Source: Actinomycetes bacterium (GTDB lineage: Bacteria > Actinomycetota > Acidimicrobiia > Acidimicrobiales > RAAP-2). Taken from it: 64,000 bases of DNA. The number at the start of each line of letters is the position of its first letter. Within the stretch, counting starts at the first letter, position 1. A program made the translations under genes and the position numbers. The stretch covers positions 1 through 64,000 of the forward strand of contig JAJXZW010000010.1 in NCBI GenBank assembly GCA_021779855.1, written 5' to 3'. Under the pieces are notes generated by a model, which did not search any database, was not told the origin of the DNA, and saw only the letters and a list, made by a program, of their open reading frames with translations. Shown in pieces: positions 1 through 64,000 of the stretch.

Positions 1-1
1 C

Positions 2-1450
2 GGCCTCGCCGAGGCCCGGGCGGCCCTCGCGGCCGCCGCGCGCGAGCTGGCCGAGTCCGAGGCGCTCGACGAGCGGATCGGAGCCGACGCCGCCCGCCTC
101 GAGCGCGAGCGCGAGTCGGCGCGGGTCCGCCTGGAGGACCTCGTCGCCGAGGCCGACACGCTCCAAGAGCGCGTCACCGCCCTCGAGGCCGACCTCGTCG
201 CTCGGCGCGAGGCGCTGCCCGCCCTCGAGGCGGACCTCGCGGACCTGGCCGAGCGGCTGGCGGCCCGGCGCGACGCCGAGGCCCGTGTCGCGTCGGCCCG
301 CGCCGACGCCGAGGGCGTCGCGGGCGAGCTGACCGCGCGGGAGGCCGAGCTCGCCGAGCGCCGCCGGCTGATCGAGGCGCGCCGCGACGAGATCGAGCGT
401 CGACTCGAGGGCCGGGCCACCGAGCGCGAGGCGGCGACCCGACGGCGCCTCGCCCTCGAGGCCGACCGCGACGCCCTCGGGCGGCTGCGCGCGGTGGTCG
501 AGCGCTGCGCCACCGAGACGCGCGAGGCCCACGGGGCCCTCGAGGCGACCTACCGCGAGCAGCTCGAGGCGACCCGGGCCCGGGCCGGGCTGCTCGAGGA
601 CGTGCGGGCCCAGCGCGCCGACGCCGACGAGCGGCTGCGCGTGCTGGCCGAGCACCGGCGCGACCAGGAGGTCGAGCGGGCCGAGGTCTCCCTCATGGTC
701 CAGACCGTCCACGACGCGGTGCGCCACGAGCTGGCCGTCGAGGTCGAGGCCCTCGAGCCGGTCGCCGAGGCCGTCGTCGACCTCGGGGGCCTCGAGGCGC
801 GCGTCGGCGAGCTCGAGGCCCGCATCACCTCGATGGGGCCGATCAACCCGCTGGCCCTCGAGGAGCTGGCGAGCCTCGAGGAGCGCTACGCCGAGCTCGA
901 CGCCCAGGTGAGCGACGTGCGCCACGCGCGCCGCGAGCTCCAAGAGGTGCTGCGCGCGCTCGACGAGGAGATCATGGAGACCTTCACCTCGGCCTTCGCC
1001 GACGTGAACGAGCACTTCTCGAGCCTGATCGCGATGCTCTTCCCCGGCGGCCAGGGCCGGCTCCTCATGTCCGACCCCGACGACCCGCTCAACACCGGGG
1101 TCGAGATCGAGGTGCGCCCGATGGGCCGCAACGTGCGGCGGATCTCCCTGCTCTCGGGCGGCGAGCGCTCGATGGCGGCGCTGGCCTTCCTCTTCGCGGT
1201 CTTCCGCTCGCGGCCCTCGCCCTTCTACTTGATGGACGAGGTCGAGGCCGCGCTCGACGACGTGAACCTCCAGCGCTTCTTGACCCTGGTGGACGAGTTC
1301 CGCGACGAGGCGCAGCTCATCATCGTCACCCACCAGAAGCGCACCATGGAGTCGGCCGACGCCCTCTACGGGGTCACCATGGTCCCCGGCGCCTCCTCCA
1401 AGGTCGTCAGCCAGCGCGTCGCCCGCGCGCCCGAGCCGGCCGCGCCGTGA
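2..1450 (+). CDS. smc: Chromosome segregation protein SMC, C-terminal part (5' end outside the window)
   Basis: About 482 residues of the C-terminal half are visible and the reading frame is open from base 2. The first ~280 residues are a charged coiled coil rich in Glu, Arg, Ala and Leu. The head domain follows, with the ABC signature LLSGGERS and a Walker B segment FYLMDEVEAALD. These are the hallmarks of the SMC ATPase head that dimerises in the condensin-like complex organising the nucleoid. The stop overlaps the next start in a GTGA (4 nt), so smc and ftsY are probably translationally coupled. The N-terminal Walker A half and the hinge lie upstream of the window. Confidence 0.95.
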   Translation, partial: GLAEARAALAAAARELAESEALDERIGADAARLERERESARVRLEDLVAEADTLQERVTALEADLVARREALPALEADLADLAERLAARRDAEARVASARADAEGVAGELTAREAELAERRRLIEARRDEIERRLEGRATEREAATRRRLALEADRDALGRLRAVVERCATETREAHGALEATYREQLEATRARAGLLEDVRAQRADADERLRVLAEHRRDQEVERAEVSLMVQTVHDAVRHELAVEVEALEPVAEAVVDLGGLEARVGELEARITSMGPINPLALEELASLEERYAELDAQVSDVRHARRELQEVLRALDEEIMETFTSAFADVNEHFSSLIAMLFPGGQGRLLMSDPDDPLNTGVEIEVRPMGRNVRRISLLSGGERSMAALAFLFAVFRSRPSPFYLMDEVEAALDDVNLQRFLTLVDEFRDEAQLIIVTHQKRTMESADALYGVTMVPGASSKVVSQRVARAPEPAAP

Positions 1451-2487
1451 CCGCCCTCTACGTCCTGGTCGCGGTGGTGGTGGTGGCGCTCGTCGTCGTG
1501 GCCGTGGTGCGCGCGCGACGGCGCGCGCGTCCCGCCGCCCCCGCCGCCCCGCCGCCCCTGCCCGAGGTGCTGGTCGCCGAGGCGACGGCCATCCCGGCCC
1601 TCGTCCCCGAGCCCGGGCTCGCCGAGCGGCTCGCCGCCAGCCGGGGGGTCTTCGACCGGGTGCGCGGCCTCGGCGCCGGCCGGCTCGACGAGGACCAGCT
1701 GGGCCTGGTCGAGGAGGTCCTGCTGCGCAGCGACGTGGGCCTCGCCACGACGACCGAGGTGCTCGCGCGCCTGCGCGCCGACGGCGCGCCGGAGGGCGTG
1801 GCGAGCGCCGTGCGCGACATGCTGCTGTCGGGCTTCGACACCGAGCGCGCGCTGCACGAGGCGGCCGAGTCGGGCCGGGTTCCGGTGTGGCTCTTCGTGG
1901 GGGTGAACGGCGTGGGCAAGACCACCTCGATCGCGAAGCTCGCCCAGCGCCTCATCGACGAGGGCAAGAGCGTGCTGCTCGCGGCCGGGGACACCTTCCG
2001 CGCCGCCGCCGCCGACCAGCTGGAGGCCTGGGCGACGCGCACCGGCAGCGAGATCGTGCGCGCCGCCGAGGGGGCCGACCCCGGCTCGGTGGTCCACGAC
2101 GCCATCGGCCGGGCCAAGGCCCGCGGCGTGGACATCGTGCTCGCCGACACCGCCGGGCGCCGCCCCAACAGCGCCAACCTCCTCGACGAGCTGGCCAAGG
2201 TCCGCCGCGTGGCCGACCGCGAGCCCGGCCAGGTGGTCGAGACGCTCCTGGTGCTCGACGCGACGACCGGCCAGAACGCGCTCAGCCAGGCGCGCGAGTT
2301 CCTCGCCGCGGCCGCGGTGACCGGGATCGTGCTCACCAAGCTCGACGGCACCGCGCGGGGGGGCGTCGTCGTGGCGATCGAGCGCGAGCTGGGCATCCCG
2401 GTGAAGTTCGTCGGGGTCGGCGAGGGCGTGCGCGACCTGGTGCCCTTCGACCCCGAGGCCTTCGTCGACTCGCTACTCGGGGCCTGA
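1447..2487 (+). CDS. ftsY: Signal recognition particle receptor FtsY
   Basis: The 346-residue GTPase docks SRP-ribosome complexes at the membrane. Residues 1-22 form one hydrophobic segment followed by an Arg cluster, an actinobacteria-like N-terminus that could anchor the protein directly. The NG domain carries G1 GVNGVGKT at residues 152-159, G3 DTAGR and G4 TKLDG, and ends at the expected distance after the last motif. The GTG start overlaps the smc stop by 4 nt and ffh begins 17 nt downstream, so the two SRP GTPases are co-transcribed. Confidence 0.95.
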   Translation: MTALYVLVAVVVVALVVVAVVRARRRARPAAPAAPPPLPEVLVAEATAIPALVPEPGLAERLAASRGVFDRVRGLGAGRLDEDQLGLVEEVLLRSDVGLATTTEVLARLRADGAPEGVASAVRDMLLSGFDTERALHEAAESGRVPVWLFVGVNGVGKTTSIAKLAQRLIDEGKSVLLAAGDTFRAAAADQLEAWATRTGSEIVRAAEGADPGSVVHDAIGRAKARGVDIVLADTAGRRPNSANLLDELAKVRRVADREPGQVVETLLVLDATTGQNALSQAREFLAAAAVTGIVLTKLDGTARGGVVVAIERELGIPVKFVGVGEGVRDLVPFDPEAFVDSLLGA

Positions 2488-2504
2488 CCGGTAGCCTCGA
2501 GGCC

Positions 2505-3974
2505 GTGTTCGACGCCCTCTCCGAGCGCCTGGAGCGCATCAGCGACGGCCTGCGCTCGCGCGGGCGGCTCACCGAGCGCGACCTCGACGAGGCCCTCGGC
2601 GAGGTGCGCACGGCCCTGCTCGAGGCCGACGTCGAGTTCTCCGTGGTGCGGGCGTTCCTCGAGGCCGTGCGCACCCGCCTCGCCGGCGCCGCCCTCAGCC
2701 AGAGCCTGACCCCGGGCCAGCAGGTCGTAAAGGCGGTCCACGACCAGCTGGTGGAGATCCTCGGGGCCGCGCCGCTCAAGGTCACCTACGCCTCGCGGCC
2801 CCCGACGGTGGTGCTGCTGGCCGGGCTCCAGGGCGCGGGCAAGACGACGGCCGCCGCCAAGCTCGCGCTCTGGTTCAGCCAGCAGGGCCGCCAGCCCTAC
2901 CTCGTCGGCGCCGACCTCCAGCGCCCGGCGGCCGTCGAGCAGCTGCGCGTGCTGGCCGCCCAGGCCGGGGTGGGCGTCTTCAGCGAGCCGACCGATCCGG
3001 TCGAGGTGGCCCGCCGGGGCCTCGAGGAGGCCCGCCGGCTCGGGCGCGACGTCGTCATCGTCGACACGGCCGGGCGGCTCAGCGTCGACGCGGCCCTCAT
3101 GGACGAGGTGCGCCGCGTGTCGGCGGCGGTCGAGCCCCACTACACCTTCCTCGTCATCGACGCGGCCACGGGCCAGGACGCGGTGGTGACCGCACGCGCC
3201 TTCCACGAGGCGCTCGAGCTCACGGGCCTCGTCGTGACCAAGCTCGACTACGACGCCCGCGGCGGCGCGGTGCTGTCGGCCCGCGGGGTGGTGGGCCGGC
3301 CGGTGGTCTTCGCCTCGAGTGGGGAGAAGCTCACCGACTTCGACCTCTTCTACCCCGAGCGGATGGCCTCGCGGATCCTCGGCATGGGCGACGTGATGAC
3401 CCTCATCGAGCAGGCCGAGCGCGCCATGGACGCCGAGGTCGTGGCCGAGTCGGCCGGGCGGATGGTGACGGGCACCTTCACCCTCGACGACTTCCTCGCC
3501 CAGCTCGCCCAGGTGCGCAAGATGGGCTCGCTCGGCGGGCTGATGCGCCTCATGCCGGGGGTGACCCGCGAGATGCGCCAGGCCGCGGGCAACGTCGACG
3601 AGCGCGAGATCGACCGGGTGGAGGCGATCGTGCGCTCGATGACGCTGGCCGAACGGCGCAACCCCTCGATCATCGACGGCTCGCGGCGCACCCGCATCGC
3701 CCGGGGGTCGGCCACCTCGGTCGCCCAGGTCAACCAGCTGCTGCGCCAGTTCACCGAGATGCGCAAGATGATGCGCCAGATGGGCTCGGGGGGCGCCCCG
3801 GCGCTGCCCCCGGGGATGGGCAAGCTCGCGGCCGCGGTGAAGGCCCGGGGCTCGGAGGGCCTCGCGGGCCTGCCCGCCGGGCTCGGGGCCCCGCCGGCGC
3901 GCCCGGTGCCGGCGACGGGCACCCGCGGCAAGAAGAAGAAGGGCGGTCGGGTGACCCCGCCCAAGCAGCGATAG
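2505..3974 (+). CDS. ffh: Signal recognition particle protein Ffh
   Basis: The 489-residue SRP54 homologue binds signal peptides and SRP RNA. The frame stays open far upstream, but homology begins at the GTG at 2505 (MFDALSERLERI), just after the ftsY stop, so this start is chosen. The N domain is followed by G1 GLQGAGKT (residues 107-114), DTAGRL and VTKLD. The M domain is rich in Met and contains the RNA-binding helix region around RRNPSIIDGSRRTRIARGS. The C-terminus is a basic Lys/Gly tail. No 4.5S RNA gene was recognised in the window. Confidence 0.96.
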   Translation: MFDALSERLERISDGLRSRGRLTERDLDEALGEVRTALLEADVEFSVVRAFLEAVRTRLAGAALSQSLTPGQQVVKAVHDQLVEILGAAPLKVTYASRPPTVVLLAGLQGAGKTTAAAKLALWFSQQGRQPYLVGADLQRPAAVEQLRVLAAQAGVGVFSEPTDPVEVARRGLEEARRLGRDVVIVDTAGRLSVDAALMDEVRRVSAAVEPHYTFLVIDAATGQDAVVTARAFHEALELTGLVVTKLDYDARGGAVLSARGVVGRPVVFASSGEKLTDFDLFYPERMASRILGMGDVMTLIEQAERAMDAEVVAESAGRMVTGTFTLDDFLAQLAQVRKMGSLGGLMRLMPGVTREMRQAAGNVDEREIDRVEAIVRSMTLAERRNPSIIDGSRRTRIARGSATSVAQVNQLLRQFTEMRKMMRQMGSGGAPALPPGMGKLAAAVKARGSEGLAGLPAGLGAPPARPVPATGTRGKKKKGGRVTPPKQR

Positions 3975-4012
3975 ACTCTCAGACTCGGGCGTCGCCCCCA
4001 GAGACTCCACCG

Positions 4013-4018
4013 AAGGGA
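4013..4018 (+). promoter_or_regulatory. Ribosome binding site of rpsP
   Basis: AAGGGA lies 9 nt before the GTG start of rpsP. It is a clear Shine-Dalgarno and supports the GTG at 4028. Confidence 0.7.
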
Positions 4019-4027
4019 AACAGACTC

Positions 4028-4315
4028 GTGGCCGTGAAGATCCGCCTGGTGCGCATGGGCAAGAAGAAGCAGCCCACCTACCGCGTCGTCGCCGCCGACA
4101 GCCGCCGGCCCCGCTCGGGGGCCTTCCTCGAGATCCTGGGGACCTACCAGCCCCGGGGGCTCTCGGCCGCCGAGCCCGAGATGGTCGTCTCGATCGACAA
4201 CGACAAGGCCGTGGCCTGGCTGAAGAACGGCGCCCAGCCGACCGAGCGGGTCGCCCGCCTGCTCAAGGCGTCGGGCGCGATGGAGGCCTTCGAGGCCGCC
4301 AAGGCGGGCGCGTGA
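4028..4315 (+). CDS. rpsP: 30S ribosomal protein S16
   Basis: The 95-residue protein begins VKIRLVRMGKKKQPTYRVV, the conserved bS16 N-terminus, and contains FLEILGTYQPR. It is a structural and assembly protein of the 30S body. It starts at a GTG after a good Shine-Dalgarno and overlaps the KH-domain gene by 4 nt. The gene set S16-KH-RimM-TrmD-L19 is the canonical ribosome-maturation operon. Confidence 0.97.
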   Translation: MAVKIRLVRMGKKKQPTYRVVAADSRRPRSGAFLEILGTYQPRGLSAAEPEMVVSIDNDKAVAWLKNGAQPTERVARLLKASGAMEAFEAAKAGA

Positions 4316-4611
4316 GCGAGGCGGGCGACGGCTACGTTGAGGGCGACGTCAACACGCTCGACGAGGCGCTGGCCCCCACGGCCGCGGGCGTGCTCGAGTA
4401 CCTCGCGCGTTCCCTCGCCGACGAGCCCGACGCCGTCTCGGTCGAGGCCGAGCGCAAGGGCCGCACGGTCGTGCTCTCGCTGCGGGTCGGGCCCGACGAC
4501 ATGGGCCGGGTGATCGGCCGACGGGGCCGGACCGCCCAGGCCCTGCGCTCCCTCGTCGCCGCCGCCGGGTCGCGCGACGGCGTCACGACGAGCGTCGACA
4601 TCGTCGACTGA
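4312..4611 (+). CDS. khpA: KH-domain RNA-binding protein (KhpA/YlqC type)
   Basis: The 99-residue protein has a single KH domain with the GxxG loop in GRVIGRRGRTAQALR (about residues 64-78). KhpA proteins bind RNA, in Gram-positives often with KhpB. The acidic N-terminal ~20 residues are longer than in most KhpA proteins. The GTG start overlaps the rpsP stop (GTGA), the usual position for this family, and rimM starts 2 nt after its stop. Confidence 0.92.
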   Translation: MSEAGDGYVEGDVNTLDEALAPTAAGVLEYLARSLADEPDAVSVEAERKGRTVVLSLRVGPDDMGRVIGRRGRTAQALRSLVAAAGSRDGVTTSVDIVD

Positions 4612-4613
4612 CC

Positions 4614-5081
4614 GTGGCCGAGCGGTCCACGCTCGACGTCGGGCGGGTCGTGCGGGCCCACGGGCTGCGCGGCGAGGTCGTGGTGGACCTGTGGACCGAC
4701 CGCACCGAGCGCCTCGAGCCCGGGACCGTTCTCGCCAGCGCCCGCGGGCCCCTGCGCGTGCTGAGCGCCGCGCGGCACCAGGACCGCTGGCGGGTGCGCT
4801 TCGAGGGGGTCGACGACCGGGCCGGGGCCGAGGCCCTGCGCGGGGTGGTGCTCACGGCCGAGCGGCTCGAGGACCCCTCGGTGATCTGGGTCGACCAGCT
4901 CTTCGGCGCCGAGGTCGTCGACCGCGGGGTCGTGCGCGGCCGGGTCGTCTCGGTCGAGGCCAACCCGGCGAGCGACCTGCTGGTGCTCGACACCGGGGCC
5001 CTGGTGCCCCTCGCCTTCGTGCGCGAGGTCGAGGCCAACGAGCGGGTCACCGTCGAGGCGCCCGAGGGGCTCTTCGAGTGA
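4614..5081 (+). CDS. rimM: Ribosome maturation factor RimM
   Basis: The 155-residue protein has an N-terminal RimM domain (VGRVVRAHGLRGEVVV) and a C-terminal PRC-barrel (IWVDQLFGAEVVD, ASDLLVLDTGALVPLAFV). RimM binds S19 and helps mature the 16S 3' domain. It is slightly shorter than typical RimM (165-180 residues) but both domains are recognisable. Its GTG start is 2 nt after the KH gene and its stop overlaps trmD in GTGA. Confidence 0.93.
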   Translation: MAERSTLDVGRVVRAHGLRGEVVVDLWTDRTERLEPGTVLASARGPLRVLSAARHQDRWRVRFEGVDDRAGAEALRGVVLTAERLEDPSVIWVDQLFGAEVVDRGVVRGRVVSVEANPASDLLVLDTGALVPLAFVREVEANERVTVEAPEGLFE

Positions 5082-5818
5082 CCTTCGCCGTCGACGTCGT
5101 CACGCTCTTCCCCGGGGCCGTCGCGGACTACTGCGCCACCTCGGTGCTCGGGCGGGCCCGCGAGGCCGGGGTGTGGCGGCTGCGCACGCTCGACCCCCGC
5201 GAGGAGACCGACGACGCCCACCGCAGCGTCGACGACGCGCCGCTCGGCGGCGGCGCCGGGATGGTCATGCGGGCCGAGCCGATCGTGCGCACGGTGCGCG
5301 CGACCCCCGACCTCGCCCGCCCGGTGATCGCGCTCACCCCGGCCGGACGGCCCTTCGACCAGCACCGGGCCCGCGCGCTCGCCGCCACCGGCGGGTTCAC
5401 CCTGGTGTGCGGGCGCTACGAGGGGATCGACCAGCGGGCGATCGACCTGGTGTGCGACGAGGAGCTCTCGGTGGGCGACGTGGTGCTGGCCGGCGGCGAG
5501 CTCGCGGCCCTGGTAGTGATCGAGTCCGTCGTGCGCCTCCTGCCGGGGACGCTCGGCAACCGGGCCTCGATCGAGGAGGAGTCCTTCGACGAGGGGCTGA
5601 TCGAGTACCCCCACTACACCCGCCCGGCCGTCTTCGAGGGCCTCGCCGCCCCGGCGGTGCTGCTCTCGGGCGACCACGGGAGGGTCGCGCGCTGGCGCCG
5701 GGCCCAGAGCCTGGTGCGCACCCTCGAGCGCCGCCCCGACCTGATGGAGCGCCGCGGCGGCCTCTCCGACGAGGAGCGACGGCTCATCGAGGAGTTCGCC
5801 GCCCCGCCCGAGCCCTGA
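5078..5818 (+). CDS. trmD: tRNA (guanine-37-N1)-methyltransferase TrmD
   Basis: The 246-residue SPOUT methyltransferase makes m1G37 in tRNAs and so prevents frameshifting. The start is the GTG overlapping the rimM stop (MTFAVDVVTLFPG); a longer upstream extension of the frame is only an antisense-free shadow. Conserved segments are GGGAGMVM, LVCGRYEGIDQR and the knot region SVGDVVLAGGELAAL, followed by a C-terminal LIEYPHYTRP segment. The length is normal for the family. Confidence 0.96.
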   Translation: MTFAVDVVTLFPGAVADYCATSVLGRAREAGVWRLRTLDPREETDDAHRSVDDAPLGGGAGMVMRAEPIVRTVRATPDLARPVIALTPAGRPFDQHRARALAATGGFTLVCGRYEGIDQRAIDLVCDEELSVGDVVLAGGELAALVVIESVVRLLPGTLGNRASIEEESFDEGLIEYPHYTRPAVFEGLAAPAVLLSGDHGRVARWRRAQSLVRTLERRPDLMERRGGLSDEERRLIEEFAAPPEP

Positions 5819-5838
5819 GGGCCGACGCCTCGAGCGGC

Positions 5839-5868
5839 TAGACTCGTAGGGCTCGAGATCCGAAAGGG
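5839..5868 (+). promoter_or_regulatory. Putative -10 and Shine-Dalgarno before rplS
   Basis: TAGACT at 5839-5844 fits the TAnnnT -10 pattern seen through the window. AAAGGG at 5863-5868 is a Shine-Dalgarno before the rplS ATG at 5877. This suggests an internal promoter for rplS in the trmD-rplS gap; no clear -35 is visible. Confidence 0.4.
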
Positions 5869-5876
5869 ACCCACCC

Positions 5877-6233
5877 ATGAACCCCACCGACCTCGTCGAC
5901 CGCGACTCGCTGCGAGACGACGTCCCGTCCTTCCGCCCCGGTGACACCGTCAAGGTGCACGTCCGGGTGGTCGAGGGCAACCGCCAGCGGGTCCAGGTGT
6001 TCCAGGGCGTCGTCCTGCGCCGCCAGGGCTCGGGGCTGCACGAGACCTTCACCGTGCGCAAGGTGAGCTTCGGGGTCGGCGTCGAGAGGACCTTCCCCGT
6101 GCACGCGCCGACCATCGACAAGATCGAGGTCGACACCTACGGCGACGTGCGTCGGGCCAAGCTCTACTACCTGCGCGAGCTGCGCGGCCGGGCGGCGAAG
6201 ATCAAGGAGCGGCGCGTCACCGAGCGCGCCTAA
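5877..6233 (+). CDS. rplS: 50S ribosomal protein L19
   Basis: The 118-residue bL19 sits at the 30S-50S interface. Conserved segments include [52 protein letters not shown] and the C-terminal [16 protein letters not shown]. It starts at ATG 5877 after a good ribosome binding site and is followed after 3 nt by a DUF2469 gene. Confidence 0.97.
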
Positions 6234-6236
6234 GAG

Positions 6237-6536
6237 GTGAGCGAAGAAGAGCTCGACGAGTACGAGGCCACCCTCGAGCTCGGCCTCGTCCAGGAGTACA
6301 AGGCCGTCGCCGGCATGTTCGACTACGCCGTCGAGACCGACCGTCGGTTCTACCTGGCCAACGAGGTCGAGCTCACGGTCCACGACGACTCCACCCCGGC
6401 CATGATCGAGGTGAGCCTGCGCGACGCGTGGGTCTGGGACATGTACCGCACCGCCCGGTTCGTCCCCTCGGTGCGGATCCTCACCTTCCGCGACGTCAAC
6501 GTCGAGCGCCTCCCCAAAGAGGAGCTCCACCCCTAG
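6237..6536 (+). CDS. DUF2469 family protein (conserved actinobacterial)
   Basis: The 99-residue acidic protein resembles Mycobacterium Rv2901c throughout: [43 protein letters not shown] and [11 protein letters not shown]. The family is essentially actinobacterial, sits downstream of the L19/lepB region and has no established biochemical function. The GTG start follows rplS by 3 nt and the sequence AAGAGG abuts it directly, so initiation may depend on translational coupling. The position agrees with the mycobacterial homologue. Confidence 0.85.
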
Positions 6537-7025
6537 GTGGACCTCGTCGCGCGCGCCACCGGCGCGGCCGACCTCGCGCGCGCGCTCGCGGCGACCCGCG
6601 ACGCCGTGCTCGTGTGGCGCTGCAGCGACGCCGACACCGCGGTCGCCGCGGCCGCCCTCACCGTCGAGCGGCGCCACCCCCGCCTGGGGCTGTGGCTCGA
6701 GGTCTCGGCGGACTACCCGGCCGCGATCGCCGCGCGCGACGTGAAGACGGTGGCGGCCCTGGTGGGCCTGAGCGACGTCGTGGTCGAGGCGCGCGCGCAC
6801 GCGCGCGCCCACGCCGAGGTGGTCGAGGCGCTCCTGTCGGGCGGCCCGGTGGACCTCGTCAACGAGGTCGCGACGCTCCGGCGCGCCTACGGCCGACCCG
6901 CGCCGCGCGAGGCCGTGCGCGTCTGGGCCCACGAGGGCGGGCGCCTCGTCGGGGGCGGCCAGAGCCTCGGGCTCGTCGCCGCGGGGAGCGACGCGCTGGG
7001 GGAGTGGCGCCGCTACGGGGACTAG
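6537..7025 (+). CDS. Hypothetical protein, 162 aa, following DUF2469
   Basis: I do not recognise the family. The protein is Ala/Val/Arg rich and soluble, with a segment [19 protein letters not shown] that faintly recalls the first barrel strands of luciferase-like monooxygenases. That resemblance is too short for a call. Its GTG start abuts the preceding TAG with no gap, so it is probably the last gene of the ribosomal operon. It overlaps the convergent PPOX gene by 4 nt. Confidence 0.7.
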
Positions 7026-7423
7026 GCGGGCTGGTGGGCGATCCGGTCGGGCCGGATCCTCACGGTGACGCGCACCTCGCCCTCGGACCGGTAGGGGTAG
7101 CGGTCGACCCCGAGGTACTTCTTCGCGAGCCGGTCGATCACCTCGTCGGCGCCCTTGGTGGTGAAGGCGACGACGGTGCCGCGCACCGCGACGTTGGCCT
7201 GGGGATCCTCGAGGTCGGTGATCGAGACGGCGACCCGGGGGTCGTTCGCCAGGTTGCGGGCCTTGGCGCGTCCGAGGGCGGTGTTGATCACGATGTCGTC
7301 GCCGTCGAGCTCGGCCCACACGGGGGTGACGTTGGGGTGGCCGTCGGGTTCGAGGCTGGCCACGTGGGCGAGGGCGCGCGAGGCGAAGATGCGGCGGGCG
7401 GCGTCGGTGAAGGTGTCGGTCAT
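7022..7423 (-). CDS. PPOX-class (pyridoxamine 5'-phosphate oxidase fold) F420-dependent-type protein
   Basis: The split-barrel protein of 133 residues resembles the Rv1155/TIGR03618 group of F420 or FMN binding reductases: [41 protein letters not shown] and RGTVVAF. Two Met codons are possible, at 7429 and 7423. TAACCT on the minus strand (7433-7438) ends only 3 nt before the first but 9 nt before the second, so I place the start at 7423. The substrate is unknown. Confidence 0.85.
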
Positions 7424-7452
7424 CGGCATCTGAGGTTAGTGGCGCCGCCCAC

Positions 7453-7458
7453 TAGGTT
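7453..7458 (+). promoter_or_regulatory. -10 hexamer of nfo (leaderless type)
   Basis: TAGGTT ends 7 nt before the GTG start of nfo. The same TAnnnT-N6/7-start arrangement recurs at many genes in this window and implies a transcript beginning at or next to the start codon. Confidence 0.5.
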
Positions 7459-7465
7459 GTCAGTC

Positions 7466-8902
7466 GTGAACATCGGCGCCCACGTCCGCGGCGGCGGCAA
7501 CCTGGTCCACTCGCTCGACGAGGGCGCCGCGATCGGGGCCACGTCGATCCAGGTCTTCACCCAGAGCCCCCGGATGTGGAAGCCGAGCCTCTACGCGCCC
7601 GAGGTGCTGGCCGCCTTCCGCGAGGCCCAGGCCCACCACCCGAGCGTGACCGATACCTTCTGCCACGCGACCTACCTCATCAACCTGGCCACGGCGGACC
7701 TCGAGCTCTACGAGAAGTCGGTCGCCGCCCTCACCCACAACCTGTCGGTGGCGCGCGGCATGGGCGCCGGCGGTCTCGTCCTGCACGTGGGCTCGCACCG
7801 GGGCGCGGGCTTCGACGACGTCGTGCGCCAGGTCGCCGAGGCCCTCGTCCGAGCCCTCGACGGTGCCGACGCGGCGCCGCCCGGCGTCGCCGACTGCCCG
7901 ATCCTGATCGAGAACGCCGCGGGCGCGGGTGGGACGGTCGGGCGCTCCCTCGGGGAGATCGAGTTCCTCATCGACGCCTGCAACGGGGACGACCGCCTGG
8001 GGCTGTGCATCGACACCCAGCACCTCTGGGCGAGCGGCGTCGACTACTCGACGGTCGAGGGAGCTGAGGCGCTCGTCGCTGAGGTCGACCGTCGGATCGG
8101 TCTGTCGCGCCTGCGCTGCCTCCACCTCAACGACTCGAAGATCGAGCTCGGCGGCAACCGGGATCGGCACGCCAACATCGACGAGGGGACCATCGGGACG
8201 ATGGGGCTCGCCCCCCTGGTGGGCCACCCGGCGATCCGCGAGCTGCCGCTCCTGCTCGAGGTGCCCGGAGACGGCGGGGGTCCCCGGGCGCGTGACGTCC
8301 TCGCGGCGCGCCACGTGGTCGAGGTGGGCGTGGCCCTGTACGACGGGACTCCGATACCGCTGGCGCCCGTCCTGCCATCGGCAGCGCCGTCTCAGGTCAA
8401 GGAGTCGCCCGCGAAGAAGGCCGCAGCGAAGAAGGCCGCGGCGAAGAAGGCCGCAGCGAAGAGGACTCCGGCGAAGAAGACCCCGGCGAAGAAGGCCGCA
8501 GCGAAGAAGACCCCGGCGAAGAAGGCCGCAGCGAAGAAGGCCGCGGCGAAGAAGGCCGCAGCGAAGAGGACTCCGGCGAAGAAGACCCCGGCGAAGAAGG
8601 CCGCAGCGAAGAAGACCCCGGTGAAGAAGACCCCGGTGAAGAAGGCCGCAGCGAAGAAGGCCGCAGCGAAGAGGACTCCGGCGAAGAAGGCCGCAGCGAA
8701 GAAGACCCCCGCGAAGAAGGCCGCAGCGAAGAAGACCCCGGTGAAGAAGGCCGCGGCGAAGAAGGCCGCGGCGAAGAAGGCCGCGGCGAAGAAGGCCGCA
8801 GCGAAGAGGACTCCCGCGAAGAAGGCCGCGGCTAGGACGTCGGTGGCGAAGAGGATCCGGTCGCAGGGTGGCACCAAGGGCGCGGCACGCGCCCACAAGT
8901 AG
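7466..8902 (+). CDS. nfo: Endonuclease IV with a long Lys/Ala/Pro-rich histone-H1-like C-terminal tail
   Basis: Residues 1-~300 form an AP-endonuclease TIM barrel. All nine zinc ligands expected from E. coli Nfo can be placed: H67, H107, E149, D183, H186 (CIDTQH), H220, D233, H235 (DRH) and E265. It should cleave 5' of abasic sites in base-excision repair. From about residue 314 to 478 the protein is almost only [10 protein letters not shown] and AKKTP repeats, like the tails of mycobacterial HupB. Such a tail should bind DNA or nucleoid nonspecifically and is unusual for Nfo. The start is GTG 7466 (MNIGAHV) after TAGGTT; the open frame further upstream is non-homologous. Confidence 0.93.
8412..8621 (+). 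repeat. Perfect 105-bp tandem duplication within the nfo tail
   Basis: Bases 8412-8516 and 8517-8621 are identical (35 codons each). The whole tail (about 8406-8835) is built from 15-bp units coding [10 protein letters not shown] or AKKTP, so this is a coding minisatellite prone to length change. Confidence 0.9.
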
Positions 8903-8911
8903 GAGGGCGAC

Positions 8912-10300
<1,389 letters not shown>

Positions 10301-10316
10301 GGCGGCGGGCCCGCGG

Positions 10317-10823
10317 CTACGCGCCGGATGACCCCCCGGGGGTCGTCAGGGACTCGAGGTAGTCCTCGACGTGGTCGACGTTCGCCTCGAGACCGTCGTA
10401 GCGGGTCATGTGGGCGCGTCCGGCCGTGTCGCGGAAGACCAGGCGGTTGGTCAGCCTCGTCAGTCCGTCGACCTCGGCCCGCTCCATCGTCTCCACGGCC
10501 TCGGCGTCAGGCCATCCCTCGAAGGTCCAGGTCCGGACCGTGCGGTGGAGTGGGTCGACCTCGAGGAACGTGCCGCGGAACGAGCACCCCGTGCCGTCGG
10601 TCGTGACCATGACGTGGTGGTAGGCCCCACCGACGCGGAGGTCGATCTCACAGACCGTCATCGTCTCGTCGAAGGGGGCGAAGTGGTGTCGGAGGTGCTC
10701 GGGCTAGGTGAAGACGTCGAGGACGAGCGGGATCGGCGCGTCGAAGTCCCGCGTGACCCGGACCTTGAGCTCGCTCGAGAGCTCCGCGCTCGCGCGGTGG
10801 CGTCTATGAGAGGAGGGTGTCAC
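10317..10823 (-). pseudogene. AHSA1/SRPBCC-family protein, interrupted by an in-frame TAG
   Basis: Read from GTG 10823, the frame gives LKVRVTRDFDAPIPLVLDVFT, then TAG (10704-10706), then PEHLRHHFAPFDETMTVCEIDLRVGGAYHHVM and on to GLEANVDHVEDYLESL. This is a normal AHSA1/START-like domain with one nonsense codon between the first helix and the next strand. The second part could only restart at ATG 10661. The GTG overlaps the stop of the upstream arsR remnant in GTGA, so the pair was an ArsR-AHSA1 operon, a common actinobacterial arrangement. Confidence 0.8.
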
Positions 10824-11173
10824 GACGTCTCTCCCGTTCCCTGTAGGTCGTACAGGTACGACTCGGCCCGGGCGAGCCGCTCTCGCCGCGACCTCGTAGC
10901 GGGAGAGCCAGTCGGCCAGGGTGCGCAGCCGCGCCGGCTCGAGCCGGTAGAGCCGGCGGCGACCGTCCGCGCGACAGCACACGAGCCCGGCGTCGCTCAG
11001 GGCGCGCAGGTGCTAAGACACCCGGGGCTGGGCCAGCCCGAGCTCGGCCACGATCTAGCCGACCCCTCCCCGCCGCGCAGCGCGTCGAGGACGCCGCGAC
11101 GGGTCGGGTCGGCCAGGGCCGCGAAGGCGGCGGTCGCGCTCTCTCCCTCGGCCACGTCGTCGCCATATTCCAT
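10820..11173 (-). pseudogene. ArsR-family transcriptional regulator, decayed
   Basis: Pieces of an ArsR winged helix are readable in shifting frames: MEYGDDVAEGESATAAFAAL and ADPTRRGVLDALRGGEGS from ATG 11173, then after a ~1-nt loss IVAELGLAQPRVS, a TAG where VSQHL or VSKHL is expected, HLRALSDAGLVCCRADGRRR, and after another shift ERLARAESYLYDLQGTGETS. A second TAG falls just before IVAEL. At least two frameshifts and two nonsense codons mean it is not functional. Its operator-like palindrome survives at the start. Confidence 0.8.
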
Positions 11174-11190
11174 GACAGGAATATGTCAAG
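11165..11190 (-). promoter_or_regulatory. Relic promoter/operator of the decayed arsR
   Basis: ATATTCC (11165-11171) and GGAATAT (11178-11184) form a perfect inverted repeat with a 6-nt spacer over the arsR start codon. TTGACA on the minus strand (11185-11190) is a good -35. The arrangement is typical of ArsR autoregulation. Confidence 0.5.
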
Positions 11191-11215
11191 GGAGCCGGGA
11201 CGGGGCCCGGAGACG

Positions 11216-11251
11216 ACGAGACCCGGGCGCCCCGAGGCGCCCGGGTCTCGT
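11216..11251 (-). terminator. Strong hairpin downstream of the S53 peptidase gene
   Basis: A 16-bp perfect G+C-rich stem (11216-11231 with 11236-11251) has a 4-nt loop CCGA and lies 10 nt after the peptidase stop. There is no U-tract on either side, but the stem is a likely transcription end or 3' stabiliser. It also separates the peptidase gene from the decayed arsR pair. Confidence 0.65.
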
Positions 11252-11260
11252 CGATCGCGG

Positions 11261-12661
11261 TTAGGGCAGCGTGTCGCCCGTCGTCGTGCCGGTCACCCCG
11301 AGGGAACTGATCAGGCCCGAGACGATCGGCGTGCCGAGGCCCGTCGGGCTGTCCCAGCCGGTGCCCGCGGGGAAGCCGGGCGCCGTGGCTGGGAAGTTGT
11401 TCGAGCCCACCGTGACGTCGTTGAAGTCCTGGGCGTAGGTCGACGGGTTCGACGCCAGGCCGTAGAGCACGGGGTTCATGGCCCCGAGGTCGTGGCCCGC
11501 GGCCTGGTCGAGGTCGGCCGTGATGGCGGCCCAACTCGGCGAGGCCTCACTGGTCCCCCCGAAGAAGTAGTAGCCACTGTTGGACCCGAGGAAGCCCAGG
11601 TAGATCATCGTCGCGGTGTAGACCGAGGCGTTGAACGACACGTCAGAGGTCCAACGGGCGGTCGAGCCCGTAGGAACGAAGCCATCCTGGTATGAGGGTG
11701 TTCCGAAGAGGGCCGACGGGGCCCCGCCGGTCGCGCCGAACGGGCCCGAGGAGCATCCGAACGGGCAGTTCGTGGCGTCGTTCCAGGCCGTCTCGCTGCC
11801 GTAGCCGCCGCTCGGCGACAAGAACAGATCCGTGCCGCCCGTCGAGGTGACGTTGGGGTTCGAGGCCGGGTAGGAGGCGTTCGCCGCGGCGAGGCCGCCG
11901 GTCGCGCCGCTGTCGCCCGAGGACGCGAACAGGCTCATCCCCTGGCTCACGGCCTGCTGGAAGATCTTGTTCGACTGGAGGTACTGGATGTTGTTGCCCC
12001 CGCCGGCGATGGCGCCCTCGTTCGAGCCGTAGCTCATCGTCAGGACGTCACCGAGGTGGTTGTCCACGGCGTAGGCGACGGCGTTGTTGAGCGCGTCGCC
12101 GTAGTTGGTCGGCGAGACCACGAGGTTGATCGTCGCCCCGGGCGCGAGCGCGTGCACCGTCTCGACGTCGAGGCTCGTCTCCTCGGCCCAGCCGAGCGCG
12201 TTGCCCGATCGCTTCACGCCCCCGTTGAAGTTGGGCTTGCCCTCGGGGTAGTAGACGTTCAGGTTGGCCGGGGGCAGACCGAACTCTGCGTCGTAGGTCG
12301 CGAGGTCACTCTGGATCGTGGGGCTCCCGAAGGCGTCGATGATGGCGACCGACGTGCCCGTGCCGGCGAGCTGGCCGTCGATCGTCCAGGGGATGGAGTA
12401 CGCCTGGCGGAAGATCTGGGGCGTGTAGCAGGCGAAGCCGAAGGCAGCGACGCACGCGCTGGGCGTCGGGAAGCCGGACGGGCTCGCCGACGTCGTCATC
12501 GGGATGGCTATCGGGTGCACGGTGTAGACGATGTTCGCCCCGTTGCCGCCCGAGCTGGCACCGGCCACGAGCGCCGGGGCGCCCAACGCGACGAGCACTC
12601 CGGCGACGGCGCACACGCCGAGACGCGCGAGCAGGCGGTTCGATTGATTGTGGGTTCTCAT
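11261..12661 (-). CDS. Secreted S53 (sedolisin/pseudomonalisin-type) serine-carboxyl peptidase
   Basis: The 466-residue precursor has an N-terminal basic and hydrophobic signal segment (about residues 8-35). Catalytic residues of the family are visible: E161 and D165 in WAEETSLD, oxyanion Asp D250 in SSGDSGA, and the nucleophile S371 in GGTSEASP. A late DFNDVTVGSN segment fits the calcium site. Family members work at low pH outside the cell. Only about 60 residues separate the signal from the catalytic domain, so the usual ~200-residue propeptide is missing or greatly reduced. The ATG has an AGGGGGG Shine-Dalgarno. Nothing else in the neighbourhood is proteolytic. Confidence 0.92.
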   Translation of the reverse strand: MRTHNQSNRLLARLGVCAVAGVLVALGAPALVAGASSGGNGANIVYTVHPIAIPMTTSASPSGFPTPSACVAAFGFACYTPQIFRQAYSIPWTIDGQLAGTGTSVAIIDAFGSPTIQSDLATYDAEFGLPPANLNVYYPEGKPNFNGGVKRSGNALGWAEETSLDVETVHALAPGATINLVVSPTNYGDALNNAVAYAVDNHLGDVLTMSYGSNEGAIAGGGNNIQYLQSNKIFQQAVSQGMSLFASSGDSGATGGLAAANASYPASNPNVTSTGGTDLFLSPSGGYGSETAWNDATNCPFGCSSGPFGATGGAPSALFGTPSYQDGFVPTGSTARWTSDVSFNASVYTATMIYLGFLGSNSGYYFFGGTSEASPSWAAITADLDQAAGHDLGAMNPVLYGLASNPSTYAQDFNDVTVGSNNFPATAPGFPAGTGWDSPTGLGTPIVSGLISSLGVTGTTTGDTLP

Positions 12662-12756
12662 GGATCCCCCCTTATGGTGAGTCGTGCCCTTGCGCAGGTC
12701 ACCCTAAGGCGTGTCGGGGGCGTTCGCCAGAGGAGTCCCCGACACCTTGTACAGGA

Positions 12757-13032
12757 TCAGGCGAGCTGGACCCACCCCGAGGTCACACAGAGCCCGAGCG
12801 CGCACCCACCGACGAGACCGGCGACGAGCGCGAGGGCGAGGAGCCGTCGTCCGCGGCTCGACGAGCGGCCCGAGGTCGGCCCCATGTACCACTCGGGCAG
12901 GAGGCCGAGCGGCGCGCCGAGCCAGGGGACGGCGTCGCTCGCCAGGGGCGCGTCGGGGTCGGCCGCGAGCGCGAGGGCGCTCAGCTCGTCGTCGCCGAGC
13001 CGCTCGGGTCCTAGCCGACCGGCAGGTTCCAC
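12757..13032 (-). CDS. Putative small single-span membrane protein downstream of pspAB
   Basis: A 91-residue frame starts at GTG 13032 inside the end of pspAB (22-nt overlap). It has an acidic soluble half (LGDDELSALALAADPDAPLA), then PWLGAPLGLLPEWYMGP, a basic stretch and a C-terminal transmembrane segment (RLLALALVAGLVGGCALGL). The amphipathic layout and the +1 shift relative to pspAB make it a credible fourth gene of the psp operon. I know no named family for it, and the start is uncertain. Confidence 0.5.
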   Translation of the reverse strand: MEPAGRLGPERLGDDELSALALAADPDAPLASDAVPWLGAPLGLLPEWYMGPTSGRSSSRGRRLLALALVAGLVGGCALGLCVTSGWVQLA

Positions 13033-13583
13033 AGGGCCATCCACTTGGTGAGGTCGGCCTCCATCGGGAGGTCGGCACCGACAAAGGAGCGCACGCGCAG
13101 CTCGAGCTCGTTGTCGCGCTGGGTGGGGCCGGTCGGGGCGAAGGGGTAGAAGGTGCCGGTCTTGAAGAGGTAGACGATCCTCACGGCGCCCTCGCCGGGC
13201 GGGCTCTTGGGCACGAAGCCGAAGACCGCGCACAGCAGGCGCGGCCCGAGGCCGTGCTCGACCATCGAGGAGTTCGCCGCGTGGATCTTCGTGACCAGGC
13301 TCTCGAGGTCGGGGTCCTTGATCAGGACCCACTTGAAGCCGAGGTCGTCGGTCGTGAGGCTCACGTCCTCGTCGCTCCCGAAGTCGAGCAGCTGCTTGAT
13401 GTCCTCGTCGGTGGCGAGGGTCGCCCCGCCGCTGCCTTCCTTGAAGAGCAGGCCGGCTTGACCCGAGGTGACGAGGTCGAGCTCGGTCTCGAGGGTGATC
13501 GCGGCCTGGGGCAGGGCGAAGAGGCTGTCGAGGTTGGGCGGGGCCTGCTTCGTGCGCCCGAAGAGCGTGTCGCGCAGCCCCAC
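13011..13583 (-). CDS. pspAB: PspA-associated protein PspAB
   Basis: The 190-residue protein begins MGLRDTLFGRTKQAPPNLDSLFALPQAA, the characteristic PspAB start, and continues with LLFKEGSGG, LGFKWVLIKD and FGFVPK. PspAB is a partner of PspA in actinobacteria and archaea, of unsettled mechanism. The GTG shares one base with the htpX stop (TAGTG). The frame is open further upstream but there it is only the antiphase of htpX. Confidence 0.85.
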   Translation of the reverse strand: MGLRDTLFGRTKQAPPNLDSLFALPQAAITLETELDLVTSGQAGLLFKEGSGGATLATDEDIKQLLDFGSDEDVSLTTDDLGFKWVLIKDPDLESLVTKIHAANSSMVEHGLGPRLLCAVFGFVPKSPPGEGAVRIVYLFKTGTFYPFAPTGPTQRDNELELRVRSFVGADLPMEADLTKWMALWNLPVG

Positions 13584-14488
13584 TAGCCGTTGAGCTCCTT
13601 CTCGAGCTTGGCCAGCTGGTCGAGGCGCCGCTCCAGGGAGGGGTGCGTGGAGAAGATCGTCGCGGCGGTGTTGCCCGAGAGCGCCGGGGCGAAGAAGAAC
13701 TGGTTCATGCTCTCGGCGCGTCGCAGGTCGGTCCGGGGGATCTTCGCCATGTCGCCGGTCACGTGCACCAGGGCGCTCGCGAGCACGCTCGGCTTGCCGA
13801 TCAGGATCGCCCCCGAGCGGTCGGCGGCGAGCTCGCGGTAGCGCGAGAGGGCCATGGTGAGCAAGAAGGCGATGGCGTAGATCACGACCGAGATGAGCAT
13901 CGTGGCGAGCTCGAGCAGGACGATGTTGTTCTGGTTGCGCCCACGGCCGCCCCCGCTGAGCATCGCGCCCCACATCGCCATGCGGCTCACCAGGCCCGCC
14001 AGCATGCCCACGCCCGAGGCGACCGTCATCACCGCGACGTCGCGGTGGGCGACGTGGGAGAGCTCGTGGGCGAGCACGGCCTCGAGCTCCTCGTCGTTCA
14101 GCCGGTGCATGAGCCCGCGGGTGGCGCAGATGACCGCGTGGTTGGGGTTGCGCCCGGTCGCGAAGGCGTTGGGGATGTCGAGCTCCGAGACGCCCACGCG
14201 CGGCTTGGTCATGTTGGCCATTAGGCAGAGCCGGTCGACGATCTCGTGTAGGCGCGGCTCCTGCTGGGGCGTGACCTCGTGGGCCTGCATCGAGAACATC
14301 GCGATCTTGTCGCTGAAGTAGTACTGGGCGAAGAGCAGGGCCGCCGCGATGACGATGACCGTCACGTAGGAGACGCCCAGGGCCAGCAGGACCGTCACGA
14401 TGACGCCGTAGAGGACGACGAGCGCGAGGCCCGTCACGAACATCCGGACGTTCAGCCCGTGGTTGGACTCGATCTTGGAGGCCGCCAC
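13583..14488 (-). CDS. htpX: Membrane zinc metalloprotease HtpX
   Basis: The 301-residue M48 peptidase has two N-terminal membrane segments (about residues 16-55), the zinc motif HELSH at 141-145, further hydrophobic segments around 155-215 and a YRELAADRSGA segment bearing the third ligand. It degrades damaged membrane proteins. It starts at GTG 2 nt after the pspA stop, so membrane-stress sensing (PspA) and membrane proteolysis are encoded together. Confidence 0.94.
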   Translation of the reverse strand: MAASKIESNHGLNVRMFVTGLALVVLYGVIVTVLLALGVSYVTVIVIAAALLFAQYYFSDKIAMFSMQAHEVTPQQEPRLHEIVDRLCLMANMTKPRVGVSELDIPNAFATGRNPNHAVICATRGLMHRLNDEELEAVLAHELSHVAHRDVAVMTVASGVGMLAGLVSRMAMWGAMLSGGGRGRNQNNIVLLELATMLISVVIYAIAFLLTMALSRYRELAADRSGAILIGKPSVLASALVHVTGDMAKIPRTDLRRAESMNQFFFAPALSGNTAATIFSTHPSLERRLDQLAKLEKELNG

Positions 14489-14490
14489 GG

Positions 14491-15255
14491 CTAGTGGGAC
14501 TCCGGGCCGGACTCGTCGGCGGGTGTCGCGCCGGCGGCGAGCGCGCCCGCGTCGTCGCCCGAGGCCAGCTGGGACTTGAGGGCGGCCAGCTGGGCGTCGA
14601 CGCTCGAGGTGGCCGAGGCCTTGTCGAGCTGGGCCTGGATGTCGTCGGCCGGCCCCGTGAGGTCCGTGAGGGCGCCCGAGGCCAGCAGCTCGTCGAGGGC
14701 GCCGCTACGCGCCTGCATCTCGGAGACCTTGTCCTGGGCTCGCTGGAGCGCCGCCCCGGCGTCGTTCATCGAGGTGGAGATGCCCGTGACGGCCTCGTTG
14801 ACGTGGGTCGACGCCTCGGCGGCGGTGTAGGTCGCCTTGATCGTCTCCTTGCGGGTGCGGAAGGCCTCGATCTCGCTCTGGAGCTTGGTCGCGGTGTCCT
14901 CGAGCTTCTGCTCCTGCTCGACGACCGACGCGTGCTGGGTGTCGAGGTCCTTCAGCTGGGCGGCGATCCCCTCGCGGCGGGTGAGGGCCTCGCGCGCCAG
15001 GGGCTCGTTGCCCTGGGCGAGGGCGGCCTTGGCCTGCTCGGCCAGCTTGTCGCCCTGGGCCTTCAGCTGCTCGGCCTGGATCTCGATGCGCTTGCGCGCG
15101 GTGGCGACGTCGGCCACGGCCCGCTTGACCTTGGTCAGGTTGTCGAGCTGCTGCTCGTAGGCGAGGTCGAGGGTCTGGCGGGGGTCCTCGGCCTTGTCGA
15201 GCGCGGCGTTGGCCTTGGCCTGGAAGATCGTCTGCACCCGCTTCATGATGCCCAT
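14491..15255 (-). CDS. pspA: Phage shock protein A / IM30 family
   Basis: The 254-residue protein begins MGIMKRVQTIFQAKANAALDKAEDP and is a long coiled coil of helices rich in Gln, Ala, Lys and Glu, as in PspA/Vipp1, which assemble on stressed membranes. A C-terminal ~50-residue tail rich in Ala, Asp and Gly replaces the compact end of E. coli PspA. A strong AAGGAGG (minus strand, 15260-15266) precedes ATG 15255, and TATTCT (15280-15285) is a possible -10. It is the first gene of the pspA-htpX-pspAB operon. Confidence 0.93.
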   Translation of the reverse strand: MGIMKRVQTIFQAKANAALDKAEDPRQTLDLAYEQQLDNLTKVKRAVADVATARKRIEIQAEQLKAQGDKLAEQAKAALAQGNEPLAREALTRREGIAAQLKDLDTQHASVVEQEQKLEDTATKLQSEIEAFRTRKETIKATYTAAEASTHVNEAVTGISTSMNDAGAALQRAQDKVSEMQARSGALDELLASGALTDLTGPADDIQAQLDKASATSSVDAQLAALKSQLASGDDAGALAAGATPADESGPESH

Positions 15256-15259
15256 GGGC

Positions 15260-15285
15260 CCTCCTTGGCGTACTCGGCCAGAATA
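15260..15285 (-). promoter_or_regulatory. pspA promoter -10 and ribosome binding site
   Basis: On the minus strand TATTCT (15280-15285) is followed by AAGGAGG (15260-15266) and the ATG at 15255. Unlike many neighbours this gene has a leader with a canonical Shine-Dalgarno, consistent with strong, inducible expression. Confidence 0.45.
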
Positions 15286-15329
15286 GGGGCCCGGACCCCG
15301 TCCCCGGGCCCTCCCGGGGGCGCCGAGCC

Positions 15330-15818
15330 CTAAGACCTGGATAAGCCCGTGTCCTGGGCGCGCGCCTCGCGCGCCAGGGCCTCGCGGTGCTCGTCGAGCC
15401 GGGCGGCCAGGTCCTCGTCGCCGACGGCCAGGATCCGCACCGCCAGCAGGGCGGCGTTCGGCGCGCCGTTCACCGCGACCGTCGCCACGGGCACGCCGCG
15501 GGGCATCTGGACGATCGAGAGCAGGGAGTCGAGCCCGTCGAGTCGCGCGAGGGCGACCGGGACGCCGATCACGGGCAGCGAGGTCATCGAGGCGAGCATG
15601 CCCGGCAGGTGGGCGGCCCCCCCGGCCCCGGCGATGATGACCCGCAGGCCGCGGGACCGGGCCGAGCGGGCGTAGTCGAGCATGGCCTCGGGGGTGCGGT
15701 GGGCCGAGACGACGCGGGTCTCGCAGGCCACGGCGAAGCCCTCGAGGACCTCGGCCGCACCGGCCATCACCTCGGCGTCGCTCGAGGAGCCCATGACGAT
15801 CCCGACGACGGCGCTCAC
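15330..15818 (-). CDS. purE: 5-(carboxyamino)imidazole ribonucleotide mutase
   Basis: The 162-residue class I PurE converts N5-CAIR to CAIR in purine synthesis. Signatures are [57 protein letters not shown] and [16 protein letters not shown]. The GTG start overlaps the purK stop in GTGA, matching the two-step PurK then PurE pathway. Confidence 0.96.
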
Positions 15819-16960
15819 GGCCAGGAGACCTCCTCGGTCGGCGCGCCGAGGAGGCGCGCGCTCTCCCATGCTCTCACGCGGGTCTCGTCGGGGTCGGCAC
15901 CGAGGGCGGTGACGTGGCCGAGCTTGCGCCCGGGGCGCCAGGCCTTGTGGTAGTCGTGGACGACGACGCCCTCGACCGCGGGCGCGGGCGCGGGCGGGCT
16001 CGCCCCCCCGACCAGGTTGACCATGACGGCGCACGCCGTGGTGACGCCGACCGTCGCGAGGGGCAGCCCGGCGACGGCGCGCAGGTGCTGGGCGAACTGG
16101 TCGGCCGTCGTCCCCTCGATCGTCCAGTGAGCGGTGTTGTGCGGGCGCAGGGCGACCTCGTTCACGACGAGTCCGCCCGCGGTGACGAAGAGCTCGATGG
16201 CGAGCACGCCGACCGGCCCCACGACCTCGGCGACCCGGGTCGCCAGCGCCGTCGCCTCAGCCAGCCGGTCGGGGCCGACGCGGCTGGGGTAGCGGGTCTC
16301 GACGCACACGCCGTCGGCCTGGCGGGTGTCGACGAGGGGGTAGGGCGCGAGGGTCCCGTCGAGGGAGCGGGTGAGCACGAGCGCCGCCTCCCCGAGCAGG
16401 TCCAGGCGCTCCTCGACGAGGACCTCGCCCCCACGGGCCCACGCGAGGACGGTGGCGCGGGCCTCGTCGCGCCCCTCGGGGAAGGCGACGCCGCGCCCGT
16501 CGTAGCCGCCGCGGGCGCGCTTTAGGACGACGGGTCCGGAGAACACGTCGAGCGCCCGGTCGGGGCCGTCGCCGGCCCCCACGACCGCGAAGCGGGGCAC
16601 CGGCAGGCCGGCCGCGGCGAGGGCGCGGCGCTGGTGGGCCTTGTCCACGGCGAAGAGGAGGGCCGACGGGCCGGGGCGCACGGCCACGCCCTCGGCGGCG
16701 AGGCGAGCGAGCGCGTCGAGGTCGACCAGTTCGTGGTCGAAGGTCAGCACGTCACAGCGCGCGGCGAGCGCGCGCAGGGCCGGCTCCTCGAAACCCGTGC
16801 CGTAGAGGACCTCGTCGGCGAGCGCGACGGCGGGGTCCTCGGGCGAGGCGGCGAGCACCGCGAGGCGCACGCCGGCCGCGGCCTTCGCCTCGCCCATCAT
16901 GAGGGCGAGCTGGCCGGCGCCCACCACGCCCACGGTCAGGTCGCGTCGGGCCCCGGGCAC
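15815..16960 (-). CDS. purK: 5-(carboxyamino)imidazole ribonucleotide synthase
   Basis: The 381-residue ATP-grasp enzyme uses ATP and bicarbonate to carboxylate [16 protein letters not shown] is the N-terminal motif, followed by [40 protein letters not shown] and the late [18 protein letters not shown] segment. On the minus strand TAGCCT (16967-16972) ends exactly 6 nt before GTG 16960, so the gene is probably leaderless and heads purK-purE. Confidence 0.95.
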
Positions 16961-17029
16961 GAGTGGAGGCTAGCGGCCGCCCCGGCGCGGCCCGGGGCCC
17001 GGGGGGTGGACCGGTACACTGACCGGGCC

Positions 17030-17395
17030 ATGTCGATCGCCGCGTCCCTGCTCTCCATCGCGCTCTTCATCGCCTTCGCGACGACCGGCCTGCAGAAGGT
17101 CGTCTTCAACCCGGTGTCCTCGCGCGCGGCCGAGCACCTCGGCTACGCCAAGCGCACCTACCAGCGTGTCGGGGCGGTCGAGGTGGTGGGGGCGCTCGCC
17201 CTGATGGTCGGGCTGGCCGCGCGCCGCTCGGCGCCGCTCGGCCTCGTGAACGAGGTCGGCGCGGGGGTGCTGGTGGTGCTCGCGGGCACGCTCGTCGTCC
17301 TCCAGCGCCGCCACGGCGAGCGCCTCGCCCAGTACGCGCCGAACCTGGTGCTGGGCGTGATGGCCCTCGCGGCCCTCCTCACCCGCGCCCTCTAG
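17030..17395 (+). CDS. DoxX-like integral membrane protein
   Basis: The 121-residue protein has four hydrophobic segments: SIAASLLSIALFIAFATTGL, VGAVEVVGALALMVGLAA, NEVGAGVLVVLAGTLVVL and NLVLGVMALAALL. That is the DoxX/DoxD topology. DoxX proteins take part in oxidoreductive or quinone-related membrane processes; the substrate is unknown here. TACACT (17015-17020) lies 9 nt before ATG 17030. It is divergent from purK. Confidence 0.75.
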   Translation: MSIAASLLSIALFIAFATTGLQKVVFNPVSSRAAEHLGYAKRTYQRVGAVEVVGALALMVGLAARRSAPLGLVNEVGAGVLVVLAGTLVVLQRRHGERLAQYAPNLVLGVMALAALLTRAL

Positions 17396-17404
17396 GGCGA
17401 CGCC

Positions 17405-18001
17405 CTAGAGGGGCACCGTGGTGTGCTTGAACTCGTTGAGCGACGGGCGCTGGCGCATCAGCGCGAGCAGGGTGTCGAGGAGTTCGACCGAGGCCGAAGG
17501 GTCGTCGCCGGGCGGGTCCATGTAGCGCACGAAGGTCGCGTCGCCCTCGAGGACGAAGGTGGGGACTCCGAAGGCCTGGTAGCCCTCGAACTCCTGGTGG
17601 GCGGCACCGATCACCTTGTGGGGCCGGCGCGAGTCGACGTCGTCGAAGACGGCCGCGACCTCCACCCCGAGGGGGGCGAGGACGGCCCCGACCTCCTCGC
17701 GGGTCACCAGGCGCACGCCGCGCTCGTGGCGGGCGCGGAAGAGGGCCGCGTGGGCGTCGAGGAAGCGCTCGGGCTGCAGGTCGCGCACCGCGACCGAGGC
17801 CGCGAGGGCCAGCAGGTCGCCGTCGCGGGCCGGGTCCTCCCAGACGTCGGGCGCGCCCTCGGGGCGGTGGCCCTGGCTGAGCGACCAGGGCACGAAGGTC
17901 ACCTCGTGGGCGGCGCCCGCGCGCAGCGCCTCGACCACGTGCAGGTGGATGTTCTTAGCGAAGGGACAGCGGTAGTCGTAGGAGAGGGAGAAGGCGCTCA
18001 C
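17405..18001 (-). CDS. DsbA-family thioredoxin-fold oxidoreductase
   Basis: The 198-residue protein has the DsbA/FrnE layout: LSYDYRCPFAKNIH near the N-terminus, a helical insertion, and cis-Pro FGVPTFV at about residues 145-150. The active site is CPFA rather than CxxC, so only one Cys remains at the catalytic position. That fits a monothiol, glutathione- or mycothiol-transferase-like chemistry rather than dithiol exchange. TAGGCT on the minus strand (18008-18013) ends 6 nt before GTG 18001, implying a leaderless transcript. Confidence 0.82.
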   Translation of the reverse strand: MSAFSLSYDYRCPFAKNIHLHVVEALRAGAAHEVTFVPWSLSQGHRPEGAPDVWEDPARDGDLLALAASVAVRDLQPERFLDAHAALFRARHERGVRLVTREEVGAVLAPLGVEVAAVFDDVDSRRPHKVIGAAHQEFEGYQAFGVPTFVLEGDATFVRYMDPPGDDPSASVELLDTLLALMRQRPSLNEFKHTTVPL

Positions 18002-18024
18002 GGGTCGAGCCTACGGGGCTCGGC

Positions 18025-18810
18025 TCAGACCGGGACCGGGACCCCGCTCGCTCGGCAGACGTCGCGGAAGGCGCAGAACCGGCAGGCCCTGACCGACGGG
18101 GTGGCGGGGAAGGACCCCGCGTCGTAGTAGCCGCGCACCCGCCGCCACACGGTGGCGGCGGCCCGGCGCCGCGCGCGTACCACGGCCTCGGTCACCGGGC
18201 GCTCGAGCTCGCGTCCGGCGCCCACGTAGAGCAGGCGGATCGACCGGGGCCGCTCACCGAGGCTCGCCTCGCACAGCGCGGCGTAGAGCTCGGCGTTGGC
18301 GAAGGTGTGGAGGTCGAAGCGCCGGTCGGGGACCTTGCCGGTCTTGTAGTCGACGATCGTGAGACCCTCCCCGTCGCGGTCGAGTCGGTCGAGGATGCCG
18401 AGCAGCGGCGTCCCGTCGACCTCGGCGCTCAGGCGCAGCTCCACGCCCTCGGCGGCGACCGCGCTCGGATCCTCCATCGTGAAGTACGTGTCGAGGGCCG
18501 CGGCGACCTCGGAGCGAAGACGGGCCTCCAACGCGTCGTCGCAGCCGATGTCGGCGCGCACCTCCTCGGTCAGGACGCCGGCCGTGGCCTCCTCCAGCCG
18601 GGCCCGCGCCGACGCGGGCGAGCGCGCGGGGCCCTCGAGGGCGAAGAGGGCCTCGAGCACGGCGTGCACGGCCCGGCCCTTGGTGGTCGCGTAGGTGGCC
18701 GGCTGGTGACGGCGTTCGATCGCCGCGTACTGGTAGCGCCGCGGGCACGACTGGAAGTCGGCCAGCCGCGACGGTGAGAGCGCGGCGGGCAGTGGATGGT
18801 CGAGGGCCAC
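18025..18810 (-). CDS. RecB-family PD-(D/E)XK exonuclease with a 4Cys (Fe-S type) pattern
   Basis: The 261-residue protein begins with SPSRLADFQSCPRRYQYAAI and has GRAVHAVLEALF, the nuclease core GILDRLDRDGEGLTIVDYKTG, and a C-terminal CRFCAFRDVC. One Cys near residue 22 and three at the end match the AddB/Cas4-like iron-sulfur nuclease pattern. It stands alone, as in other actinobacteria, with no helicase or cas genes near it. TAACCT on the minus strand (18817-18822) ends 6 nt before the GTG start. Confidence 0.9.
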   Translation of the reverse strand: MALDHPLPAALSPSRLADFQSCPRRYQYAAIERRHQPATYATTKGRAVHAVLEALFALEGPARSPASARARLEEATAGVLTEEVRADIGCDDALEARLRSEVAAALDTYFTMEDPSAVAAEGVELRLSAEVDGTPLLGILDRLDRDGEGLTIVDYKTGKVPDRRFDLHTFANAELYAALCEASLGERPRSIRLLYVGAGRELERPVTEAVVRARRRAAATVWRRVRGYYDAGSFPATPSVRACRFCAFRDVCRASGVPVPV

Positions 18811-18872
18811 CGCGCAAGGTTACGGCGGCGTTGTCACGCCGGGTGGGGTGGCGGCCCGGTCACAATGGTGGG

Positions 18873-19181
18873 GTGCCCCGCCGCCCGCTCACCACGCGCG
18901 TGGGATCGGTCGTGCGCTCGCGCGCGTGGCACGGGCTGCGTGACGGGGACCCCGTCGTCGTCGACGTCGACCGGGCCCGGCGCCAGGACTGGGTGTTCGT
19001 CGCCCACGCCCGCAACGAGTCGACGGGCGAGGAGTGGGTGGAGGTGCGCGGGGGCCGGGCCGGGGAGTCCAAGGGCCGCGCGTTCGCGCCCGCGCGGATC
19101 TTCCCCGCGGGCGCCCGCCGTGGGACGAGGGTCGCGGGGCCCTCGCTCGCCGACGCGCCCCGGCTCGACCTCACCGACTAG
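18873..19181 (+). CDS. Conserved hypothetical protein, 102 aa
   Basis: A small basic protein (TTRVGSVVRSRAWHGLRDGDPVVVDV, RRQDWVFVAHARN, EEWVEVRGGRAGESKGRAFAP) predicted to be all-beta. I recall similar unnamed proteins in other actinobacteria but cannot assign a function. CACAAT ends 6 nt before GTG 18873, in the same position as the leaderless -10s, though it lacks the leading T. It is divergent from the RecB-like gene. Confidence 0.65.
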   Translation: MPRRPLTTRVGSVVRSRAWHGLRDGDPVVVDVDRARRQDWVFVAHARNESTGEEWVEVRGGRAGESKGRAFAPARIFPAGARRGTRVAGPSLADAPRLDLTD

Positions 19182-19722
19182 GGGGGGCGGGCTGACGGCC
19201 CTCGGGGTCACGCATCGCCGCCCAGCGACGCGCTCGGGCCGTCGAACTCGACGAGGGACGTCTCTGGGTCGACACCCTCGCGACCTCGGCCTCGGGCCCC
19301 TCGGGTCGGGTGCGTCCGCCGGGCCGAGGCGGTTCTTCGCGGTCGTCGTGTCCGCACGCGCTGGACGTGAAGGCGCGGGCGCGTCACGGGCCGGTCGGTG
19401 GCGGCGGCCGCGAAGCGCTACCGCACGCGGGCCCTGGGGACCCGGTGCGTCCTCGCGAACGACGTCTCGGCGGCCATACGGGTCGGCGAGATTCCGGTGA
19501 ACCTGCTCGACGTGGCCTCGGTACCCGAGCGCGGCCCCGGGGAGCGCGACGGAGCCGGGGCTCGGTGAGCGGGCCGGCCGCGGGACCTCCCGGTGCCGTC
19601 GCGGGCCGTCACCCGCGTGGTGCGCAGGACGACCTCGTCGCGGGCTCCTAGGGTGGGCGGTGACCGTCGCGCCCGCCGGCCGCGACGGCGTCGAGTCCAC
19701 TCGAGCGTGAGAGGGGGGGTGC
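19182..19722 (+). other. 541-bp stretch with no assignable gene
   Basis: Short frames occur on both strands but none carries a family signature or a plausible start. A run reading RTRALGTRCVLANDVSAAI around 19420-19480 and RAVELDEGRLWVDTL around 19240 look coding-like but lie in different frames, so the stretch may be a decayed gene. A G-rich ribosome binding site before the GH15 gene closes it. Confidence 0.5.
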
Positions 19723-21648
19723 GTGGCCCTGCGTATCGAAGACTACGCGTTCATCGGCGATATGCACACCGGGGCCGTCGTCGGCGCCGACGGGTCCGTC
19801 GACTGGCTGTGCCTGCCCGAGTTCGACTCGCCCTCGTGCTTCGCCCGGCTCGTGGGAACCGAGTCCCACGGCTACTGGAGGCTCGCGCCCGCCGGCGGCC
19901 CGGAGGCGATCCGCGCGACGCGGCGGCGCTACCGCGAGGACTCGCTCGTCCTCGAGACCGAGTTCGAGACGGCGACCGGGACCGTGCGCGTTTCGGACTT
20001 CATGCCCGTAGGGGTGGCGCACCCGCAAGTCATACGCGTCGTCGAGGGGATCGAGGGCACGGTGGCGATGGCCCTGGAGCTCACGCTGCGCTTCGACTAC
20101 GGCGACGCCGTGCCCTGGGTCACCTCGTCGCCGGGGCTGCTGCGCCTGACGGCGGGCCCCGACGCCGTCGCCCTCTGGCACCGGGTGCACACGGTGGGCA
20201 AGAATCTCACCACGGTCGCCGACTTCTCCGTCGCGACCGGCCAGCGCTTCCCCTTCACCCTCGTGTGGCACCCGTCGAACGAGGAGCCGCCCGCCCCGCT
20301 CGACACCTACTACGCCCTCGATCAGACTGACGCGTTCTGGCGGGAGTGGGCCGGGAACTGCACCTACGAGGGCCCGTGGCGCGACCAGGTCGTGCGCTCG
20401 CTCTTGACCCTGAAGGCGCTCACCTTCGAGGCGACCGGGGGAATCGTCGCGGCGCCCACGACCTCGCTGCCCGAGGCGCTGGGGGGTGGGCGTAACTGGG
20501 ACTACCGCTACTGCTGGTTGCGCGACGCCGCCCTCACGCTCGAGTCGCTCATGCGCGGGGGCTACCTGGAGGAGGCCCTCGCCTGGCGCGACTGGCTCGT
20601 GCGCTCGGTGGCGGGGGACCCCTCGCGCCTGCAGATCATGTACGGGCCCGCGGGCGAGCGGCGACTCGTCGAGTGGGAGGCCGACTGGCTGCCCGGCTAC
20701 GAGTCGTCGGTGCCGGTGCGCATCGGCAACGCCGCCTCGGGCCAGTTCCAGCTCGACGTCTACGGCGAGGTGCTCTCGGCCCTGCACGCGGCGGCCCACG
20801 CCGACGGGACCCCGGACCTCGCCGCCTGGGATCTCCAGATCAAGCTGGTCGAGTTCCTCGCGTCCGCCTGGATCGCGCCCGACGACGGCATCTGGGAGGT
20901 GCGAGGGCCGCGGCGGCACTTCACGCACTCCAAGGTGATGGCCTGGGTGGCCGTCGACTGCGCCGTGCAAACGCTCGAGCACTGGCCCGACCTCAAGGGC
21001 GACCTCGAGGGGTGGCGCGCCCTGCGCGAGCGCATCCACGCCGACGTCTGCGAGAACGGCTACAACCGCGAGGTGGGGGCGTTCACCCAGTACTACGGCT
21101 CCGACGCCCTCGACGCCAGCACCCTCATGATTCCGCTGGTCGGGTTCTTGCCCCCGGACGACCCGCGGGTCGTGAGCACGGTCGAGGCGGTGGAGCGCCG
21201 CCTGCTCGTCGACGGGCTCGTGCTGCGCTACGAGACCTCCGACGGCGGCCAGGTCGACGGCCTCAGCGGTCGGGAAGGGGCGTTCCTCGCCTGCTCGTTC
21301 TGGCTCGTGGACTGCCTGCACCTCATCGGGCGCACCGCCGACGCCGCGGCGATGTTCGAACGCCTGGTCGGGCTCGCCAACGAGCTCGGGCTGCTCTCGG
21401 AGGAGTACGACGCCGCGGCCGGCCGGCTCGTGGGCAACTTCCCCCAGGCCTTCTCCCACGTGTCGCTCGTGAACTCCGCGTTCCGCCTGGCGGGCGCCGA
21501 CCCGGTGACGACGGTCGCCGCGGTCCTCGGAGCGACCCCCCGGCGCCGCCGCGCGGCGGGCGGGACGAGCAGAGTGCGCGCCACCCGCTCGCGCCGGTCC
21601 TCGACGAGCGGGGCGGCCACGCCCACCGAGCCGAGGAGGAGCCCATGA
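19723..21648 (+). CDS. Glycoside hydrolase family 15 protein (glucoamylase/trehalase type)
   Basis: The 641-residue protein begins RIEDYAFIGDMHTGAVVGADGSVDWLCLPEFDSP, the usual start of bacterial GH15 proteins. It contains GGGRNWDYRYCWLRDAALT and DDGIWEVRG with the presumed catalytic Glu, then FTHSKVMAWVAVD and NFPQAFSHVSLVN. Mycobacterial members are trehalases and others are glucoamylases; the sequence alone does not decide. The last ~45 residues are an Arg-rich extension. GAGGGGGGG precedes GTG 19723. The stop overlaps the glucose dehydrogenase start (ATGA). Confidence 0.92.
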   Translation: MALRIEDYAFIGDMHTGAVVGADGSVDWLCLPEFDSPSCFARLVGTESHGYWRLAPAGGPEAIRATRRRYREDSLVLETEFETATGTVRVSDFMPVGVAHPQVIRVVEGIEGTVAMALELTLRFDYGDAVPWVTSSPGLLRLTAGPDAVALWHRVHTVGKNLTTVADFSVATGQRFPFTLVWHPSNEEPPAPLDTYYALDQTDAFWREWAGNCTYEGPWRDQVVRSLLTLKALTFEATGGIVAAPTTSLPEALGGGRNWDYRYCWLRDAALTLESLMRGGYLEEALAWRDWLVRSVAGDPSRLQIMYGPAGERRLVEWEADWLPGYESSVPVRIGNAASGQFQLDVYGEVLSALHAAAHADGTPDLAAWDLQIKLVEFLASAWIAPDDGIWEVRGPRRHFTHSKVMAWVAVDCAVQTLEHWPDLKGDLEGWRALRERIHADVCENGYNREVGAFTQYYGSDALDASTLMIPLVGFLPPDDPRVVSTVEAVERRLLVDGLVLRYETSDGGQVDGLSGREGAFLACSFWLVDCLHLIGRTADAAAMFERLVGLANELGLLSEEYDAAAGRLVGNFPQAFSHVSLVNSAFRLAGADPVTTVAAVLGATPRRRRAAGGTSRVRATRSRRSSTSGAATPTEPRRSP

Positions 21649-22706
21649 AGGCGCTGACCGTCGTTCCTTTGACATCGGGCTCGGCCGAGCTCTCCGAGGT
21701 CGCCGAGCCCCCGGTCGCCGACGGGCCGATCCTCGTCGAGACCCTCGCGGTGGGGATCTGCGGCACCGACCTCGAGATCCTCTCGGGCGCCTACGGCTGG
21801 GCCCCGCCGGGCCGCGAGCGGCTCGTCCTCGGTCACGAGTCGCTCGGCCGGGTGCTCGAGGCGCCGCCCGGCGGACCCGTCGCCGCGGGTGACCTCGTGG
21901 TGGGCATCGTGCGCCGGCCCGACCCGGTGCCGTGCGCCAACTGCGCGGTGCTCGAGTGGGACTTCTGTCGCAACGGCCGCTACACCGAACGCGGGATCAA
22001 GGAGCGCGACGGCTACCTGTCCGAGCGCTACCGCATCACCCCGGACTTCGTCGTGAAGGTCGACCCGGCCCTGGGGCGCCTGGGCGTGCTCCTGGAGCCC
22101 ACGAGCGTGGTCGCCAAGGCCTGGGAGGACGTGGACCGGATCGGGGGGCGGGCCCACTGGGCGCCGAGCACGGTGCTCGTGACCGGGGCCGGCCCGATCG
22201 GCGTGCTCGCGGCGATGATCGGGGTCGAGCGAGGCCTCGAGGTCCACGTGCTCGACCGCGTCGCCTCGGGCGTGAAGCCCGACCTGGTGCACGCCCTGGG
22301 CGCCACGTACCATCACGGCACCGTCGAGGAGACCGGCCTCGCGCCCGACGTGGTGATCGAGTGCACCGGGGTGCCCTCCGTGGTGCTCGACGCCATGACC
22401 CACGTCGGCCCCGGCGGGGTGGTGTGCCTCACCGGCGTGTCCTCGGGGGGCCACCCGCTGACGGTCGACGAGGGTGCCCTCAACCGGTCGATGGTGCTCG
22501 AGAACGTCGCGGTCGTGGGCTCGGTCAACGCGAACCGTCGCCACTACGAGCAGGCCGCCGCGGCCCTGGCGGCGGCCGACCGTGGCGTGCTCTCGCGCGT
22601 GGTGACCCGCCGGGTGCCGCTCGAGCACTGGGAGAGCGCCCTCGAGCGCCACGACGACGACGTCAAGGTCGTGATCGACGTCGCCCCCGAGGCCGCCGCC
22701 GCCTGA
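21645..22706 (+). CDS. Glucose 1-dehydrogenase, zinc MDR family
   Basis: The 353-residue protein resembles archaeal-type glucose dehydrogenases: GICGTDLEILSGAYG (catalytic-zinc Cys), LVLGHESLGRV, structural-zinc Cys in CANCAVLEWDFC, VLLEPTSVVAKAWE, and the Rossmann motif VTGAGPIGVLAAMIG. A late GSVNANRRHYEQA segment is typical of the family. It should oxidise glucose to gluconolactone with NAD(P). ATG 21645 overlaps the GH15 stop, so glucose released by the hydrolase is probably its substrate. Confidence 0.88.
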   Translation: MKALTVVPLTSGSAELSEVAEPPVADGPILVETLAVGICGTDLEILSGAYGWAPPGRERLVLGHESLGRVLEAPPGGPVAAGDLVVGIVRRPDPVPCANCAVLEWDFCRNGRYTERGIKERDGYLSERYRITPDFVVKVDPALGRLGVLLEPTSVVAKAWEDVDRIGGRAHWAPSTVLVTGAGPIGVLAAMIGVERGLEVHVLDRVASGVKPDLVHALGATYHHGTVEETGLAPDVVIECTGVPSVVLDAMTHVGPGGVVCLTGVSSGGHPLTVDEGALNRSMVLENVAVVGSVNANRRHYEQAAAALAAADRGVLSRVVTRRVPLEHWESALERHDDDVKVVIDVAPEAAAA

Positions 22707-22872
22707 CCCGCCCCGGGGCTCCCTGCCGCATCGGGTGTTGGGATCGGGCGGTCGGTTCTGTCAGCGCCACCTCGAACTCGACGGGTGAGACGTGGTCAGT
22801 GACGGGTGGCGTCACGGTCGACCGTCGGGTGCGGGAGGCGGTAGCCAGCGGGTCGCGTACCGGAGCCTCCCA
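22707..22872. other. Intergenic stretch before ars, with a possible transposase-tail remnant
   Basis: On the minus strand one frame (about 22715-22810) reads VTPPVTDHVSPVEFEVALTE, which recalls the SPVEFE/SPVDYE ending of IS3-type transposases. There is no intact gene and the match is short, so the remnant call is weak. Confidence 0.25.
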
Positions 22873-22897
22873 CGATGTGCTATCGTATATCGGCGAT
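22873..22897 (+). promoter_or_regulatory. Promoter/operator of the ars operon
   Basis: TATCGT (22881-22886) fits the -10 pattern 9 nt before ATG 22896. CGAT/ATCG half-sites repeat around it: CGAT 22873-22876, ATCG 22882-22885, and the perfect ATCG-G-CGAT at 22889-22897 over the start codon. An ArsR dimer bound here would block initiation and be released by arsenite. Confidence 0.55.
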
Positions 22898-23294
22898 GAA
22901 CGATTACCTGGTTGAATCCGAGGTGCCGGGGGCGTGCTGCCCGGTTGAGGAGCCGGCCCTGCCCGGCGACGATGACGAGGCGATCGGACTCGTCGCCAAG
23001 GCCCTCGGTCACCCGGTGCGGGTGCGGATCCTGCGGCTCTTGCTGGCCCGCACCACCTGCACCTGCGGGGAGGTCGTCGCCGAGCTGCCTCTCGCTCAGG
23101 CCACGGTCTCCCAGCATCTGAAGGTCCTCAAGGACGCCGGTCTCGTCCAGGGCCGCGTGGACGGCCCTCGTAGTTGCTACTGCGCCAATCCGGCCCGCCT
23201 GGGCGCCTTCGCCGAACTGGTCGGCCAGCTCGCCCATACCGCGTCGCTCCCTCTGACCACCGTCTCATCTCCCGGAAGGATTCCCTCACCATGA
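22896..23294 (+). CDS. arsR: Arsenite-responsive ArsR-family repressor
   Basis: The 132-residue winged-helix repressor has LGHPVRVRILRLLL, then TTCTCGEVVAELPLAQATVSQHLKVLKDAGLVQ. The CTC pair at the start of the DNA-binding region sits where As(III)-binding Cys lie in classical ArsR. Additional Cys pairs occur at the N-terminus (ACCP) and after the wing (SCYC). An alternative in-frame ATG at 22875 overlaps the -10, so ATG 22896 is chosen. The stop overlaps arsD in ATGA. Confidence 0.92.
   Translation: MNDYLVESEVPGACCPVEEPALPGDDDEAIGLVAKALGHPVRVRILRLLLARTTCTCGEVVAELPLAQATVSQHLKVLKDAGLVQGRVDGPRSCYCANPARLGAFAELVGQLAHTASLPLTTVSSPGRIPSP
23274..23280 (+). promoter_or_regulatory. Ribosome binding site of arsD
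   Basis: GGAAGGA lies 10 nt before ATG 23291, inside the end of arsR. It fixes the arsD start at the canonical MTIVEVFDPAMCC. Confidence 0.6.
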
Positions 23295-23935
23295 CCATCG
23301 TTGAAGTGTTCGACCCCGCGATGTGCTGCTCCACGGGCGTGTGCGGCCCGACGGTCGACCCCGGCCTCTCCCGCTTCGCCGCCGACTTGGATTGGCTGGC
23401 CGCCCAGAGCGTGACGGTCATCCGGCACAACCTGGCTCAAGAGCCGGGGGCCTTCGCCGCGCAGCCGCTGGTCACCGGGGCGCTCCAAGCCGAGGGAGAA
23501 GGCGTCCTGCCGGTCGTGATCACCGACGGCACCCTTGTCAGCAAGGGCCGCTATCCGGCGAGAGAGGAGCTGGCGGCATGGGCGGGCCTCGCCGCTCCGG
23601 CGGCCGACCCGTTCGCCTACGGCGCCGTGGTCGACGAGCTCGTGGCGATCGCGGCCGCCATCGCCGCGAACTGCGAACCCTGCCTCGAGCAGCACGTGCG
23701 GGCCGCCCGGCGACTGGGCGTCACCGACGCCGATGTCCGGCGGGCGGTGGCGACCGCGCTCCGCGTGAAGGACACCCCGGCCCGGGCCGTTCGCCGCTAC
23801 GCTGATGAGCTGCTCGCCGGGTCCGCCACCGGAGCCGAGGGGGCCGACGGGGGCGCCTGTTGCGGCCAAGGCGAGCCGGCCCCGGTCGCCATCGGGGAGC
23901 GCCCCGCGCCGGCCGACAGTGGCACGTGCTGCTGA
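23291..23935 (+). CDS. arsD: Arsenic metallochaperone ArsD fused to an AhpD/CMD-like domain
   Basis: Residues 1-~103 match E. coli ArsD closely: VFDPAMCCSTGVCGP with C12, C13 and C18, the three arsenite ligands, then HNLAQEP and KGRYPAREELAAW. ArsD hands As(III) to ArsA. Residues ~108-180 are an extra all-helical domain with DELVAIAAAIAANCEPCLEQH, the AhpD/carboxymuconolactone-decarboxylase motif (E116, C128, C131, H135). The C-terminus returns to ArsD-like vicinal Cys pairs (ACCG and a terminal GTCC). At 214 residues it is nearly twice the usual length (~120). The stop overlaps arsA by one base (TGATG). Confidence 0.9.
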   Translation: MTIVEVFDPAMCCSTGVCGPTVDPGLSRFAADLDWLAAQSVTVIRHNLAQEPGAFAAQPLVTGALQAEGEGVLPVVITDGTLVSKGRYPAREELAAWAGLAAPAADPFAYGAVVDELVAIAAAIAANCEPCLEQHVRAARRLGVTDADVRRAVATALRVKDTPARAVRRYADELLAGSATGAEGADGGACCGQGEPAPVAIGERPAPADSGTCC

Positions 23936-25683
23936 TGGGGCTGCTCACGGAACCCACACGGGTCCTTCTCTTCACCGGCAAGGGCGGAGTCGGGAAGACG
24001 TCGCTGTCGTGCGCCACGGCGCTCGACCTCGCGGCCGAAGGCCGTTCGGTGCTGCTGGTGAGCACCGACCCCGCCTCCAACCTCGACGAGGTGCTCGGCA
24101 CCGCGCTCGGGTCCGAACCCCGACCCGTACGCGGAGCCGTCGGGCTCTGGGCGGCGAACATCGACCCTCAGGCCGCGGCCCGGGCCTATCGGGAACGGGT
24201 GGTCGGCCCCTACCGCCAGGCACTGCCCGCGGTCGCCGTGGCCAGTATCGAAGAGCAGCTCTCCGGAGCGTGCACGGTCGAGATCGCCGCCTTCGACGAG
24301 TTTGCCCGGCTGCTCGGCGACCCCGACGCCACCGCCGGCTACGACCATGTGATCTTCGACACCGCCCCCACCGGTCACACCCTGCGTCTGCTCGCCCTGC
24401 CCGCCGCCTGGACCGGGTTCATCGACACCAACACCACCGGCACCTCATGCCTGGGTCCACTCACCGGTCTCAACGCCCAGCGGGCCACCTACCAGGCCAC
24501 CTTGTCGGCGCTCCGCGATCCGGCGGCCACCACCCTGGTCCTCGTGGCCCGACCGGACCCCGACGCGCTCAGCGAAGCCGGCCGCGCCAGCGCCGAGCTG
24601 GCGGCGCTCGGCGTGCGCAACCAGCAGCTGGTCATCAACGGGGTCTTCACCCCGACGGCTCTCAACGACCCCACCGCGGTGGCCCTCGGCCAGCGGCAGC
24701 GGGACGCCCTCGAAGCCCTCCCCGCGGCACTGAGGGAGCTACCGCGGACCGACCTCCCGCTGCTTTCCGGCCCACCGGTCGGCCTCGACGGGCTGCGCGC
24801 GCTCCTCTCAGGACGACCCGTCACGCCGCGACCGGTCCCCGTCGAGCCGAACGGTCGCGCCGAAGCGACCCTGGCCCGCCTCGTGGACGAGCTGGGAGCG
24901 GCCGGGCGCGGCGTCGTCATGACCGTGGGCAAGGGTGGAGTCGGCAAGACCACCATCGCCAACGCCATCGCCACCGCCCTGGCCCGGGCCGGGCACCGGG
25001 TGCACCTGTCGACCACCGACCCCGCCGCCCGTCGAGACGCCGCCCCAGCCACCGACCTGGGGAACCTCGAGGTCACCCGGATCGACCCAACAGCCGAGAC
25101 GGCCGCCTACACCGCCGAGGTCCTCGCGAGCGCCGGTGCGGGCCTCGACGACGCCGGACGGGCCCTGCTCGAAGAAGACCTGCGCTCCCCCTGCACCGAG
25201 GAGATCGCGGTCTTCCGGGCCTTCGCTCGGACCGTGGCGCTGGCGGCCGACCGGTTCGTGGTGATCGACACCGCCCCAAGCGGTCACACCCTTCTGCTGC
25301 TCGACGCCGCCCAGGCCTACCACCGCGACGTGCAGCGCAATCTCGACGCCGCCCCCGACGAGGTAGCCGAACTGCTGCCGAGCCTGCGTGACCCCGCCTT
25401 CACCAAGGTCGTGGTCGTAACCGTCCCCGAACCGACCCCGGTTCACGAGGCCGCCGACCTGGCCGCCGACCTCCAACGCGCCGGGATCATCCCGTGGGCC
25501 TGGGTGATCAACCAGAGCTTCGCCCTCGTCGGCTCGACCGACCCGGTCCTGGCCGGGCGCGCCGCAGCCGAGCAGGCCATGCTCGACGAAGCGGTCAGCC
25601 TCGCGGCCCGACACGCCCTCGTGGCGTGGATGCCCGACGAACCCCACGGCGCAGACGGCCTGGAGTCACGGCTGGTGGCGTAG
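23935..25683 (+). CDS. arsA: Arsenite-stimulated ATPase ArsA
   Basis: The 582-residue protein has two homologous halves, each with a deviant Walker A (GKGGVGKT at 15-22 and about 332-339) and a DTAP(T/S)GHTL signature. Metalloid-site Cys are present in SGACTVEIAAF, GTSCLGPL and RSPCTEEIAVF, corresponding to C113, C172 and C422 of E. coli ArsA. ArsA normally energises the ArsB or Acr3 pump, but no pump gene follows; an IS256 remnant does. The ATG shares a base with the arsD stop. Duplication of the halves is clear in the sequence. Confidence 0.95.
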   Translation: MGLLTEPTRVLLFTGKGGVGKTSLSCATALDLAAEGRSVLLVSTDPASNLDEVLGTALGSEPRPVRGAVGLWAANIDPQAAARAYRERVVGPYRQALPAVAVASIEEQLSGACTVEIAAFDEFARLLGDPDATAGYDHVIFDTAPTGHTLRLLALPAAWTGFIDTNTTGTSCLGPLTGLNAQRATYQATLSALRDPAATTLVLVARPDPDALSEAGRASAELAALGVRNQQLVINGVFTPTALNDPTAVALGQRQRDALEALPAALRELPRTDLPLLSGPPVGLDGLRALLSGRPVTPRPVPVEPNGRAEATLARLVDELGAAGRGVVMTVGKGGVGKTTIANAIATALARAGHRVHLSTTDPAARRDAAPATDLGNLEVTRIDPTAETAAYTAEVLASAGAGLDDAGRALLEEDLRSPCTEEIAVFRAFARTVALAADRFVVIDTAPSGHTLLLLDAAQAYHRDVQRNLDAAPDEVAELLPSLRDPAFTKVVVVTVPEPTPVHEAADLAADLQRAGIIPWAWVINQSFALVGSTDPVLAGRAAAEQAMLDEAVSLAARHALVAWMPDEPHGADGLESRLVA

Positions 25684-26309
25684 GGCGGGCGGCGTGGCGT
25701 CGGGCTCCGTCCTCGCGCTGGGCCGTCGGGTGGTGGTGGTGCCCGTGCGCGCAGCTCGTCCGGGTCCTCGAGGTCGAGCGGCTCGCGTGTGGCAGCCCAC
25801 CGGGGGGGCGCGTGAGGGGATCCTCACCCACCTCCCCACGGAGCACCGGTGTGAGATCTGGTCTAACGGTCCCAACGAGCGCCTCGATCGCGACTCTCGT
25901 CGTCGGACCGACGTCGTGGGCATCTCCCCGGACCGAAGCTCCATCCTTCGACTGATCGGCGGCGTGCTCGCCGAGCAGTACGACGGGGGGTCGAGTCGCG
26001 CCACCGCCTCGGACTCGCGGCCCGCGCCGCCCCGGCACCCCCTCGACGGATCGCGCCGGGTGCACCACCCGGATGGACGTGGCCCCACCCGGGCCCCCTC
26101 GGACTGCCGCCCGGGGAGTCCGAGGAAGGGAATGGGTGGCGGGAGCGAGGTCCACCCGCCGGTGGTGCCGCAGGGCCAGCGTCGGCTCCGCGGCGTCAGC
26201 CGGGCGTCTCGGGCACCTACGGGCGCCACGGTGGATCGCGACGGTCGATCGGGGCCACCGGCGGACACTCACGTAAAGCGATCATTGGCGACCGGGGAGA
26301 TCCACTGGG
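25684..26309. other. Gap after arsA, mostly degenerate sequence
   Basis: Apart from the IS256 transposase fragment at about 25811-26010 no gene is recognisable. The rest reads as long spurious frames without starts or motifs up to the tRNA gene. Confidence 0.5.
25811..26010 (+). pseudogene. IS256 (Mutator)-family transposase, C-terminal fragment
   Basis: One frame reads GILTHLPTEHRCEIWSNGPN, continuing [20 protein letters not shown] and SSILRLIGGVLAEQYDG. Functional IS256-type transposases end with closely similar segments ([36 protein letters not shown].DEW). Substitutions at conserved sites (GIFP to GISP, loss of DEW) and the absence of the N-terminal two thirds show it is a relic. Confidence 0.75.
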
Positions 26310-26380
<71 letters not shown>

Positions 26381-26426
26381 GGGTGCGTCGGCCGACCAGT
26401 CTAGGGGGCACGGGTACCGTGGCGGG

Positions 26427-26801
26427 GTGGGTCAGACCTTCTACCAGCGCGTCGGCGGCGACGCCTTCTTCGTCGACCTCGTCGACGCCTTCTACGCGGT
26501 CGTCGAGGGCGACCCGGTGCTGCGCCCGCTGTACCCCGAGGACCTCGCCGACTCGCGCCGCCACCTCGCCCTGTTCTTGATCCAGTACTGGGGTGGCCCG
26601 CGCACCTACCAGGACGAGCGGGGCCATCCCCGCCTGCGGATGCGCCACGCGCCCTTCGCGGTCACCGCCGAGGCCCGGGACCACTGGCTGGGGGCGATGG
26701 CGGCCGCGCTCGGCGCGGTGCGCGATCGCCTCGACGAGGCCGACTACCTCCAGCTGCGCGACTACCTCGTCGCCTCGGCCGGTCAGCTGCGCAACGCGTA
26801 G
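26427..26801 (+). CDS. glbO: Group II truncated hemoglobin GlbO
   Basis: The 124-residue protein has FYQRVGGDAFFVDLVDAFYA, YPEDLADSRRHLALFLIQYWGGP, RMRHAPFAVT with the proximal His, and DHWLGAM with Trp G8. This is the TrHbO pattern, where the Trp and Tyr stabilise bound oxygen. Actinobacterial GlbO binds O2 tightly and supports respiration or redox defence. TACCGT (26415-26420) ends 6 nt before GTG 26427. Confidence 0.95.
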   Translation: MGQTFYQRVGGDAFFVDLVDAFYAVVEGDPVLRPLYPEDLADSRRHLALFLIQYWGGPRTYQDERGHPRLRMRHAPFAVTAEARDHWLGAMAAALGAVRDRLDEADYLQLRDYLVASAGQLRNA

Positions 26802-26931
26802 CGCGAGTGGCCCCCCGGGGCGAGGGCCGCGCCGAGCAGTACGAGAGCCCCGCCGCCGGGCCCGTACCACGCGGGGCTCGCCCAGCACCGCGGTGCGCGC
26901 GCGGGTCACCGCCAGTCCTTACGCTGGAGGC

Positions 26932-27504
26932 GTGGGTCGGCGCGACAAGTGGCGAGACGACGAGCGTCGGGTGATCTCGGTCACGCCGATCGCCGAGGGC
27001 GTCGCCTGGCCGACGCTCTTCGCGTTCGTCACGGCCGCCCTCGTCCTCGAGGCCGGCCACCGCTTCGCCCTCGTGCACAAGGTGAGCGGGGTGGTGCTGC
27101 TCGTGGGCGCCGTGCCCCCCGCCGTCGTCGCGCTCGCGCGGATCGTGCGCTGGCGCTCGCACAAGGTCCACCTGACCGATCGGCGGGTTCTCGTCGAGGG
27201 CGGGGTCCTCGACCACCACCAGTTCTCGGTCGAGCTGGCCGACGTCTTCGCGACCCGGGTCGTCCAGAGCGTGCGCGAGCGGCTGACCCGTCGCGGCGTC
27301 GTCGTCCTCGAGACCGTCGGGGGCGGACCGGTCGAGCTCGGGCGGGTCCGCCAGCCGGCCGCGCTCTGCCGGCTGATCGACGCCGAGCGCAGCGCCCAGC
27401 GTCCGGCCGTGCCCCTCGACGCCGTCTACACCTACGACGAGCCCGATCCCTTCCCCGGCGAGATGCGCCCCGAGTCCTTCCCCCGGCGGTCGCGCTTCGT
27501 CTAG
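26932..27504 (+). CDS. PH-domain (bPH2-like) membrane protein
   Basis: The 190-residue protein has two transmembrane segments near the N-terminus (WPTLFAFVTAALVLEA and VSGVVLLVGAVPPAVVALA), then a bacterial PH-like domain WRSHKVHLTDRRVLVEGGVLDHHQFSVELADV. Its C-terminus is hydrophilic. Function unknown. TACGCT (26920-26925) lies 6 nt before GTG 26932 and GGAGG (26926-26930) directly precedes it. Confidence 0.8.
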   Translation: MGRRDKWRDDERRVISVTPIAEGVAWPTLFAFVTAALVLEAGHRFALVHKVSGVVLLVGAVPPAVVALARIVRWRSHKVHLTDRRVLVEGGVLDHHQFSVELADVFATRVVQSVRERLTRRGVVVLETVGGGPVELGRVRQPAALCRLIDAERSAQRPAVPLDAVYTYDEPDPFPGEMRPESFPRRSRFV

Positions 27505-27521
27505 GCCACTACGGTGGCGGG

Positions 27522-27728
27522 GTGACCACGCGCTACCGCTGCACCGCCTGTGGCAACCTGACCCGTTTCGACGTGGTGGAGACGACCTCGGTGCGCGCCT
27601 TCTACCACTACAGCGTCGGGGGCGAGCTGAGCGTCGAGGAGCCCGAGGTCGTGGCGCGCACCGTGGAGTCGGTCGCCTGCCGGTGGTGCGGCCACGGCCG
27701 CCAGGTCGAGGTCCTCGACGAGGCGTGA
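27522..27728 (+). CDS. Small zinc-ribbon protein, 68 aa
   Basis: YRCTACGNLTRFDVV near the N-terminus and ACRWCGHGRQVEV near the C-terminus give two CxxC knuckles, a classic zinc ribbon. The middle is acidic. It could be an RNA- or protein-binding accessory factor; no family is recognised. TACGGT (27510-27515) is 6 nt before GTG 27522, and the stop overlaps the next start in GTGA. Confidence 0.75.
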   Translation: MTTRYRCTACGNLTRFDVVETTSVRAFYHYSVGGELSVEEPEVVARTVESVACRWCGHGRQVEVLDEA

Positions 27729-28102
27729 GCCCGTCCTCGTTCGACCAGCCGCGCGTGCGCCGGGTGCCGAGGCGTCTCTCCGGCGGGGACGGGGCCACCG
27801 AGATCACGGCCACCACGCTGGTCGCGGTGGTGAAGCCCGCCTGTGACGGCTGTCGCGCCTTCACCCACGGCGACCTGGGGGTCCTCGAGGGGCTCCCGGT
27901 CGTGCTGGTGAGCGCCACCGAGGGCCCCGAGTGGGACGACGCCGCGCGCGAGGTCCTGGTGGCGCCGGAGTGGCTCGCGGCCTCCGGGGTGCGCGGCGCC
28001 CCGCACTATGTGCTCGTCGACGCGTCGGGGCTCGTCCTGACCGAGGGCGTGCTCTTCAGCCCCGACCAGGTGGCTACCGAGATCGCCGCGCACCGGCCCT
28101 GA
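27725..28102 (+). CDS. Thioredoxin-like protein with a CDGC motif
   Basis: The 125-residue protein contains LVAVVKPACDGCRAFTHGDL, VVLVSATEGPEW and GVRGAPHYVLVDASG with the cis-Pro region, the order of a compact thioredoxin fold. CDGC is the likely redox pair. It is translationally coupled (GTGA) to the zinc-ribbon gene. The partner is unknown. Confidence 0.72.
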   Translation: MSPSSFDQPRVRRVPRRLSGGDGATEITATTLVAVVKPACDGCRAFTHGDLGVLEGLPVVLVSATEGPEWDDAAREVLVAPEWLAASGVRGAPHYVLVDASGLVLTEGVLFSPDQVATEIAAHRP

Positions 28103-28148
28103 CGTCACAGCCCCCGACGAGGATGGGCGGGTCGGAAAGCGAGGGACC

Positions 28149-28361
28149 ATGGGCCAGGAGTTCGAGATCACGATCAGCTGCGAGGCGTGCGTGCGCCGCT
28201 CGACGCCGGACTGCGCGGAGTGCCTGGTGAGCTTCGTGCTCGACGAGGCCCCCGAGGAGCTGTCCCTGAGCGCGTCCGACGCCCGGGTCTTCGACCTCTT
28301 CACCGCCGAGGGGCTGGTGCCCACCCTCAAGTACCGCTCGAGGGAGGCCACCGGCCGCTAG
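28149..28361 (+). CDS. Small four-cysteine protein, 70 aa
   Basis: FEITISCEACVRRSTPDCAECLVSFVLDE contains two CxxC pairs separated by seven residues, probably a zinc or iron site. The remaining half is acidic and helical. Not recognised as a named family. ATG 28149 follows GGGACC and the gene precedes the glycosyltransferase by about 20 nt. Confidence 0.6.
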   Translation: MGQEFEITISCEACVRRSTPDCAECLVSFVLDEAPEELSLSASDARVFDLFTAEGLVPTLKYRSREATGR

Positions 28362-28381
28362 GGCTCGGTAGCGTGGTGGGA

Positions 28382-29554
28382 GTGGCCCGCCACCTGCTCG
28401 TCACCAACGACTTCCCCCCCAAGACCGGCGGCATCCAGAACTACCTCTACGAGCTCTGGCGCCGGCTCGAGCCCGGCCGGGCCGTCGTGGTGACGGCGAG
28501 CTCGCACCCCGACGCGCCGGCCTTCGACGCGGCGAGCGACGTCGCGGTCGAGCGGGTCGCCGCCCGCACGCTCTTCTTGCCGACCCGTCGGGCGCGCCGG
28601 GCGGTCGAGGCGGCGATCGAGCGCCACCGGCCCGACCTCGTCCTAATCGACCCGGCCTGGCCGCTCGGGCTGATCGGCCCGCGGCTCTCGGTGCCCTACG
28701 GCGTCGTGGTCCACGGGGCCGAGGTGACGATCCCGGGCCGGCTGCCCCTCGTCGCCTCGTCGCTGCGCCGGGTGCTCTCGCGCGCCGCGGTGGTGGTGGC
28801 GGCCGGCGAGTACTCGGCCCGCGAGGCCCGGCGCAACGCCGCCGACCGGCTCCCCCCGGTGCTCGTGGTCCCCCCGGGGGTCGACGTGGAGCGGTTCCGG
28901 CCGCTCGCGGCCGGCGAGCGCCGCGCCGCGCGCGCCGAGCTGGGGCTCGCCGAGGACGACCTCGTCGTCGTCTCCTACTCGCGCCTCGTCCCGCGCAAGG
29001 GTATGGACGTCCTGGTGCGCGCGAGCGCGGCGCTCGCGCGCACGCACCCGTCGCTGCGGGTCCTGATCGCCGGCGAGGGCCGCGACCGGGCCCGTCTGGA
29101 GCGGCTCATCCGGCGCACCGGTGCCCCCGTGACCCTCCTCGGGCGCACCACCGAGGCCGCGCACCCGCGCGTGGTCGCGGTGGCCGACGTCATGGTCATG
29201 GCCTGTCGGAACCGGTGGCTGGGCCTGGAGCAGGAGGGCTTCGGCATCGTCTTCCTCGAGGCCGCGGCCTGCGCGGTGCCGCCGGTCGCCGGCCGCTCCG
29301 GCGGGAGCGCCGAGGCGGTCGCCGACGGGCTGAACGGCGTGGTCGTCGACCGGCCCCGGCGGTGGCGCCGGCTCGAGCGAGCCCTCGGCGAGCTCCTCGG
29401 GGACCCCGAGCGGCGCGCGCGCTACGCCGAGCGCTCGCGGGCGCTGGCCGAGGAGAGCTTCGACTGGCGGGTCCGTGCGGCCGACCTGGCCCGGGGTCTC
29501 GAGCCCTACGACGGCTTCGTGCCCGCCCCCGCCGAGCCCGAGGCGGCGTCGTGA
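28382..29554 (+). CDS. Glycosyltransferase family 4 (PimB/PimC-like mannosyltransferase)
   Basis: The 390-residue protein starts ARHLLVTNDFPPKTGGIQNYLYEL, the hallmark of actinobacterial PimB-type enzymes, followed by VVVHGAEVTIPGRLP, VPPGVDVERFRP, YSRLVPRKGMDVLVRA and EGFGIVFLEAAACAVP with the nucleotide-sugar Glu motif. It probably adds mannose from GDP-mannose to a phosphatidylinositol mannoside, but acceptor specificity is not shown. TAGCGT (28369-28374) is 7 nt before GTG 28382. Confidence 0.88.
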   Translation: MARHLLVTNDFPPKTGGIQNYLYELWRRLEPGRAVVVTASSHPDAPAFDAASDVAVERVAARTLFLPTRRARRAVEAAIERHRPDLVLIDPAWPLGLIGPRLSVPYGVVVHGAEVTIPGRLPLVASSLRRVLSRAAVVVAAGEYSAREARRNAADRLPPVLVVPPGVDVERFRPLAAGERRAARAELGLAEDDLVVVSYSRLVPRKGMDVLVRASAALARTHPSLRVLIAGEGRDRARLERLIRRTGAPVTLLGRTTEAAHPRVVAVADVMVMACRNRWLGLEQEGFGIVFLEAAACAVPPVAGRSGGSAEAVADGLNGVVVDRPRRWRRLERALGELLGDPERRARYAERSRALAEESFDWRVRAADLARGLEPYDGFVPAPAEPEAAS

Positions 29555-29988
29555 TCCAGCGCGCCCGCCGCTCGGTGCTCGTCGCGGCGGCGCCCGAGGT
29601 CGTCTACGAGGTCGTGGCCGACGTCGAGCGCTACGGGGAGTGGACGAGCGAGCTCAAGAGCGTGGCCGTGCACGAGCGCGACGCCGACGGCCGGCCCCTC
29701 GAGGTCGAGTTCCGGGCCGCGGCCTTCGGCCGCTCGACGACCTACACCCTGCGCTACGACTACACCCGCGCGCCCACCGAGATCGCCTGGCACCAGCTCG
29801 AGGGCGACCTCACCTCGGTGCTCGACGGCCGCTACCGCTTCGAACCGGTCGCGGGCGGGACCCGGGTGACCTACGACATCGCGGTCGAGCTGCGGGTGCC
29901 GATCCCCGCCTTCGTGCGCTCGCGCGCCGCCGCGCGCATCCAGGCCCAGGCCCTCGACGAGCTGCGCGCCCGGGCCGAGTCGCGATGA
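29551..29988 (+). CDS. SRPBCC (polyketide cyclase/START-like) protein
   Basis: The 145-residue protein has VLVAAAPEVVYEVVADVERYGEWTSELKSV and a C-terminal amphipathic helix, the helix-grip fold of actinobacterial cyclase/dehydrase-like proteins that bind lipids. In mycobacteria a similar gene lies beside pimB and is linked to PIM lipid metabolism. The GTG overlaps the glycosyltransferase stop by 4 nt. Confidence 0.85.
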   Translation: MIQRARRSVLVAAAPEVVYEVVADVERYGEWTSELKSVAVHERDADGRPLEVEFRAAAFGRSTTYTLRYDYTRAPTEIAWHQLEGDLTSVLDGRYRFEPVAGGTRVTYDIAVELRVPIPAFVRSRAAARIQAQALDELRARAESR

Positions 29989-30929
29989 CGGCCCGGGCGG
30001 CCGGCCTCGACGTCGGCGGCACCAAGGCGCTGTGCGTCGTGCTCGACGAGACGGGCGCCGTCCTGGCCGAGGGCGAGACGCCGAGCCCCGCCGACGGCTC
30101 GCCCGACTCGCTCGAGGCGCTCGGACGCCTCGTGGCCGAGGTCCTCGCGCGCGCCGGGGCCGACCCGGGCGCGGCGACGCTCGGGGTCGGGCTCGCGGGG
30201 ATGGTGGCCGGCGGTCGCCTCGTGGTGAGCCCGCACCTGCCCCACCTCGTCGGGGTCGACGTCGAGGGCGCGCTCGGGGCCGCGCTCGGGCTGGCGGTGC
30301 GCGCACGCAACGACGCCGACGCCGCCCTCGCCGCGGAGAGGGCGTGGGGGACGGCACGCGGCGCGCGCGACGTGGCCATGGTCACCCTCGGCACGGGGAT
30401 CGGCGGGTCGTTCGTCCTCGACGGGCGGCCCGTCGCGGGCCGTCACGGCTTCGCGGGCGAGATCGGCCACATGGTCGTGGTGCCCGAGGGGGAGCGCTGC
30501 GTGTGCGGGGGACGGGGCTGCTGGGAGCGCTACGCCTCGGGCGAGGCGCTCGCGCGCTACGCGCGCGCGGCCCTCGACGAGGGGCGCCTCGACCTCGGGG
30601 CGCGAGCGGGTGGGCCGACGGGCGACCTCGCCCGGGCCGTCGTCGCGGCGGCGCGCGCCGGGTCCCCCGACGCGGCGGCCGTGCTGGACGAGCTGGCCCA
30701 CTGGCTGGCCCTCGGCCTCACCAACCTCGTGGTCGCCCTCGACCTCGAGCGGGTCGTCCTCGGCGGCGGGCTCGGGGCCGAGGCCGACCTCTACGTCGCC
30801 ACGGTCCTCGAGGACCTCAGCGCGCGCCTCGAGGGCGCCGCGGCCCGCGGGCCGATCGCCGTGGTGCCGGCCGCCTACGGGACCCGCGCCGGCGCGGTGG
30901 GCGCGGCCTGGCTCGGGGCGCACCCGTGA
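29985..30929 (+). CDS. ROK-family sugar kinase (glucokinase-like)
   Basis: The 314-residue protein has the N-terminal phosphate loop AGLDVGGTKALCVVLDE, MVTLGTGIGGSFVLDG, GRHGFAGEIGHMVV and the ROK zinc motif CVCGGRGCWERYASG. It probably phosphorylates glucose with ATP. It overlaps the SRPBCC gene and the next gene by 4 nt each, so PIM-like glycosylation, lipid binding and sugar phosphorylation are in one operon. Confidence 0.9.
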   Translation: MTARAAGLDVGGTKALCVVLDETGAVLAEGETPSPADGSPDSLEALGRLVAEVLARAGADPGAATLGVGLAGMVAGGRLVVSPHLPHLVGVDVEGALGAALGLAVRARNDADAALAAERAWGTARGARDVAMVTLGTGIGGSFVLDGRPVAGRHGFAGEIGHMVVVPEGERCVCGGRGCWERYASGEALARYARAALDEGRLDLGARAGGPTGDLARAVVAAARAGSPDAAAVLDELAHWLALGLTNLVVALDLERVVLGGGLGAEADLYVATVLEDLSARLEGAAARGPIAVVPAAYGTRAGAVGAAWLGAHP

Positions 30930-31597
30930 GGCTCGGGGTCGTCCTGCCGACCTTCACCGAGGACGCCACCGAGGCCCTGGCGCTGGCGGCCCGCGCCGAG
31001 CTCGCCGGGGTCGACGCCGTGATGGCCTTCGACCACCTCTGGCCGGTCGGCGAGCCCGCCCGGCCGGCCCTCGCGCCCCTGCCGGTGCTCGCGGCGGTCG
31101 CCGCGCGCAGCGAGCGGCTCTTCCTCGGCCCGCTCGTCGCGCGCGTGGGCCTCGTCTCGAGCGCGCACCTGGCGGGCCAGATGCGCGCGCTCGAGCGGCT
31201 CGCGCCCGGCCGGGTGATCTGCGCGCTGGGGACCGGCGACGCCGCCTCGGCCGCGGAGGAGGCCGCCTACGGCCTCGCCGCGCGCCCGCCGTCCGAGCGG
31301 CGCGCGCGCCTGGAGGAGGCGCTGGTCGCCCTGGCCGGGTTCACCGAGCGCTGGTGCGGCGCCGGCGGCGCCGAGACCAACGCGATCGCTCGCCGCCACG
31401 GTGCGGCGCTCAACCTGTGGCGGGCGAGCCCCGGGCGCGTGCGCGAGGTGGCGGCCGAGGGCCCGGTGACCTGGGCCGGCCCCCTCGAGGGGGGCGAGGC
31501 GCTGCTCGACGCGCTCGAGCACGCCGGCGCCACGTGGGCGGTCGCCACGCGCGCGCGCGACCTCGACGTGCTCGAGGGCTGGCGAACCCCGCGCTGA
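30926..31597 (+). CDS. Luciferase-like (F420-dependent type) protein, short
   Basis: The 223-residue protein has LGVVLPTFTEDATEALALA, AELAGVDAVMAFDHLWPV and SERLFLGPLVARVGLVSSAHLAGQMRALERLAPGR, the first strands of a luciferase-like TIM barrel. It is about 80-100 residues shorter than standard members and the late substrate-binding part is compressed. It may be a reduced, possibly non-catalytic member. It is translationally coupled to the ROK gene. Confidence 0.75.
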   Translation: MRLGVVLPTFTEDATEALALAARAELAGVDAVMAFDHLWPVGEPARPALAPLPVLAAVAARSERLFLGPLVARVGLVSSAHLAGQMRALERLAPGRVICALGTGDAASAAEEAAYGLAARPPSERRARLEEALVALAGFTERWCGAGGAETNAIARRHGAALNLWRASPGRVREVAAEGPVTWAGPLEGGEALLDALEHAGATWAVATRARDLDVLEGWRTPR

Positions 31598-31614
31598 CTC
31601 ACTACGGTTGATGG

Positions 31615-32814
31615 ATGGAGTTCCGTCGCGTCACCGGTCTGCCCCCCTACGTCTTCGCCCAGATCAACGGGCTCAAGGCCGAGGCGCGCGCCGCCGGGCG
31701 CGACGTGGTCGACTTCGGCTTCGGCAACCCCGACCTGCCGAGCCCCGACGTCGCGGTCGAGAAGCTCGCCGAGTCGGCCCACAACCCGCGCAACCACCGC
31801 TACAGCGCGAGCCGGGGCATCCCGAACCTGCGTCGGGCGATCGCGGGGCGCTACAAGGCCGTCTTCGACGTCGACCTCGACCCCGAGACCCAGGTCGTGA
31901 CGACCATCGGCGCGAAGGAGGGCCTCACCCACCTGATGTGGGTGCTGTGCGAGCCGGGGGACTGTGCGGTCGTGCCGAGCCCGAGCTACCCGATCCACCT
32001 GGCCGGCCCGGGCTTCGCCGGGGCGCGGGTGATCACCGTGCCCGTGGCCGACCCCGGCGCGAGCGCGCTCGACCCGGGCGAGCAGTTCTTCGCCGGGCTC
32101 GAGGCCGCGGTGCGCGAGGCGCCCACCCGGCCGCGGGCGATCATCGTCTCGTTCCCCCACAACCCGACCACGGCGTGCGTGGACCTCGCCTTCATGGAGC
32201 GCCTGGTCGGGTTCGCGGCCGAGAACGAGATCGTGGTCTGCCACGACTTCGCCTACGCCGACCTCGGCTTCGACGGCTACCAGCCGCCCTCGATCCTCCA
32301 GGTGAAGGGCGCCGAGGAGTGGTGCGTCGAGCTCTACACCCTCACGAAGTCCTTCTCCATGGCCGGCTGGCGGGTGGGGTTCTGCGTGGGCAACGCCGAG
32401 GTGGTGGCCGCCCTCACCAAGCTCAAGAGCTACCTCGACTACGGCACCTTCCAGCCCGTGCAGATCGCGGCGATCGTGGCGATGAACGAGGCGACCGACT
32501 ACCCCGGGCGGCTGCGGGCGGTCTACCAGAGCCGCCGCGACGCCCTGGTGGAGGGACTGCGCCGCATCGGCTGGGAGGTGCCGGCCCCGCGGGGATCGAT
32601 GTTCCTGTGGGCGCCGATCCCCGAGGCCTACCGCGAGCGGGGCTCGCTCGAGTTCTCGACGCTGCTCATCCGCGAGGCCGACGTGGCGACCAGCCCGGGG
32701 ATCGGCTTCGGGGACAACGGCGACGACCACGTGCGCTTCGCGCTCATCGAGAACGAGATGCGGACCCACCAGGCCCTGCGCTCGCTCAAGCGCGCCCTCA
32801 CCAAGCTCGGCTAG
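31615..32814 (+). CDS. alaC: Class I aminotransferase, AlaC-like
   Basis: The 399-residue PLP enzyme has DFGFGNPDLPSPDVAVEKL, RYSASRGIPNLRRAIA, SFPHNPTTACVDLAFM and the PLP-lysine segment TLTKSFSMAGWRVGF. Sequence style matches AlaC, which makes alanine from pyruvate with glutamate, although related enzymes act on other amino acids. TACGGT (31603-31608) lies 6 nt before ATG 31615. It converges with the gluconolactonase gene, overlapping by 4 nt. Confidence 0.92.
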   Translation: MEFRRVTGLPPYVFAQINGLKAEARAAGRDVVDFGFGNPDLPSPDVAVEKLAESAHNPRNHRYSASRGIPNLRRAIAGRYKAVFDVDLDPETQVVTTIGAKEGLTHLMWVLCEPGDCAVVPSPSYPIHLAGPGFAGARVITVPVADPGASALDPGEQFFAGLEAAVREAPTRPRAIIVSFPHNPTTACVDLAFMERLVGFAAENEIVVCHDFAYADLGFDGYQPPSILQVKGAEEWCVELYTLTKSFSMAGWRVGFCVGNAEVVAALTKLKSYLDYGTFQPVQIAAIVAMNEATDYPGRLRAVYQSRRDALVEGLRRIGWEVPAPRGSMFLWAPIPEAYRERGSLEFSTLLIREADVATSPGIGFGDNGDDHVRFALIENEMRTHQALRSLKRALTKLG

Positions 32815-33689
32815 GGCCGCCCGGCCCCGGGGACCGCGACGGCGCAGGCCTCGACACGCCCGAGGCGGCGCCCGTCGAGCTCGAACCGGCTCGAGGTGGG
32901 CGCCGTCATGACGTAGAGGGTCGTGCGGTCCTCGCCGCCGAGCATGCAGGCGTAGGCGTTCTGGGTGCAGGTCACCTCGTCGAGGACCGCCCCGCCCTCG
33001 GCGACGCGCAGGCACCGTGGGCGCAGCGCGTCGGCGAGCCAGATCGCGCCCTCGGCGTCGAGGCACATGCCGTCGGTGGCGACGAGGTCGAGCGCGGCGA
33101 AGACCCGGCGGTTCGAGAGGGTCCCGTCGGCGGCGACGTCGAAGGCGCTGAGCCGGAAGGCCAGGGTCTCGCCCACGACGAGCGTCGCGCCGTCGGGGGT
33201 GAGGACGGTCCCGTTGGGGAAGGTCATCCCCTCGATCACCTGGCGCACCTCGCCGCCCGGGGCCAGCACCACGAGCGAGGTCGTCGGGATCCCCCGCTCG
33301 TAGAGCCCGGCCGGTCCGAGGTCGCGCAGGTCGGCGTCGAGGTCGAAGCCGAAGTCGCCCACGTAGATGGTCCCGTCGGCCCCCACGCACAGGTCGTTCA
33401 GCCAGAACCCGCAGTGCTCGGATAGGTCCGCGAGCACGGTGTCGCCGTCGGCGCCGACGCGGTGGACGGTGTGGTCGGTCATCGAGGCGTAGACGAGGTC
33501 GCCCTCGGGGGTCCAGCCGAGCCCCGAGGGCTGGGTCGCCACCTCGAGCTCGAGGCGCTCGTCGGCACCGGCGGCGTCGATCGAGTAGACGGCGCGCCGG
33601 TAGAAGTCGCTGAACCAGAGCCGGCCCGCGTGCCAGCGCGGCCCCTCCCCGAAGCCCAGGCCCTCGCGCAGGATGGTCGTTGTGCGCAT
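32811..33689 (-). CDS. SMP-30/gluconolactonase/LRE-family protein
   Basis: The 292-residue six-bladed propeller has the metal ligands of the family: FGEGPRWHAG with Glu, FWLNDLCVGADG with Asn, and ATDGMCLDAEG with Asp. It could hydrolyse gluconolactone or another lactone; glucose dehydrogenase is encoded in this window but 11 kb away. GGGAGGA precedes ATG 33689 and overlaps the end of glpK, suggesting a glpK-lactonase operon. Confidence 0.88.
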   Translation of the reverse strand: MRTTTILREGLGFGEGPRWHAGRLWFSDFYRRAVYSIDAAGADERLELEVATQPSGLGWTPEGDLVYASMTDHTVHRVGADGDTVLADLSEHCGFWLNDLCVGADGTIYVGDFGFDLDADLRDLGPAGLYERGIPTTSLVVLAPGGEVRQVIEGMTFPNGTVLTPDGATLVVGETLAFRLSAFDVAADGTLSNRRVFAALDLVATDGMCLDAEGAIWLADALRPRCLRVAEGGAVLDEVTCTQNAYACMLGGEDRTTLYVMTAPTSSRFELDGRRLGRVEACAVAVPGAGRP

Positions 33690-33698
33690 TCGTCCTCC

Positions 33699-35168
33699 CT
33701 AGGCGCGCAGCGCCTCTCGTCGCCAGGCCGCGTAGGCGGCGTCGAGCCCGTCCGGGCGCGGCGCGAAGCGCGCCGCCGGCCGCCAGAGGCCGGCCAGCTC
33801 CTCGAGGGAGTCGACGAGCCCCGCCCCGAGGGCCGCCACGCTGGCCGCACCGCGCGCGGTCGCCTCCAGGGTGCTCGAGCGCGCGACGGGGAGCCGCGAG
33901 GCGTCCGCCTGGAGCTCGAGCAGCAGGTCCATCACCGCGGCGCCGCCGTCGGCGCGCAGCTCGGCGAGCGCGACGCCGGCGTCGGCGAAGGCGTCGGTCA
34001 TCGCGCGTACCTGGAAGGCGAGGGCCTCGACGAGGGCCCGGGCGATCTCGGCCCGCGTCGTGCCCCGGCTGAGCCCGGTGATGGTGCCGCGCGCCCCGGG
34101 GTTCCAGAAGGGCGAGCCGAGACCGGTGAAGGCCGGCACCACCCGCACGCCCCCGGCGCCGGTGACCGAGCGCGCGAGCGGCTCCACCTCGCCGACGCCC
34201 TCGACGAGGCCGACCTCGGCGAGCCAGGTCAGGGCGGCCCCGGCGACGAAGGCCGAGCCCTCGTAGGCGTAGTGGGCCGGGCCGTGGGCCCCGAGGTCCC
34301 AGGCGACCGTCGTGAGCAGGCCCTCGGCGAGGGCCGGCACGCGGTCCCCGGCGTGGGCGAGCACGAAGGCCCCGGTGCCGTAGGTCGCCTTCACCTGGCC
34401 CGGCGCGACGCAGGCCTGGCCGAGCAGGGCGGCCTGCTGGTCGCCGAGCACCCCGGTGATGGGCACCCCCGCGAGCTCGGCGACGGCCTCGGCGTCGACC
34501 TGGCCGAAGAGCCCGGCCGAGGGGCGCACGCTCGCCAGGCGCGCCGCGTCGACGCCGAAGAGACCGGCGAGCGTCGGCGACCAGTCGAGGGTCGTGAGGT
34601 CCATCAGCGCCGTGCGCGAGGCGTTCGAGGGCTCGGTCACGAAGGCGCCCCCGTCGGGCCCGCCGGTCAAGTTCCAGACGAGCCAGGTGTCGAGCGTGGC
34701 GTAGACCGGGTCGTCCGCGCCCTCGCCGGCGCCGTGCTCGGCCAGCCAGGCCATCTTGGTCGCGGAGAAGTACGGGTCGAGGACGAGGCCGGTCGTGGTG
34801 CGCACCGCCTCCTCGTGCCCGGCCGCGCGCAGGGCCGCGCAGGCCCCCTCGGTGCGCCGGTCCTGCCACACGAGCGCCGGGGCGAGGGGCCGCCCGGTGG
34901 CCCGGTCGTAGGCGACGGTGGTCTCGCGCTGGTTGGTGATCCCCACGGCCACGACCTCGTCGCCGGCCTCGGCCCGGCGCCGGGCGACCTCGGCGAGCAC
35001 GTCGGCGGCGAGCCCGGCGATGGCCGCGGGGTCCTGCTCCACCTCGCCCGGGTGGGGGTAGGCGGCGGGCAGGTCGCGGTAGGCCTCGTCGAGGGGCTCG
35101 AGGGCCTCGGAGAAGGCGACGGCGCGCACCCCCGAGGTCCCGGCGTCGAGGGCGAGGACGATCCGCAC
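33699..35168 (-). CDS. glpK: Glycerol kinase
   Basis: The 489-residue FGGY kinase has LALDAGTSGVRAVAFS, VGITNQRETTVAYDRATG, LVWQDRRTE, GDQQAALLGQACVAPGQVKATYGTG, FTGLGSPFWNPGARG and LRADGGAAVMDLLLELQAD. These match GlpK, which makes glycerol 3-phosphate. On the minus strand TAGTCT (35175-35180) ends 6 nt before GTG 35168, implying a leaderless transcript. It is divergent from nrdJ. Confidence 0.93.
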   Translation of the reverse strand: MRIVLALDAGTSGVRAVAFSEALEPLDEAYRDLPAAYPHPGEVEQDPAAIAGLAADVLAEVARRRAEAGDEVVAVGITNQRETTVAYDRATGRPLAPALVWQDRRTEGACAALRAAGHEEAVRTTTGLVLDPYFSATKMAWLAEHGAGEGADDPVYATLDTWLVWNLTGGPDGGAFVTEPSNASRTALMDLTTLDWSPTLAGLFGVDAARLASVRPSAGLFGQVDAEAVAELAGVPITGVLGDQQAALLGQACVAPGQVKATYGTGAFVLAHAGDRVPALAEGLLTTVAWDLGAHGPAHYAYEGSAFVAGAALTWLAEVGLVEGVGEVEPLARSVTGAGGVRVVPAFTGLGSPFWNPGARGTITGLSRGTTRAEIARALVEALAFQVRAMTDAFADAGVALAELRADGGAAVMDLLLELQADASRLPVARSSTLEATARGAASVAALGAGLVDSLEELAGLWRPAARFAPRPDGLDAAYAAWRREALRA

Positions 35169-35250
35169 AGCCGAAGACTAGGGAACCCGCGGGGCTCGCG
35201 CGGGGAGCGACCGATGGGGCGGGGTAGTGAGAACGCGCTCAGGAAGGTAG

Positions 35251-35279
35251 TTGACACCGTGTAATTACAGTGCTGTAAT
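35251..35279 (+). promoter_or_regulatory. Main promoter of nrdJ with palindrome over the -10
   Basis: TTGACA (35251-35256), a 17-nt spacer and TGTAAT (35274-35279) form a near-consensus sigma-A type promoter. A perfect inverted repeat ATTACAGTGCTGTAAT (35264-35279) overlaps the -10, so a repressor may act here. Confidence 0.6.
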
Positions 35280-35311
35280 GACACAGCATCTTGCGACGAG
35301 GTGGTGGAGAA

Positions 35312-35327
35312 CCACTACATCTTGTGG
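35312..35327 (+). promoter_or_regulatory. NrdR box
   Basis: CCACTACATCTTGTGG matches the NrdR consensus ACACwAkATvTwGTGT at 13 of 16 positions by eye. It lies between the promoter and nrdJ, where NrdR normally represses ribonucleotide reductase genes. TAGAAT (35347-35352) is a possible second -10 downstream of it. Confidence 0.7.
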
Positions 35328-35417
35328 CTAGGGGGGACACGACCGGTAGAATGGTCTCCTCACCCAGGACGTCGGGGGACGCTCGCAGTGTCGGATCCGA
35401 CGAGGGGAGAAGAGAGC

Positions 35418-38285
35418 ATGGCTATCGCACCGCAGCGCCTGGGGATCGGCATCCGCCGGTACTTCACCACCGAGGACCGCCACCCCTACGACGAGGTCAT
35501 CTGGGAGAAGCGCGACGCGCGCATCACCAACTTCCGCGACGGGTCCGTGGCCTTCGAGCAGCCGGGCGTCGAGGTGCCCGCCTCGTGGTCGATGAACGCG
35601 ACCAACATCCTCGCCCAAAAGTACTTCCGCGGCCCCCTCGGGACCCCCGAGCGCGAGACGTCGCTCAAGCAGGTCGTCGACCGCATCGTCGACACCATCA
35701 CCGCCTGGGGCGTCGAGGGCGACTACTTCGCCGACGAGGAGGAGACCGAGGCGTTCCGCGCCGAGCTCAAGCACCTGCTCGTCACCCAGAAGGCGGCCTT
35801 CAACTCGCCGGTGTGGTTCAACATCGGGGTGAGGGGCGTCCCCCAGCAGGCGAGCGCCTGCTTCATCCTCGCGGTGGAGGACTCGATGCGCTCGATCCTC
35901 AACTGGTACACCGAGGAGGGGATCATCTTCAAGGGCGGCTCCGGCGCCGGGGTGAACCTCTCGCGCATCCGCTCGAGCTACGAGGCCCTCGAGGGCGGCG
36001 GCACGGCGAGCGGTCCGGTCTCGTTCATGCGCGGCGCCGACGCCTCGGCCGGCACCATCAAGTCCGGCGGCAAGACGCGCCGGGCGGCGAAGATGGTCAT
36101 CCTCGACGTCGACCACCCCGACGTCGAGGAGTTCGTCTGGTGCAAGGCGCGCGAGGAGCAGAAGGCCCGCGTGCTGCGCGACGCCGGCTTCGACATGGAC
36201 CTCGACGGCAAGGACATCACCTCGGTCCAGTACCAGAACGCCAACAACTCGGTGCGCGTCTCGGACGCCTTCATGGAGGCCGTGATCGCCGACGCCGACT
36301 GGGAGCTCACGGCCCGCCACGGCGGGGGCGTGGTGCGCACCGTCAAGGCCCGCGACCTCTGGCGCCAGATCGCCCAGGCGGCCTGGGAGTGCGCCGACCC
36401 CGGCCTGCAGTTCGACACGACCATCAACCAGTGGCACACCTCGCCCAACACGGCGCGCATCAACGGGTCGAACCCCTGCTCGGAGTACATGCACATCGAC
36501 AACTCGGCGTGCAACCTCGCGAGCCTCAACCTGATGAAGTTCCTCTCCGCGGACGGCCGCTTCGACGTCGACGCCTTCAAGGCCGCCATCGACGTGGTCT
36601 TCACGGCCCAGGAGATCCTGGTGGGCTTCGCCGACTACCCGACCGAGAGGATCGGCGAGAACTCCCGCAAGTTCCGCCAGCTCGGCCTGGGCTACGCCAA
36701 CCTGGGGGCGCTCCTCATGGCCTCGGGCCTCGCCTACGACTCCGACGCGGGGCGGGCCTGGGCCGCGTCGATCACCGCCCTCATGACCGGCTACGCCTAC
36801 GCGGTGAGCGGCCGCACGGCCGGCCGCATGGGCCCCCACGAGGGCTACGCCGAGAACGCCCAGCCGATGCTCGACGTGCTGCGCATGCACCGCGACGCGG
36901 CCTACCGCATCGACGAGCGCCTGGCCCCGGCCGAGCTGCTCCAGGCCGCCCAGCGCGCCTGGGAGGAGGCGGTCGACCTGGGGAGCCGCCACGGCGTGCG
37001 CAACGCCCAGGCCTCGGTGCTCGCCCCGACGGGCACGATCGGGCTCCTCATGGACTGCGACACGACCGGCATCGAGCCCGACCTCGGCCTCGTGAAGTTC
37101 AAGAAGCTGGTCGGCGGGGGCAACATGGCCTTCGTCAACCAGACGGTGCCACGGGCCCTGGCCTCGCTCGGCTACTCGGCGGACGAGGTCGCGGGGATCG
37201 TCGCCTACATCGACGAGAACAAGTCGATCGTGGGCGCGCCCGCCCTCAGGCCCGAGCACCTGCCGGTCTTCGCCTGCTCGATGGGCGACAACACGATCCA
37301 CTACCTCGGCCACGTGCGAATGATGGGCGCGGTCCAGCCCTTCATCTCGGGGGCGATCTCCAAGACCGTCAACATGCCCGAGGACGTCACCGTCGAGGAC
37401 GTCGCCGACCTGCACCTCGAGTCCTGGCGCCTCGGGATCAAGGCCGTCGCCATCTACCGCGACAACTGCAAGGTCGGCCAGCCGCTCTCCACGGCGAAGA
37501 AGGAGGACGAGACGGCCCCGGCCGCCCTGGGCACTGTGAGCGAGTCCGAGGTCGTTTCCCTCTACGGCAAGGTCGCCGACCTCGAGGCGGCGCTCGCCGC
37601 GGCCCGGGCCGAGGGCCACGCGGTCGTGGTGGGCGCGGTGCGCGAGCGCCTGCCGCGCCGGCGCACGTCGTCGACCTTCGCCTTCCGGGTCGCGGACTGC
37701 GAGGGCTACGTTACCGTTGGCGAGTACGAGGACGGCCGACCGGGCGAGGTCTTCATCAAGGTGGCCAAGCAGGGCTCCACGCTGGCGGGCATCATGGACG
37801 CCTTCTCGATCTCGATCAGCCTGGGACTGCAGCACGGCGTGCCGCTGCGCACCTACGTGCGCCAGTTCGCGAACATGAAGTTCGAGCCCTCGGGCATGAC
37901 CGACGACGCCGACCTGCGCATCGCGACCTCGCTGGTGGACTACATCTTCCGGCGTCTGGCCCTCGACTACCTCTCGCTCGCCGAGCGCGAGGAGCTGGGC
38001 GTGCTCTCGACGAGCGAGCGGATACAGCCCACGCTGCCGACGGTCGCCGAGCAGGCGACCCCGGACGAGCCCCTGGCCCAGCCGACGCTGCTCGACGTGA
38101 CCGAGAAGCCGGTCGAGAAGGCCGCCCCGGCCCCGGCCCCGACGCCCTCGCCGACGGCACCCGGGCTCATCGCCCGGCCCCAGCAGCGTGACGCGCCGCT
38201 GTGCTACGCGTGCGGCAACCAGATGCAGCGCGCCGGCTCGTGCTACGTGTGTGCGAGCTGCGGGGCGACGAGCGGGTGTTCGTGA
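35418..38285 (+). CDS. nrdJ: Vitamin B12-dependent (class II) ribonucleoside-diphosphate reductase
   Basis: The 955-residue protein has FNSPVWFNIG, the active-site region QASACFILAVEDSM, KGGSGAGVNLSRIRS, GSNPCSEYMHIDNSACNLASLNL and APTGTIG, all typical of NrdJ. It makes dNDPs using adenosylcobalamin. The last ~30 residues form a Cys-rich zinc-ribbon-like tail (CYACGNQMQRAGSCYVCASCG) that supplies the reducing thiols. GGGGAG precedes ATG 35418; an upstream ATG at 35301 would include the NrdR box in the coding region and is rejected. Confidence 0.95.
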   Translation: MAIAPQRLGIGIRRYFTTEDRHPYDEVIWEKRDARITNFRDGSVAFEQPGVEVPASWSMNATNILAQKYFRGPLGTPERETSLKQVVDRIVDTITAWGVEGDYFADEEETEAFRAELKHLLVTQKAAFNSPVWFNIGVRGVPQQASACFILAVEDSMRSILNWYTEEGIIFKGGSGAGVNLSRIRSSYEALEGGGTASGPVSFMRGADASAGTIKSGGKTRRAAKMVILDVDHPDVEEFVWCKAREEQKARVLRDAGFDMDLDGKDITSVQYQNANNSVRVSDAFMEAVIADADWELTARHGGGVVRTVKARDLWRQIAQAAWECADPGLQFDTTINQWHTSPNTARINGSNPCSEYMHIDNSACNLASLNLMKFLSADGRFDVDAFKAAIDVVFTAQEILVGFADYPTERIGENSRKFRQLGLGYANLGALLMASGLAYDSDAGRAWAASITALMTGYAYAVSGRTAGRMGPHEGYAENAQPMLDVLRMHRDAAYRIDERLAPAELLQAAQRAWEEAVDLGSRHGVRNAQASVLAPTGTIGLLMDCDTTGIEPDLGLVKFKKLVGGGNMAFVNQTVPRALASLGYSADEVAGIVAYIDENKSIVGAPALRPEHLPVFACSMGDNTIHYLGHVRMMGAVQPFISGAISKTVNMPEDVTVEDVADLHLESWRLGIKAVAIYRDNCKVGQPLSTAKKEDETAPAALGTVSESEVVSLYGKVADLEAALAAARAEGHAVVVGAVRERLPRRRTSSTFAFRVADCEGYVTVGEYEDGRPGEVFIKVAKQGSTLAGIMDAFSISISLGLQHGVPLRTYVRQFANMKFEPSGMTDDADLRIATSLVDYIFRRLALDYLSLAEREELGVLSTSERIQPTLPTVAEQATPDEPLAQPTLLDVTEKPVEKAAPAPAPTPSPTAPGLIARPQQRDAPLCYACGNQMQRAGSCYVCASCGATSGCS

Positions 38286-38292
38286 TGTGAAG

Positions 38293-38374
38293 TTTCATCA
38301 AGTGACACGCCGACATTTCACCAAGTGACATGGTTTATTTCACGAAGTGACACCGGTGATTTCACGAGGTGACA
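38293..38374 (+). repeat. Four tandem TTTCAC(N)AAGTGACA repeats, 22-23 bp period
   Basis: Copies lie at 38293-38307, 38316-38330, 38338-38352 and 38360-38374. Thirteen of the fifteen positions are invariant apart from single changes, the spacers are not conserved, and each copy contains the inverted pair TCAC-N3-GTGA. They may be transposase-binding terminal repeats of an IS21-type element or operator sites. Confidence 0.85.
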
Positions 38375-38380
38375 TCGACG

Positions 38381-38414
38381 AGCCCGGCGGCCCCCCGCGG
38401 GGGGCCGCCGGGCT
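38381..38414 (+). terminator. Strong hairpin terminator after nrdJ
   Basis: Bases 38381-38396 pair perfectly with 38399-38414 (16-bp, all but the end pair G/C). It sits ~95 nt after the nrdJ stop. There is no U-tract. Confidence 0.65.
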
Positions 38415-38680
38415 GTCTATCGCGTGAAGCGCTCGAGCTCGTTCGCCGCGCACAGCCGACTGATGTTCTCGCCGAGGAGCGGCGGCCTTCCTGGCTCCAG
38501 TTGATCTCGTGACCCTGCGACGGCTCCGCGTCCGTCTGGAACCTCGCCAGTACCTGCTCGGCACCCTGCTTCGAGCGGCGATAGATTGCGCGTCGTTGGA
38601 CACGAGGGACGATTCGCGTCGGTGGGTCGGGCACGGGGTGTTGATCTCCACACGCCGTCACGGTTCGTACGGGTTGGAGA

Positions 38681-39184
38681 ATGATGCGTCTGCCGGTGAA
38701 GTCGCTGGTGCGAACGCTCGGCGTGCTCCTCCTCCTCGGACCACTCGGTGCGACCGCGGCCGACGGAGCGGCAGTCGACGCGAGCCACTTCGGTCTCGAC
38801 GAGTCGCTGCGTTGGGGTGGGTCGGGCGACACGGTCCGGCACGACGCGACCTACACCTTCCGGCTCCTCAACTACTCGAAGAACCCGGTGAGGGTCCGCT
38901 ACATCGGGCGTAGCGGGAAGGGCCTTGAGCTGCTGAAGCCTCCCGGATGGGCAGAGGGGCGAACCATCCGTCCGCACGGCTCGGTTCCGGTCACGCTCTC
39001 CTATCACGTGACGGACTGCGCCGGAGTGGTCCGCGGTTCGTGGCCCCTCGTCTTCCAGGCCAGCCGCATCTCCGGGGTCTGGCGGTGGCTGTCCCTCTCG
39101 CTGACCCCGCTGAGTGGGGCGTCGCAGTGGCAGGAGTCGGTTGCCCGCGAGGCCTGCGGTCAGGGCGGCCGGGGAAGTCGTTGA
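38681..39184 (+). CDS. Putative secreted protein, 167 aa
   Basis: An N-terminal signal segment (RLPVKSLVRTLGVLLLLGPLGATAADG) is followed by a beta-rich domain with YTFRLLNYSKNPVRVRYIG and a HGSVPVTLSYHVTDCAG segment. It looks like an Ig-like exported domain with one Cys pair (DCAG and EACG). The alternative start is the next Met (38684). Codon use is less extreme than the flanks, with more A and T in third positions. No family recognised. Confidence 0.6.
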   Translation: MMRLPVKSLVRTLGVLLLLGPLGATAADGAAVDASHFGLDESLRWGGSGDTVRHDATYTFRLLNYSKNPVRVRYIGRSGKGLELLKPPGWAEGRTIRPHGSVPVTLSYHVTDCAGVVRGSWPLVFQASRISGVWRWLSLSLTPLSGASQWQESVAREACGQGGRGSR

Positions 39185-39274
39185 ATGAGGGAGCCCTGCG
39201 CGCCGTGGGAAGGGTCTCACACAGCCGAGCGCGCCCGTGTCGTCCTTGGTTGGTCCACCGACTCCGCCCCTCGA

Positions 39275-39318
39275 TGTCACCAAATGAAGCTTCCGGCGAC
39301 ACTTCACGGAAGTTCACA
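39275..39318. repeat. Diverged copies of the TTTCAC-AAGTGACA motif
   Basis: TGTCACCAAATGAAG (39275-39289) resembles the inverted form and TTCACGGAAGTTCACA (39303-39318) the direct form of the array repeats 900 bp upstream. Together they bracket the 38681-39184 gene. Confidence 0.4.
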
Positions 39319-39403
39319 CCGCAAGGACGGCTGACCTTGGCTGGTTGATGGGTGCCAGAATCGCCAGAGGCGTCATACGGAGTCGCGGAGGGGGCGGGGT
39401 CGC

Positions 39404-39988
39404 GTGAGAGTCCGAAGCGCGATGATCGCTGCCGCGCTGGCCGTCGTCGTGTTGGACGTTCCCCTCGGTCCGATGCCCGCGAGCGCAAGGGCGCTCCGGG
39501 CAGAACCCGCGCGAGCGATGGGGTGCCCGGATCTTCGCGCGAGCCTTCTGCGCGCCGTGGTCATTCCCGGCGCGGCGGTGGACGGGGGCGTGCTCGTTCG
39601 CGTCGCGGTGGCCTCGCCCGTCGCTTGCGCGATGCGGGGGTATCCGACGCTCGTCGCCGAGCTCTCGAACCACCGGACGGCCCACGCCGGTGACGCCCGA
39701 GACGGCTATCTTCCCGGAGGCGTGACCACGACCCGCTCCCCGCTCCCGCGCATCTCGGTCTCGACCCGCCCGCAGAAGGTGTCCTTCACCCTGCAGTGGG
39801 TGACCGGCAACGGCCCGACGTGCCCTCACATCACGGCGGTCCGCTTCACGCTCCCGGGTTCTCGGGCCACCCTCACCGTCCGTTCGGTCCACGAAGGCGG
39901 CGTCGGGCTCAGCACGTGGTTCGGCCCCTACTGCGGCCACCTTCAGGTGAGGCCCGTCGTGCGGGGTCTCAGCGGAGCGGATGGCTAG
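39404..39988 (+). CDS. Putative secreted DUF4232-like protein, 194 aa
   Basis: After a signal segment (MIAAALAVVVLDVPLGPMPASA) the mature part has GCPDLRA, LVRVAVASPVACAMRGYPTLVAEL, a TRPQKVSFTLQWVTG strand and two later Cys (GPTCPH, GPYCGH). The C-x-(M/L)-R-G-Y-P segment and overall order recall DUF4232 exported proteins, which have no defined function. A second possible start is Met 39422. Confidence 0.65.
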   Translation: MRVRSAMIAAALAVVVLDVPLGPMPASARALRAEPARAMGCPDLRASLLRAVVIPGAAVDGGVLVRVAVASPVACAMRGYPTLVAELSNHRTAHAGDARDGYLPGGVTTTRSPLPRISVSTRPQKVSFTLQWVTGNGPTCPHITAVRFTLPGSRATLTVRSVHEGGVGLSTWFGPYCGHLQVRPVVRGLSGADG

Positions 39989-40154
39989 TCACGAGTCCGC
40001 GTGATCCGGCGGCCGACCACCGCCGTGGCGTCGAGCGGCGCTCCGAGGGGAAGGTACGCTCGGCCACGTTGCCTCGGCGGACGCGGTGTGCCACGGTTGG
40101 AGCACGGGCTCCGCGGCGTCGTCGCTAGGGCGGCCCGGGTCGGGAGGTGACGCC

Positions 40155-41216
40155 GTGAGGGTGGGTGTGCTCTGGCGGGGCCCTGCGGGCGAGTCGGCCC
40201 CGAGGGAGGACCGCGGCCTCGGCCCGCTCTTTCGAGCCCTCTCCGAGAACGGCGTCGAGGTCGTGCCCGTGCCCTACGACGAGACGCGTCACGACGAGGT
40301 GCGCGCGCGCCTTCGCCCCCTCCCGGGCCTGCTCGTCTGGGTCAACCCGATCCAAGACGGCGTCGACCGCCGGCGGGTCGACGAACTGCTCGCCGAGGTC
40401 GAGGCCCGCGGCGCGTGGGTGTCGGCCAGCCTCCGGGCGGTGCAGGCCCTCGGCACCAAGGAGGTCCTATACCGAACCCGGGCGCTCGGGTGGGGCTCGG
40501 ACGTCGAGCGCTACCGCACGCGAGCCGAGCTTGCCGATCTCCTCCCGGCGCGCCTCGAGCGGTGGCATCGTCTCGTCGTCAAGCAGGGCCGGGGCAACGG
40601 CGGCGACGGGGTGTGGTCGGTCGCGCTGGCGGACCCGGACGCGGCCGCCACCGCCGACGCGCCGGTCGAGGTGTGCGAGGCCCGGTCCCCACGGCGCCCG
40701 CCCGAGGTGATGGCGCTCGCAGCATTCCTCGAGCGCTGTGGGCGATCCCTCGAGTGGTCCCGGGTTCTCGTGGACCAGCCGTTCCAGGCGCGCCTGGGCG
40801 AGGGGATGGTGCGCTGCTACCTCTCGCACGACGAGGTCGTCGGGTTCTGCCATCAGTGGCCCCAGGGGCTCCTCGAGCCCGACGCGCCCCCGCCCCCGAG
40901 CGAACCTCGTCGCATGGAACCTGGGGACGCCCCCCGCTTCCAAGGCCTGCGCGAACGGATGGAGTCCGAGTGGGTGCCGTCGATGTGCGCGACGCTCGGG
41001 CTCGCGGCGACGGACCTGCCGGTCGTGTGGGACGCCGACTTCTTTTACGGCGAGGGCGACGACGCCTTCGTCCTGGGCGAGGTCAACGTGAGCGCCGTGT
41101 GGCCGTTCCCGCCCACGGCCTGCCCCACGGTCGCGGCGAACGTCGCCGCGGCGCTCGCCATTGTCGGCTCGACGCCGGCGAGCGGTGGGGACGGCGAGGT
41201 CGACCGGGCCCGCTAG
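40155..41216 (+). CDS. ATP-grasp-like protein (Cj0069-like)
   Basis: The 353-residue protein has RVGVLWRGPAGESAPREDRG, LLVWVNPIQDGVDRRRVDELL, ASLRAVQALGTKEVLYRTRALGWGSDVERY, and LVVKQGRGNGGDGVWSV, which looks like an ATP-grasp Lys/Gly-rich loop. The late FVLGEVNVSAVWPFPP carries a metal-site Glu/Asn. I recall similar proteins as the Cj0069 family. The ligation substrate is unknown. GGGAGG (40142-40147) precedes GTG 40155. Confidence 0.72.
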   Translation: MRVGVLWRGPAGESAPREDRGLGPLFRALSENGVEVVPVPYDETRHDEVRARLRPLPGLLVWVNPIQDGVDRRRVDELLAEVEARGAWVSASLRAVQALGTKEVLYRTRALGWGSDVERYRTRAELADLLPARLERWHRLVVKQGRGNGGDGVWSVALADPDAAATADAPVEVCEARSPRRPPEVMALAAFLERCGRSLEWSRVLVDQPFQARLGEGMVRCYLSHDEVVGFCHQWPQGLLEPDAPPPPSEPRRMEPGDAPRFQGLRERMESEWVPSMCATLGLAATDLPVVWDADFFYGEGDDAFVLGEVNVSAVWPFPPTACPTVAANVAAALAIVGSTPASGGDGEVDRAR

Positions 41217-42172
41217 CGCGCGGACCACCGGGCGAGCAGCCGCTCGGCCCCGGCGGCCATCTCGGCGACGACGTCCCCGGCCGGGCGCACGCGCCGGAGC
41301 GCGCCGACGGCCTGGCCGGCGTAGAGGTACGCGACGTCGAGGTCGCCGTCGCGTCGGGCGTCGGCCAGCGCGCGGCGCGCGTCGGGGTCGTCGGCGAGCT
41401 CGTCCTCGTGTCCCCTCCAGCGCCGCCAGAAGTCGTTGGCGAGGGCCCGTCCGGGGTAGTCCTCGGGCCAGGCGAGGCCCTGGGCGACGTCGAAGACGGT
41501 GGTGACGACCGTGTCGCCCTCGCCGGCGGCGAGCAGACGCTCCACGGCCCGGGGGGTGAGCGCGGCCTCGGGACTGGCGAGCAGTGCCGTGCCCACCCAG
41601 GCGCCGGCGGCCCCGGCCGCGAGGGCGGCCGCGAGTCCCCGCCCGCTCGCGACGCCGCCGGCGGCGAGCACCGGGGACTCGACGAGGTCGAGCACCGCCT
41701 CGAGGAGGGGGAGGGTCGCGACGCGGTCGCGGCCGTGGCCACCCGCCTCGGAACCGCGCGCGACGACGACGTCGACCCCCGCGTCCACGGCGGCGCGCGC
41801 CTCCGCGGTGTCTCCGACCTGGGTAGCCGAGGCGACCCCGGCGTCGCGCAGGCGCGCGACCCAGGGTCGGTAGTCGCCGAAGCTCACCGAGACGAGCGAG
41901 GGCCCCGCGGCGAGCGCCGCGTCGAAGAGCTCGGGGCGCGACTCGAGCGCCCAGGCCATGAGGCCGACGCCGAAGGGCCGACCGGCCGCCGCGGCGCGCG
42001 CCCCCTCCTCGCGCACGGCCTCCACCGGGGTCGAGCCGCCGACGCCGACCATGCCGAGGCCCCCGGCGCCGGACACCGCGGCCGCGAGCGCGCCGCCGCC
42101 GACGTAGGCCATGGGCGCCCCGACGACCGGGACCTCGAGGCCGAAGCGGTCCGTGAGCGCGGTCCTGAGCAC
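41213..42172 (-). CDS. Nitronate monooxygenase (2-nitropropane dioxygenase family)
   Basis: The 319-residue FMN enzyme has VPVVGAPMAYVGGGALAAAVSGAGGLGMVG, VVVARGSEAGGHGR with the family GxEAGGH motif, and PVLAAGGVASGRGLAAALAAGAAGAWVGTALL. It oxidises nitronates such as propionate 3-nitronate to aldehydes. It converges with the ATP-grasp gene, overlapping by 4 nt. The alternative FabK-like role is less likely given the motif. Confidence 0.9.
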   Translation of the reverse strand: MLRTALTDRFGLEVPVVGAPMAYVGGGALAAAVSGAGGLGMVGVGGSTPVEAVREEGARAAAAGRPFGVGLMAWALESRPELFDAALAAGPSLVSVSFGDYRPWVARLRDAGVASATQVGDTAEARAAVDAGVDVVVARGSEAGGHGRDRVATLPLLEAVLDLVESPVLAAGGVASGRGLAAALAAGAAGAWVGTALLASPEAALTPRAVERLLAAGEGDTVVTTVFDVAQGLAWPEDYPGRALANDFWRRWRGHEDELADDPDARRALADARRDGDLDVAYLYAGQAVGALRRVRPAGDVVAEMAAGAERLLARWSAR

Positions 42173-42193
42173 GGGGCACCCCCTGGTCGGTCG

Positions 42194-43954
42194 TTACCGG
42201 CGAACCTTAACGACCCCTCTCTCGTCGCCGACGCGTCCGCTCCTCGGGCGGGCGAGGAAGCGGCGCAGCCGGTCGACGGGCCAGGTGGTTACGACGTCGG
42301 CGCGGCGGGCCCAGCCCCGCTGGGCCGTCGCCGCCCCCACGCGGATCCGCTCGAGCTGGCTCGCCGCGTGGGCGTCGGAGGAGACGGCGAGGCGACAGCC
42401 CGCCTCGATCGCCCGGCGGCACAGGGAGCCGTCGAGGTCGAGCCGGTCGGGGGCGGCGTTCACCTCGAGGGCCGTGCCGGTGCGCGCGGCCACCCGCAGG
42501 ACCTCGTCCCAGTCGGCGTCGACCGGTCCGCGCCGCCCGAGGGCGCGCGCCGTGGGGTGGGCGAGGACGCGCACCGCGGGGTGCTCGAGCGCGCGCACGA
42601 TGCGCGCGGTCATCGCCTCGCGGGACTGGCGCAGCGCCGTGTGCACCCCGGCGACCACGACGTCGAAGCCGGCGAGCACCTCGTCGGGCCAGTCGAGCGA
42701 GCCGTCGGGCGCGACGTCGACCTCGGTGCCGTGCAGCAGCGTCATCGAGCCCTGACAGGCGAGCCGGCGCAGGCGCTCGCGCTGGTCGAGGACACGCTCC
42801 AGGGTCACGCCGGGGAAGAGGCGCGGGCCGTGGTCGGTGACCGCGAGGTAGCGGTACCCGAGGGTGCGGGCCGCCGCCACCATCTCCTCCAGGCTCGAGA
42901 CGCCGTCGGAGAGCGTCGTGTGGACGTGCAGGTCGCCGCGCAGGTCGGTCGCCCGCAGGACCCGGGGCAGCGTGCCGGCGAGGCCGGCCTCGATCTCGCC
43001 GAGGTCCTCGCGCAGCGTCGGGGGGATCCAGGGCAGGCCGAAGGCGGCGTAGACGTCGTCCTCGGTCCGCGCCGCGACGACGCGGCCCGTCGCCACCTCC
43101 ACCAGGCCGTACTCCGAGAGGGAGCGGCCCTCGCGCACGGCGATCTCGCGCAGGTGGATGTTGTGGGCCCTCGAGCCGGTGAAGTACACGAGGGCCGCGC
43201 CGTACACCGAGGGATCGACGACGCGCAGGTCGACCTGGATCCCGCGGGTCGTGACGACCGAGGTCTTGGTCCCCCCGCGTACGAGGACCCGCCCGACGCC
43301 GGGGAGGGCCACGAAGGCCGCCATGACCGCGTCGGGGTCACCGGAGGCCGCGAGCAGGTCGACGTCGCCGACGGTCGGGGCCATGCGCCGCAGCGAGCCC
43401 GCGTACTCGCAGCGTTCGACGGCCGGCTCGGCGCGCAGCCCGGTGAGGAGCTCGTCGGCCAGCGAGAGCGCGACGTCGAGGCGAATCCGCTCGCCGTTGC
43501 GGTGGGCCTCCTCGACCGAGCGGGCGAGGTTCTCCTCGCTCTTCGCCCCCCAGCCGGGCAGCTCGCGCAGCCGGTGGTGGTGCAGCGCGTCGAGCAGGTC
43601 GGCGCGCGAGGTGACGCCCAACTCCTCGTAGACCTGGCGGGCCCGCTGGGGCCCGAGGCCGGGCACGTCGAGCAGGTCGCGCAGCCCGGCCGGGATGACC
43701 GCACGCAACTCGTCGAGCTCCTCGACGCTCCCGGTGCGCACGAACTCGACGATCTTCGCGGCGAGGTGCGTCCCCACCCCGGGGATGGCGTCGAGGTCGT
43801 GCTCGTCCATCTCGGAGACGTCGGTGGCCCAGCCCTCGACGGCGCGGGCGGCCCGCTCGTAGGCGCGCACCTTGAACGGCTCGCCGCCCGAGAGGGCGAG
43901 CAGCTCGGCGAACTCCTCGAGCATCTGGGCCGCCGCGTCGTTGGTCCGGGTCAT
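42194..43954 (-). CDS. polX: DNA polymerase X with PHP domain
   Basis: The 586-residue protein starts with a helix-hairpin-helix domain (FKVRAYERAARAVEGW, IPGVGTHLAAKIVEF, VPGLGPQRARQVYEEL), then the polymerase core AGSLRRMAPTVGDVDLLAAS with metal Asp pair and VDLRVVD. A PHP domain follows (RGDLHVHTTLSDGVSS, VTDHGPR, HPTARALG, SSDAHA). It combines gap-filling synthesis with a PHP nuclease for base-excision repair. Both active sites look intact. Confidence 0.94.
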   Translation of the reverse strand: MTRTNDAAAQMLEEFAELLALSGGEPFKVRAYERAARAVEGWATDVSEMDEHDLDAIPGVGTHLAAKIVEFVRTGSVEELDELRAVIPAGLRDLLDVPGLGPQRARQVYEELGVTSRADLLDALHHHRLRELPGWGAKSEENLARSVEEAHRNGERIRLDVALSLADELLTGLRAEPAVERCEYAGSLRRMAPTVGDVDLLAASGDPDAVMAAFVALPGVGRVLVRGGTKTSVVTTRGIQVDLRVVDPSVYGAALVYFTGSRAHNIHLREIAVREGRSLSEYGLVEVATGRVVAARTEDDVYAAFGLPWIPPTLREDLGEIEAGLAGTLPRVLRATDLRGDLHVHTTLSDGVSSLEEMVAAARTLGYRYLAVTDHGPRLFPGVTLERVLDQRERLRRLACQGSMTLLHGTEVDVAPDGSLDWPDEVLAGFDVVVAGVHTALRQSREAMTARIVRALEHPAVRVLAHPTARALGRRGPVDADWDEVLRVAARTGTALEVNAAPDRLDLDGSLCRRAIEAGCRLAVSSDAHAASQLERIRVGAATAQRGWARRADVVTTWPVDRLRRFLARPRSGRVGDERGVVKVRR

Positions 43955-43974
43955 CGCCCCGGCCCCGCCGGTTT

Positions 43975-45024
43975 CTAGCCCATGACGACCACGGCCCGCC
44001 CGGTGAGGGTCCCGTCGTGGAGGCGCCGGTAGGCCTCGGGAGCCTGGTCGATGGTGAAGCGCTCGACGTGCACGCGCACCTGGTGGCGCCGCGCGAGCTC
44101 GATGACCTCGATGAGCTCGCCGCGGTACCCCCAGTAGGAGGTCATCACGGGCGACTCGTAGGGGGTCGTGAAGAACCCGACCGGCACCGTCGCCCCGCCC
44201 ATGCCCAGCCCGACGATGTGGAACTCGCCGCCCACGCCGACGAGCTGCTTCGCGACGTCGAGGCTCGACTGGAAGCCGGCGAAGTCGAAGACCGCGTCGG
44301 CCCCGCGGCCGTGGGTGAGCTCACGGGCCTTGGCGACGACCCCGGGGTCGTCGGAGCGCAGCGTCTCGTCCGCGCCCGAGTCGAGGGCGAGCTTAAGCTT
44401 CGCGTCGTCGACGTCGAGGGCGACGACGCGCGCGCCCGACAGGGCCTTGATCATCTGGATCCCGACGTGACCGAGGCCACCGGCGCCGACGACGACGGCC
44501 GTCGATCCGGCCCCGAGCACCGGCAGCGCCGACTTGATCGCGTGGTACGGGGTGAGGCCGGCGTCGGTGAGGGGCGCCGCCTCGGCCGGGTCGAGGTCGA
44601 AGATCGGCACCAGGTGGCGGGCCGCGTCGACGACCATGTACTCGGCCATCGCACCCGGCGCGCCGAGGCCCGGCGCGAGGATGGCGAGCTCGGCCGCGCG
44701 CTCGCAGTAGTTCTCGTGACCCTGGGCGCACTGGTAGCAGGTCCCGCAGCCCCACGGGCCGTAGACGGCGACGGCGTCGCCCACCGCCACCCCGGTGACC
44801 CCGGCGCCGAGCTCGGCGACGACGCCCACGCCCTCGTGTCCGAGGGTGAGGGGCAGCGCGCCGAAGGTGTACTGCTCCGGGGGGATGCTCATTATAAAGA
44901 CGTCCGAGTGGCACAGCCCCGCGGCCGTGACCCGGAGCAGGACCTGGCCCGGTCCCGGTGTGGGCCGGTCGATCTCGACGACCTCGGGGTTCTGACCGAA
45001 CTCGCGATACTGCACTGCCTTCAT
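43975..45024 (-). CDS. Zinc-dependent alcohol dehydrogenase (NAD-type MDR)
   Basis: The 349-residue MDR enzyme has MKAVQYREFGQNPEVVEIDRP, GLCHSDVFIM and TLGHEGVGVVAELG for the catalytic zinc, CGTCYQCAQGHENYC for the structural zinc, and VVVGAGGLGHVGIQMIKAL for NAD. All ligands are intact. The start is ATG 45024 after AGAGAGGTGG; the frame extends to 45228, but that part is the GNAT remnant. Confidence 0.93.
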   Translation of the reverse strand: MKAVQYREFGQNPEVVEIDRPTPGPGQVLLRVTAAGLCHSDVFIMSIPPEQYTFGALPLTLGHEGVGVVAELGAGVTGVAVGDAVAVYGPWGCGTCYQCAQGHENYCERAAELAILAPGLGAPGAMAEYMVVDAARHLVPIFDLDPAEAAPLTDAGLTPYHAIKSALPVLGAGSTAVVVGAGGLGHVGIQMIKALSGARVVALDVDDAKLKLALDSGADETLRSDDPGVVAKARELTHGRGADAVFDFAGFQSSLDVAKQLVGVGGEFHIVGLGMGGATVPVGFFTTPYESPVMTSYWGYRGELIEVIELARRHQVRVHVERFTIDQAPEAYRRLHDGTLTGRAVVVMG

Positions 45025-45445
45025 GGCGATCCACCTCTCTCCCGGGGCGACCCGTCCCCTGACGGGGCGGCACTCGGGACACCTCCATCGTGGTCGCTCG
45101 GGCCTCGCGCGCGCCGGGCCGATAGTCCCAAACGGCCCGGGCCCACCTCGGCGAGGGTCGTGGTCGGTCCGGTCGCTCGGGGCGACGGCGAGCGGCCCGA
45201 GGACGCTGGCGCTGCCCCAGCGCACCACCCGCCGCCCCGGCGAGCCCGCCGTCCTCGAGGGCGACGAGGGTGTCCTCCGGAGTGGCGGGCGCGCGTGCGC
45301 ACGACGTCGGCGTCGCCGCAGGTCTGGGTGGGATCGGTCAGCCCGAGGAACGTCCCGAAGGCCACGCGGACGAGGCGGTCAGCGGCGTCGAGCTCGTCGG
45401 GGGCGACCGCGCGGATCCCCACCGCCCGGACCGTGGTGCGTTCGC
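45025..45445. other. Gap containing a GNAT remnant and the adh leader
   Basis: The minus strand holds fragments of an acetyltransferase in three frames (see 45170-45422). Nothing else is recognised. Confidence 0.5.
45170..45422 (-). pseudogene. GNAT-family acetyltransferase remnant (N-terminal third, frameshifted)
   Basis: From GTG 45422 one frame reads MGIRAVAPDELDAADRLVR and VAFGTFLGLTDPTQTCGDADVVRTRAR, a good GNAT start. The next frame then gives TPEDTLVALEDGGLAG and a third gives VRWGSASVLGPLAVAP, which continue the same domain. Two frameshifts and the loss of the remaining two thirds make it a pseudogene. Confidence 0.6.
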
Positions 45446-45973
45446 TCAGCCCGGCGCGCGACGGGGCCAGGGTCGGTAGTCGAAGGCGCACTCCACGAGC
45501 CCGTCACCGCGGTGGCGCGACCACGAGCCTCGGCGCGACCCGTGGGGCCCGACGAACGCGTAGCGGGTGGCCCGGGCGGTCACGGCCTCGCTGAATCCTC
45601 CCTCGACGAGGACCGCGACGTCGGACTCGAGCTGTTCGACGACCCGCGCGGGGTCCTCGTCGCAGGCGTCGCACCCGCACGAGGGGTACGCCGTGAGACA
45701 GGTCCGCCCGAAGAGGGCGCTGACCCCGGGGAAGTCCGTCGCGGCCAGGGTGAGGGGGGCGGCCCCGGGGTCGCCGGGGACGAGCCGGGTCACCCAGAGC
45801 GCGCTGGCGCTGAGCCCGGGCCCGAGGTCGTCGGGTCCGACGGGACCGCGCGCGACCCGGAAGTCGCGCTCGAGGCGCGCCACCAGCTCGGCCGCCCGCT
45901 CGACGACGACCCCGTAGCGCTCGGGGGCGCTGACCCGCCCGTAGGCCTCGGGCGCCGGCTCGTCGCGTCCCAT
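45446..45973 (-). CDS. DUF6226-like protein, 175 aa
   Basis: The protein begins MGRDEPAPEAYGRVSAPERYGVVVERAAELVARLERDF and contains LTAYPSCGCDACDEDPARVVEQLESDV with three Cys in CxCDxC, SRHRGDGLVECAFDYRPWP at the end. That order recalls DUF6226 proteins of actinobacteria. The CGCDAC cluster may bind a metal. The frame extends upstream to 46045 but homology begins at 45973. Confidence 0.7.
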   Translation of the reverse strand: MGRDEPAPEAYGRVSAPERYGVVVERAAELVARLERDFRVARGPVGPDDLGPGLSASALWVTRLVPGDPGAAPLTLAATDFPGVSALFGRTCLTAYPSCGCDACDEDPARVVEQLESDVAVLVEGGFSEAVTARATRYAFVGPHGSRRGSWSRHRGDGLVECAFDYRPWPRRAPG

Positions 45974-46062
45974 GCGGGCATCCTCGCACGCGCCGCCGCG
46001 GGGGAGGGCGTCGAGGCGGGGCCGACCAGGAGACGAAGGTCCCACGACCCTACGGTGAGTGC

Positions 46063-46590
46063 GTGGGAGAGAATCGTGGCGTGCACTACGTCGGGTCGCC
46101 CCGCCGCACCGTGCCGGTCGGTCGTCGCGCGCTGGGTGCGCGCGGGCTCCTCGTGGGCCTCACCGTCGCGGCCGCCCTCGCGCTCGGCCCGAGCGCCGGG
46201 GCGGCGACGTGGTCGTGGCGGGCCGCCGGCACCCTGGCCGACCCCGTCGTCTGCCCCCGGCCGGGCCACGCGCTCGGCCGGACGATCTGCGCCTACCGCC
46301 TGCCCGACGCGCCGCGCGCGACCGGCCCCGAGGTCATCACGGTGACGGTCACCAACGGCGCCTCGCGGCGCGCCTGCTACGGGCTCTCGGTCTCGACCAG
46401 CGTGGCCGCGGGGCTGCGCCAGCTCTGCGTGGGCGCGCACCGCACGGGCCGGCTGCGCCTCGTGGGGGCCGCGGGCACCTGGCGCGCGACGCGCCTCGAG
46501 CTCTTCACCACGAGCGGCTCGCCGAGCCGGCCGATCGCCCCCCAGCGGTCCCTCGGCCGCAGCCCCTTCGTGGTGCGCGCCTCGTCGTGA
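46063..46590 (+). CDS. Putative secreted protein, 175 aa
   Basis: An Arg-rich N-terminus precedes a signal-type hydrophobic segment (LLVGLTVAAALALGPSAGA). The mature part has four Cys (VVCPRP, TICAYR, ACYGLS, LCVGAH) and beta-rich alternation. No family recognised. TACGGT (46051-46056) is 6 nt before GTG 46063, and the stop overlaps the MpaB-family gene in GTGA. Confidence 0.65.
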   Translation: MGENRGVHYVGSPRRTVPVGRRALGARGLLVGLTVAAALALGPSAGAATWSWRAAGTLADPVVCPRPGHALGRTICAYRLPDAPRATGPEVITVTVTNGASRRACYGLSVSTSVAAGLRQLCVGAHRTGRLRLVGAAGTWRATRLELFTTSGSPSRPIAPQRSLGRSPFVVRASS

Positions 46591-47405
46591 CGGCCCTCGA
46601 CGACCTCGTGGAGCGCCGCCTCCTCACGGGGCTCACCCTCGTGGGGGCCGCGGCGAACGTCGTGATGCAGCTCTCGCTCGCCCCGGTCGGGCGGGCCGTG
46701 CTCGAGAGCCGCGTCGAGTCCGGGGCGCTCACCCGTCATCCGGTCAAGCGCACCCGCACGACGCTCAGCTACCTGGCCCTCGCCATGTTCGGTACCGAGG
46801 ACGAGCGCGCCTGGCTCGGCCGCGAGGTGTCGCGCCAGCACCGCAGCGTGCGCTCGGGCGCGTCGAGCCCGGTCGCCTACGACGCCTTCGACCCGGCCCT
46901 CCAGCTCTGGGTGGCGGCCTGCCTCTACCGGGGCGGACTCGACGTCCTCACCCTCTACGGCGAGGCGCCGGACGAGTCCACCCTCGACGCCCTCTACGAG
47001 CGCTCGGCCCGCCTGGCGACGGCCCTGCAGGTGCCCCCCGAGGCCTGGCCGGCGACCCGGACCGACTTCGACGCGTACTGGGAGGCGCGCCGCGCCGAGC
47101 TCTCGGTGGACGAGGCGACCCGGCGCTACCTCGTCGACCTCCTCACCCTGGGCTTCCTGCCCCGGCCCCTCGCCCGGCTCCTCGGCCCCTGGCACGCCCG
47201 GGTGAGCCTCGCGCTGCTCGACCCGCCGTTCCGGGCGCTGCTCGGGCTCGACCTCGGCGCGGCCGAGGAGGCGCGGGCCCGTCGTCAGCTGGTCGGCCTC
47301 GCCCGCCTCTACCGGTTGTTGCCGACGGCTCTCGCGCGCGTGCCGTTCAACTGGGTGCTCGCCGACGCCCGGGCCCGCCGGGCGCGGGGCCGGCCTCTCA
47401 CCTGA
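46587..47405 (+). CDS. DUF2236 / MpaB-family oxygenase-like protein
   Basis: The 272-residue protein has RTRTTLSYLALAMFGTEDE, VSRQHRSVRSG and YDAFDPALQLWVAACLYRGGLDVLTLYGE, the conserved core of the ER-bound oxygenase MpaB/latex-clearing protein family, with His residues that bind b-type heme in characterised members. The substrate is unknown. It is translationally coupled to the preceding secreted protein. A second member is at 61157. Confidence 0.8.
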   Translation: MTALDDLVERRLLTGLTLVGAAANVVMQLSLAPVGRAVLESRVESGALTRHPVKRTRTTLSYLALAMFGTEDERAWLGREVSRQHRSVRSGASSPVAYDAFDPALQLWVAACLYRGGLDVLTLYGEAPDESTLDALYERSARLATALQVPPEAWPATRTDFDAYWEARRAELSVDEATRRYLVDLLTLGFLPRPLARLLGPWHARVSLALLDPPFRALLGLDLGAAEEARARRQLVGLARLYRLLPTALARVPFNWVLADARARRARGRPLT

Positions 47406-49313
47406 TCAGCCCTGGACGTAGCGCACGCGGCAGCGCTGGCCGTTCCTGAAGACGAGGGTGAAGACGAAGACGCCGTTGCGCGAGCCGCGCCACACGCTCA
47501 CGCGCAAGACGAGCAGGGTGCCGGTGTCGTGGGCGACGACCACCCGGGTGCCGGGGTGGCTCGTGACCCGGGGCCGGCCGTAGAAGCCCGAGCCGGTGAC
47601 CGTGAGGATCCGGGTGCGCCCGGCGATGGCCCGCCCGATGACCGCGACGGCGCGCGGCGGCGAGGGCAGGGTGGTGGTCGTGGTCGGCGGCGGGGGCGTC
47701 GTCGTCGTGGTGGTGGTCGCGGCCGCCGGGGTCACGGTGAGGGTGAAGGCGAAGGTGCCCGCGTCGCCGGTCGTGTCGGTGACCGTGCCGGCCACGGGGT
47801 AGGTCCCCGGCGCGAGGGTGCCCGACGCCGTGACCAGACCGGTCGCCGAGACGACGAGGGCGGGCTGGCCGGAGGTCTGGGCGTAGGTGATCGGCCCGAG
47901 GTTCGCCCCCACGTCGAGCTGCACGCTGTAGGTGGCGCTCTGGCCCGCCGGCACGCTCGCGCGCAGCGGCGGGCGCTGGACGAGCTGTCCGACCGTGAGG
48001 GTGAAGGTGAAGGTCCCGGTGTCGCCGAGCGTGTCGCTCACCGTGCCGCCGGCGCTGTAGGTGCCCGCGGGCAGCGTCCCCGAGGTGGTGAGCAGGCCGC
48101 TGGCCGAGACGAGCAGTTGGGGCTGGCCGGAGGTCTGGGCGAAGGTCGGCGGGTCGGCCGGGTTCGCGGCGGTGACCGCGAGCTGGGTGGAGTAGTGGGC
48201 CGACCCGCTGACCTTGACCCGTCCGGTGGTGGGGAGCTGCTGGACGAGCTGGCCCACGTCGAGGGTGACCTGGAAGCTGCCGGTGTCCCCGGAGGCGTCG
48301 GTGATCGTCCCGGCCGCGCTGTAGCTGCCCTGGGGCAGCGTCCCCGAGGTGGTGAGCAGGCCGCTGGCCGAGACGAGCAGTTGGGGCTGGCCGGTGCTCT
48401 GGGCGTAGGTGACCGCGCCCGAGGCGTTGTCGGCCACGAGCTGCTGGCTGAAGCCGAGCGACCCGGCCGTCGAGACCGAGATCGTCACGGGCGCCTCCAC
48501 GAGGCCGCAGGCGTAGTCGCCGTCGTAGCCCTGGGACGGGTACTGGATCAGGGCCACCCGGCCGCCGGTGAACGACGTGGTGGTGCAGGCGTCAACGGCC
48601 TGGGTGAGGCTCGCCGCGAGCCCGGGGACCCACACCGGGATCCCGGCGAAGGCCGAGGTCACCCCCATGATCGCACTCCACTGGCGGACCGTCGAGTAGA
48701 TGCCGACCTGGGTCGCCCCGGCGCTCTGGAGGTAGCCGAGCATCCCCCGGAGGGACGCTTGGTCGTAGGACTGGTTGGCGGCGTTGTTGGCGTAGAGGCC
48801 CCCGGTCGTCTCCCACTGGTTGGCCGTCTCGACGTCGAGCCACCAGTGGGCGGCGTTGGCGGCGGCGCCCGGCGAGGCCGCGCCGTCTTGGGCCTCGGCG
48901 CTGAGCACCGCGGCGTACGACGCGCTCGCCATGTTCCAGCCGTAGTCGTAGGCGCAGGCGGTCGAGTTGTTCCCCGTGCAGGCCTGGGGGGTGGCCTGGC
49001 TCACGGGCCAGTCCGGGGCGCCGGCCGGGCCCGGGTTCTGGGTGTTGAGGTAGAAGGCCGGGGCGGCGTTGGCGGCGTCCTGGGCCCAGACGAGCTCGAA
49101 GGCGAGGCACGGGTTGGTCGAGAAGCCGTGCCCGTTGTTCACCCCGACGATCCCGAAGCCGGGGCTCGGGGGCAGGGTGTGACCGCACTGGGGGAAGCTG
49201 ACGTCGAAGCCCACCGACACCGGGGAGGGCGCCGTGGCGGCCGAGGCGGTGACCGGGCTCGCCAGGCCGACGAGGCACAGGGCGAGGAGGAGGCGGCGCA
49301 GGGGACGCGGCAC
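47406..49313 (-). CDS. Secreted GH25-like (Rv2525c/DUF1906-type) protein with Ig-like repeats
   Basis: The 635-residue protein has a signal peptide (LRRLLLALCLVGLASPVTASA), then a glycoside-hydrolase-like barrel (VSVGFDVSFPQCGHTLP, WWLDVETANQWET, YSTVRQWSAIMG, ALIQYPSQGYDGDYACG). Three ~88-residue Ig-like repeats follow (GLLTTSGTLP..Y.AAGTITDASGDTG), then a Thr/Pro linker and a terminal beta-domain. It is probably exported to the cell surface. Glu in LDVETAN fits a catalytic acid. The start is GTG 49313. Confidence 0.82.
   Translation of the reverse strand: MPRPLRRLLLALCLVGLASPVTASAATAPSPVSVGFDVSFPQCGHTLPPSPGFGIVGVNNGHGFSTNPCLAFELVWAQDAANAAPAFYLNTQNPGPAGAPDWPVSQATPQACTGNNSTACAYDYGWNMASASYAAVLSAEAQDGAASPGAAANAAHWWLDVETANQWETTGGLYANNAANQSYDQASLRGMLGYLQSAGATQVGIYSTVRQWSAIMGVTSAFAGIPVWVPGLAASLTQAVDACTTTSFTGGRVALIQYPSQGYDGDYACGLVEAPVTISVSTAGSLGFSQQLVADNASGAVTYAQSTGQPQLLVSASGLLTTSGTLPQGSYSAAGTITDASGDTGSFQVTLDVGQLVQQLPTTGRVKVSGSAHYSTQLAVTAANPADPPTFAQTSGQPQLLVSASGLLTTSGTLPAGTYSAGGTVSDTLGDTGTFTFTLTVGQLVQRPPLRASVPAGQSATYSVQLDVGANLGPITYAQTSGQPALVVSATGLVTASGTLAPGTYPVAGTVTDTTGDAGTFAFTLTVTPAAATTTTTTTPPPPTTTTTLPSPPRAVAVIGRAIAGRTRILTVTGSGFYGRPRVTSHPGTRVVVAHDTGTLLVLRVSVWRGSRNGVFVFTLVFRNGQRCRVRYVQG
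48071..48394 (-). repeat. Identical 60-bp blocks in two adjacent Ig-like repeats
   Basis: Bases 48071-48130 and 48335-48394 are identical over 60 bp at a 264-bp (88-codon) spacing. The surrounding repeats are less similar, which suggests recent gene conversion or duplication. Confidence 0.85.
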
Positions 49314-49375
49314 CCCATCGAATCTACGACGACGACCCGGGCCGTTTGGGCTCCGGGCTTTACAAGCCCCTGTGT

Positions 49376-49828
49376 TCACCACCCGCCGGGCTGGCAGCCG
49401 TACTGGTCGGGCACCCAGCCGCCGGTGACGCGCATGCCCACCAGCACCTGGGCCAGCCGGCCGGCCTGCCCGGCGACCGAGGCGAACCGGCGGCCGCCGT
49501 ACTGGGCCCAGGTGGAGTTGAGGAAGCCGATGCCCGAGTAGACCGGTCCGACCATGTGCCAGTTGCCGTTCACCTCGCACACCGCCACGCGCTGCCACTG
49601 ATCGAGCAACCCGCCGAGGGTCGTGCGGCGCTGGGCGGCCAGGTGCACCACGGCCCGGCGCAGCGACCGGGCCCGCACGAGCGCCGGGCTCGGGGGGTGG
49701 GCGATGTGTCGCACCACCCGGGCCGGTGCGGGGGCCGCGTGGTCGGGCGCGGGGGCCCCCGAGATCGTGGCGGGCACGGCCGCCGCGGTCACGACCGACA
49801 TCATCACCGCCGACAGTCTTCGTCGCAT
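49376..49828 (-). CDS. Secreted Rpf-like transglycosylase-domain protein
   Basis: The 150-residue protein has a signal segment (RLSAVMMSVVTAAAVPATISG), a helical spacer (RARSLRRAVVHLAAQ) and a C-terminal domain WQRVAVCEVNGNWHMVG, continuing YSGIGFLNSTWAQYGG to VTGGWVPDQYGCQPGGW. This matches the resuscitation-promoting factor fold, with a catalytic Glu in CEVNGNW and a disulfide Cys pair. It should cleave peptidoglycan. The family signature NGNW and the terminal GW are conserved. GAGGAGT precedes ATG 49828. Confidence 0.8.
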   Translation of the reverse strand: MRRRLSAVMMSVVTAAAVPATISGAPAPDHAAPAPARVVRHIAHPPSPALVRARSLRRAVVHLAAQRRTTLGGLLDQWQRVAVCEVNGNWHMVGPVYSGIGFLNSTWAQYGGRRFASVAGQAGRLAQVLVGMRVTGGWVPDQYGCQPGGW

Positions 49829-50031
49829 GGTCACTCCTCGTCCCGGGTGCGTTCGGGCACCCGTCACGGCGTCGTCCGTCCCGGGGGTTCGTGGGGGCGG
49901 GCCACTCGGTCCACCCCGAGGGGTGCGGCGACCTCATGTCAGCGCGTGATCGGCCCATTCTAGGGCGTGACGGGGGTCGTCCGTGACCTCACACCCCTAT
50001 TGACCAGGAGTTATATATTCACATCATCGCT

Positions 50032-50056
50032 CCGGGGGCCCTTGGTGGGCCCCCGG
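50032..50056 (-). terminator. Hairpin downstream of the DUF4232-like gene
   Basis: CCGGGGGCCC (50032-50041) pairs with GGGCCCCCGG (50047-50056) over a 5-nt loop. It is 27 nt after the stop of the minus-strand gene at 50083, and is followed by A/T-rich sequence. Confidence 0.5.
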
Positions 50057-50082
50057 GAGGACGAGAAGGCTCGTGAAGGCGC

Positions 50083-50622
50083 TCACGAGGTCGGCACGCC
50101 GGTGCGGCCCGGGACCACGAGTTGGACGTGGGTCGAGGCCTGGGACGTGCACACGCTGATGGCGAGTCTCACGTAGGCCGGCCCGGCGAACGAGCCGAGG
50201 CGCACGCGCACTCCCCAGGCCCGACGGGCGTGGCAGAGGGCGACGGGGTAGTTGCCGGTCTCGGCGACGCCGAAGGCGCTCGCCACCGACTGCCCGCGGC
50301 GCAGGACGTGGCGTGCGGGCAGCTGGCCGATCGAGTCGTTGCGCGCCGGCGGGCCGACCGGGTGGTGGGCGGCCGTCACCGCCTGGACGCTCGGCACGCC
50401 CCAGATCGCGCAGGCCGCCCCGCGGTCGGTGAAGACGAGCGGGACGTAGATCGTGCCCGCGGCGCCCTCGGACACCCCGGTCGTGACCCGGATCTGGCCC
50501 GGTCGGCACGAGGGGACGGCGGTGCTCGCCGCGACCGGGCCGGTCCCGGCCGCGACGAGCCCCGTCGCCAGGGCGAGACAGCCCGCGACCACGAGGGCGG
50601 CGAGTCGGTGGCGGACGGTCAT
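50083..50622 (-). CDS. Secreted DUF4232-like protein, 179 aa
   Basis: A signal segment (LAALVVAGCLALATGLVAAG) precedes a domain with PSCRPGQIRVTTG, GTIYVPLVFTDRGAACAIWGVPSVQAV and SICTSQ near the end. The C-x-(I/L)-x-G-x-P segment and the paired Cys recall DUF4232. Function unknown. It lies 10 nt downstream of another secreted protein and probably forms an operon with it. Confidence 0.72.
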   Translation of the reverse strand: MTVRHRLAALVVAGCLALATGLVAAGTGPVAASTAVPSCRPGQIRVTTGVSEGAAGTIYVPLVFTDRGAACAIWGVPSVQAVTAAHHPVGPPARNDSIGQLPARHVLRRGQSVASAFGVAETGNYPVALCHARRAWGVRVRLGSFAGPAYVRLAISVCTSQASTHVQLVVPGRTGVPTS

Positions 50623-50631
50623 GGGGCCTCC

Positions 50632-51096
50632 TTAGGTCGTGGGGGACGGACGATCGATGAGCCGGCGGATCAGGTCGAAGGCAGCGAGGAGGTGGGGCCC
50701 GCCGAGGGACGGGGCGACCACGCGCGCGCCCTCGACGACGGTGGCCTTGGGGCAGCCACCGAGCTGGAAGCTCACCTCGGCGTAGGGCGCGGGCGCCCCG
50801 CGGCGGTAGAAGGCGAGGACCCAGGGCACCATCAGGTCGTCGGGGCACACCGGCGCCGGGCGGTAGACGGGCAGGGCGTTCACGAGCCGGCGCACGCGGG
50901 CTATCACCGCCTCGTTCCGGCTCGAGCCGGTCGGGCCCTGGGACGCGCCCTCGCGCAGCGTGACGAGGGTCGCCCCGGGGCCGATGCGGCCCCGGGGCGG
51001 CGCCGGGGCGGCCGTCGCCGGCGCGCCGAGGAGGAGGCTCGCGATCGCGAGGGCCGTGGCGGTCGCGGCGAGGCGTCGGCGCGGGTTCGCTCCCAT
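50632..51096 (-). CDS. Putative secreted protein, 154 aa
   Basis: An N-terminal signal (RRRLAATATALAIASLLLGAPATAAP) is followed by a compact domain with two Cys (PVCPDDLMVPWVLAFYR and LGGCPKATVV). No family recognised. The start is ATG 51096. The frame is open upstream but without a plausible start. Confidence 0.62.
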   Translation of the reverse strand: MGANPRRRLAATATALAIASLLLGAPATAAPAPPRGRIGPGATLVTLREGASQGPTGSSRNEAVIARVRRLVNALPVYRPAPVCPDDLMVPWVLAFYRRGAPAPYAEVSFQLGGCPKATVVEGARVVAPSLGGPHLLAAFDLIRRLIDRPSPTT

Positions 51097-51178
51097 GACC
51101 AGAGTCTGTCCGAACCGGGCTCGCTCTTGCGGGCGATCGGGGGGCCTCCCGCGACGGCCTAGAGTCGGCGGCGAGGCC

Positions 51179-52447
51179 ATGGGTATATCGGTCAGTCCCA
51201 TCGCCGGGCTCGACCCGGCCATCAACGACCTGCGGGCGCGCGCGGCCCGCCTCGTCAACGAGGCGATCCTGCCCTACGAGGACGAGCTCTGGCGCGCTCC
51301 GCGCGAGGCCGAGATCAGCGACGACGAGCGCGCGCGCCGTCGCCGCGCGAGCCGGGCCCGGCGCGAGGAGATCCGCGCCGCCGTCGCCGAGGCCGGCCTG
51401 TGGGCGCCCCACCTGCCGGCCGAGTACGGCGGGGCGGGCCTCGACTTCCTCTCGCTCGCCTACCTCTACGAGATCCTCGCCTACGCCGTGGGCGGGCCGA
51501 CGCTCTTCGGCATCGCCGCGCCCAACTCCGGCAACGCCTCGGTGCTCGTGAAGTACGGCACCGAGGAGCAGAAGCGCAAGTGGCTGGTGCCCCTCGTGGC
51601 GGGCGAGCTGGAGTCGGGCTTCTCGATGACCGAGCCCGAGCACGCCGGCTCGGACCCGCGCTCGATCACGACCGAGGCGGTGCGCGACGGCGACCACTGG
51701 GTCATCAACGGCCACAAGTGGTTCACCTCCAACGGCGTGGACGCCGACTTCTTCATCGTGATGTGCCGGGCCGTCGACCCGAGCGGCGAGTACGGCCCCT
51801 CCGGGCGCATGGCCCAGATCATCGTGCCGGCCGACACCGCCGGGGTGAACATCGTGCGGGGTATCGGCATCTTCGGCCTCCCCACCTCGGACCACTGCGA
51901 GATCCGCTACGAGGACGTGCGCGTGCCGCTCGAGAACCTGCTGGGCCGGGTCGGCGAGGGCCACCAGGCGGCCCAGGACCGCCTCGGCGCCGGCCGGGTC
52001 TACCACTGCATGAACGCGGTGGGCCAGATGTGGCGGGCCTTCGACCTCATGGTCGAGCGGGTTCTCGTCCGCGAGGTCCACGGGGGCCTCTTGAAGGACA
52101 AGCAGTTCGTCCAGGGCTTCATCGCCGACAGCTACCTCGACCTGCAGTCGGCCCGGCTGATGACCATCGACGCGGCCGACAAGGTGGCCACCGGCAGCCC
52201 CCAGGCGCGCACCGCGATCTCGGCGATCAAGGTCTTCGTGCCCGACGCCTTCCACCGCGTGGTGGACCGGGCGATCCAGGTCTGGGGCGGGGCCGGGGTC
52301 TCCAACGACCTGCCGCTCGCCCAGATGTACCTCTCCGCGCGGGTCCTGCGCCTGGCCGACGGCCCCGACGAGGTGCACCGCATCCTCATGGCAAAGAACG
52401 TCGTGCACCACTACGAGTCCGGTGGCACCTGGGACTTCGGCGCCTAG
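51179..52447 (+). CDS. Acyl-CoA dehydrogenase
   Basis: The 422-residue flavoenzyme has GLWAPHLPAEYGGAGLDFLS, MTEPEHAGSDPRSITTEAVRDGDHWVINGHKWFTSNG (FAD and substrate loops), RIGIFG-like VRGIGIFGLPTSDHCEI and the C-terminal VWGGAGVSNDLPLAQMYLSARVLRLADGPDEVHR. It probably acts on a branched or long acyl-CoA. TAGAGT (51160-51165) lies 13 nt before ATG 51179. Confidence 0.92.
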   Translation: MGISVSPIAGLDPAINDLRARAARLVNEAILPYEDELWRAPREAEISDDERARRRRASRARREEIRAAVAEAGLWAPHLPAEYGGAGLDFLSLAYLYEILAYAVGGPTLFGIAAPNSGNASVLVKYGTEEQKRKWLVPLVAGELESGFSMTEPEHAGSDPRSITTEAVRDGDHWVINGHKWFTSNGVDADFFIVMCRAVDPSGEYGPSGRMAQIIVPADTAGVNIVRGIGIFGLPTSDHCEIRYEDVRVPLENLLGRVGEGHQAAQDRLGAGRVYHCMNAVGQMWRAFDLMVERVLVREVHGGLLKDKQFVQGFIADSYLDLQSARLMTIDAADKVATGSPQARTAISAIKVFVPDAFHRVVDRAIQVWGGAGVSNDLPLAQMYLSARVLRLADGPDEVHRILMAKNVVHHYESGGTWDFGA

Positions 52448-53192
52448 GCGCGTCCTGGGCGTCGACCTCGCGACCGAGCCCGCGCGCACCGGCCTCGTCG
52501 AGGCCACGTGGCGCGGCGGCGTCTGGCGCCTGGCCGGGCCCCTCCCCGGCGACGACGAGGCCATCCTCGGGCGCGCCGCCGGCGCCGCGCTCGGCCTGGA
52601 CGCGCCCCTCGGCTGGCCCGACGCCTTCGTGGGGGCGGTCGGCGCCCACCACGCGCACCGGCCGTGGCCCGTGGGCGTCGACCGGGCCGACCTGCGCTAT
52701 CGCGCGACGGACCGCTTCGTGGTCGACCTCGACCTCGGCGTGCGGCCGCTCTCGGTCTCGAGCGACCTGATCGGCGCCGTCGCCTGGCGCGCGGCCGGGC
52801 TGGTGTCGGCCCTCGGCCGCGCGAGGGGCCGGCCCCTCGCGCGCGACGGGAGCGACGGGGTCTACGAGGTCTACCCGGCGGCGGCGCTGCGGGCCTGGGG
52901 GCTGCTCGCGCGCCGCGGCGAGCGCTACAAGGGCGGGCGGGTGGCCGACCCGGGGCCGCGCGCGCTGCGCCAGCGGATCGTGGCCGCCCTCGCGGGAGGG
53001 GTGGCCGGGCCGGTCGCGCTCGCCGACGACCTCCGCGGGGCGGCCGTCGACTGCGACCACGTGCTCGACGCCGCCGTCGCGGCTCTCGTCGTGGCGGCGG
53101 CCTTGGCCGGCCGGACTATCCCCCCGCCACCGGCGCTCGCCGCGCGCGCGGCGCGCGAGGGCTGGATCCACGTGCCGGCGTCGCGCCCCTAG
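52422..53192 (+). CDS. DUF429 (predicted RNase H-like fold) protein
   Basis: The 256-residue protein has VLGVDLATEPARTGLVE, GLDAPLGWPDAFVGAV, YRATDRFVV, GVYEVYPAAALRAWG, and a final VLDAAVAALVVAAALAG with acidic residues. That order matches DUF429 proteins, predicted nucleases of the RNase H fold. The GTG at 52422 lies 26 nt inside the end of the acyl-CoA dehydrogenase, and a conservative start further in is also possible. Confidence 0.75.
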   Translation: MAPGTSAPRRVLGVDLATEPARTGLVEATWRGGVWRLAGPLPGDDEAILGRAAGAALGLDAPLGWPDAFVGAVGAHHAHRPWPVGVDRADLRYRATDRFVVDLDLGVRPLSVSSDLIGAVAWRAAGLVSALGRARGRPLARDGSDGVYEVYPAAALRAWGLLARRGERYKGGRVADPGPRALRQRIVAALAGGVAGPVALADDLRGAAVDCDHVLDAAVAALVVAAALAGRTIPPPPALAARAAREGWIHVPASRP

Positions 53193-53350
53193 AGCCGCGC
53201 GACGACGACCAGGCTCTCGCCGGTGACCCGCGAGTCTCGCGCTTGGTCCATGGGGCGACGCCCGCGCGTGCCCGCCACTCCGGCGAGCCAGCCCTCGTCC
53301 GCGCTCGAGGCGTCACGCGGGGTGTGGTCGTGGCACTCGAACCAGGCGGC
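53189..53350 (-). pseudogene. Possible C-terminal remnant of an unidentified gene
   Basis: The minus strand ends exactly at the convergent DUF429 stop and reads AWFECHDHTPRDASSADEGW and RRPMDQARDSRVTGESLVVVARL. The tail VTGESLVVVAR recalls the ends of some SAM-dependent methyltransferases. Upstream the frame is open but unrecognisable. Weak call. Confidence 0.25.
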
Positions 53351-53564
53351 GACGGCGGCCGCTCGTCGACCGTGACGCGCGAGGGGGCTCACGTCGCCGC
53401 GAGCGCCCGGGCCGGTCTCCGCACCGTCGCACGCCCGTCCGGGGGTGACCGCGTCGAGGAGGCCGCCGGGAGCGGGCCGGTGGGGTCCTCGTGCGACATC
53501 GCACAAGCGCCCGGGGCCGGCCGCCCCGGCCGTAATGTGGAACGACGCACCAAGGGGAGGCGGG
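53193..53564. other. Gap before the desaturase
   Basis: Besides the possible C-terminal remnant on the minus strand, nothing is recognised. AAGGGGAGG (53552-53560) is the ribosome binding site of the desaturase. Confidence 0.5.
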
Positions 53565-54497
53565 ATGAGTCGAGCGCCCCGGAGCCGGGTCGACCTGCTA
53601 GAGGAGATCACGCCCGACGTGACGCGCCTCTACGAGCGCCACCTCGAGTCGCCGCGCGACTGGTACCCCCACGAGCAGATCGAGTGGGGCGAGGCCCGCG
53701 ACTTCGCCGAGTACCCGTGGTCGCCCGGCGACTACCCGGTCGGCGAGGGGGTGCGCAGCTCGATCTACGTGAACCTGCTCACCGAGGACAACCTGCCCTA
53801 CTACACCGACTCGATCCTGCGTCACGCGCCGAGCGACCACCCCTTCCGCGACTGGACCTACCAGTGGACCATGGAGGAGGCCCGCCACTCGATGGTGATG
53901 CGCGACTGGGTCCACGTGAGCCGTTGCCTGGACCCGACCGTCCTCGAGGACGGCCGGCGCGTCCAGATGGCCAAGGGCGAGGCGCCGCGCCCGGCGACCT
54001 TCTCCGACCTCATCGTCTACGTGGCCCTCCAAGAGCGGGCCACCCAGATCGCGCACCGCAACACCGGCGCGAAGCTGCCCAAGGACGACAAGATGGGCCG
54101 CACCGTGCTCGGTCTCATCGCCGGCGACGAGACCAAGCACTACCTCTTCTACCGCGACCTGACCCGCGCCGCCTTCGCGATCGACCCCTCGACGATGATG
54201 ATCGCCCTGACCCGCCAGGTGAGCACGTTCGCGATGCCCGGCACCGGCATACCGAGCTTCACCCGCCACGCGGTGCGCATCGCGAAAGAGGGCATCTACG
54301 GCCTGGGCCAGTTCCTCTCGGACGTGCTGACCCCGGTGCTCGGGCTCTGGGACGTCGAGCACGTCGAGGGGCTCTCGCGCGAGGCCGTGGCCGCGCGCGA
54401 GGAGCTGGTGAGCGTGCGCGCCCGGCTCAGCGCGGCCGTGGAGCGCATGGCCGAGCGCGCCGCCCAGCTGGCGTCGCGCACCGCCCCCGCCCACTAG
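53565..54497 (+). CDS. Acyl-[ACP] desaturase (ferritin-like di-iron)
   Basis: The 310-residue protein has WYPHEQIEWGEARDF, DNLPYYTDSILRHAP, MEEARHSMVM (E104, E105, H108) and GDETKHYLFYRDLTRAAF, the two E(E)xxH di-iron motifs of stearoyl-ACP-type desaturases (DesA1/DesA2 in mycobacteria). It introduces a double bond into fatty acyl chains. AAGGGGAGG precedes ATG 53565. It leads into an acyl-CoA synthetase, consistent with lipid metabolism. Confidence 0.92.
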   Translation: MSRAPRSRVDLLEEITPDVTRLYERHLESPRDWYPHEQIEWGEARDFAEYPWSPGDYPVGEGVRSSIYVNLLTEDNLPYYTDSILRHAPSDHPFRDWTYQWTMEEARHSMVMRDWVHVSRCLDPTVLEDGRRVQMAKGEAPRPATFSDLIVYVALQERATQIAHRNTGAKLPKDDKMGRTVLGLIAGDETKHYLFYRDLTRAAFAIDPSTMMIALTRQVSTFAMPGTGIPSFTRHAVRIAKEGIYGLGQFLSDVLTPVLGLWDVEHVEGLSREAVAAREELVSVRARLSAAVERMAERAAQLASRTAPAH

Positions 54498-54550
54498 GAC
54501 TTACCCAGGGGTACGCGCTCACTAGGATGAGCGCATCATGGGGAGGTCAC

Positions 54551-56230
54551 GTGCGCAGTCTGGCTGAGGCGCTGGCCGCGGTGACCGCGCCCGGCCAGCC
54601 CTTCGAGACGACCGAGGTCGAGCTCGACGGGGGCCCGGTCCGCCGTTTCGTCAACGCCCCGCCGACCCTGCGCGATGTCTTCGCCCCGGCCCGGGGTCTC
54701 GCCGAGACCTTCCTCGTCTTCGAGGACGAGGAGTGGAGCTTTCAGCGTGTCATGGACCAGGTCGACGGCCTGGCCCACGCGCTCGTGCACCACTACGGCG
54801 TCGCCAAGGGCGACCGGGTGGGGATCGCGATGCGCAACTACCCCGAATGGGTGGTCTCGTTCGCGGCGATCACTTCGATCGGGGCGATCTCGGTCTCTCT
54901 CAACGCGTGGTGGACCGAGCGCGAGCTGGCCTTCGCCGTCGCCGACGCGGGCCTGTCGGTCCTCATCGCCGACGCCGAGCGAGTCGAGCGAGCCCTCGGC
55001 CCGGCCGAGCGCGAGGGGGTCGCGATCCTCGGGGCGCGCCTCGGGGCCGACGCGCCCGCGGGCGTCGAGCGCTGGGAGGACGTGGTGGTCAGTGGCCGGG
55101 CGATGCCCGTGGTGCCCCTGGAGCCCGACGACGACGCGACCATCCTCTACACCTCGGGCACGACCGGCTACCCCAAGGGGGCCGTCTCGTCGCACCGGGC
55201 GATCTGCCAGGCCCTCATGGCCTTCGCCTCGGGGGGCATCGTGCAGGAGGCCCGTCGCGACAGCCCGGCGGACGGGGCCGAGCCGAGCGGCCCGCAGTGC
55301 TTCATCCTCATCGTGCCGCTCTTCCACGTCACGGGGTGCGTGCCGGTGATGCTCTCGTGCTTCTTGTGGCACTTCAAGCTCGTGATGATGTACAAGTGGG
55401 ACGCCGAGCGGGCCCTCGAGCTCATCGAGCGCCACCGGGTGACGTCCTTCGTGGGCGTGCCGACCCAGTCGTGGGACCTGATGGAGTCGCCGAGCTTCGC
55501 GCGCTACGACACCTCGTCGCTGCGCTCGATCGGCGGCGGGGGGGCGCCAGCCCCGCCGACGCTCGTCGAGCGGGTCGACCGCACCTTCAAGGGACGCCCC
55601 AACCTGGGCTACGGCATGACCGAGACCAACGCCTACGGGCCGGGCAACTACGGCCAGGAGTACGTGACCCACCCGGCCTCGACCGGACGGGTGCCCACGA
55701 TCGTCGCCGACGTCGAGATCCGCGACGAGGCCGGGCGCGCGCTCGGCCCGGACGAGCACGGCGAGATCTGGCTGCGCTCGCCGACGCTGATCCGTGGCTA
55801 CTGGCGCAACCCGGCGGCGACCGACGAGGCGATCCAGCACGGCTGGCTGCGTACCGGCGACCTCGGGCGCATCGACGACGAGGGATTCCTCTACGTCGAG
55901 GACCGGGCGAAGGACATGATCCTGCGCGGGGGCGAGAACGTCTACTCGGCCGAGGTCGAGTCGGCGATCTACGAGCACCCCGCCGTCTACGAGGCCGCGG
56001 TGGTCGGCCTCGCCCACGAGCGCCTGGGCGAGGAGGTGGGGGCCGTGGTGATGGTGCGCGATGGCGACGACCTCCACGAGGGGGAGCTGCGCGACTTCCT
56101 GGCCCAGCGCCTCGCGCCCTTCATGGTGCCCACGCGCATCGCCATCACCCGTGAGCCCCTGCCGCGCAATGCGGCGGGCAAGCTCGTCAAGCGCGAGATG
56201 CGCGCGCGCTACTTCGACGCGAGCGAGTGA
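54551..56230 (+). CDS. Acyl-CoA synthetase (AMP-dependent synthetase/ligase)
   Basis: The 559-residue enzyme has ATILYTSGTTGYPKGAVSSH (P-loop), NLGYGMTETNAYGPGNYG (motif II), TGDLGRIDDEGFLYVEDRAKDMILRGGENVYSAEVE (motif III) and PRNAAGKLVKREMR (C-terminal Lys). It activates a fatty acid to acyl-CoA through an acyl-AMP. A GGGGAGG (54540-54546) lies 4 nt before GTG 54551. An in-frame ATG at 54527 is possible but has no ribosome binding site. Confidence 0.93.
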   Translation: MRSLAEALAAVTAPGQPFETTEVELDGGPVRRFVNAPPTLRDVFAPARGLAETFLVFEDEEWSFQRVMDQVDGLAHALVHHYGVAKGDRVGIAMRNYPEWVVSFAAITSIGAISVSLNAWWTERELAFAVADAGLSVLIADAERVERALGPAEREGVAILGARLGADAPAGVERWEDVVVSGRAMPVVPLEPDDDATILYTSGTTGYPKGAVSSHRAICQALMAFASGGIVQEARRDSPADGAEPSGPQCFILIVPLFHVTGCVPVMLSCFLWHFKLVMMYKWDAERALELIERHRVTSFVGVPTQSWDLMESPSFARYDTSSLRSIGGGGAPAPPTLVERVDRTFKGRPNLGYGMTETNAYGPGNYGQEYVTHPASTGRVPTIVADVEIRDEAGRALGPDEHGEIWLRSPTLIRGYWRNPAATDEAIQHGWLRTGDLGRIDDEGFLYVEDRAKDMILRGGENVYSAEVESAIYEHPAVYEAAVVGLAHERLGEEVGAVVMVRDGDDLHEGELRDFLAQRLAPFMVPTRIAITREPLPRNAAGKLVKREMRARYFDASE

Positions 56231-56628
56231 AGGGCCCGTCGGGCGAAGTCGGCCAGGTTGAGCCCGCCGAGCTCGGCCAGCGCGAACCACTGGGCCCGGT
56301 CGGTGGTGCCGTCGACCTCGTGACGCAATTCGCCCTCGCCGACGCGCACGCGGTAGATGATGCGCACCGCGTGGACCCGGTCGCCGTTGGGCCGTCGGCG
56401 CACGTCCGAGAGGACGTCGAGCAGCACCGGGTCCTCGGCCGCGAGGCCCGTCTCCTCCTCGAACTCGCGGGCCAGGGCCTCGACCGGGCTCTCGCCGAAG
56501 TCGAGGCCCCCGCCGGGCAGCCACCACAGGGGCGGATCGATCAGGGGGCTCGACGAGCGCACCAGCAGGACGAGGTCGTCACGGACCGCGACCCCGTAGG
56601 CCCGCACGGTGGTGGGCGTGCGGCTCAC
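56209..56628 (-). CDS. Nudix hydrolase
   Basis: The 139-residue protein has LPGGGLDFGESPVEALAREFEEETGL, the complete Nudix box GX5EX7REUXEEXGU. It hydrolyses a nucleoside diphosphate derivative. It converges with the acyl-CoA synthetase, overlapping by 22 nt. GTG 56628 is chosen because homology starts at TTVRAYGVAV. Confidence 0.88.
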   Translation of the reverse strand: MSRTPTTVRAYGVAVRDDLVLLVRSSSPLIDPPLWWLPGGGLDFGESPVEALAREFEEETGLAAEDPVLLDVLSDVRRRPNGDRVHAVRIIYRVRVGEGELRHEVDGTTDRAQWFALAELGGLNLADFARRALHSLASK

Positions 56629-56663
56629 CGGCCGGCCCCGCGCGTGACGCCCCGGGGTGCCAC

Positions 56664-58142
56664 TCAGCGCGTCCGGGGGAACCCGAGGTCGATCTGGGAC
56701 TCCGAGGGCTGGGGCCAGCGCGTCGTGACGACCTTGGCGCGGGTGTAGAAGGCGAAGCCCTCGGGGCCGTAGATGTGGGAGTGGCCGAAGAGCGAGTTCT
56801 TCCACCCCCCGAAGGAGTACGAGGAGATGGGCACGGGGATCGGGACGTTCACCCCGATCATGCCGACGCTCACCGCCCGGGTGAAGAGCCGCGCGGCGTT
56901 GCCGTCGCGGGTGAAGATCGCCACGCCGTTGCCGTAGGGGTTGGCGTTCACGAGCGCGACCGCCTCGTCGAAGCTCGACGCGCGTGCGACCCCGAGGACC
57001 GGGCCGAAGATCTCGTCGTCGTAGCAGCGCATCCCCGGGGCGACCCCGTCGAGCAGCGTCGGCCCGGCGAAGAAGCCCGGGCCCGTGGCCGTCGCGCGCC
57101 CGTCGCGCACCACGCGCGCCCCCTCGCCGGCCGCCCCCTCGACGTAGGCGAGCACGCGGTCGCGGTGGGCCGCGGTGATGAGCGGGCCGAAGTCGCTCGC
57201 GGGGTCGTCACCCGGTCCCACGCGCAGCCCGTCCAGGCGCGTGGCGATGCGCTCGACGAGCTCGTCGGCGACCCCGCCCACCGCGACCACCACGCTGATC
57301 GCCATGCACCGCTCCCCGGCCGAGCCGAACCCGGCCGACACGGCCGCGTCGGCCGCGACGTCGAGGTCGGCGTCGGGCAGGACGACCATGTGGTTCTTCG
57401 CGCCGCCCAGGGCCTGGACGGGCTTGCCCGCGCGGCTGGCCGTCTCGTGCACGAGGCGCGCCACGGGCGTCGAGCCCACGAAGCTGACCCCGTCGATCCC
57501 GGGGTGCTCGAGCAGCGCGGTGACCGTCGTGGCGTCACCCTGGAGGACGTTGAAGACGCCCTCGGGCAGGCCGGCCTCGACCATCAGCTCGGCCAGGCGC
57601 ACCGAGGGGGAGGGGTCGCGCTCGGAGGGCTTGAGCACGACGGCGTTGCCGCTAGCCAGGGCGTTGGCGGCCATCCAGAGCGGCACCATCACCGGGAAGT
57701 TGAACGGCGTGATCGCGGCGACCACCCCGAGCGGCTGGCGCAGGCTGTGGACGTCCACCCCGTCGGCGACCTGGTCCGAGAAGTCGCCCTTCAGGTGCTC
57801 GATCAGCCCGCACGCGTACTCGACGTTCTCGATGCCCCGGGCGATCTCGCCACGGGCGTCGGCCAGGGTCTTGCCGTGCTCGGCGGTGACGATCGCGGCC
57901 AGCTCGTCGGTGTGACGCACGAGCAGTTCACGCAGCGCGAAGAGCGCGTTGGTGCGCCGCGAGAGTGAGGTCTCGGCCCAGCCCGCGGCACCGGCGCGCG
58001 CCGCGTCGACCACCCGATCGACGGTCGCGGGCTCGGGTACGGGCACCGCACCGGTCTGCTCGCCGGTGGCGGGGTTGAAGACCGGGGAGCGGCCGGGCTC
58101 CTCGAGCCGCTGGCCGTTGACGATGTGGGGGATCGTGCGCAT
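56664..58142 (-). CDS. mmsA: Methylmalonate-semialdehyde dehydrogenase (CoA-acylating)
   Basis: The 492-residue enzyme has PHIVNGQRLEEPGRSP, TPFNFPVMVPLWM, GSTPVARLVHETAS, GAKNHMVVLPDADLD and SAGERCMAIS with the nucleophilic Cys. A late IGVNVPIPVPISSYSFGGWKNS is diagnostic of MmsA rather than other aldehyde dehydrogenases. It makes propionyl- or acetyl-CoA in valine or inositol breakdown. GAGGT precedes ATG 58142. Confidence 0.94.
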   Translation of the reverse strand: MRTIPHIVNGQRLEEPGRSPVFNPATGEQTGAVPVPEPATVDRVVDAARAGAAGWAETSLSRRTNALFALRELLVRHTDELAAIVTAEHGKTLADARGEIARGIENVEYACGLIEHLKGDFSDQVADGVDVHSLRQPLGVVAAITPFNFPVMVPLWMAANALASGNAVVLKPSERDPSPSVRLAELMVEAGLPEGVFNVLQGDATTVTALLEHPGIDGVSFVGSTPVARLVHETASRAGKPVQALGGAKNHMVVLPDADLDVAADAAVSAGFGSAGERCMAISVVVAVGGVADELVERIATRLDGLRVGPGDDPASDFGPLITAAHRDRVLAYVEGAAGEGARVVRDGRATATGPGFFAGPTLLDGVAPGMRCYDDEIFGPVLGVARASSFDEAVALVNANPYGNGVAIFTRDGNAARLFTRAVSVGMIGVNVPIPVPISSYSFGGWKNSLFGHSHIYGPEGFAFYTRAKVVTTRWPQPSESQIDLGFPRTR

Positions 58143-58204
58143 GGGACCTCGTTTCCGCCCGCAAATCTACCGGTCGTCCCGGCGGGCGCCGATAGGGTGA
58201 GGCG

Positions 58205-58669
58205 ATGGCGCCCCGGCGCGGCGACCCCGACGACCCCCGGCCCCGCGTGAGGGTCGACGCGTCGGGCGACCTCGTCCTCGGGGACCGGGCGGTGGTGAGG
58301 GCCGACGAGATCGGGGTGCGCACGACCACCTCGGGCGGGCCCGGCGGCCAGCACGCCAACCGCTCGATGACCAAGGTCGTGGTGAGCCTGCGCGTCGCCG
58401 ACTCCTCGCTCGCCCCGGCCGCGCGCGCCCGCGTCGAGGACCGCCTCGGCCCGGTGGTGCGCGCCAGCGCGAGCCGCTTCCGCAGCCGCGCGCAGAACCA
58501 CGAGGCGGCCCTCATCCAGCTGGGCGAGCGGCTGCTCGCGGCGCTCACCCCGCGAGCGCCGCGCCGCCCGACCCGCCCGACGCGGGCCTCGGTCGAGCGT
58601 CGGCTCGAGGAGAAGCGGGCCCGCGCGCGGACCAAGACCGCCCGGCGGGGGCCCGGCGCGGAGGCCTAG
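58205..58669 (+). CDS. arfB: Peptidyl-tRNA hydrolase ArfB (class I release-factor domain)
   Basis: The 154-residue protein has TTSGGPGGQHANRSMTKVVV with the catalytic GGQ and a basic C-terminal tail rich in Arg and Lys. It rescues stalled ribosomes. TAGGGT (58193-58198) lies 6 nt before ATG 58205. It is divergent from mmsA and converges with surE by 4 nt. Confidence 0.93.
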   Translation: MAPRRGDPDDPRPRVRVDASGDLVLGDRAVVRADEIGVRTTTSGGPGGQHANRSMTKVVVSLRVADSSLAPAARARVEDRLGPVVRASASRFRSRAQNHEAALIQLGERLLAALTPRAPRRPTRPTRASVERRLEEKRARARTKTARRGPGAEA

Positions 58670-59514
58670 GGCTGACGCAGGTGGGCCTCGATGACCCGCA
58701 GGGCCGCCTCGACGGTCGTGTCGAGACCGGGGTCGGTGTCCTCGTGGGGGCCGCGCAGCGGGGTCAGGGTCGCGTAGCCGGCCACGAGCAGGGCGCCGTC
58801 CTCGTCGGGCTCCTCGTCCGAGACGTCGCCCAGCGAGGGCGTGGCCGCGCCCAGGCGCAGCGGGAGCTCCCCCTCGTCGGCGAGGGGCGGTCCCCCCGCG
58901 CGCGGCCCGGCCGCCTTGACGATCCCCGCCGTCGAGACCCGGGCCCGGCGCACCCCGCGCAGCTCCTCGCGCGCGAGGTTCGGCACGTTGAGGTTCAAGA
59001 TCGTGCGCACCGGGGCCGCGACGAGCTCCTCGAGCACCTCCACGCACACCGCGGCGGCCGTGTCGTAGTGGACGTGCTCGCCCCACTGGACCGACACGGC
59101 GATCCCCGAGAGGCCGAGCTGGGCCCCGGTCAGGACGGCGCCGACGGTCCCCGAGTGCAGGACGCTGCGCCCCACGTTGGCCCCGGCGTTGATCCCCGAG
59201 ACGATGACGTCGGGCACGAGGTCGAAGGCCCCGAGGGCGCCCATGATCGCGCACAGGGCCGGTGGGGCGTCGAGGCCGTAGGCCGGCAGGCCGGGCGCGC
59301 CCTCGACGTGGTAGCGGCGGTACGACACGGTCGGCTGGGCGAAGACGTCCCCCACGGCGGCCGACATGCCCGAGTGGTTCCGGTCGGGGGCGACCACGAT
59401 CGCCTCGCGCTCGGCGCCGGAGGGCGCGGCCGCGATCCACGCCTCGACCGCGCGGGCCAGCACCGCCAGGCCCCGCGCCCCCACGCCGTCGTCGTTGGTG
59501 AGCAGGAGTCGCAT
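58666..59514 (-). CDS. surE: 5'-nucleotidase SurE
   Basis: The 282-residue phosphatase starts MRLLLTNDDGVGARGLAVLA with the metal-binding DD, then VVAPDRNHSGMSAAV, PDVIVSGINAGANVG, SGTVGAVLTGAQLGLSGIAVS and LNLNVPN. It hydrolyses nucleoside monophosphates. TAGGGT on the minus strand (59522-59527) lies 7 nt before ATG 59514. Confidence 0.95.
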   Translation of the reverse strand: MRLLLTNDDGVGARGLAVLARAVEAWIAAAPSGAEREAIVVAPDRNHSGMSAAVGDVFAQPTVSYRRYHVEGAPGLPAYGLDAPPALCAIMGALGAFDLVPDVIVSGINAGANVGRSVLHSGTVGAVLTGAQLGLSGIAVSVQWGEHVHYDTAAAVCVEVLEELVAAPVRTILNLNVPNLAREELRGVRRARVSTAGIVKAAGPRAGGPPLADEGELPLRLGAATPSLGDVSDEEPDEDGALLVAGYATLTPLRGPHEDTDPGLDTTVEAALRVIEAHLRQP

Positions 59515-59571
59515 CCCCCCGACCCTAACTGTCGTAAGTTACGAGCCGGTGTGGGACGTGGGAAGGGCGTG

Positions 59572-60483
59572 ATGCTGCCGACGGGTGAACAGATAGCGAT
59601 CGCGCACGGCGACCAGCGCGCGGTGGTCACCGAGGTGGGGGCGACGCTGCGGACCTACGTCAAGGGCGGGGTGCCCGTCGTCGAGGGATTCGCCGCCGAC
59701 GAGGTGGCCACCGGCGCCCGGGGCCAGGTGCTCTATCCGTGGCCGAACCGGATGGGCGACGGCGAGTGGACCTTCTCGGGGCGCGCCGCGCGCGCCGCGG
59801 TCGACGACGTCCCCCACGCCACGGCCTCCCACGGCCTGGTGCGCTTCCGCCCCTTCCGGATCGAGGCCGTGAACCAGAACCGCTGCGTGCTCACATTGAC
59901 CCTGCACCCCACGCCGGCCTACCCCTTCGCCACCGAGCTGACCGTCGCCTACCACCTCGGCTCGCTCGGGCTCACCGTGACCACGACCGTGACCAACCGC
60001 GACGACGTGCCCGTCCCCTTCGGGGTGGGCTTCCACCCGTATCTCGCCGTCACGACCCCGACGATCGAGGGCGCCCAGCTCGAGGTGCCCGCGCGGGCCT
60101 ACGTGGCGGTGAACGACCGCCGCCTGCCCACGGGCGAGATCCTGCCCGTGGCCGGCCACGCCCTCGACTTCGGCCGGCGCAAGTCGGTGAGCGGTCACGA
60201 GCTCGACGTGACCTACACCGAGCTGGTGCGCGACGACTCGGGGCTCGCCGTCGCGGTGATCGAGGACTCGACGGGGGGCGCGGTCGAGCTGAGCGTGGAC
60301 CGCACCTTCCCCTACCTCCAGGTCTTCACCGGCGACACCCTCGAGCGCGGACGGCGGCGCACGGCCGTGGCGATCGAGCCGATGACCTGCCCACCCGACG
60401 CGCTGCGCTCGGGCAAGGACGTGGTCGTGCTCGAGCCGGGCCAGCACTGGGCGGGCTCGTGGCGGCTCCGGCGGCTCGCGTGA
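59572..60483 (+). CDS. Aldose 1-epimerase family protein
   Basis: The 303-residue protein has VLYPWPNRMGDGEWTFSG, SHGLVRFRPF, GVGFHPYLAV with catalytic-type His and AIEPMTCPPDA with catalytic-type Glu. It interconverts anomers of aldoses; mutarotase fits the glucose-related enzymes in the window. GGAAGGG (59561-59567) is 4 nt before ATG 59572. The stop overlaps the SDR gene in GTGA. Confidence 0.9.
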   Translation: MLPTGEQIAIAHGDQRAVVTEVGATLRTYVKGGVPVVEGFAADEVATGARGQVLYPWPNRMGDGEWTFSGRAARAAVDDVPHATASHGLVRFRPFRIEAVNQNRCVLTLTLHPTPAYPFATELTVAYHLGSLGLTVTTTVTNRDDVPVPFGVGFHPYLAVTTPTIEGAQLEVPARAYVAVNDRRLPTGEILPVAGHALDFGRRKSVSGHELDVTYTELVRDDSGLAVAVIEDSTGGAVELSVDRTFPYLQVFTGDTLERGRRRTAVAIEPMTCPPDALRSGKDVVVLEPGQHWAGSWRLRRLA

Positions 60484-61196
60484 GCGTCGTCGTGGTCACG
60501 GGCTCGACGAGCGGCATCGGCGAGGCGACCGCGCGCCGCTTCGCGGCCCGGGGTGATCTGGTCGTCCTCAACTCGGCGCGCAGCCGCGAGGCCGGCGAAC
60601 GGCTCGCGGGCGAGTTGCCCGGCGCCACCTACGTCCAGGCCGACCTCGCCCGCGAGGAGGGGGTGGCCGGGCTCGTCGACGCCGTGCGCGAGCGCCACGG
60701 GCGCCTCGACGTGCTCGTCAACAACGCGGCCACGACCCGGCGCATCGACCACCGGGACTTCGCCGCGGCGAGCCGCGCGGTGTGGCGCGAGATCTTCGAG
60801 CTCAACGTCTTCGCGACCTTCGAGCTGACCACGGCGGCGCTCGAGCTGCTGCGGGTGGGCGGTGGGGCGGTCGTGAACGTCTCCTCGCACGCCGGGGAGC
60901 GCACCGCCGGCTCGTCGATCCCCTACGCCGCCTCGAAGGCCGCGCTCAACCACGTGACCCGGCTCCTCGCGCGCGTCGTCGGCCCCGAGGTCCGGGTGAA
61001 CGCCGTCGCGCCGGGCTTCACCGCGACGCCGTGGACCGCCGACTGGGACGGCGCGCGCGAGTACGTCGAGCGCCACGCGCCCCTGCGGCGGGTGGCGACG
61101 GCCGACGACGTGGCCGGCGCGATCCTCGCCCTCGTGGACGCCCCCTACGTCACCGGTCAGGTGCTCGCGGTCGACGGCGGGCTCTCGACGACCTGA
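60480..61196 (+). CDS. Short-chain dehydrogenase/reductase
   Basis: The 238-residue SDR has VVTGSTSGIGEATARRF, LVNNAATTRR, NVSSHAGERT, PYAASKAALNHVTR with the catalytic YxxxK and VNAVAPGFTATPW. The substrate is unknown. It is coupled to the epimerase, so a sugar substrate is possible. It overlaps the MpaB-family gene on the other strand by 40 nt. Confidence 0.92.
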   Translation: MSVVVVTGSTSGIGEATARRFAARGDLVVLNSARSREAGERLAGELPGATYVQADLAREEGVAGLVDAVRERHGRLDVLVNNAATTRRIDHRDFAAASRAVWREIFELNVFATFELTTAALELLRVGGGAVVNVSSHAGERTAGSSIPYAASKAALNHVTRLLARVVGPEVRVNAVAPGFTATPWTADWDGAREYVERHAPLRRVATADDVAGAILALVDAPYVTGQVLAVDGGLSTT

Positions 61197-62053
61197 GGCG
61201 CCGCCGGCGGGAGGACGGCGCGCACGGTGGCGGCGAGCAGCCGGGCCACCGCGAGCGCCGCCCCGTCGCGCCACGACGGAGCGGGCGCACCGAGGAGACG
61301 TCGCTCCGGCGCGCCGATGAGGGCGAGGGCCGCCCGCACGATCACCCGATAGGCGAGGCGGGCGAGCGGCCCGAGGCTGACCCCGTGGGCGAGGAAGTCC
61401 CGGGCCTCGCGCGCCGCGCCCGATAGGCGCAGTTCGGGGCGGAACGACGCGAGTCGGGCCGAGAGCTCGGCCACGGTGGCGGGGGGGTCGAGGACCCCGA
61501 GGTCGCGCGCGGAGCGGGCGACCTCGGCCACGTAGCGGTCGGCGTCGGCGTCGGTGACGGGGTAGCGGCCCAGGCGCCGGTAGGCGGCGAGGAACATCGA
61601 GACCTCGGCGCAGTGGACGAAGGCGAGCAGGTGGGGGTCCCGGGCGTCGTAGGCCCGCCCGTCGTCGGCGGTGCCGTGGACGAAGCCGTGCACGAATCGC
61701 ACCCGCTCCAGGGCCGCCTCGGCGGTCTCCCTCGATCCGTAGGTGGTGGCGCTGATGAAGTGGGCCGTCTGCAGGAGCCGCCCGAGCGGGTCCTCGCGGT
61801 AGCGCGAGTGGTCGGCGACCCCGGCCATGGCCAGGGGGTGGAGCATCTGGACGAAGAGGGAGGCCACCCCGCCGACGAGCATCGAGCCGAGGTCGCCGTG
61901 CACGACCCGCGCGACGCCGTCGACCGGCGTGTAGGCGGCCGACGGGTCGTCGCAGCGCGGCGGGGGGTCCTCCACGAGGCCGGCCGCTCGGCGGACGGAC
62001 TGTCCGGCGAGAACGCGCGCGCGCTCGACGAGGACGCGGGGGGACGTCGTCAT
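61157..62053 (-). CDS. DUF2236 / MpaB-family oxygenase-like protein, second copy
   Basis: The 298-residue protein has YTPVDGVARVVHGDLGSMLVGGVASLFVQMLHPLAMAGVADHS, YGSRETAEAALERVRFVHGFV and FLAAYRRLGRYPVTDADADRYV. That is the MpaB/DUF2236 order with conserved His. It is distinct from the copy at 46587. On the minus strand TAGGGT (62063-62068) lies 9 nt before ATG 62053. Confidence 0.85.
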   Translation of the reverse strand: MTTSPRVLVERARVLAGQSVRRAAGLVEDPPPRCDDPSAAYTPVDGVARVVHGDLGSMLVGGVASLFVQMLHPLAMAGVADHSRYREDPLGRLLQTAHFISATTYGSRETAEAALERVRFVHGFVHGTADDGRAYDARDPHLLAFVHCAEVSMFLAAYRRLGRYPVTDADADRYVAEVARSARDLGVLDPPATVAELSARLASFRPELRLSGAAREARDFLAHGVSLGPLARLAYRVIVRAALALIGAPERRLLGAPAPSWRDGAALAVARLLAATVRAVLPPAAPQVVESPPSTAST

Positions 62054-62062
62054 GGCGAACCC

Positions 62063-62072
62063 ACCCTAGGGT
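62063..62072. promoter_or_regulatory. Shared palindromic -10 (ACCCTAGGGT) for divergent genes
   Basis: The palindrome reads TAGGGT on both strands. On the plus strand TAGGGT (62067-62072) is 6 nt before a GTG at 62079; on the minus strand it lies 9 nt before the MpaB-family ATG. RNA polymerase cannot use both at once, so the two promoters should compete. Confidence 0.5.
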
Positions 62073-62078
62073 CGAGGC

Positions 62079-62114
62079 GTGCCCCCAAACCCGACTGGGA
62101 GACTGGCCCGGTGA
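62079..62114 (+). CDS. Putative 11-residue leaderless ORF overlapping clpS
   Basis: A GTG exactly 6 nt after the plus-strand TAGGGT opens the short frame MPPNPTGRLAR, whose TGA overlaps the clpS GTG in GTGA. It may couple ribosome loading to clpS. It is too short for a homology test. Confidence 0.3.
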   Translation: MPPNPTGRLAR

Positions 62115-62404
62115 CCGCCCGGATGGCCTCGACCGAACGCGAGCTCTCCGAGAGTGGCGCGGTCGCCACCGAGCGTCCGTGGAACGTGGTCGTCTGGAAC
62201 GACCCGGTCACGCCCATGGCCGTCGTGGTGGTGGTCTTCCGCCGGGTGTTCGGCTACCCCGAGGCCAAGTGCACCCACCTCATGCTCACCGTCCACCACG
62301 AGGGCCGGGCCGTCGTGTGGTCCGGGGGGCGCGAGCGCGCGGAGTCCTACTGCGTGAAGCTCCAGGTGGCGGGGCTGCAGTCGACGGTGGAGCGCGACGC
62401 CTAG
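62111..62404 (+). CDS. clpS: ATP-dependent Clp protease adaptor ClpS
   Basis: The 97-residue protein has PWNVVVWNDPVTPMAVVVVVFRRVFGY, TVHHEGRAVVWSGGRERAESYCVKLQVAGLQ. That is the ClpS fold with the N-end-rule binding pocket. It delivers substrates to ClpAP/ClpCP. GGGAGA is 7 nt before GTG 62111, though ATG 62123 is an alternative. It shares one base with the DUF2017 start (TAGTG). Confidence 0.9.
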   Translation: MTARMASTERELSESGAVATERPWNVVVWNDPVTPMAVVVVVFRRVFGYPEAKCTHLMLTVHHEGRAVVWSGGRERAESYCVKLQVAGLQSTVERDA

Positions 62405-62835
62405 TGGCCCCGCGCCTCTTCAGCCGGCGCCGGGACGGTCGGGTCGATGTCCGGCTCAGCGCCGACGGGCGCGCCTTCGTGGGGACGACCGCCCGCGGGG
62501 TGGTGGCCGCCGAGCGCGACGTGGGCCACCCGTGGGGGGCCGGCCTGCACGCGCCGATCAATCCCGCGAGCGACGCGGACGACCCCCTGGCGATCCTGAG
62601 TCGCCAGAGCGACCTCGCCTCGAACGCCGAGCTCGTGCTCGCGACCCTCGAGGAGGCGGTCCTCACCGACGCCGAGGCCTGGGCGTGGTTCTGCACGCTC
62701 CAGGTGGCGTTGCGCTCGATCGCCGTGGCGAACGGCCTGCTCGACGACGACGCCTGGAACGCCCAGGGCGGGCCGCTGGTCGAGCACGTCCAGACGATCC
62801 AGGCCCTCCTCTTCGCGCTCGCCCGGGTCCTGTAG
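62404..62835 (+). CDS. DUF2017 family protein
   Basis: The 143-residue protein has APRLFSRRRDGRVDVRLS, DADDPLAILSRQSDLASNAELV and a final helix GGPLVEHVQTIQALLFALARVL. Actinobacteria commonly carry this gene directly after clpS. Function unknown. The GTG shares a base with the clpS stop, so the two are translated together. Confidence 0.85.
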   Translation: MAPRLFSRRRDGRVDVRLSADGRAFVGTTARGVVAAERDVGHPWGAGLHAPINPASDADDPLAILSRQSDLASNAELVLATLEEAVLTDAEAWAWFCTLQVALRSIAVANGLLDDDAWNAQGGPLVEHVQTIQALLFALARVL

Positions 62836-62870
62836 GTCGCCCGCGCCCCGGCGGGGCCTAGGGTGGACCG

Positions 62871-63578
62871 ATGCCCCGCACCCGCCTCGTCACCTCGGCC
62901 GCCCTCGCGGCCCTCCTCGTCGCCCCCGTCGCGGGGGCCGTCCCGGCCGGTGCCGCCGGCGCGCCGACGGTCTCCTCCCTGCTCGCCGCGTCGGGCCGCG
63001 CCCTCACGGGCCAGCCCGGCGTCCACCTCGTCGTCACCACCGACCGTCAGGGGGTCCACACCGTGGCCGTCGCCGACATCGGCCGCTCGGCCGGCCACGA
63101 GTCGTACACCTCGGGCGCCGAGCGCTTCGACGTGGGGGTCTCCACCGCGGCGGCCTACCTCTCGGGCTCGCCGAGCGGGCTGCACGCGCTGATGGGGCTG
63201 AGCCCGAAGCAGGTGGGCAAGGTCGGCGCCAAGTGGATCGTCATGAAGAAGGGCTCGACCCAGTACAAGGAGTTCTGGCTGAACCTCACCGCGAAGGGCT
63301 TCGGCGCGATCCTGCCCACCGCGAAGGGGACCCGGCTGCTCGGGGCCCACGACGTGACGACCGGCGGCTACCAGCTGCGCTGGACGACGCCGAAGTCCGG
63401 TTCGGCGTCGGCCTCGACGACGACCCTGGTGATCGCCGCGGGAGCCCGCGCCCTGCCCCTCAGCGAGGAGGTGGCGGCCGCGGGCGCTTCGAGCCTCACG
63501 GTCTTCTCCCACTGGGGGGAGGTGGTCCGCTTCCCGCGGCCCTCGGCCACCATCGCCTACGCGAAGGTCTTCGGCTAG
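62871..63578 (+). CDS. Putative secreted protein, 235 aa
   Basis: A signal peptide (RLVTSAALAALLVAPVAGAVPAG) precedes a beta-rich domain (SYTSGAERFDVGVS, GAKWIVMKKGSTQYKEFW). It could be a lipoprotein-like LolA/LppX type lipid carrier but lacks a lipobox Cys, so this is uncertain. TAGGGT (62859-62864) lies 6 nt before ATG 62871. Confidence 0.65.
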   Translation: MPRTRLVTSAALAALLVAPVAGAVPAGAAGAPTVSSLLAASGRALTGQPGVHLVVTTDRQGVHTVAVADIGRSAGHESYTSGAERFDVGVSTAAAYLSGSPSGLHALMGLSPKQVGKVGAKWIVMKKGSTQYKEFWLNLTAKGFGAILPTAKGTRLLGAHDVTTGGYQLRWTTPKSGSASASTTTLVIAAGARALPLSEEVAAAGASSLTVFSHWGEVVRFPRPSATIAYAKVFG

Positions 63579-63610
63579 ACGGCCCGGGGCCGGGGCCTCG
63601 GGTCGCGTTA

Positions 63611-63634
63611 TACGGAACGACTCAGTTACGGAAC
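63611..63634 (+). promoter_or_regulatory. Direct repeats before the TetR gene
   Basis: TACGGAAC occurs at 63611-63618 and 63627-63634, a 16-bp period, upstream of TATCGT (63642-63647) and the GTG at 63655. They may be regulator-binding sites. Confidence 0.4.
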
Positions 63635-63654
63635 TTGCGGGTATCGTAATCGCC

Positions 63655-64000
63655 GTGACGAGCCCCGAGGAGCGCGACGAGACGGCGGGCGTCGACCGCC
63701 ACGGCGGACGCCACCTCGACGCCTCGCGCGACGCGGCCCTGCGCGACGCGGCCCTGCGACTCCTCGCCCAGATCGGCTACGACCGGCTCACCGTCGACGC
63801 CATCGCGACCAGCGCCGGGGCCGGCAAGGCGACGATCTACCGTCGCTGGTCCGGCAAGGCCGAGCTCGTGGTCGACGCCCTGCTCTGCCACAAGCCTGAC
63901 CTCGTGGCGCCCGACACGGGTGCGCTGCGCGGCGACCTGGCCGAGTTGGCCCGGCGAGCGAGGGCTCACGACGGCGAGCCCCTCGACACCTCGGTGATGG
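63655..64000 (+). CDS. TetR-family transcriptional regulator, N-terminal part
   Basis: The visible 115 residues contain LRLLAQIGYDRLTVDAIATSAGAGKATIYRRWSGKAELV, the TetR helix-turn-helix. The C-terminal ligand domain lies beyond the window. A perfect 15-bp tandem repeat (63726-63740 and 63741-63755) codes for RDAALRDAAL in the first helix. TATCGT (63642-63647) is 7 nt before GTG 63655, so the gene is probably leaderless. Confidence 0.9.
   Translation, partial: MTSPEERDETAGVDRHGGRHLDASRDAALRDAALRLLAQIGYDRLTVDAIATSAGAGKATIYRRWSGKAELVVDALLCHKPDLVAPDTGALRGDLAELARRARAHDGEPLDTSVM

Follow-up and report, generated by a model that had tools for sequence, protein, structure and literature searches.

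The window, by which we mean the whole stretch of 64,000 nucleotides that was analysed, carries on its forward strand three overlapping genes in the order arsR, arsD-CMD fusion and arsA. The first of them (22896..23294, +) codes for an ArsR-family regulator of 132 amino acids when read from the ATG at 22896, with an alternative in-frame ATG at 22875. It is over the Pfam cut-offs for HTH_20 and HTH_5 and matches NF033788, for which the stretch from 22899 alone scores 72.3 bits against a cut-off of 55. Its cysteines 14/15 and 55/57, numbered from the translation, appear to resemble those of the Corynebacterium-type arsenite sensor. The third gene (23935..25683, +) codes for the arsenite pump ATPase ArsA (TIGR04291, 741.3 bits, cut-off 650). 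The middle gene shares the letters ATGA (23291-23294) with the end of arsR and the letters TGATG (23933-23937) with the start of arsA, which overlaps its stop codon.

This middle gene (23291..23935, +) runs from an ATG at 23291 to a TGA at 23933-23935 and encodes 214 amino acids. The first-pass annotation had described it as an ArsD fused to an AhpD-like carboxymuconolactone decarboxylase (CMD) domain, and its gene coordinates and reading frame are correct, as is its placing of C12, C13, C18, E116, C128, C131 and H135 in the translation. Residues 1-104 (23291..23602, +), which hold the C12/C13/C18 triad, match the ArsD family PF06953 with 131 bits (cut-off 27, E 3.6e-38), and residues 114-171 (23630..23803, +) match the CMD family PF02627 with 37.8 bits (cut-off 23, E 2e-9). 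The NCBIfam models give the same picture for the 214-residue product, with 117.1 bits for the ArsD model NF033727 (cut-off 90) and 33.3 bits for the AhpD core TIGR00778 (cut-off 27.8). Within the CMD domain the AhpD site is present with the spacing E-x11-C-x2-C-x3-H (E116, C128, C131, H135), and these residues presumably correspond to E118, C130, C133 and H137 of Mycobacterium tuberculosis AhpD. The C-terminal tail (23858..23932, +) carries the vicinal cysteine pairs that had been proposed for this end of the protein, at C190-C191 and C213-C214. Since the CMD domain sits between the ArsD core and this cysteine tail, its earlier description as "inserted" is apt.

The AlphaFold2 model, built from a 36-row alignment, has a mean pLDDT of 86 and places helices at 112-125, 129-141 and 146-177; beyond about residue 180 the tail is of low confidence (pLDDT block means 50-57), and with a pTM of 0.61 the relative arrangement of the ArsD and CMD domains is not fixed by the model. 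The N-terminal part superimposes on the ArsD structures 3ktb_B (Z 16.9, rmsd 1.8 over 102 residues), 3mwh_B (Z 16.0, rmsd 1.4 over 95 residues) and 3kgk_B (Z 15.7). Residues 109-178 match RclX, 7y4r_B (Z 10.5, rmsd 1.5 over 70 residues, 30% identity), and residues 106-174 match 3bey_A (Z 9.6, rmsd 3.2 over 68 residues), so that the segment 114-171 both scores as CMD and models as the CMD fold. Thioredoxin structures were also matched in VIA-align at Z 7-8, covering residues 1-103 alone, and are therefore uninformative on the CMD half. The product is thus predicted to combine an ArsD fold and a CMD fold, and both families named by the first-pass annotation are found above the Pfam and NCBIfam cut-offs.

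The host genome contains one ArsD match and one ArsA over the family cut-off, and its Acr3 pump gene lies on a separate contig (G000:C9:117280-118269, 425 bits). Adjoining this acr3 is the gene of a CoA-disulfide-reductase-like FAD enzyme (L282:6846-8222, -), which scores 307 bits for the CoA-disulfide reductase family, under its cut-off of 578.8, and is a candidate electron source for arsenic thiols.

Distribution, conservation and descent of the fusion

The ArsD-CMD architecture occurs in 17 records from Actinomycetota, Planctomycetota and deltaproteobacterial lineages: the window, G020, G023, G193, G257, G300, G386 (L043), G451 (L032), G452 (L033), G453 (L036), L034, L035, L037, G454 (L038), G974, G1085 and G1044, the last of which is interrupted. 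Three of them (L034, L035 and L036) are nearly identical, and L114 comes from the same genome as L043. Because the architecture recurs in 17 records, chance or a single assembly error is excluded as its explanation.

How common the fusion is was gauged in samples of four phyla. In the sample of the host's own phylum (396 genomes) it is found in at least 4 of 25 ArsD-bearing genomes, where G199, whose ArsD runs off the end of its contig, enters the count as ArsD and not as fusion, and in the phylum of G452 (297 genomes) in at least 3 of 11, one of these being interrupted. Among the best 7-10 candidates per genome, none of the 11 ArsD-bearing genomes carries it in the phylum of the planctomycete G453 (343 genomes), and none of the 9 in the phylum of G455 (398 genomes). 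Pooled over the four samples, at least 7 of 56 ArsD-bearing genomes have the fusion (one interrupted) and 49 of 56 showed none; the fusion counts are lower bounds, as no more than 7-10 candidates were scored in each genome. The centre genomes and G090, with its 21-residue match, are left out of the count. Loci were judged unfused by the ranges of their matches together with a scan of the retrieved loci with two profiles. The ArsD-CMD fusion is a minority form of ArsD in these samples, and the idea that it is common finds no support in them. Among 2119 matching plasmid records, none carries the fusion at 80% single-place query coverage. A different joining is seen in a planctomycete (G620), where ArsD is fused to DUF2703 (L155:1039-2142, -; PF10865, 70.5 bits).

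Across the 16 fusions that were aligned, leaving out L180/G1044 because its reading frame no longer follows the family beyond about residue 158, the columns of C12, C13, C18, C213 and C214 hold cysteine in every case. The AhpD site is nearly as constant, with E116 in 15/16, C128 in 15/16, C131 in 14/16 and H135 in 16/16. The redox cysteines are missing in two fusions, both of them in L043/G386 and the second of the CxxC in L179/G1085, where CEPG takes the place of the motif, and these two cases count against a strictly catalytic role. The gene in the window has no internal TGA, and selenocysteine is not encoded there. When the frames of relatives were read through TGA, one TGA was flagged, in G1085, and it puts no selenocysteine in the CMD site; the frame of this gene stops at a TGA after the terminal CC.

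The occasional loss of the CxxC bears on a reading in which the CMD domain would serve chiefly as a scaffold for oligomerisation, gathering ArsD units in a ring, with any chemistry secondary. L043 retains the domain without the motif, a planctomycete operon adds a second CMD gene that likewise has no CxxC (L221:3036-3416), and RclX, the closest solved relative here, has been modelled as a homohexamer (PMC7950407). However, in most fusions E116, C128 and C131 belong to the better conserved CMD positions, and we consider such a mainly structural role quite unlikely.

Substitution rates point to purifying selection on the CMD half broadly like that on the ArsD half. Between L003 and L004 the ArsD part has a dN of 0.181 and a dS of 1.97, the CMD part 0.195 and 1.91 and the tail 0.788 and 1.23, giving dN/dS of about 0.09, about 0.10 and 0.64, and for L037/L038 the corresponding dN and dS are 0.164 and 1.42, 0.18 and 0.96, and 0.26 and 0.88; because dS is near saturation, we use these ratios only for the broad similarity of the two domains. 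In another planctomycete pair, L034/L037, the CMD half evolves faster than the ArsD half (dN 0.314 vs 0.163).

The trees, which have 102 (ArsD) and 62 (CMD) columns, are poorly resolved. A single clade of ArsD halves from 16 fusions is rejected (p-AU 0.0098). A single clade of CMD halves is not rejected (p-AU 0.74 with 15 rows, and 0.73 with 14 rows when L043 is left out), and neither is a clade of the CMD halves with other arsenic-linked CMDs (p-AU 0.40, 30 rows), a grouping that was picked after the tree was seen and that includes the ArsM-CMD fusion L161. The fused CMD halves may share one origin, and two histories are both possible: one CMD lineage could have joined several ArsDs, or an old fusion could have been followed by many losses of its CMD.

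A reading of the fusion as incidental, tolerated but without a special function, would fit a minority form whose CMD cysteines are lost in two of 16 cases and whose copy in G1044 is interrupted. It fits poorly with the recurrence of the architecture across phyla, with the purifying selection on the CMD domain and with the existence of related CMDs that are linked to arsenic genes without any fusion to ArsD, and we regard it as highly improbable.

Arsenic genes around the fusions and their relatives

An arsA gene adjoins the fusion in 14 of the 17 records, the exceptions being G257, G974 and G1044. The ArsA of G974 is located on another contig. At the G1044 locus (L217) the ArsD-CMD frame departs from the family after about residue 158 and is followed by a remnant of the ArsA C-terminus, a pattern for which a deletion is the likely cause. 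In G257 the fusion gene lies beside acr3 and its genome gave no full ArsA match; because the fusion is retained there all the same, loading ArsA is not its sole role. Near this fusion we also observed a decayed fragment similar to the start of ArsA (L213:2264-2827, -). The genes acr3 and arsC are close to the fusion in several records (G020, G023, G300, G451 and G454), and in four planctomycete loci (L034, L037, L220 and L221) an additional CMD gene of its own separates the fusion from arsA.

CMD genes of the same kind are also found unfused in arsenic operons. They adjoin arsD in L067, L072, L095 and L099 (the L100 block is a letter-for-letter repeat of that in L095), with cysteine-rich ends such as GGSCCS in L067 and AAGCGCS in L099. 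They lie beside acr3 in L267 and L275, between arsC and acr3 in L268, and, with a cysteine tail, in the order arsC, CMD, thioredoxin, membrane protein, acr3 in L270. In two genomes of one actinobacterial family (L223 and L224) the order is arsR-arsD-arsA-(small protein)-CMD-acr3. The small proteins between arsA and CMD are encoded at L224:1519-1812 (-) and L223:889-1218 (-), and that of L224, which has a weak ArsD match of 22.7 bits, below the cut-off, is perhaps a second, divergent ArsD.

Another recurrent neighbour of the standalone CMDs is a gene for an ECF-type sigma factor. It lies directly upstream of CMDs in arsenic operons (L067:4326-4907, L265:4969-5754 and other loci), in L265 in the order arsM, ECF sigma, CMD and then a GNAT gene, and the sigma factor products that were read (L067, L099 and L265) have cysteines close to the C-terminus. 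ECF genes also occur near GSU3128-like CMDs. From this arrangement a sensor pair of ECF sigma factor and CMD is possible.

In two further loci the CMD is joined to an arsenite methyltransferase. The products of L269:8090-9136 (-) and L277:8012-9163 (-) score 302.8 and 308.8 bits for the arsenite methyltransferase model NF008823 (cut-off 263) and 196 and 203 bits for the ArsM/AhpD selenoprotein NF041537, under its cut-off of 510; their CxxC carries cysteines, not selenocysteine. The gene in L269 lies between arsC and acr3, and the protein of L277 ends in ArsD-like cysteine pairs. Together with the ArsD-CMD fusions, these two show that a domain of this type has become joined to two distinct proteins that handle arsenite.

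To assess the linkage between CMDs of the fused type and arsenic genes, we scored 80 CMD loci unfused to ArsD, taken from genome searches with flanks up to 1.5 kb. An arsenic gene is found within 1.5 kb of 5/11 CMDs scoring at least 60 bits and of 4/69 below this score (Fisher p 0.0018), where the 60-bit cut was picked after the score list was seen and the profile was built from the fusions and five arsenic-linked CMDs. The four arsenic-linked CMDs below 60 bits score 49-59, and none of the 51 CMDs below 49 bits has an arsenic gene in its flanks. Two of the 80 "standalone" loci are the ArsM-CMD fusions themselves (L161, which is L269, and L138, which is L277), and without them the counts become 4/10 against 3/68 (p 0.0042). 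As the ArsM reference comes partly from the own locus of L188 (L265), L188 counts by construction, and when the ArsM references are left out along with the two fusions, the counts become 3/10 against 2/68 (p 0.014). There is no arsenic gene within 1.5 kb of the high scorers L190, L192, L194, L195 and L245, nor of L193, and L192, L194 and L195 have an ECF sigma gene nearby. With these corrections, a moderate association of fused-type CMDs with arsenic genes stands.

This linkage also bears on whether the CMD domain could act as a thiol peroxidase against the peroxides or oxidised thiols of arsenic stress, with the joining to ArsD only placing it. Members of the family do have protective roles, rclX against HOCl and HOSCN (PMC7950407) and ahpD against allicin (PMC7119367), but the linkage found is to arsenic genes, a weak counterpoint because the references were arsenic-operon genes and peroxide-defence genes would go unseen. 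We think a peroxidase role very unlikely.

Proposed role of the CMD domain

The fusion is most naturally read as having a redox or thiol role around arsenite, with catalytic activity putative. In the form that we favour, and which we hold to be about an even prospect, the protein would be an arsenite chaperone of the ArsD type that contains its own AhpD-type dithiol-disulfide oxidoreductase, acting in cis on the thiols of the chaperone. The ArsD half, with C12, C13 and C18, would take As(III) and hand it to ArsA, as known ArsD does, and binding of the metalloid by ArsD through cysteine sites has been described (PMC6683785). The CMD half, with E116, C128-x2-C131 and H135, would exchange disulfides with cysteines in its own chain or in one next to it, and its partners might be the ArsD triad, the C-terminal cysteine pairs or another protein such as ArsC. 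Such exchange would keep the chaperone reduced and thus competent for arsenite. This reading is favoured by the two matched domains and folds, the conserved AhpD site, the constraint on the CMD half, the neighbouring arsA, the arsenic linkage of related CMDs, the ArsM-CMD fusions and the thioredoxin gene in the L270 operon; the two fusions short of redox cysteines, the 49 of 56 sampled genomes whose ArsD showed no CMD, and G257 with its fusion but no full ArsA match speak against it.

While the fusion, its conservation, its operon and the arsenic-gene neighbours of related CMDs are observed and the folds are predicted, we infer that the CMD domain is redox-active, as well as what its substrate and its electron source would be. 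AhpD stands on the route NADH-Lpd-DlaT-AhpD-AhpC (PMC12028322), and a CMD homologue has disulfide reductase activity that depends on its CxxC (PMC3426412). A lipoyl protein, thioredoxin or an FAD disulfide reductase would be candidate electron donors here. Genes for thioredoxin and thioredoxin reductase lie near arsC and arsD/A on a streptomycete plasmid whose arsD is of the ordinary kind.

The CMD dithiol could also be a site that binds arsenite and hands it over, instead of an electron carrier, passing As(III) from ArsC or small thiols on to the ArsD triad or, where there is no ArsA, to Acr3. The standalone relatives between arsC and acr3 (L268) or beside acr3 (L267 and L275) are placed as such a role would have it, several have cysteine tails of their own (L067, L071, L099, L270, L274 and L275), and in G257, whose genome gave no full arsA match, the fusion is kept beside acr3. 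However, the glutamate and histidine of the AhpD site are conserved along with the cysteines, for which a plain dithiol binder has no obvious need, and some standalone members have no cysteine tail (L224, L267 and L268). A hand-over site of this kind appears unlikely to us.

More broadly, the AhpD-like clade might be a general and so far unrecognised redox component with which bacteria handle arsenic, a dithiol hub that connects the reduction of arsenate by ArsC, the capture of arsenite by ArsD, its methylation by ArsM and its export by Acr3, in which case the ArsD-CMD and ArsM-CMD proteins would combine hub and client in one chain and couple thiol reduction to arsenite hand-over. The ArsM-CMD fusions strengthen this idea and the mended linkage counts weaken it, and we put it forward as a tentative and rather doubtful extension of the cis-acting oxidoreductase that we favour.

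How cells keep the three arsenite-carrying cysteines of ArsD reduced is little addressed in the literature that our search reached, and with a chaperone that brings a dithiol domain of its own, this question could be put to the test in a single protein. The CMD genes of ars operons go by family names as carboxymuconolactone decarboxylase or AhpD, and in the literature searched we found no discussion of them as arsenic genes except for the ArsM/AhpD selenoprotein. The fusion and its arsenic-linked relatives suggest that arsenic detoxification, though well studied, has a redox part that has been overlooked.

Comparison with known systems

The first-pass annotation had not recognised the architecture as a described one, and this holds for the exact pairing: we found no report of an ArsD-CMD fusion in the literature searched, a search that lies mostly outside subscription journals. 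It does not hold for the wider principle, since an AhpD domain on ArsM is already curated (NF041537) and a fusion of ArsD with ArsN has been reported. ArsN is a GNAT-type acetyltransferase and not an AhpD protein, and no GNAT domain is among the three Pfam families that match the window protein at E<=1. The ArsD-ArsN fusion, reported together with ArsC-ArsN (PMC6205960), is similar to the present one in that ArsD is likewise joined to an accessory protein of ars operons.

Compared with the ArsD metallochaperone (PF06953, NF033727; 3mwh and 3kgk), the window protein shares the fold, the C12/C13/C18 triad, the C-terminal vicinal cysteines and the neighbouring arsA, and differs by an AhpD/CMD segment of about 70 residues that separates the ArsD core from the cysteine tail. 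With the AhpD/CMD proteins (PF02627, TIGR00778; RclX 7y4r and M. tuberculosis AhpD) it shares the predicted fold and the E-x11-C-x2-C-x3-H spacing, but here the CMD is joined to a metalloid chaperone in an operon of arsR, fusion and arsA, where no peroxiredoxin gene was noted. It scores 29.5 bits for the GSU3128 model NF041047, below the cut-off of 110.

A further precedent is the ArsM/AhpD selenoprotein NF041537, which together with L269 and L277 likewise carries an AhpD domain on an arsenite-handling protein, and whose AhpD part ranks between first and third among the NCBIfam matches of five arsenic-operon CMDs. An arsenite methyltransferase/AhpD-domain selenoprotein is also listed in a 2026 review of selenoproteomes (PMC13188914), and because it is already catalogued, there is nothing new in AhpD being carried by a protein that handles arsenite. 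The window protein scores 29.6 bits for NF041537, far below the cut-off of 510, with the AhpD part alone matching and no methyltransferase among its Pfam matches. In the selenoprotein the partner is ArsM and the site uses selenocysteine, whereas in the window the partner is ArsD and the site has cysteine only.
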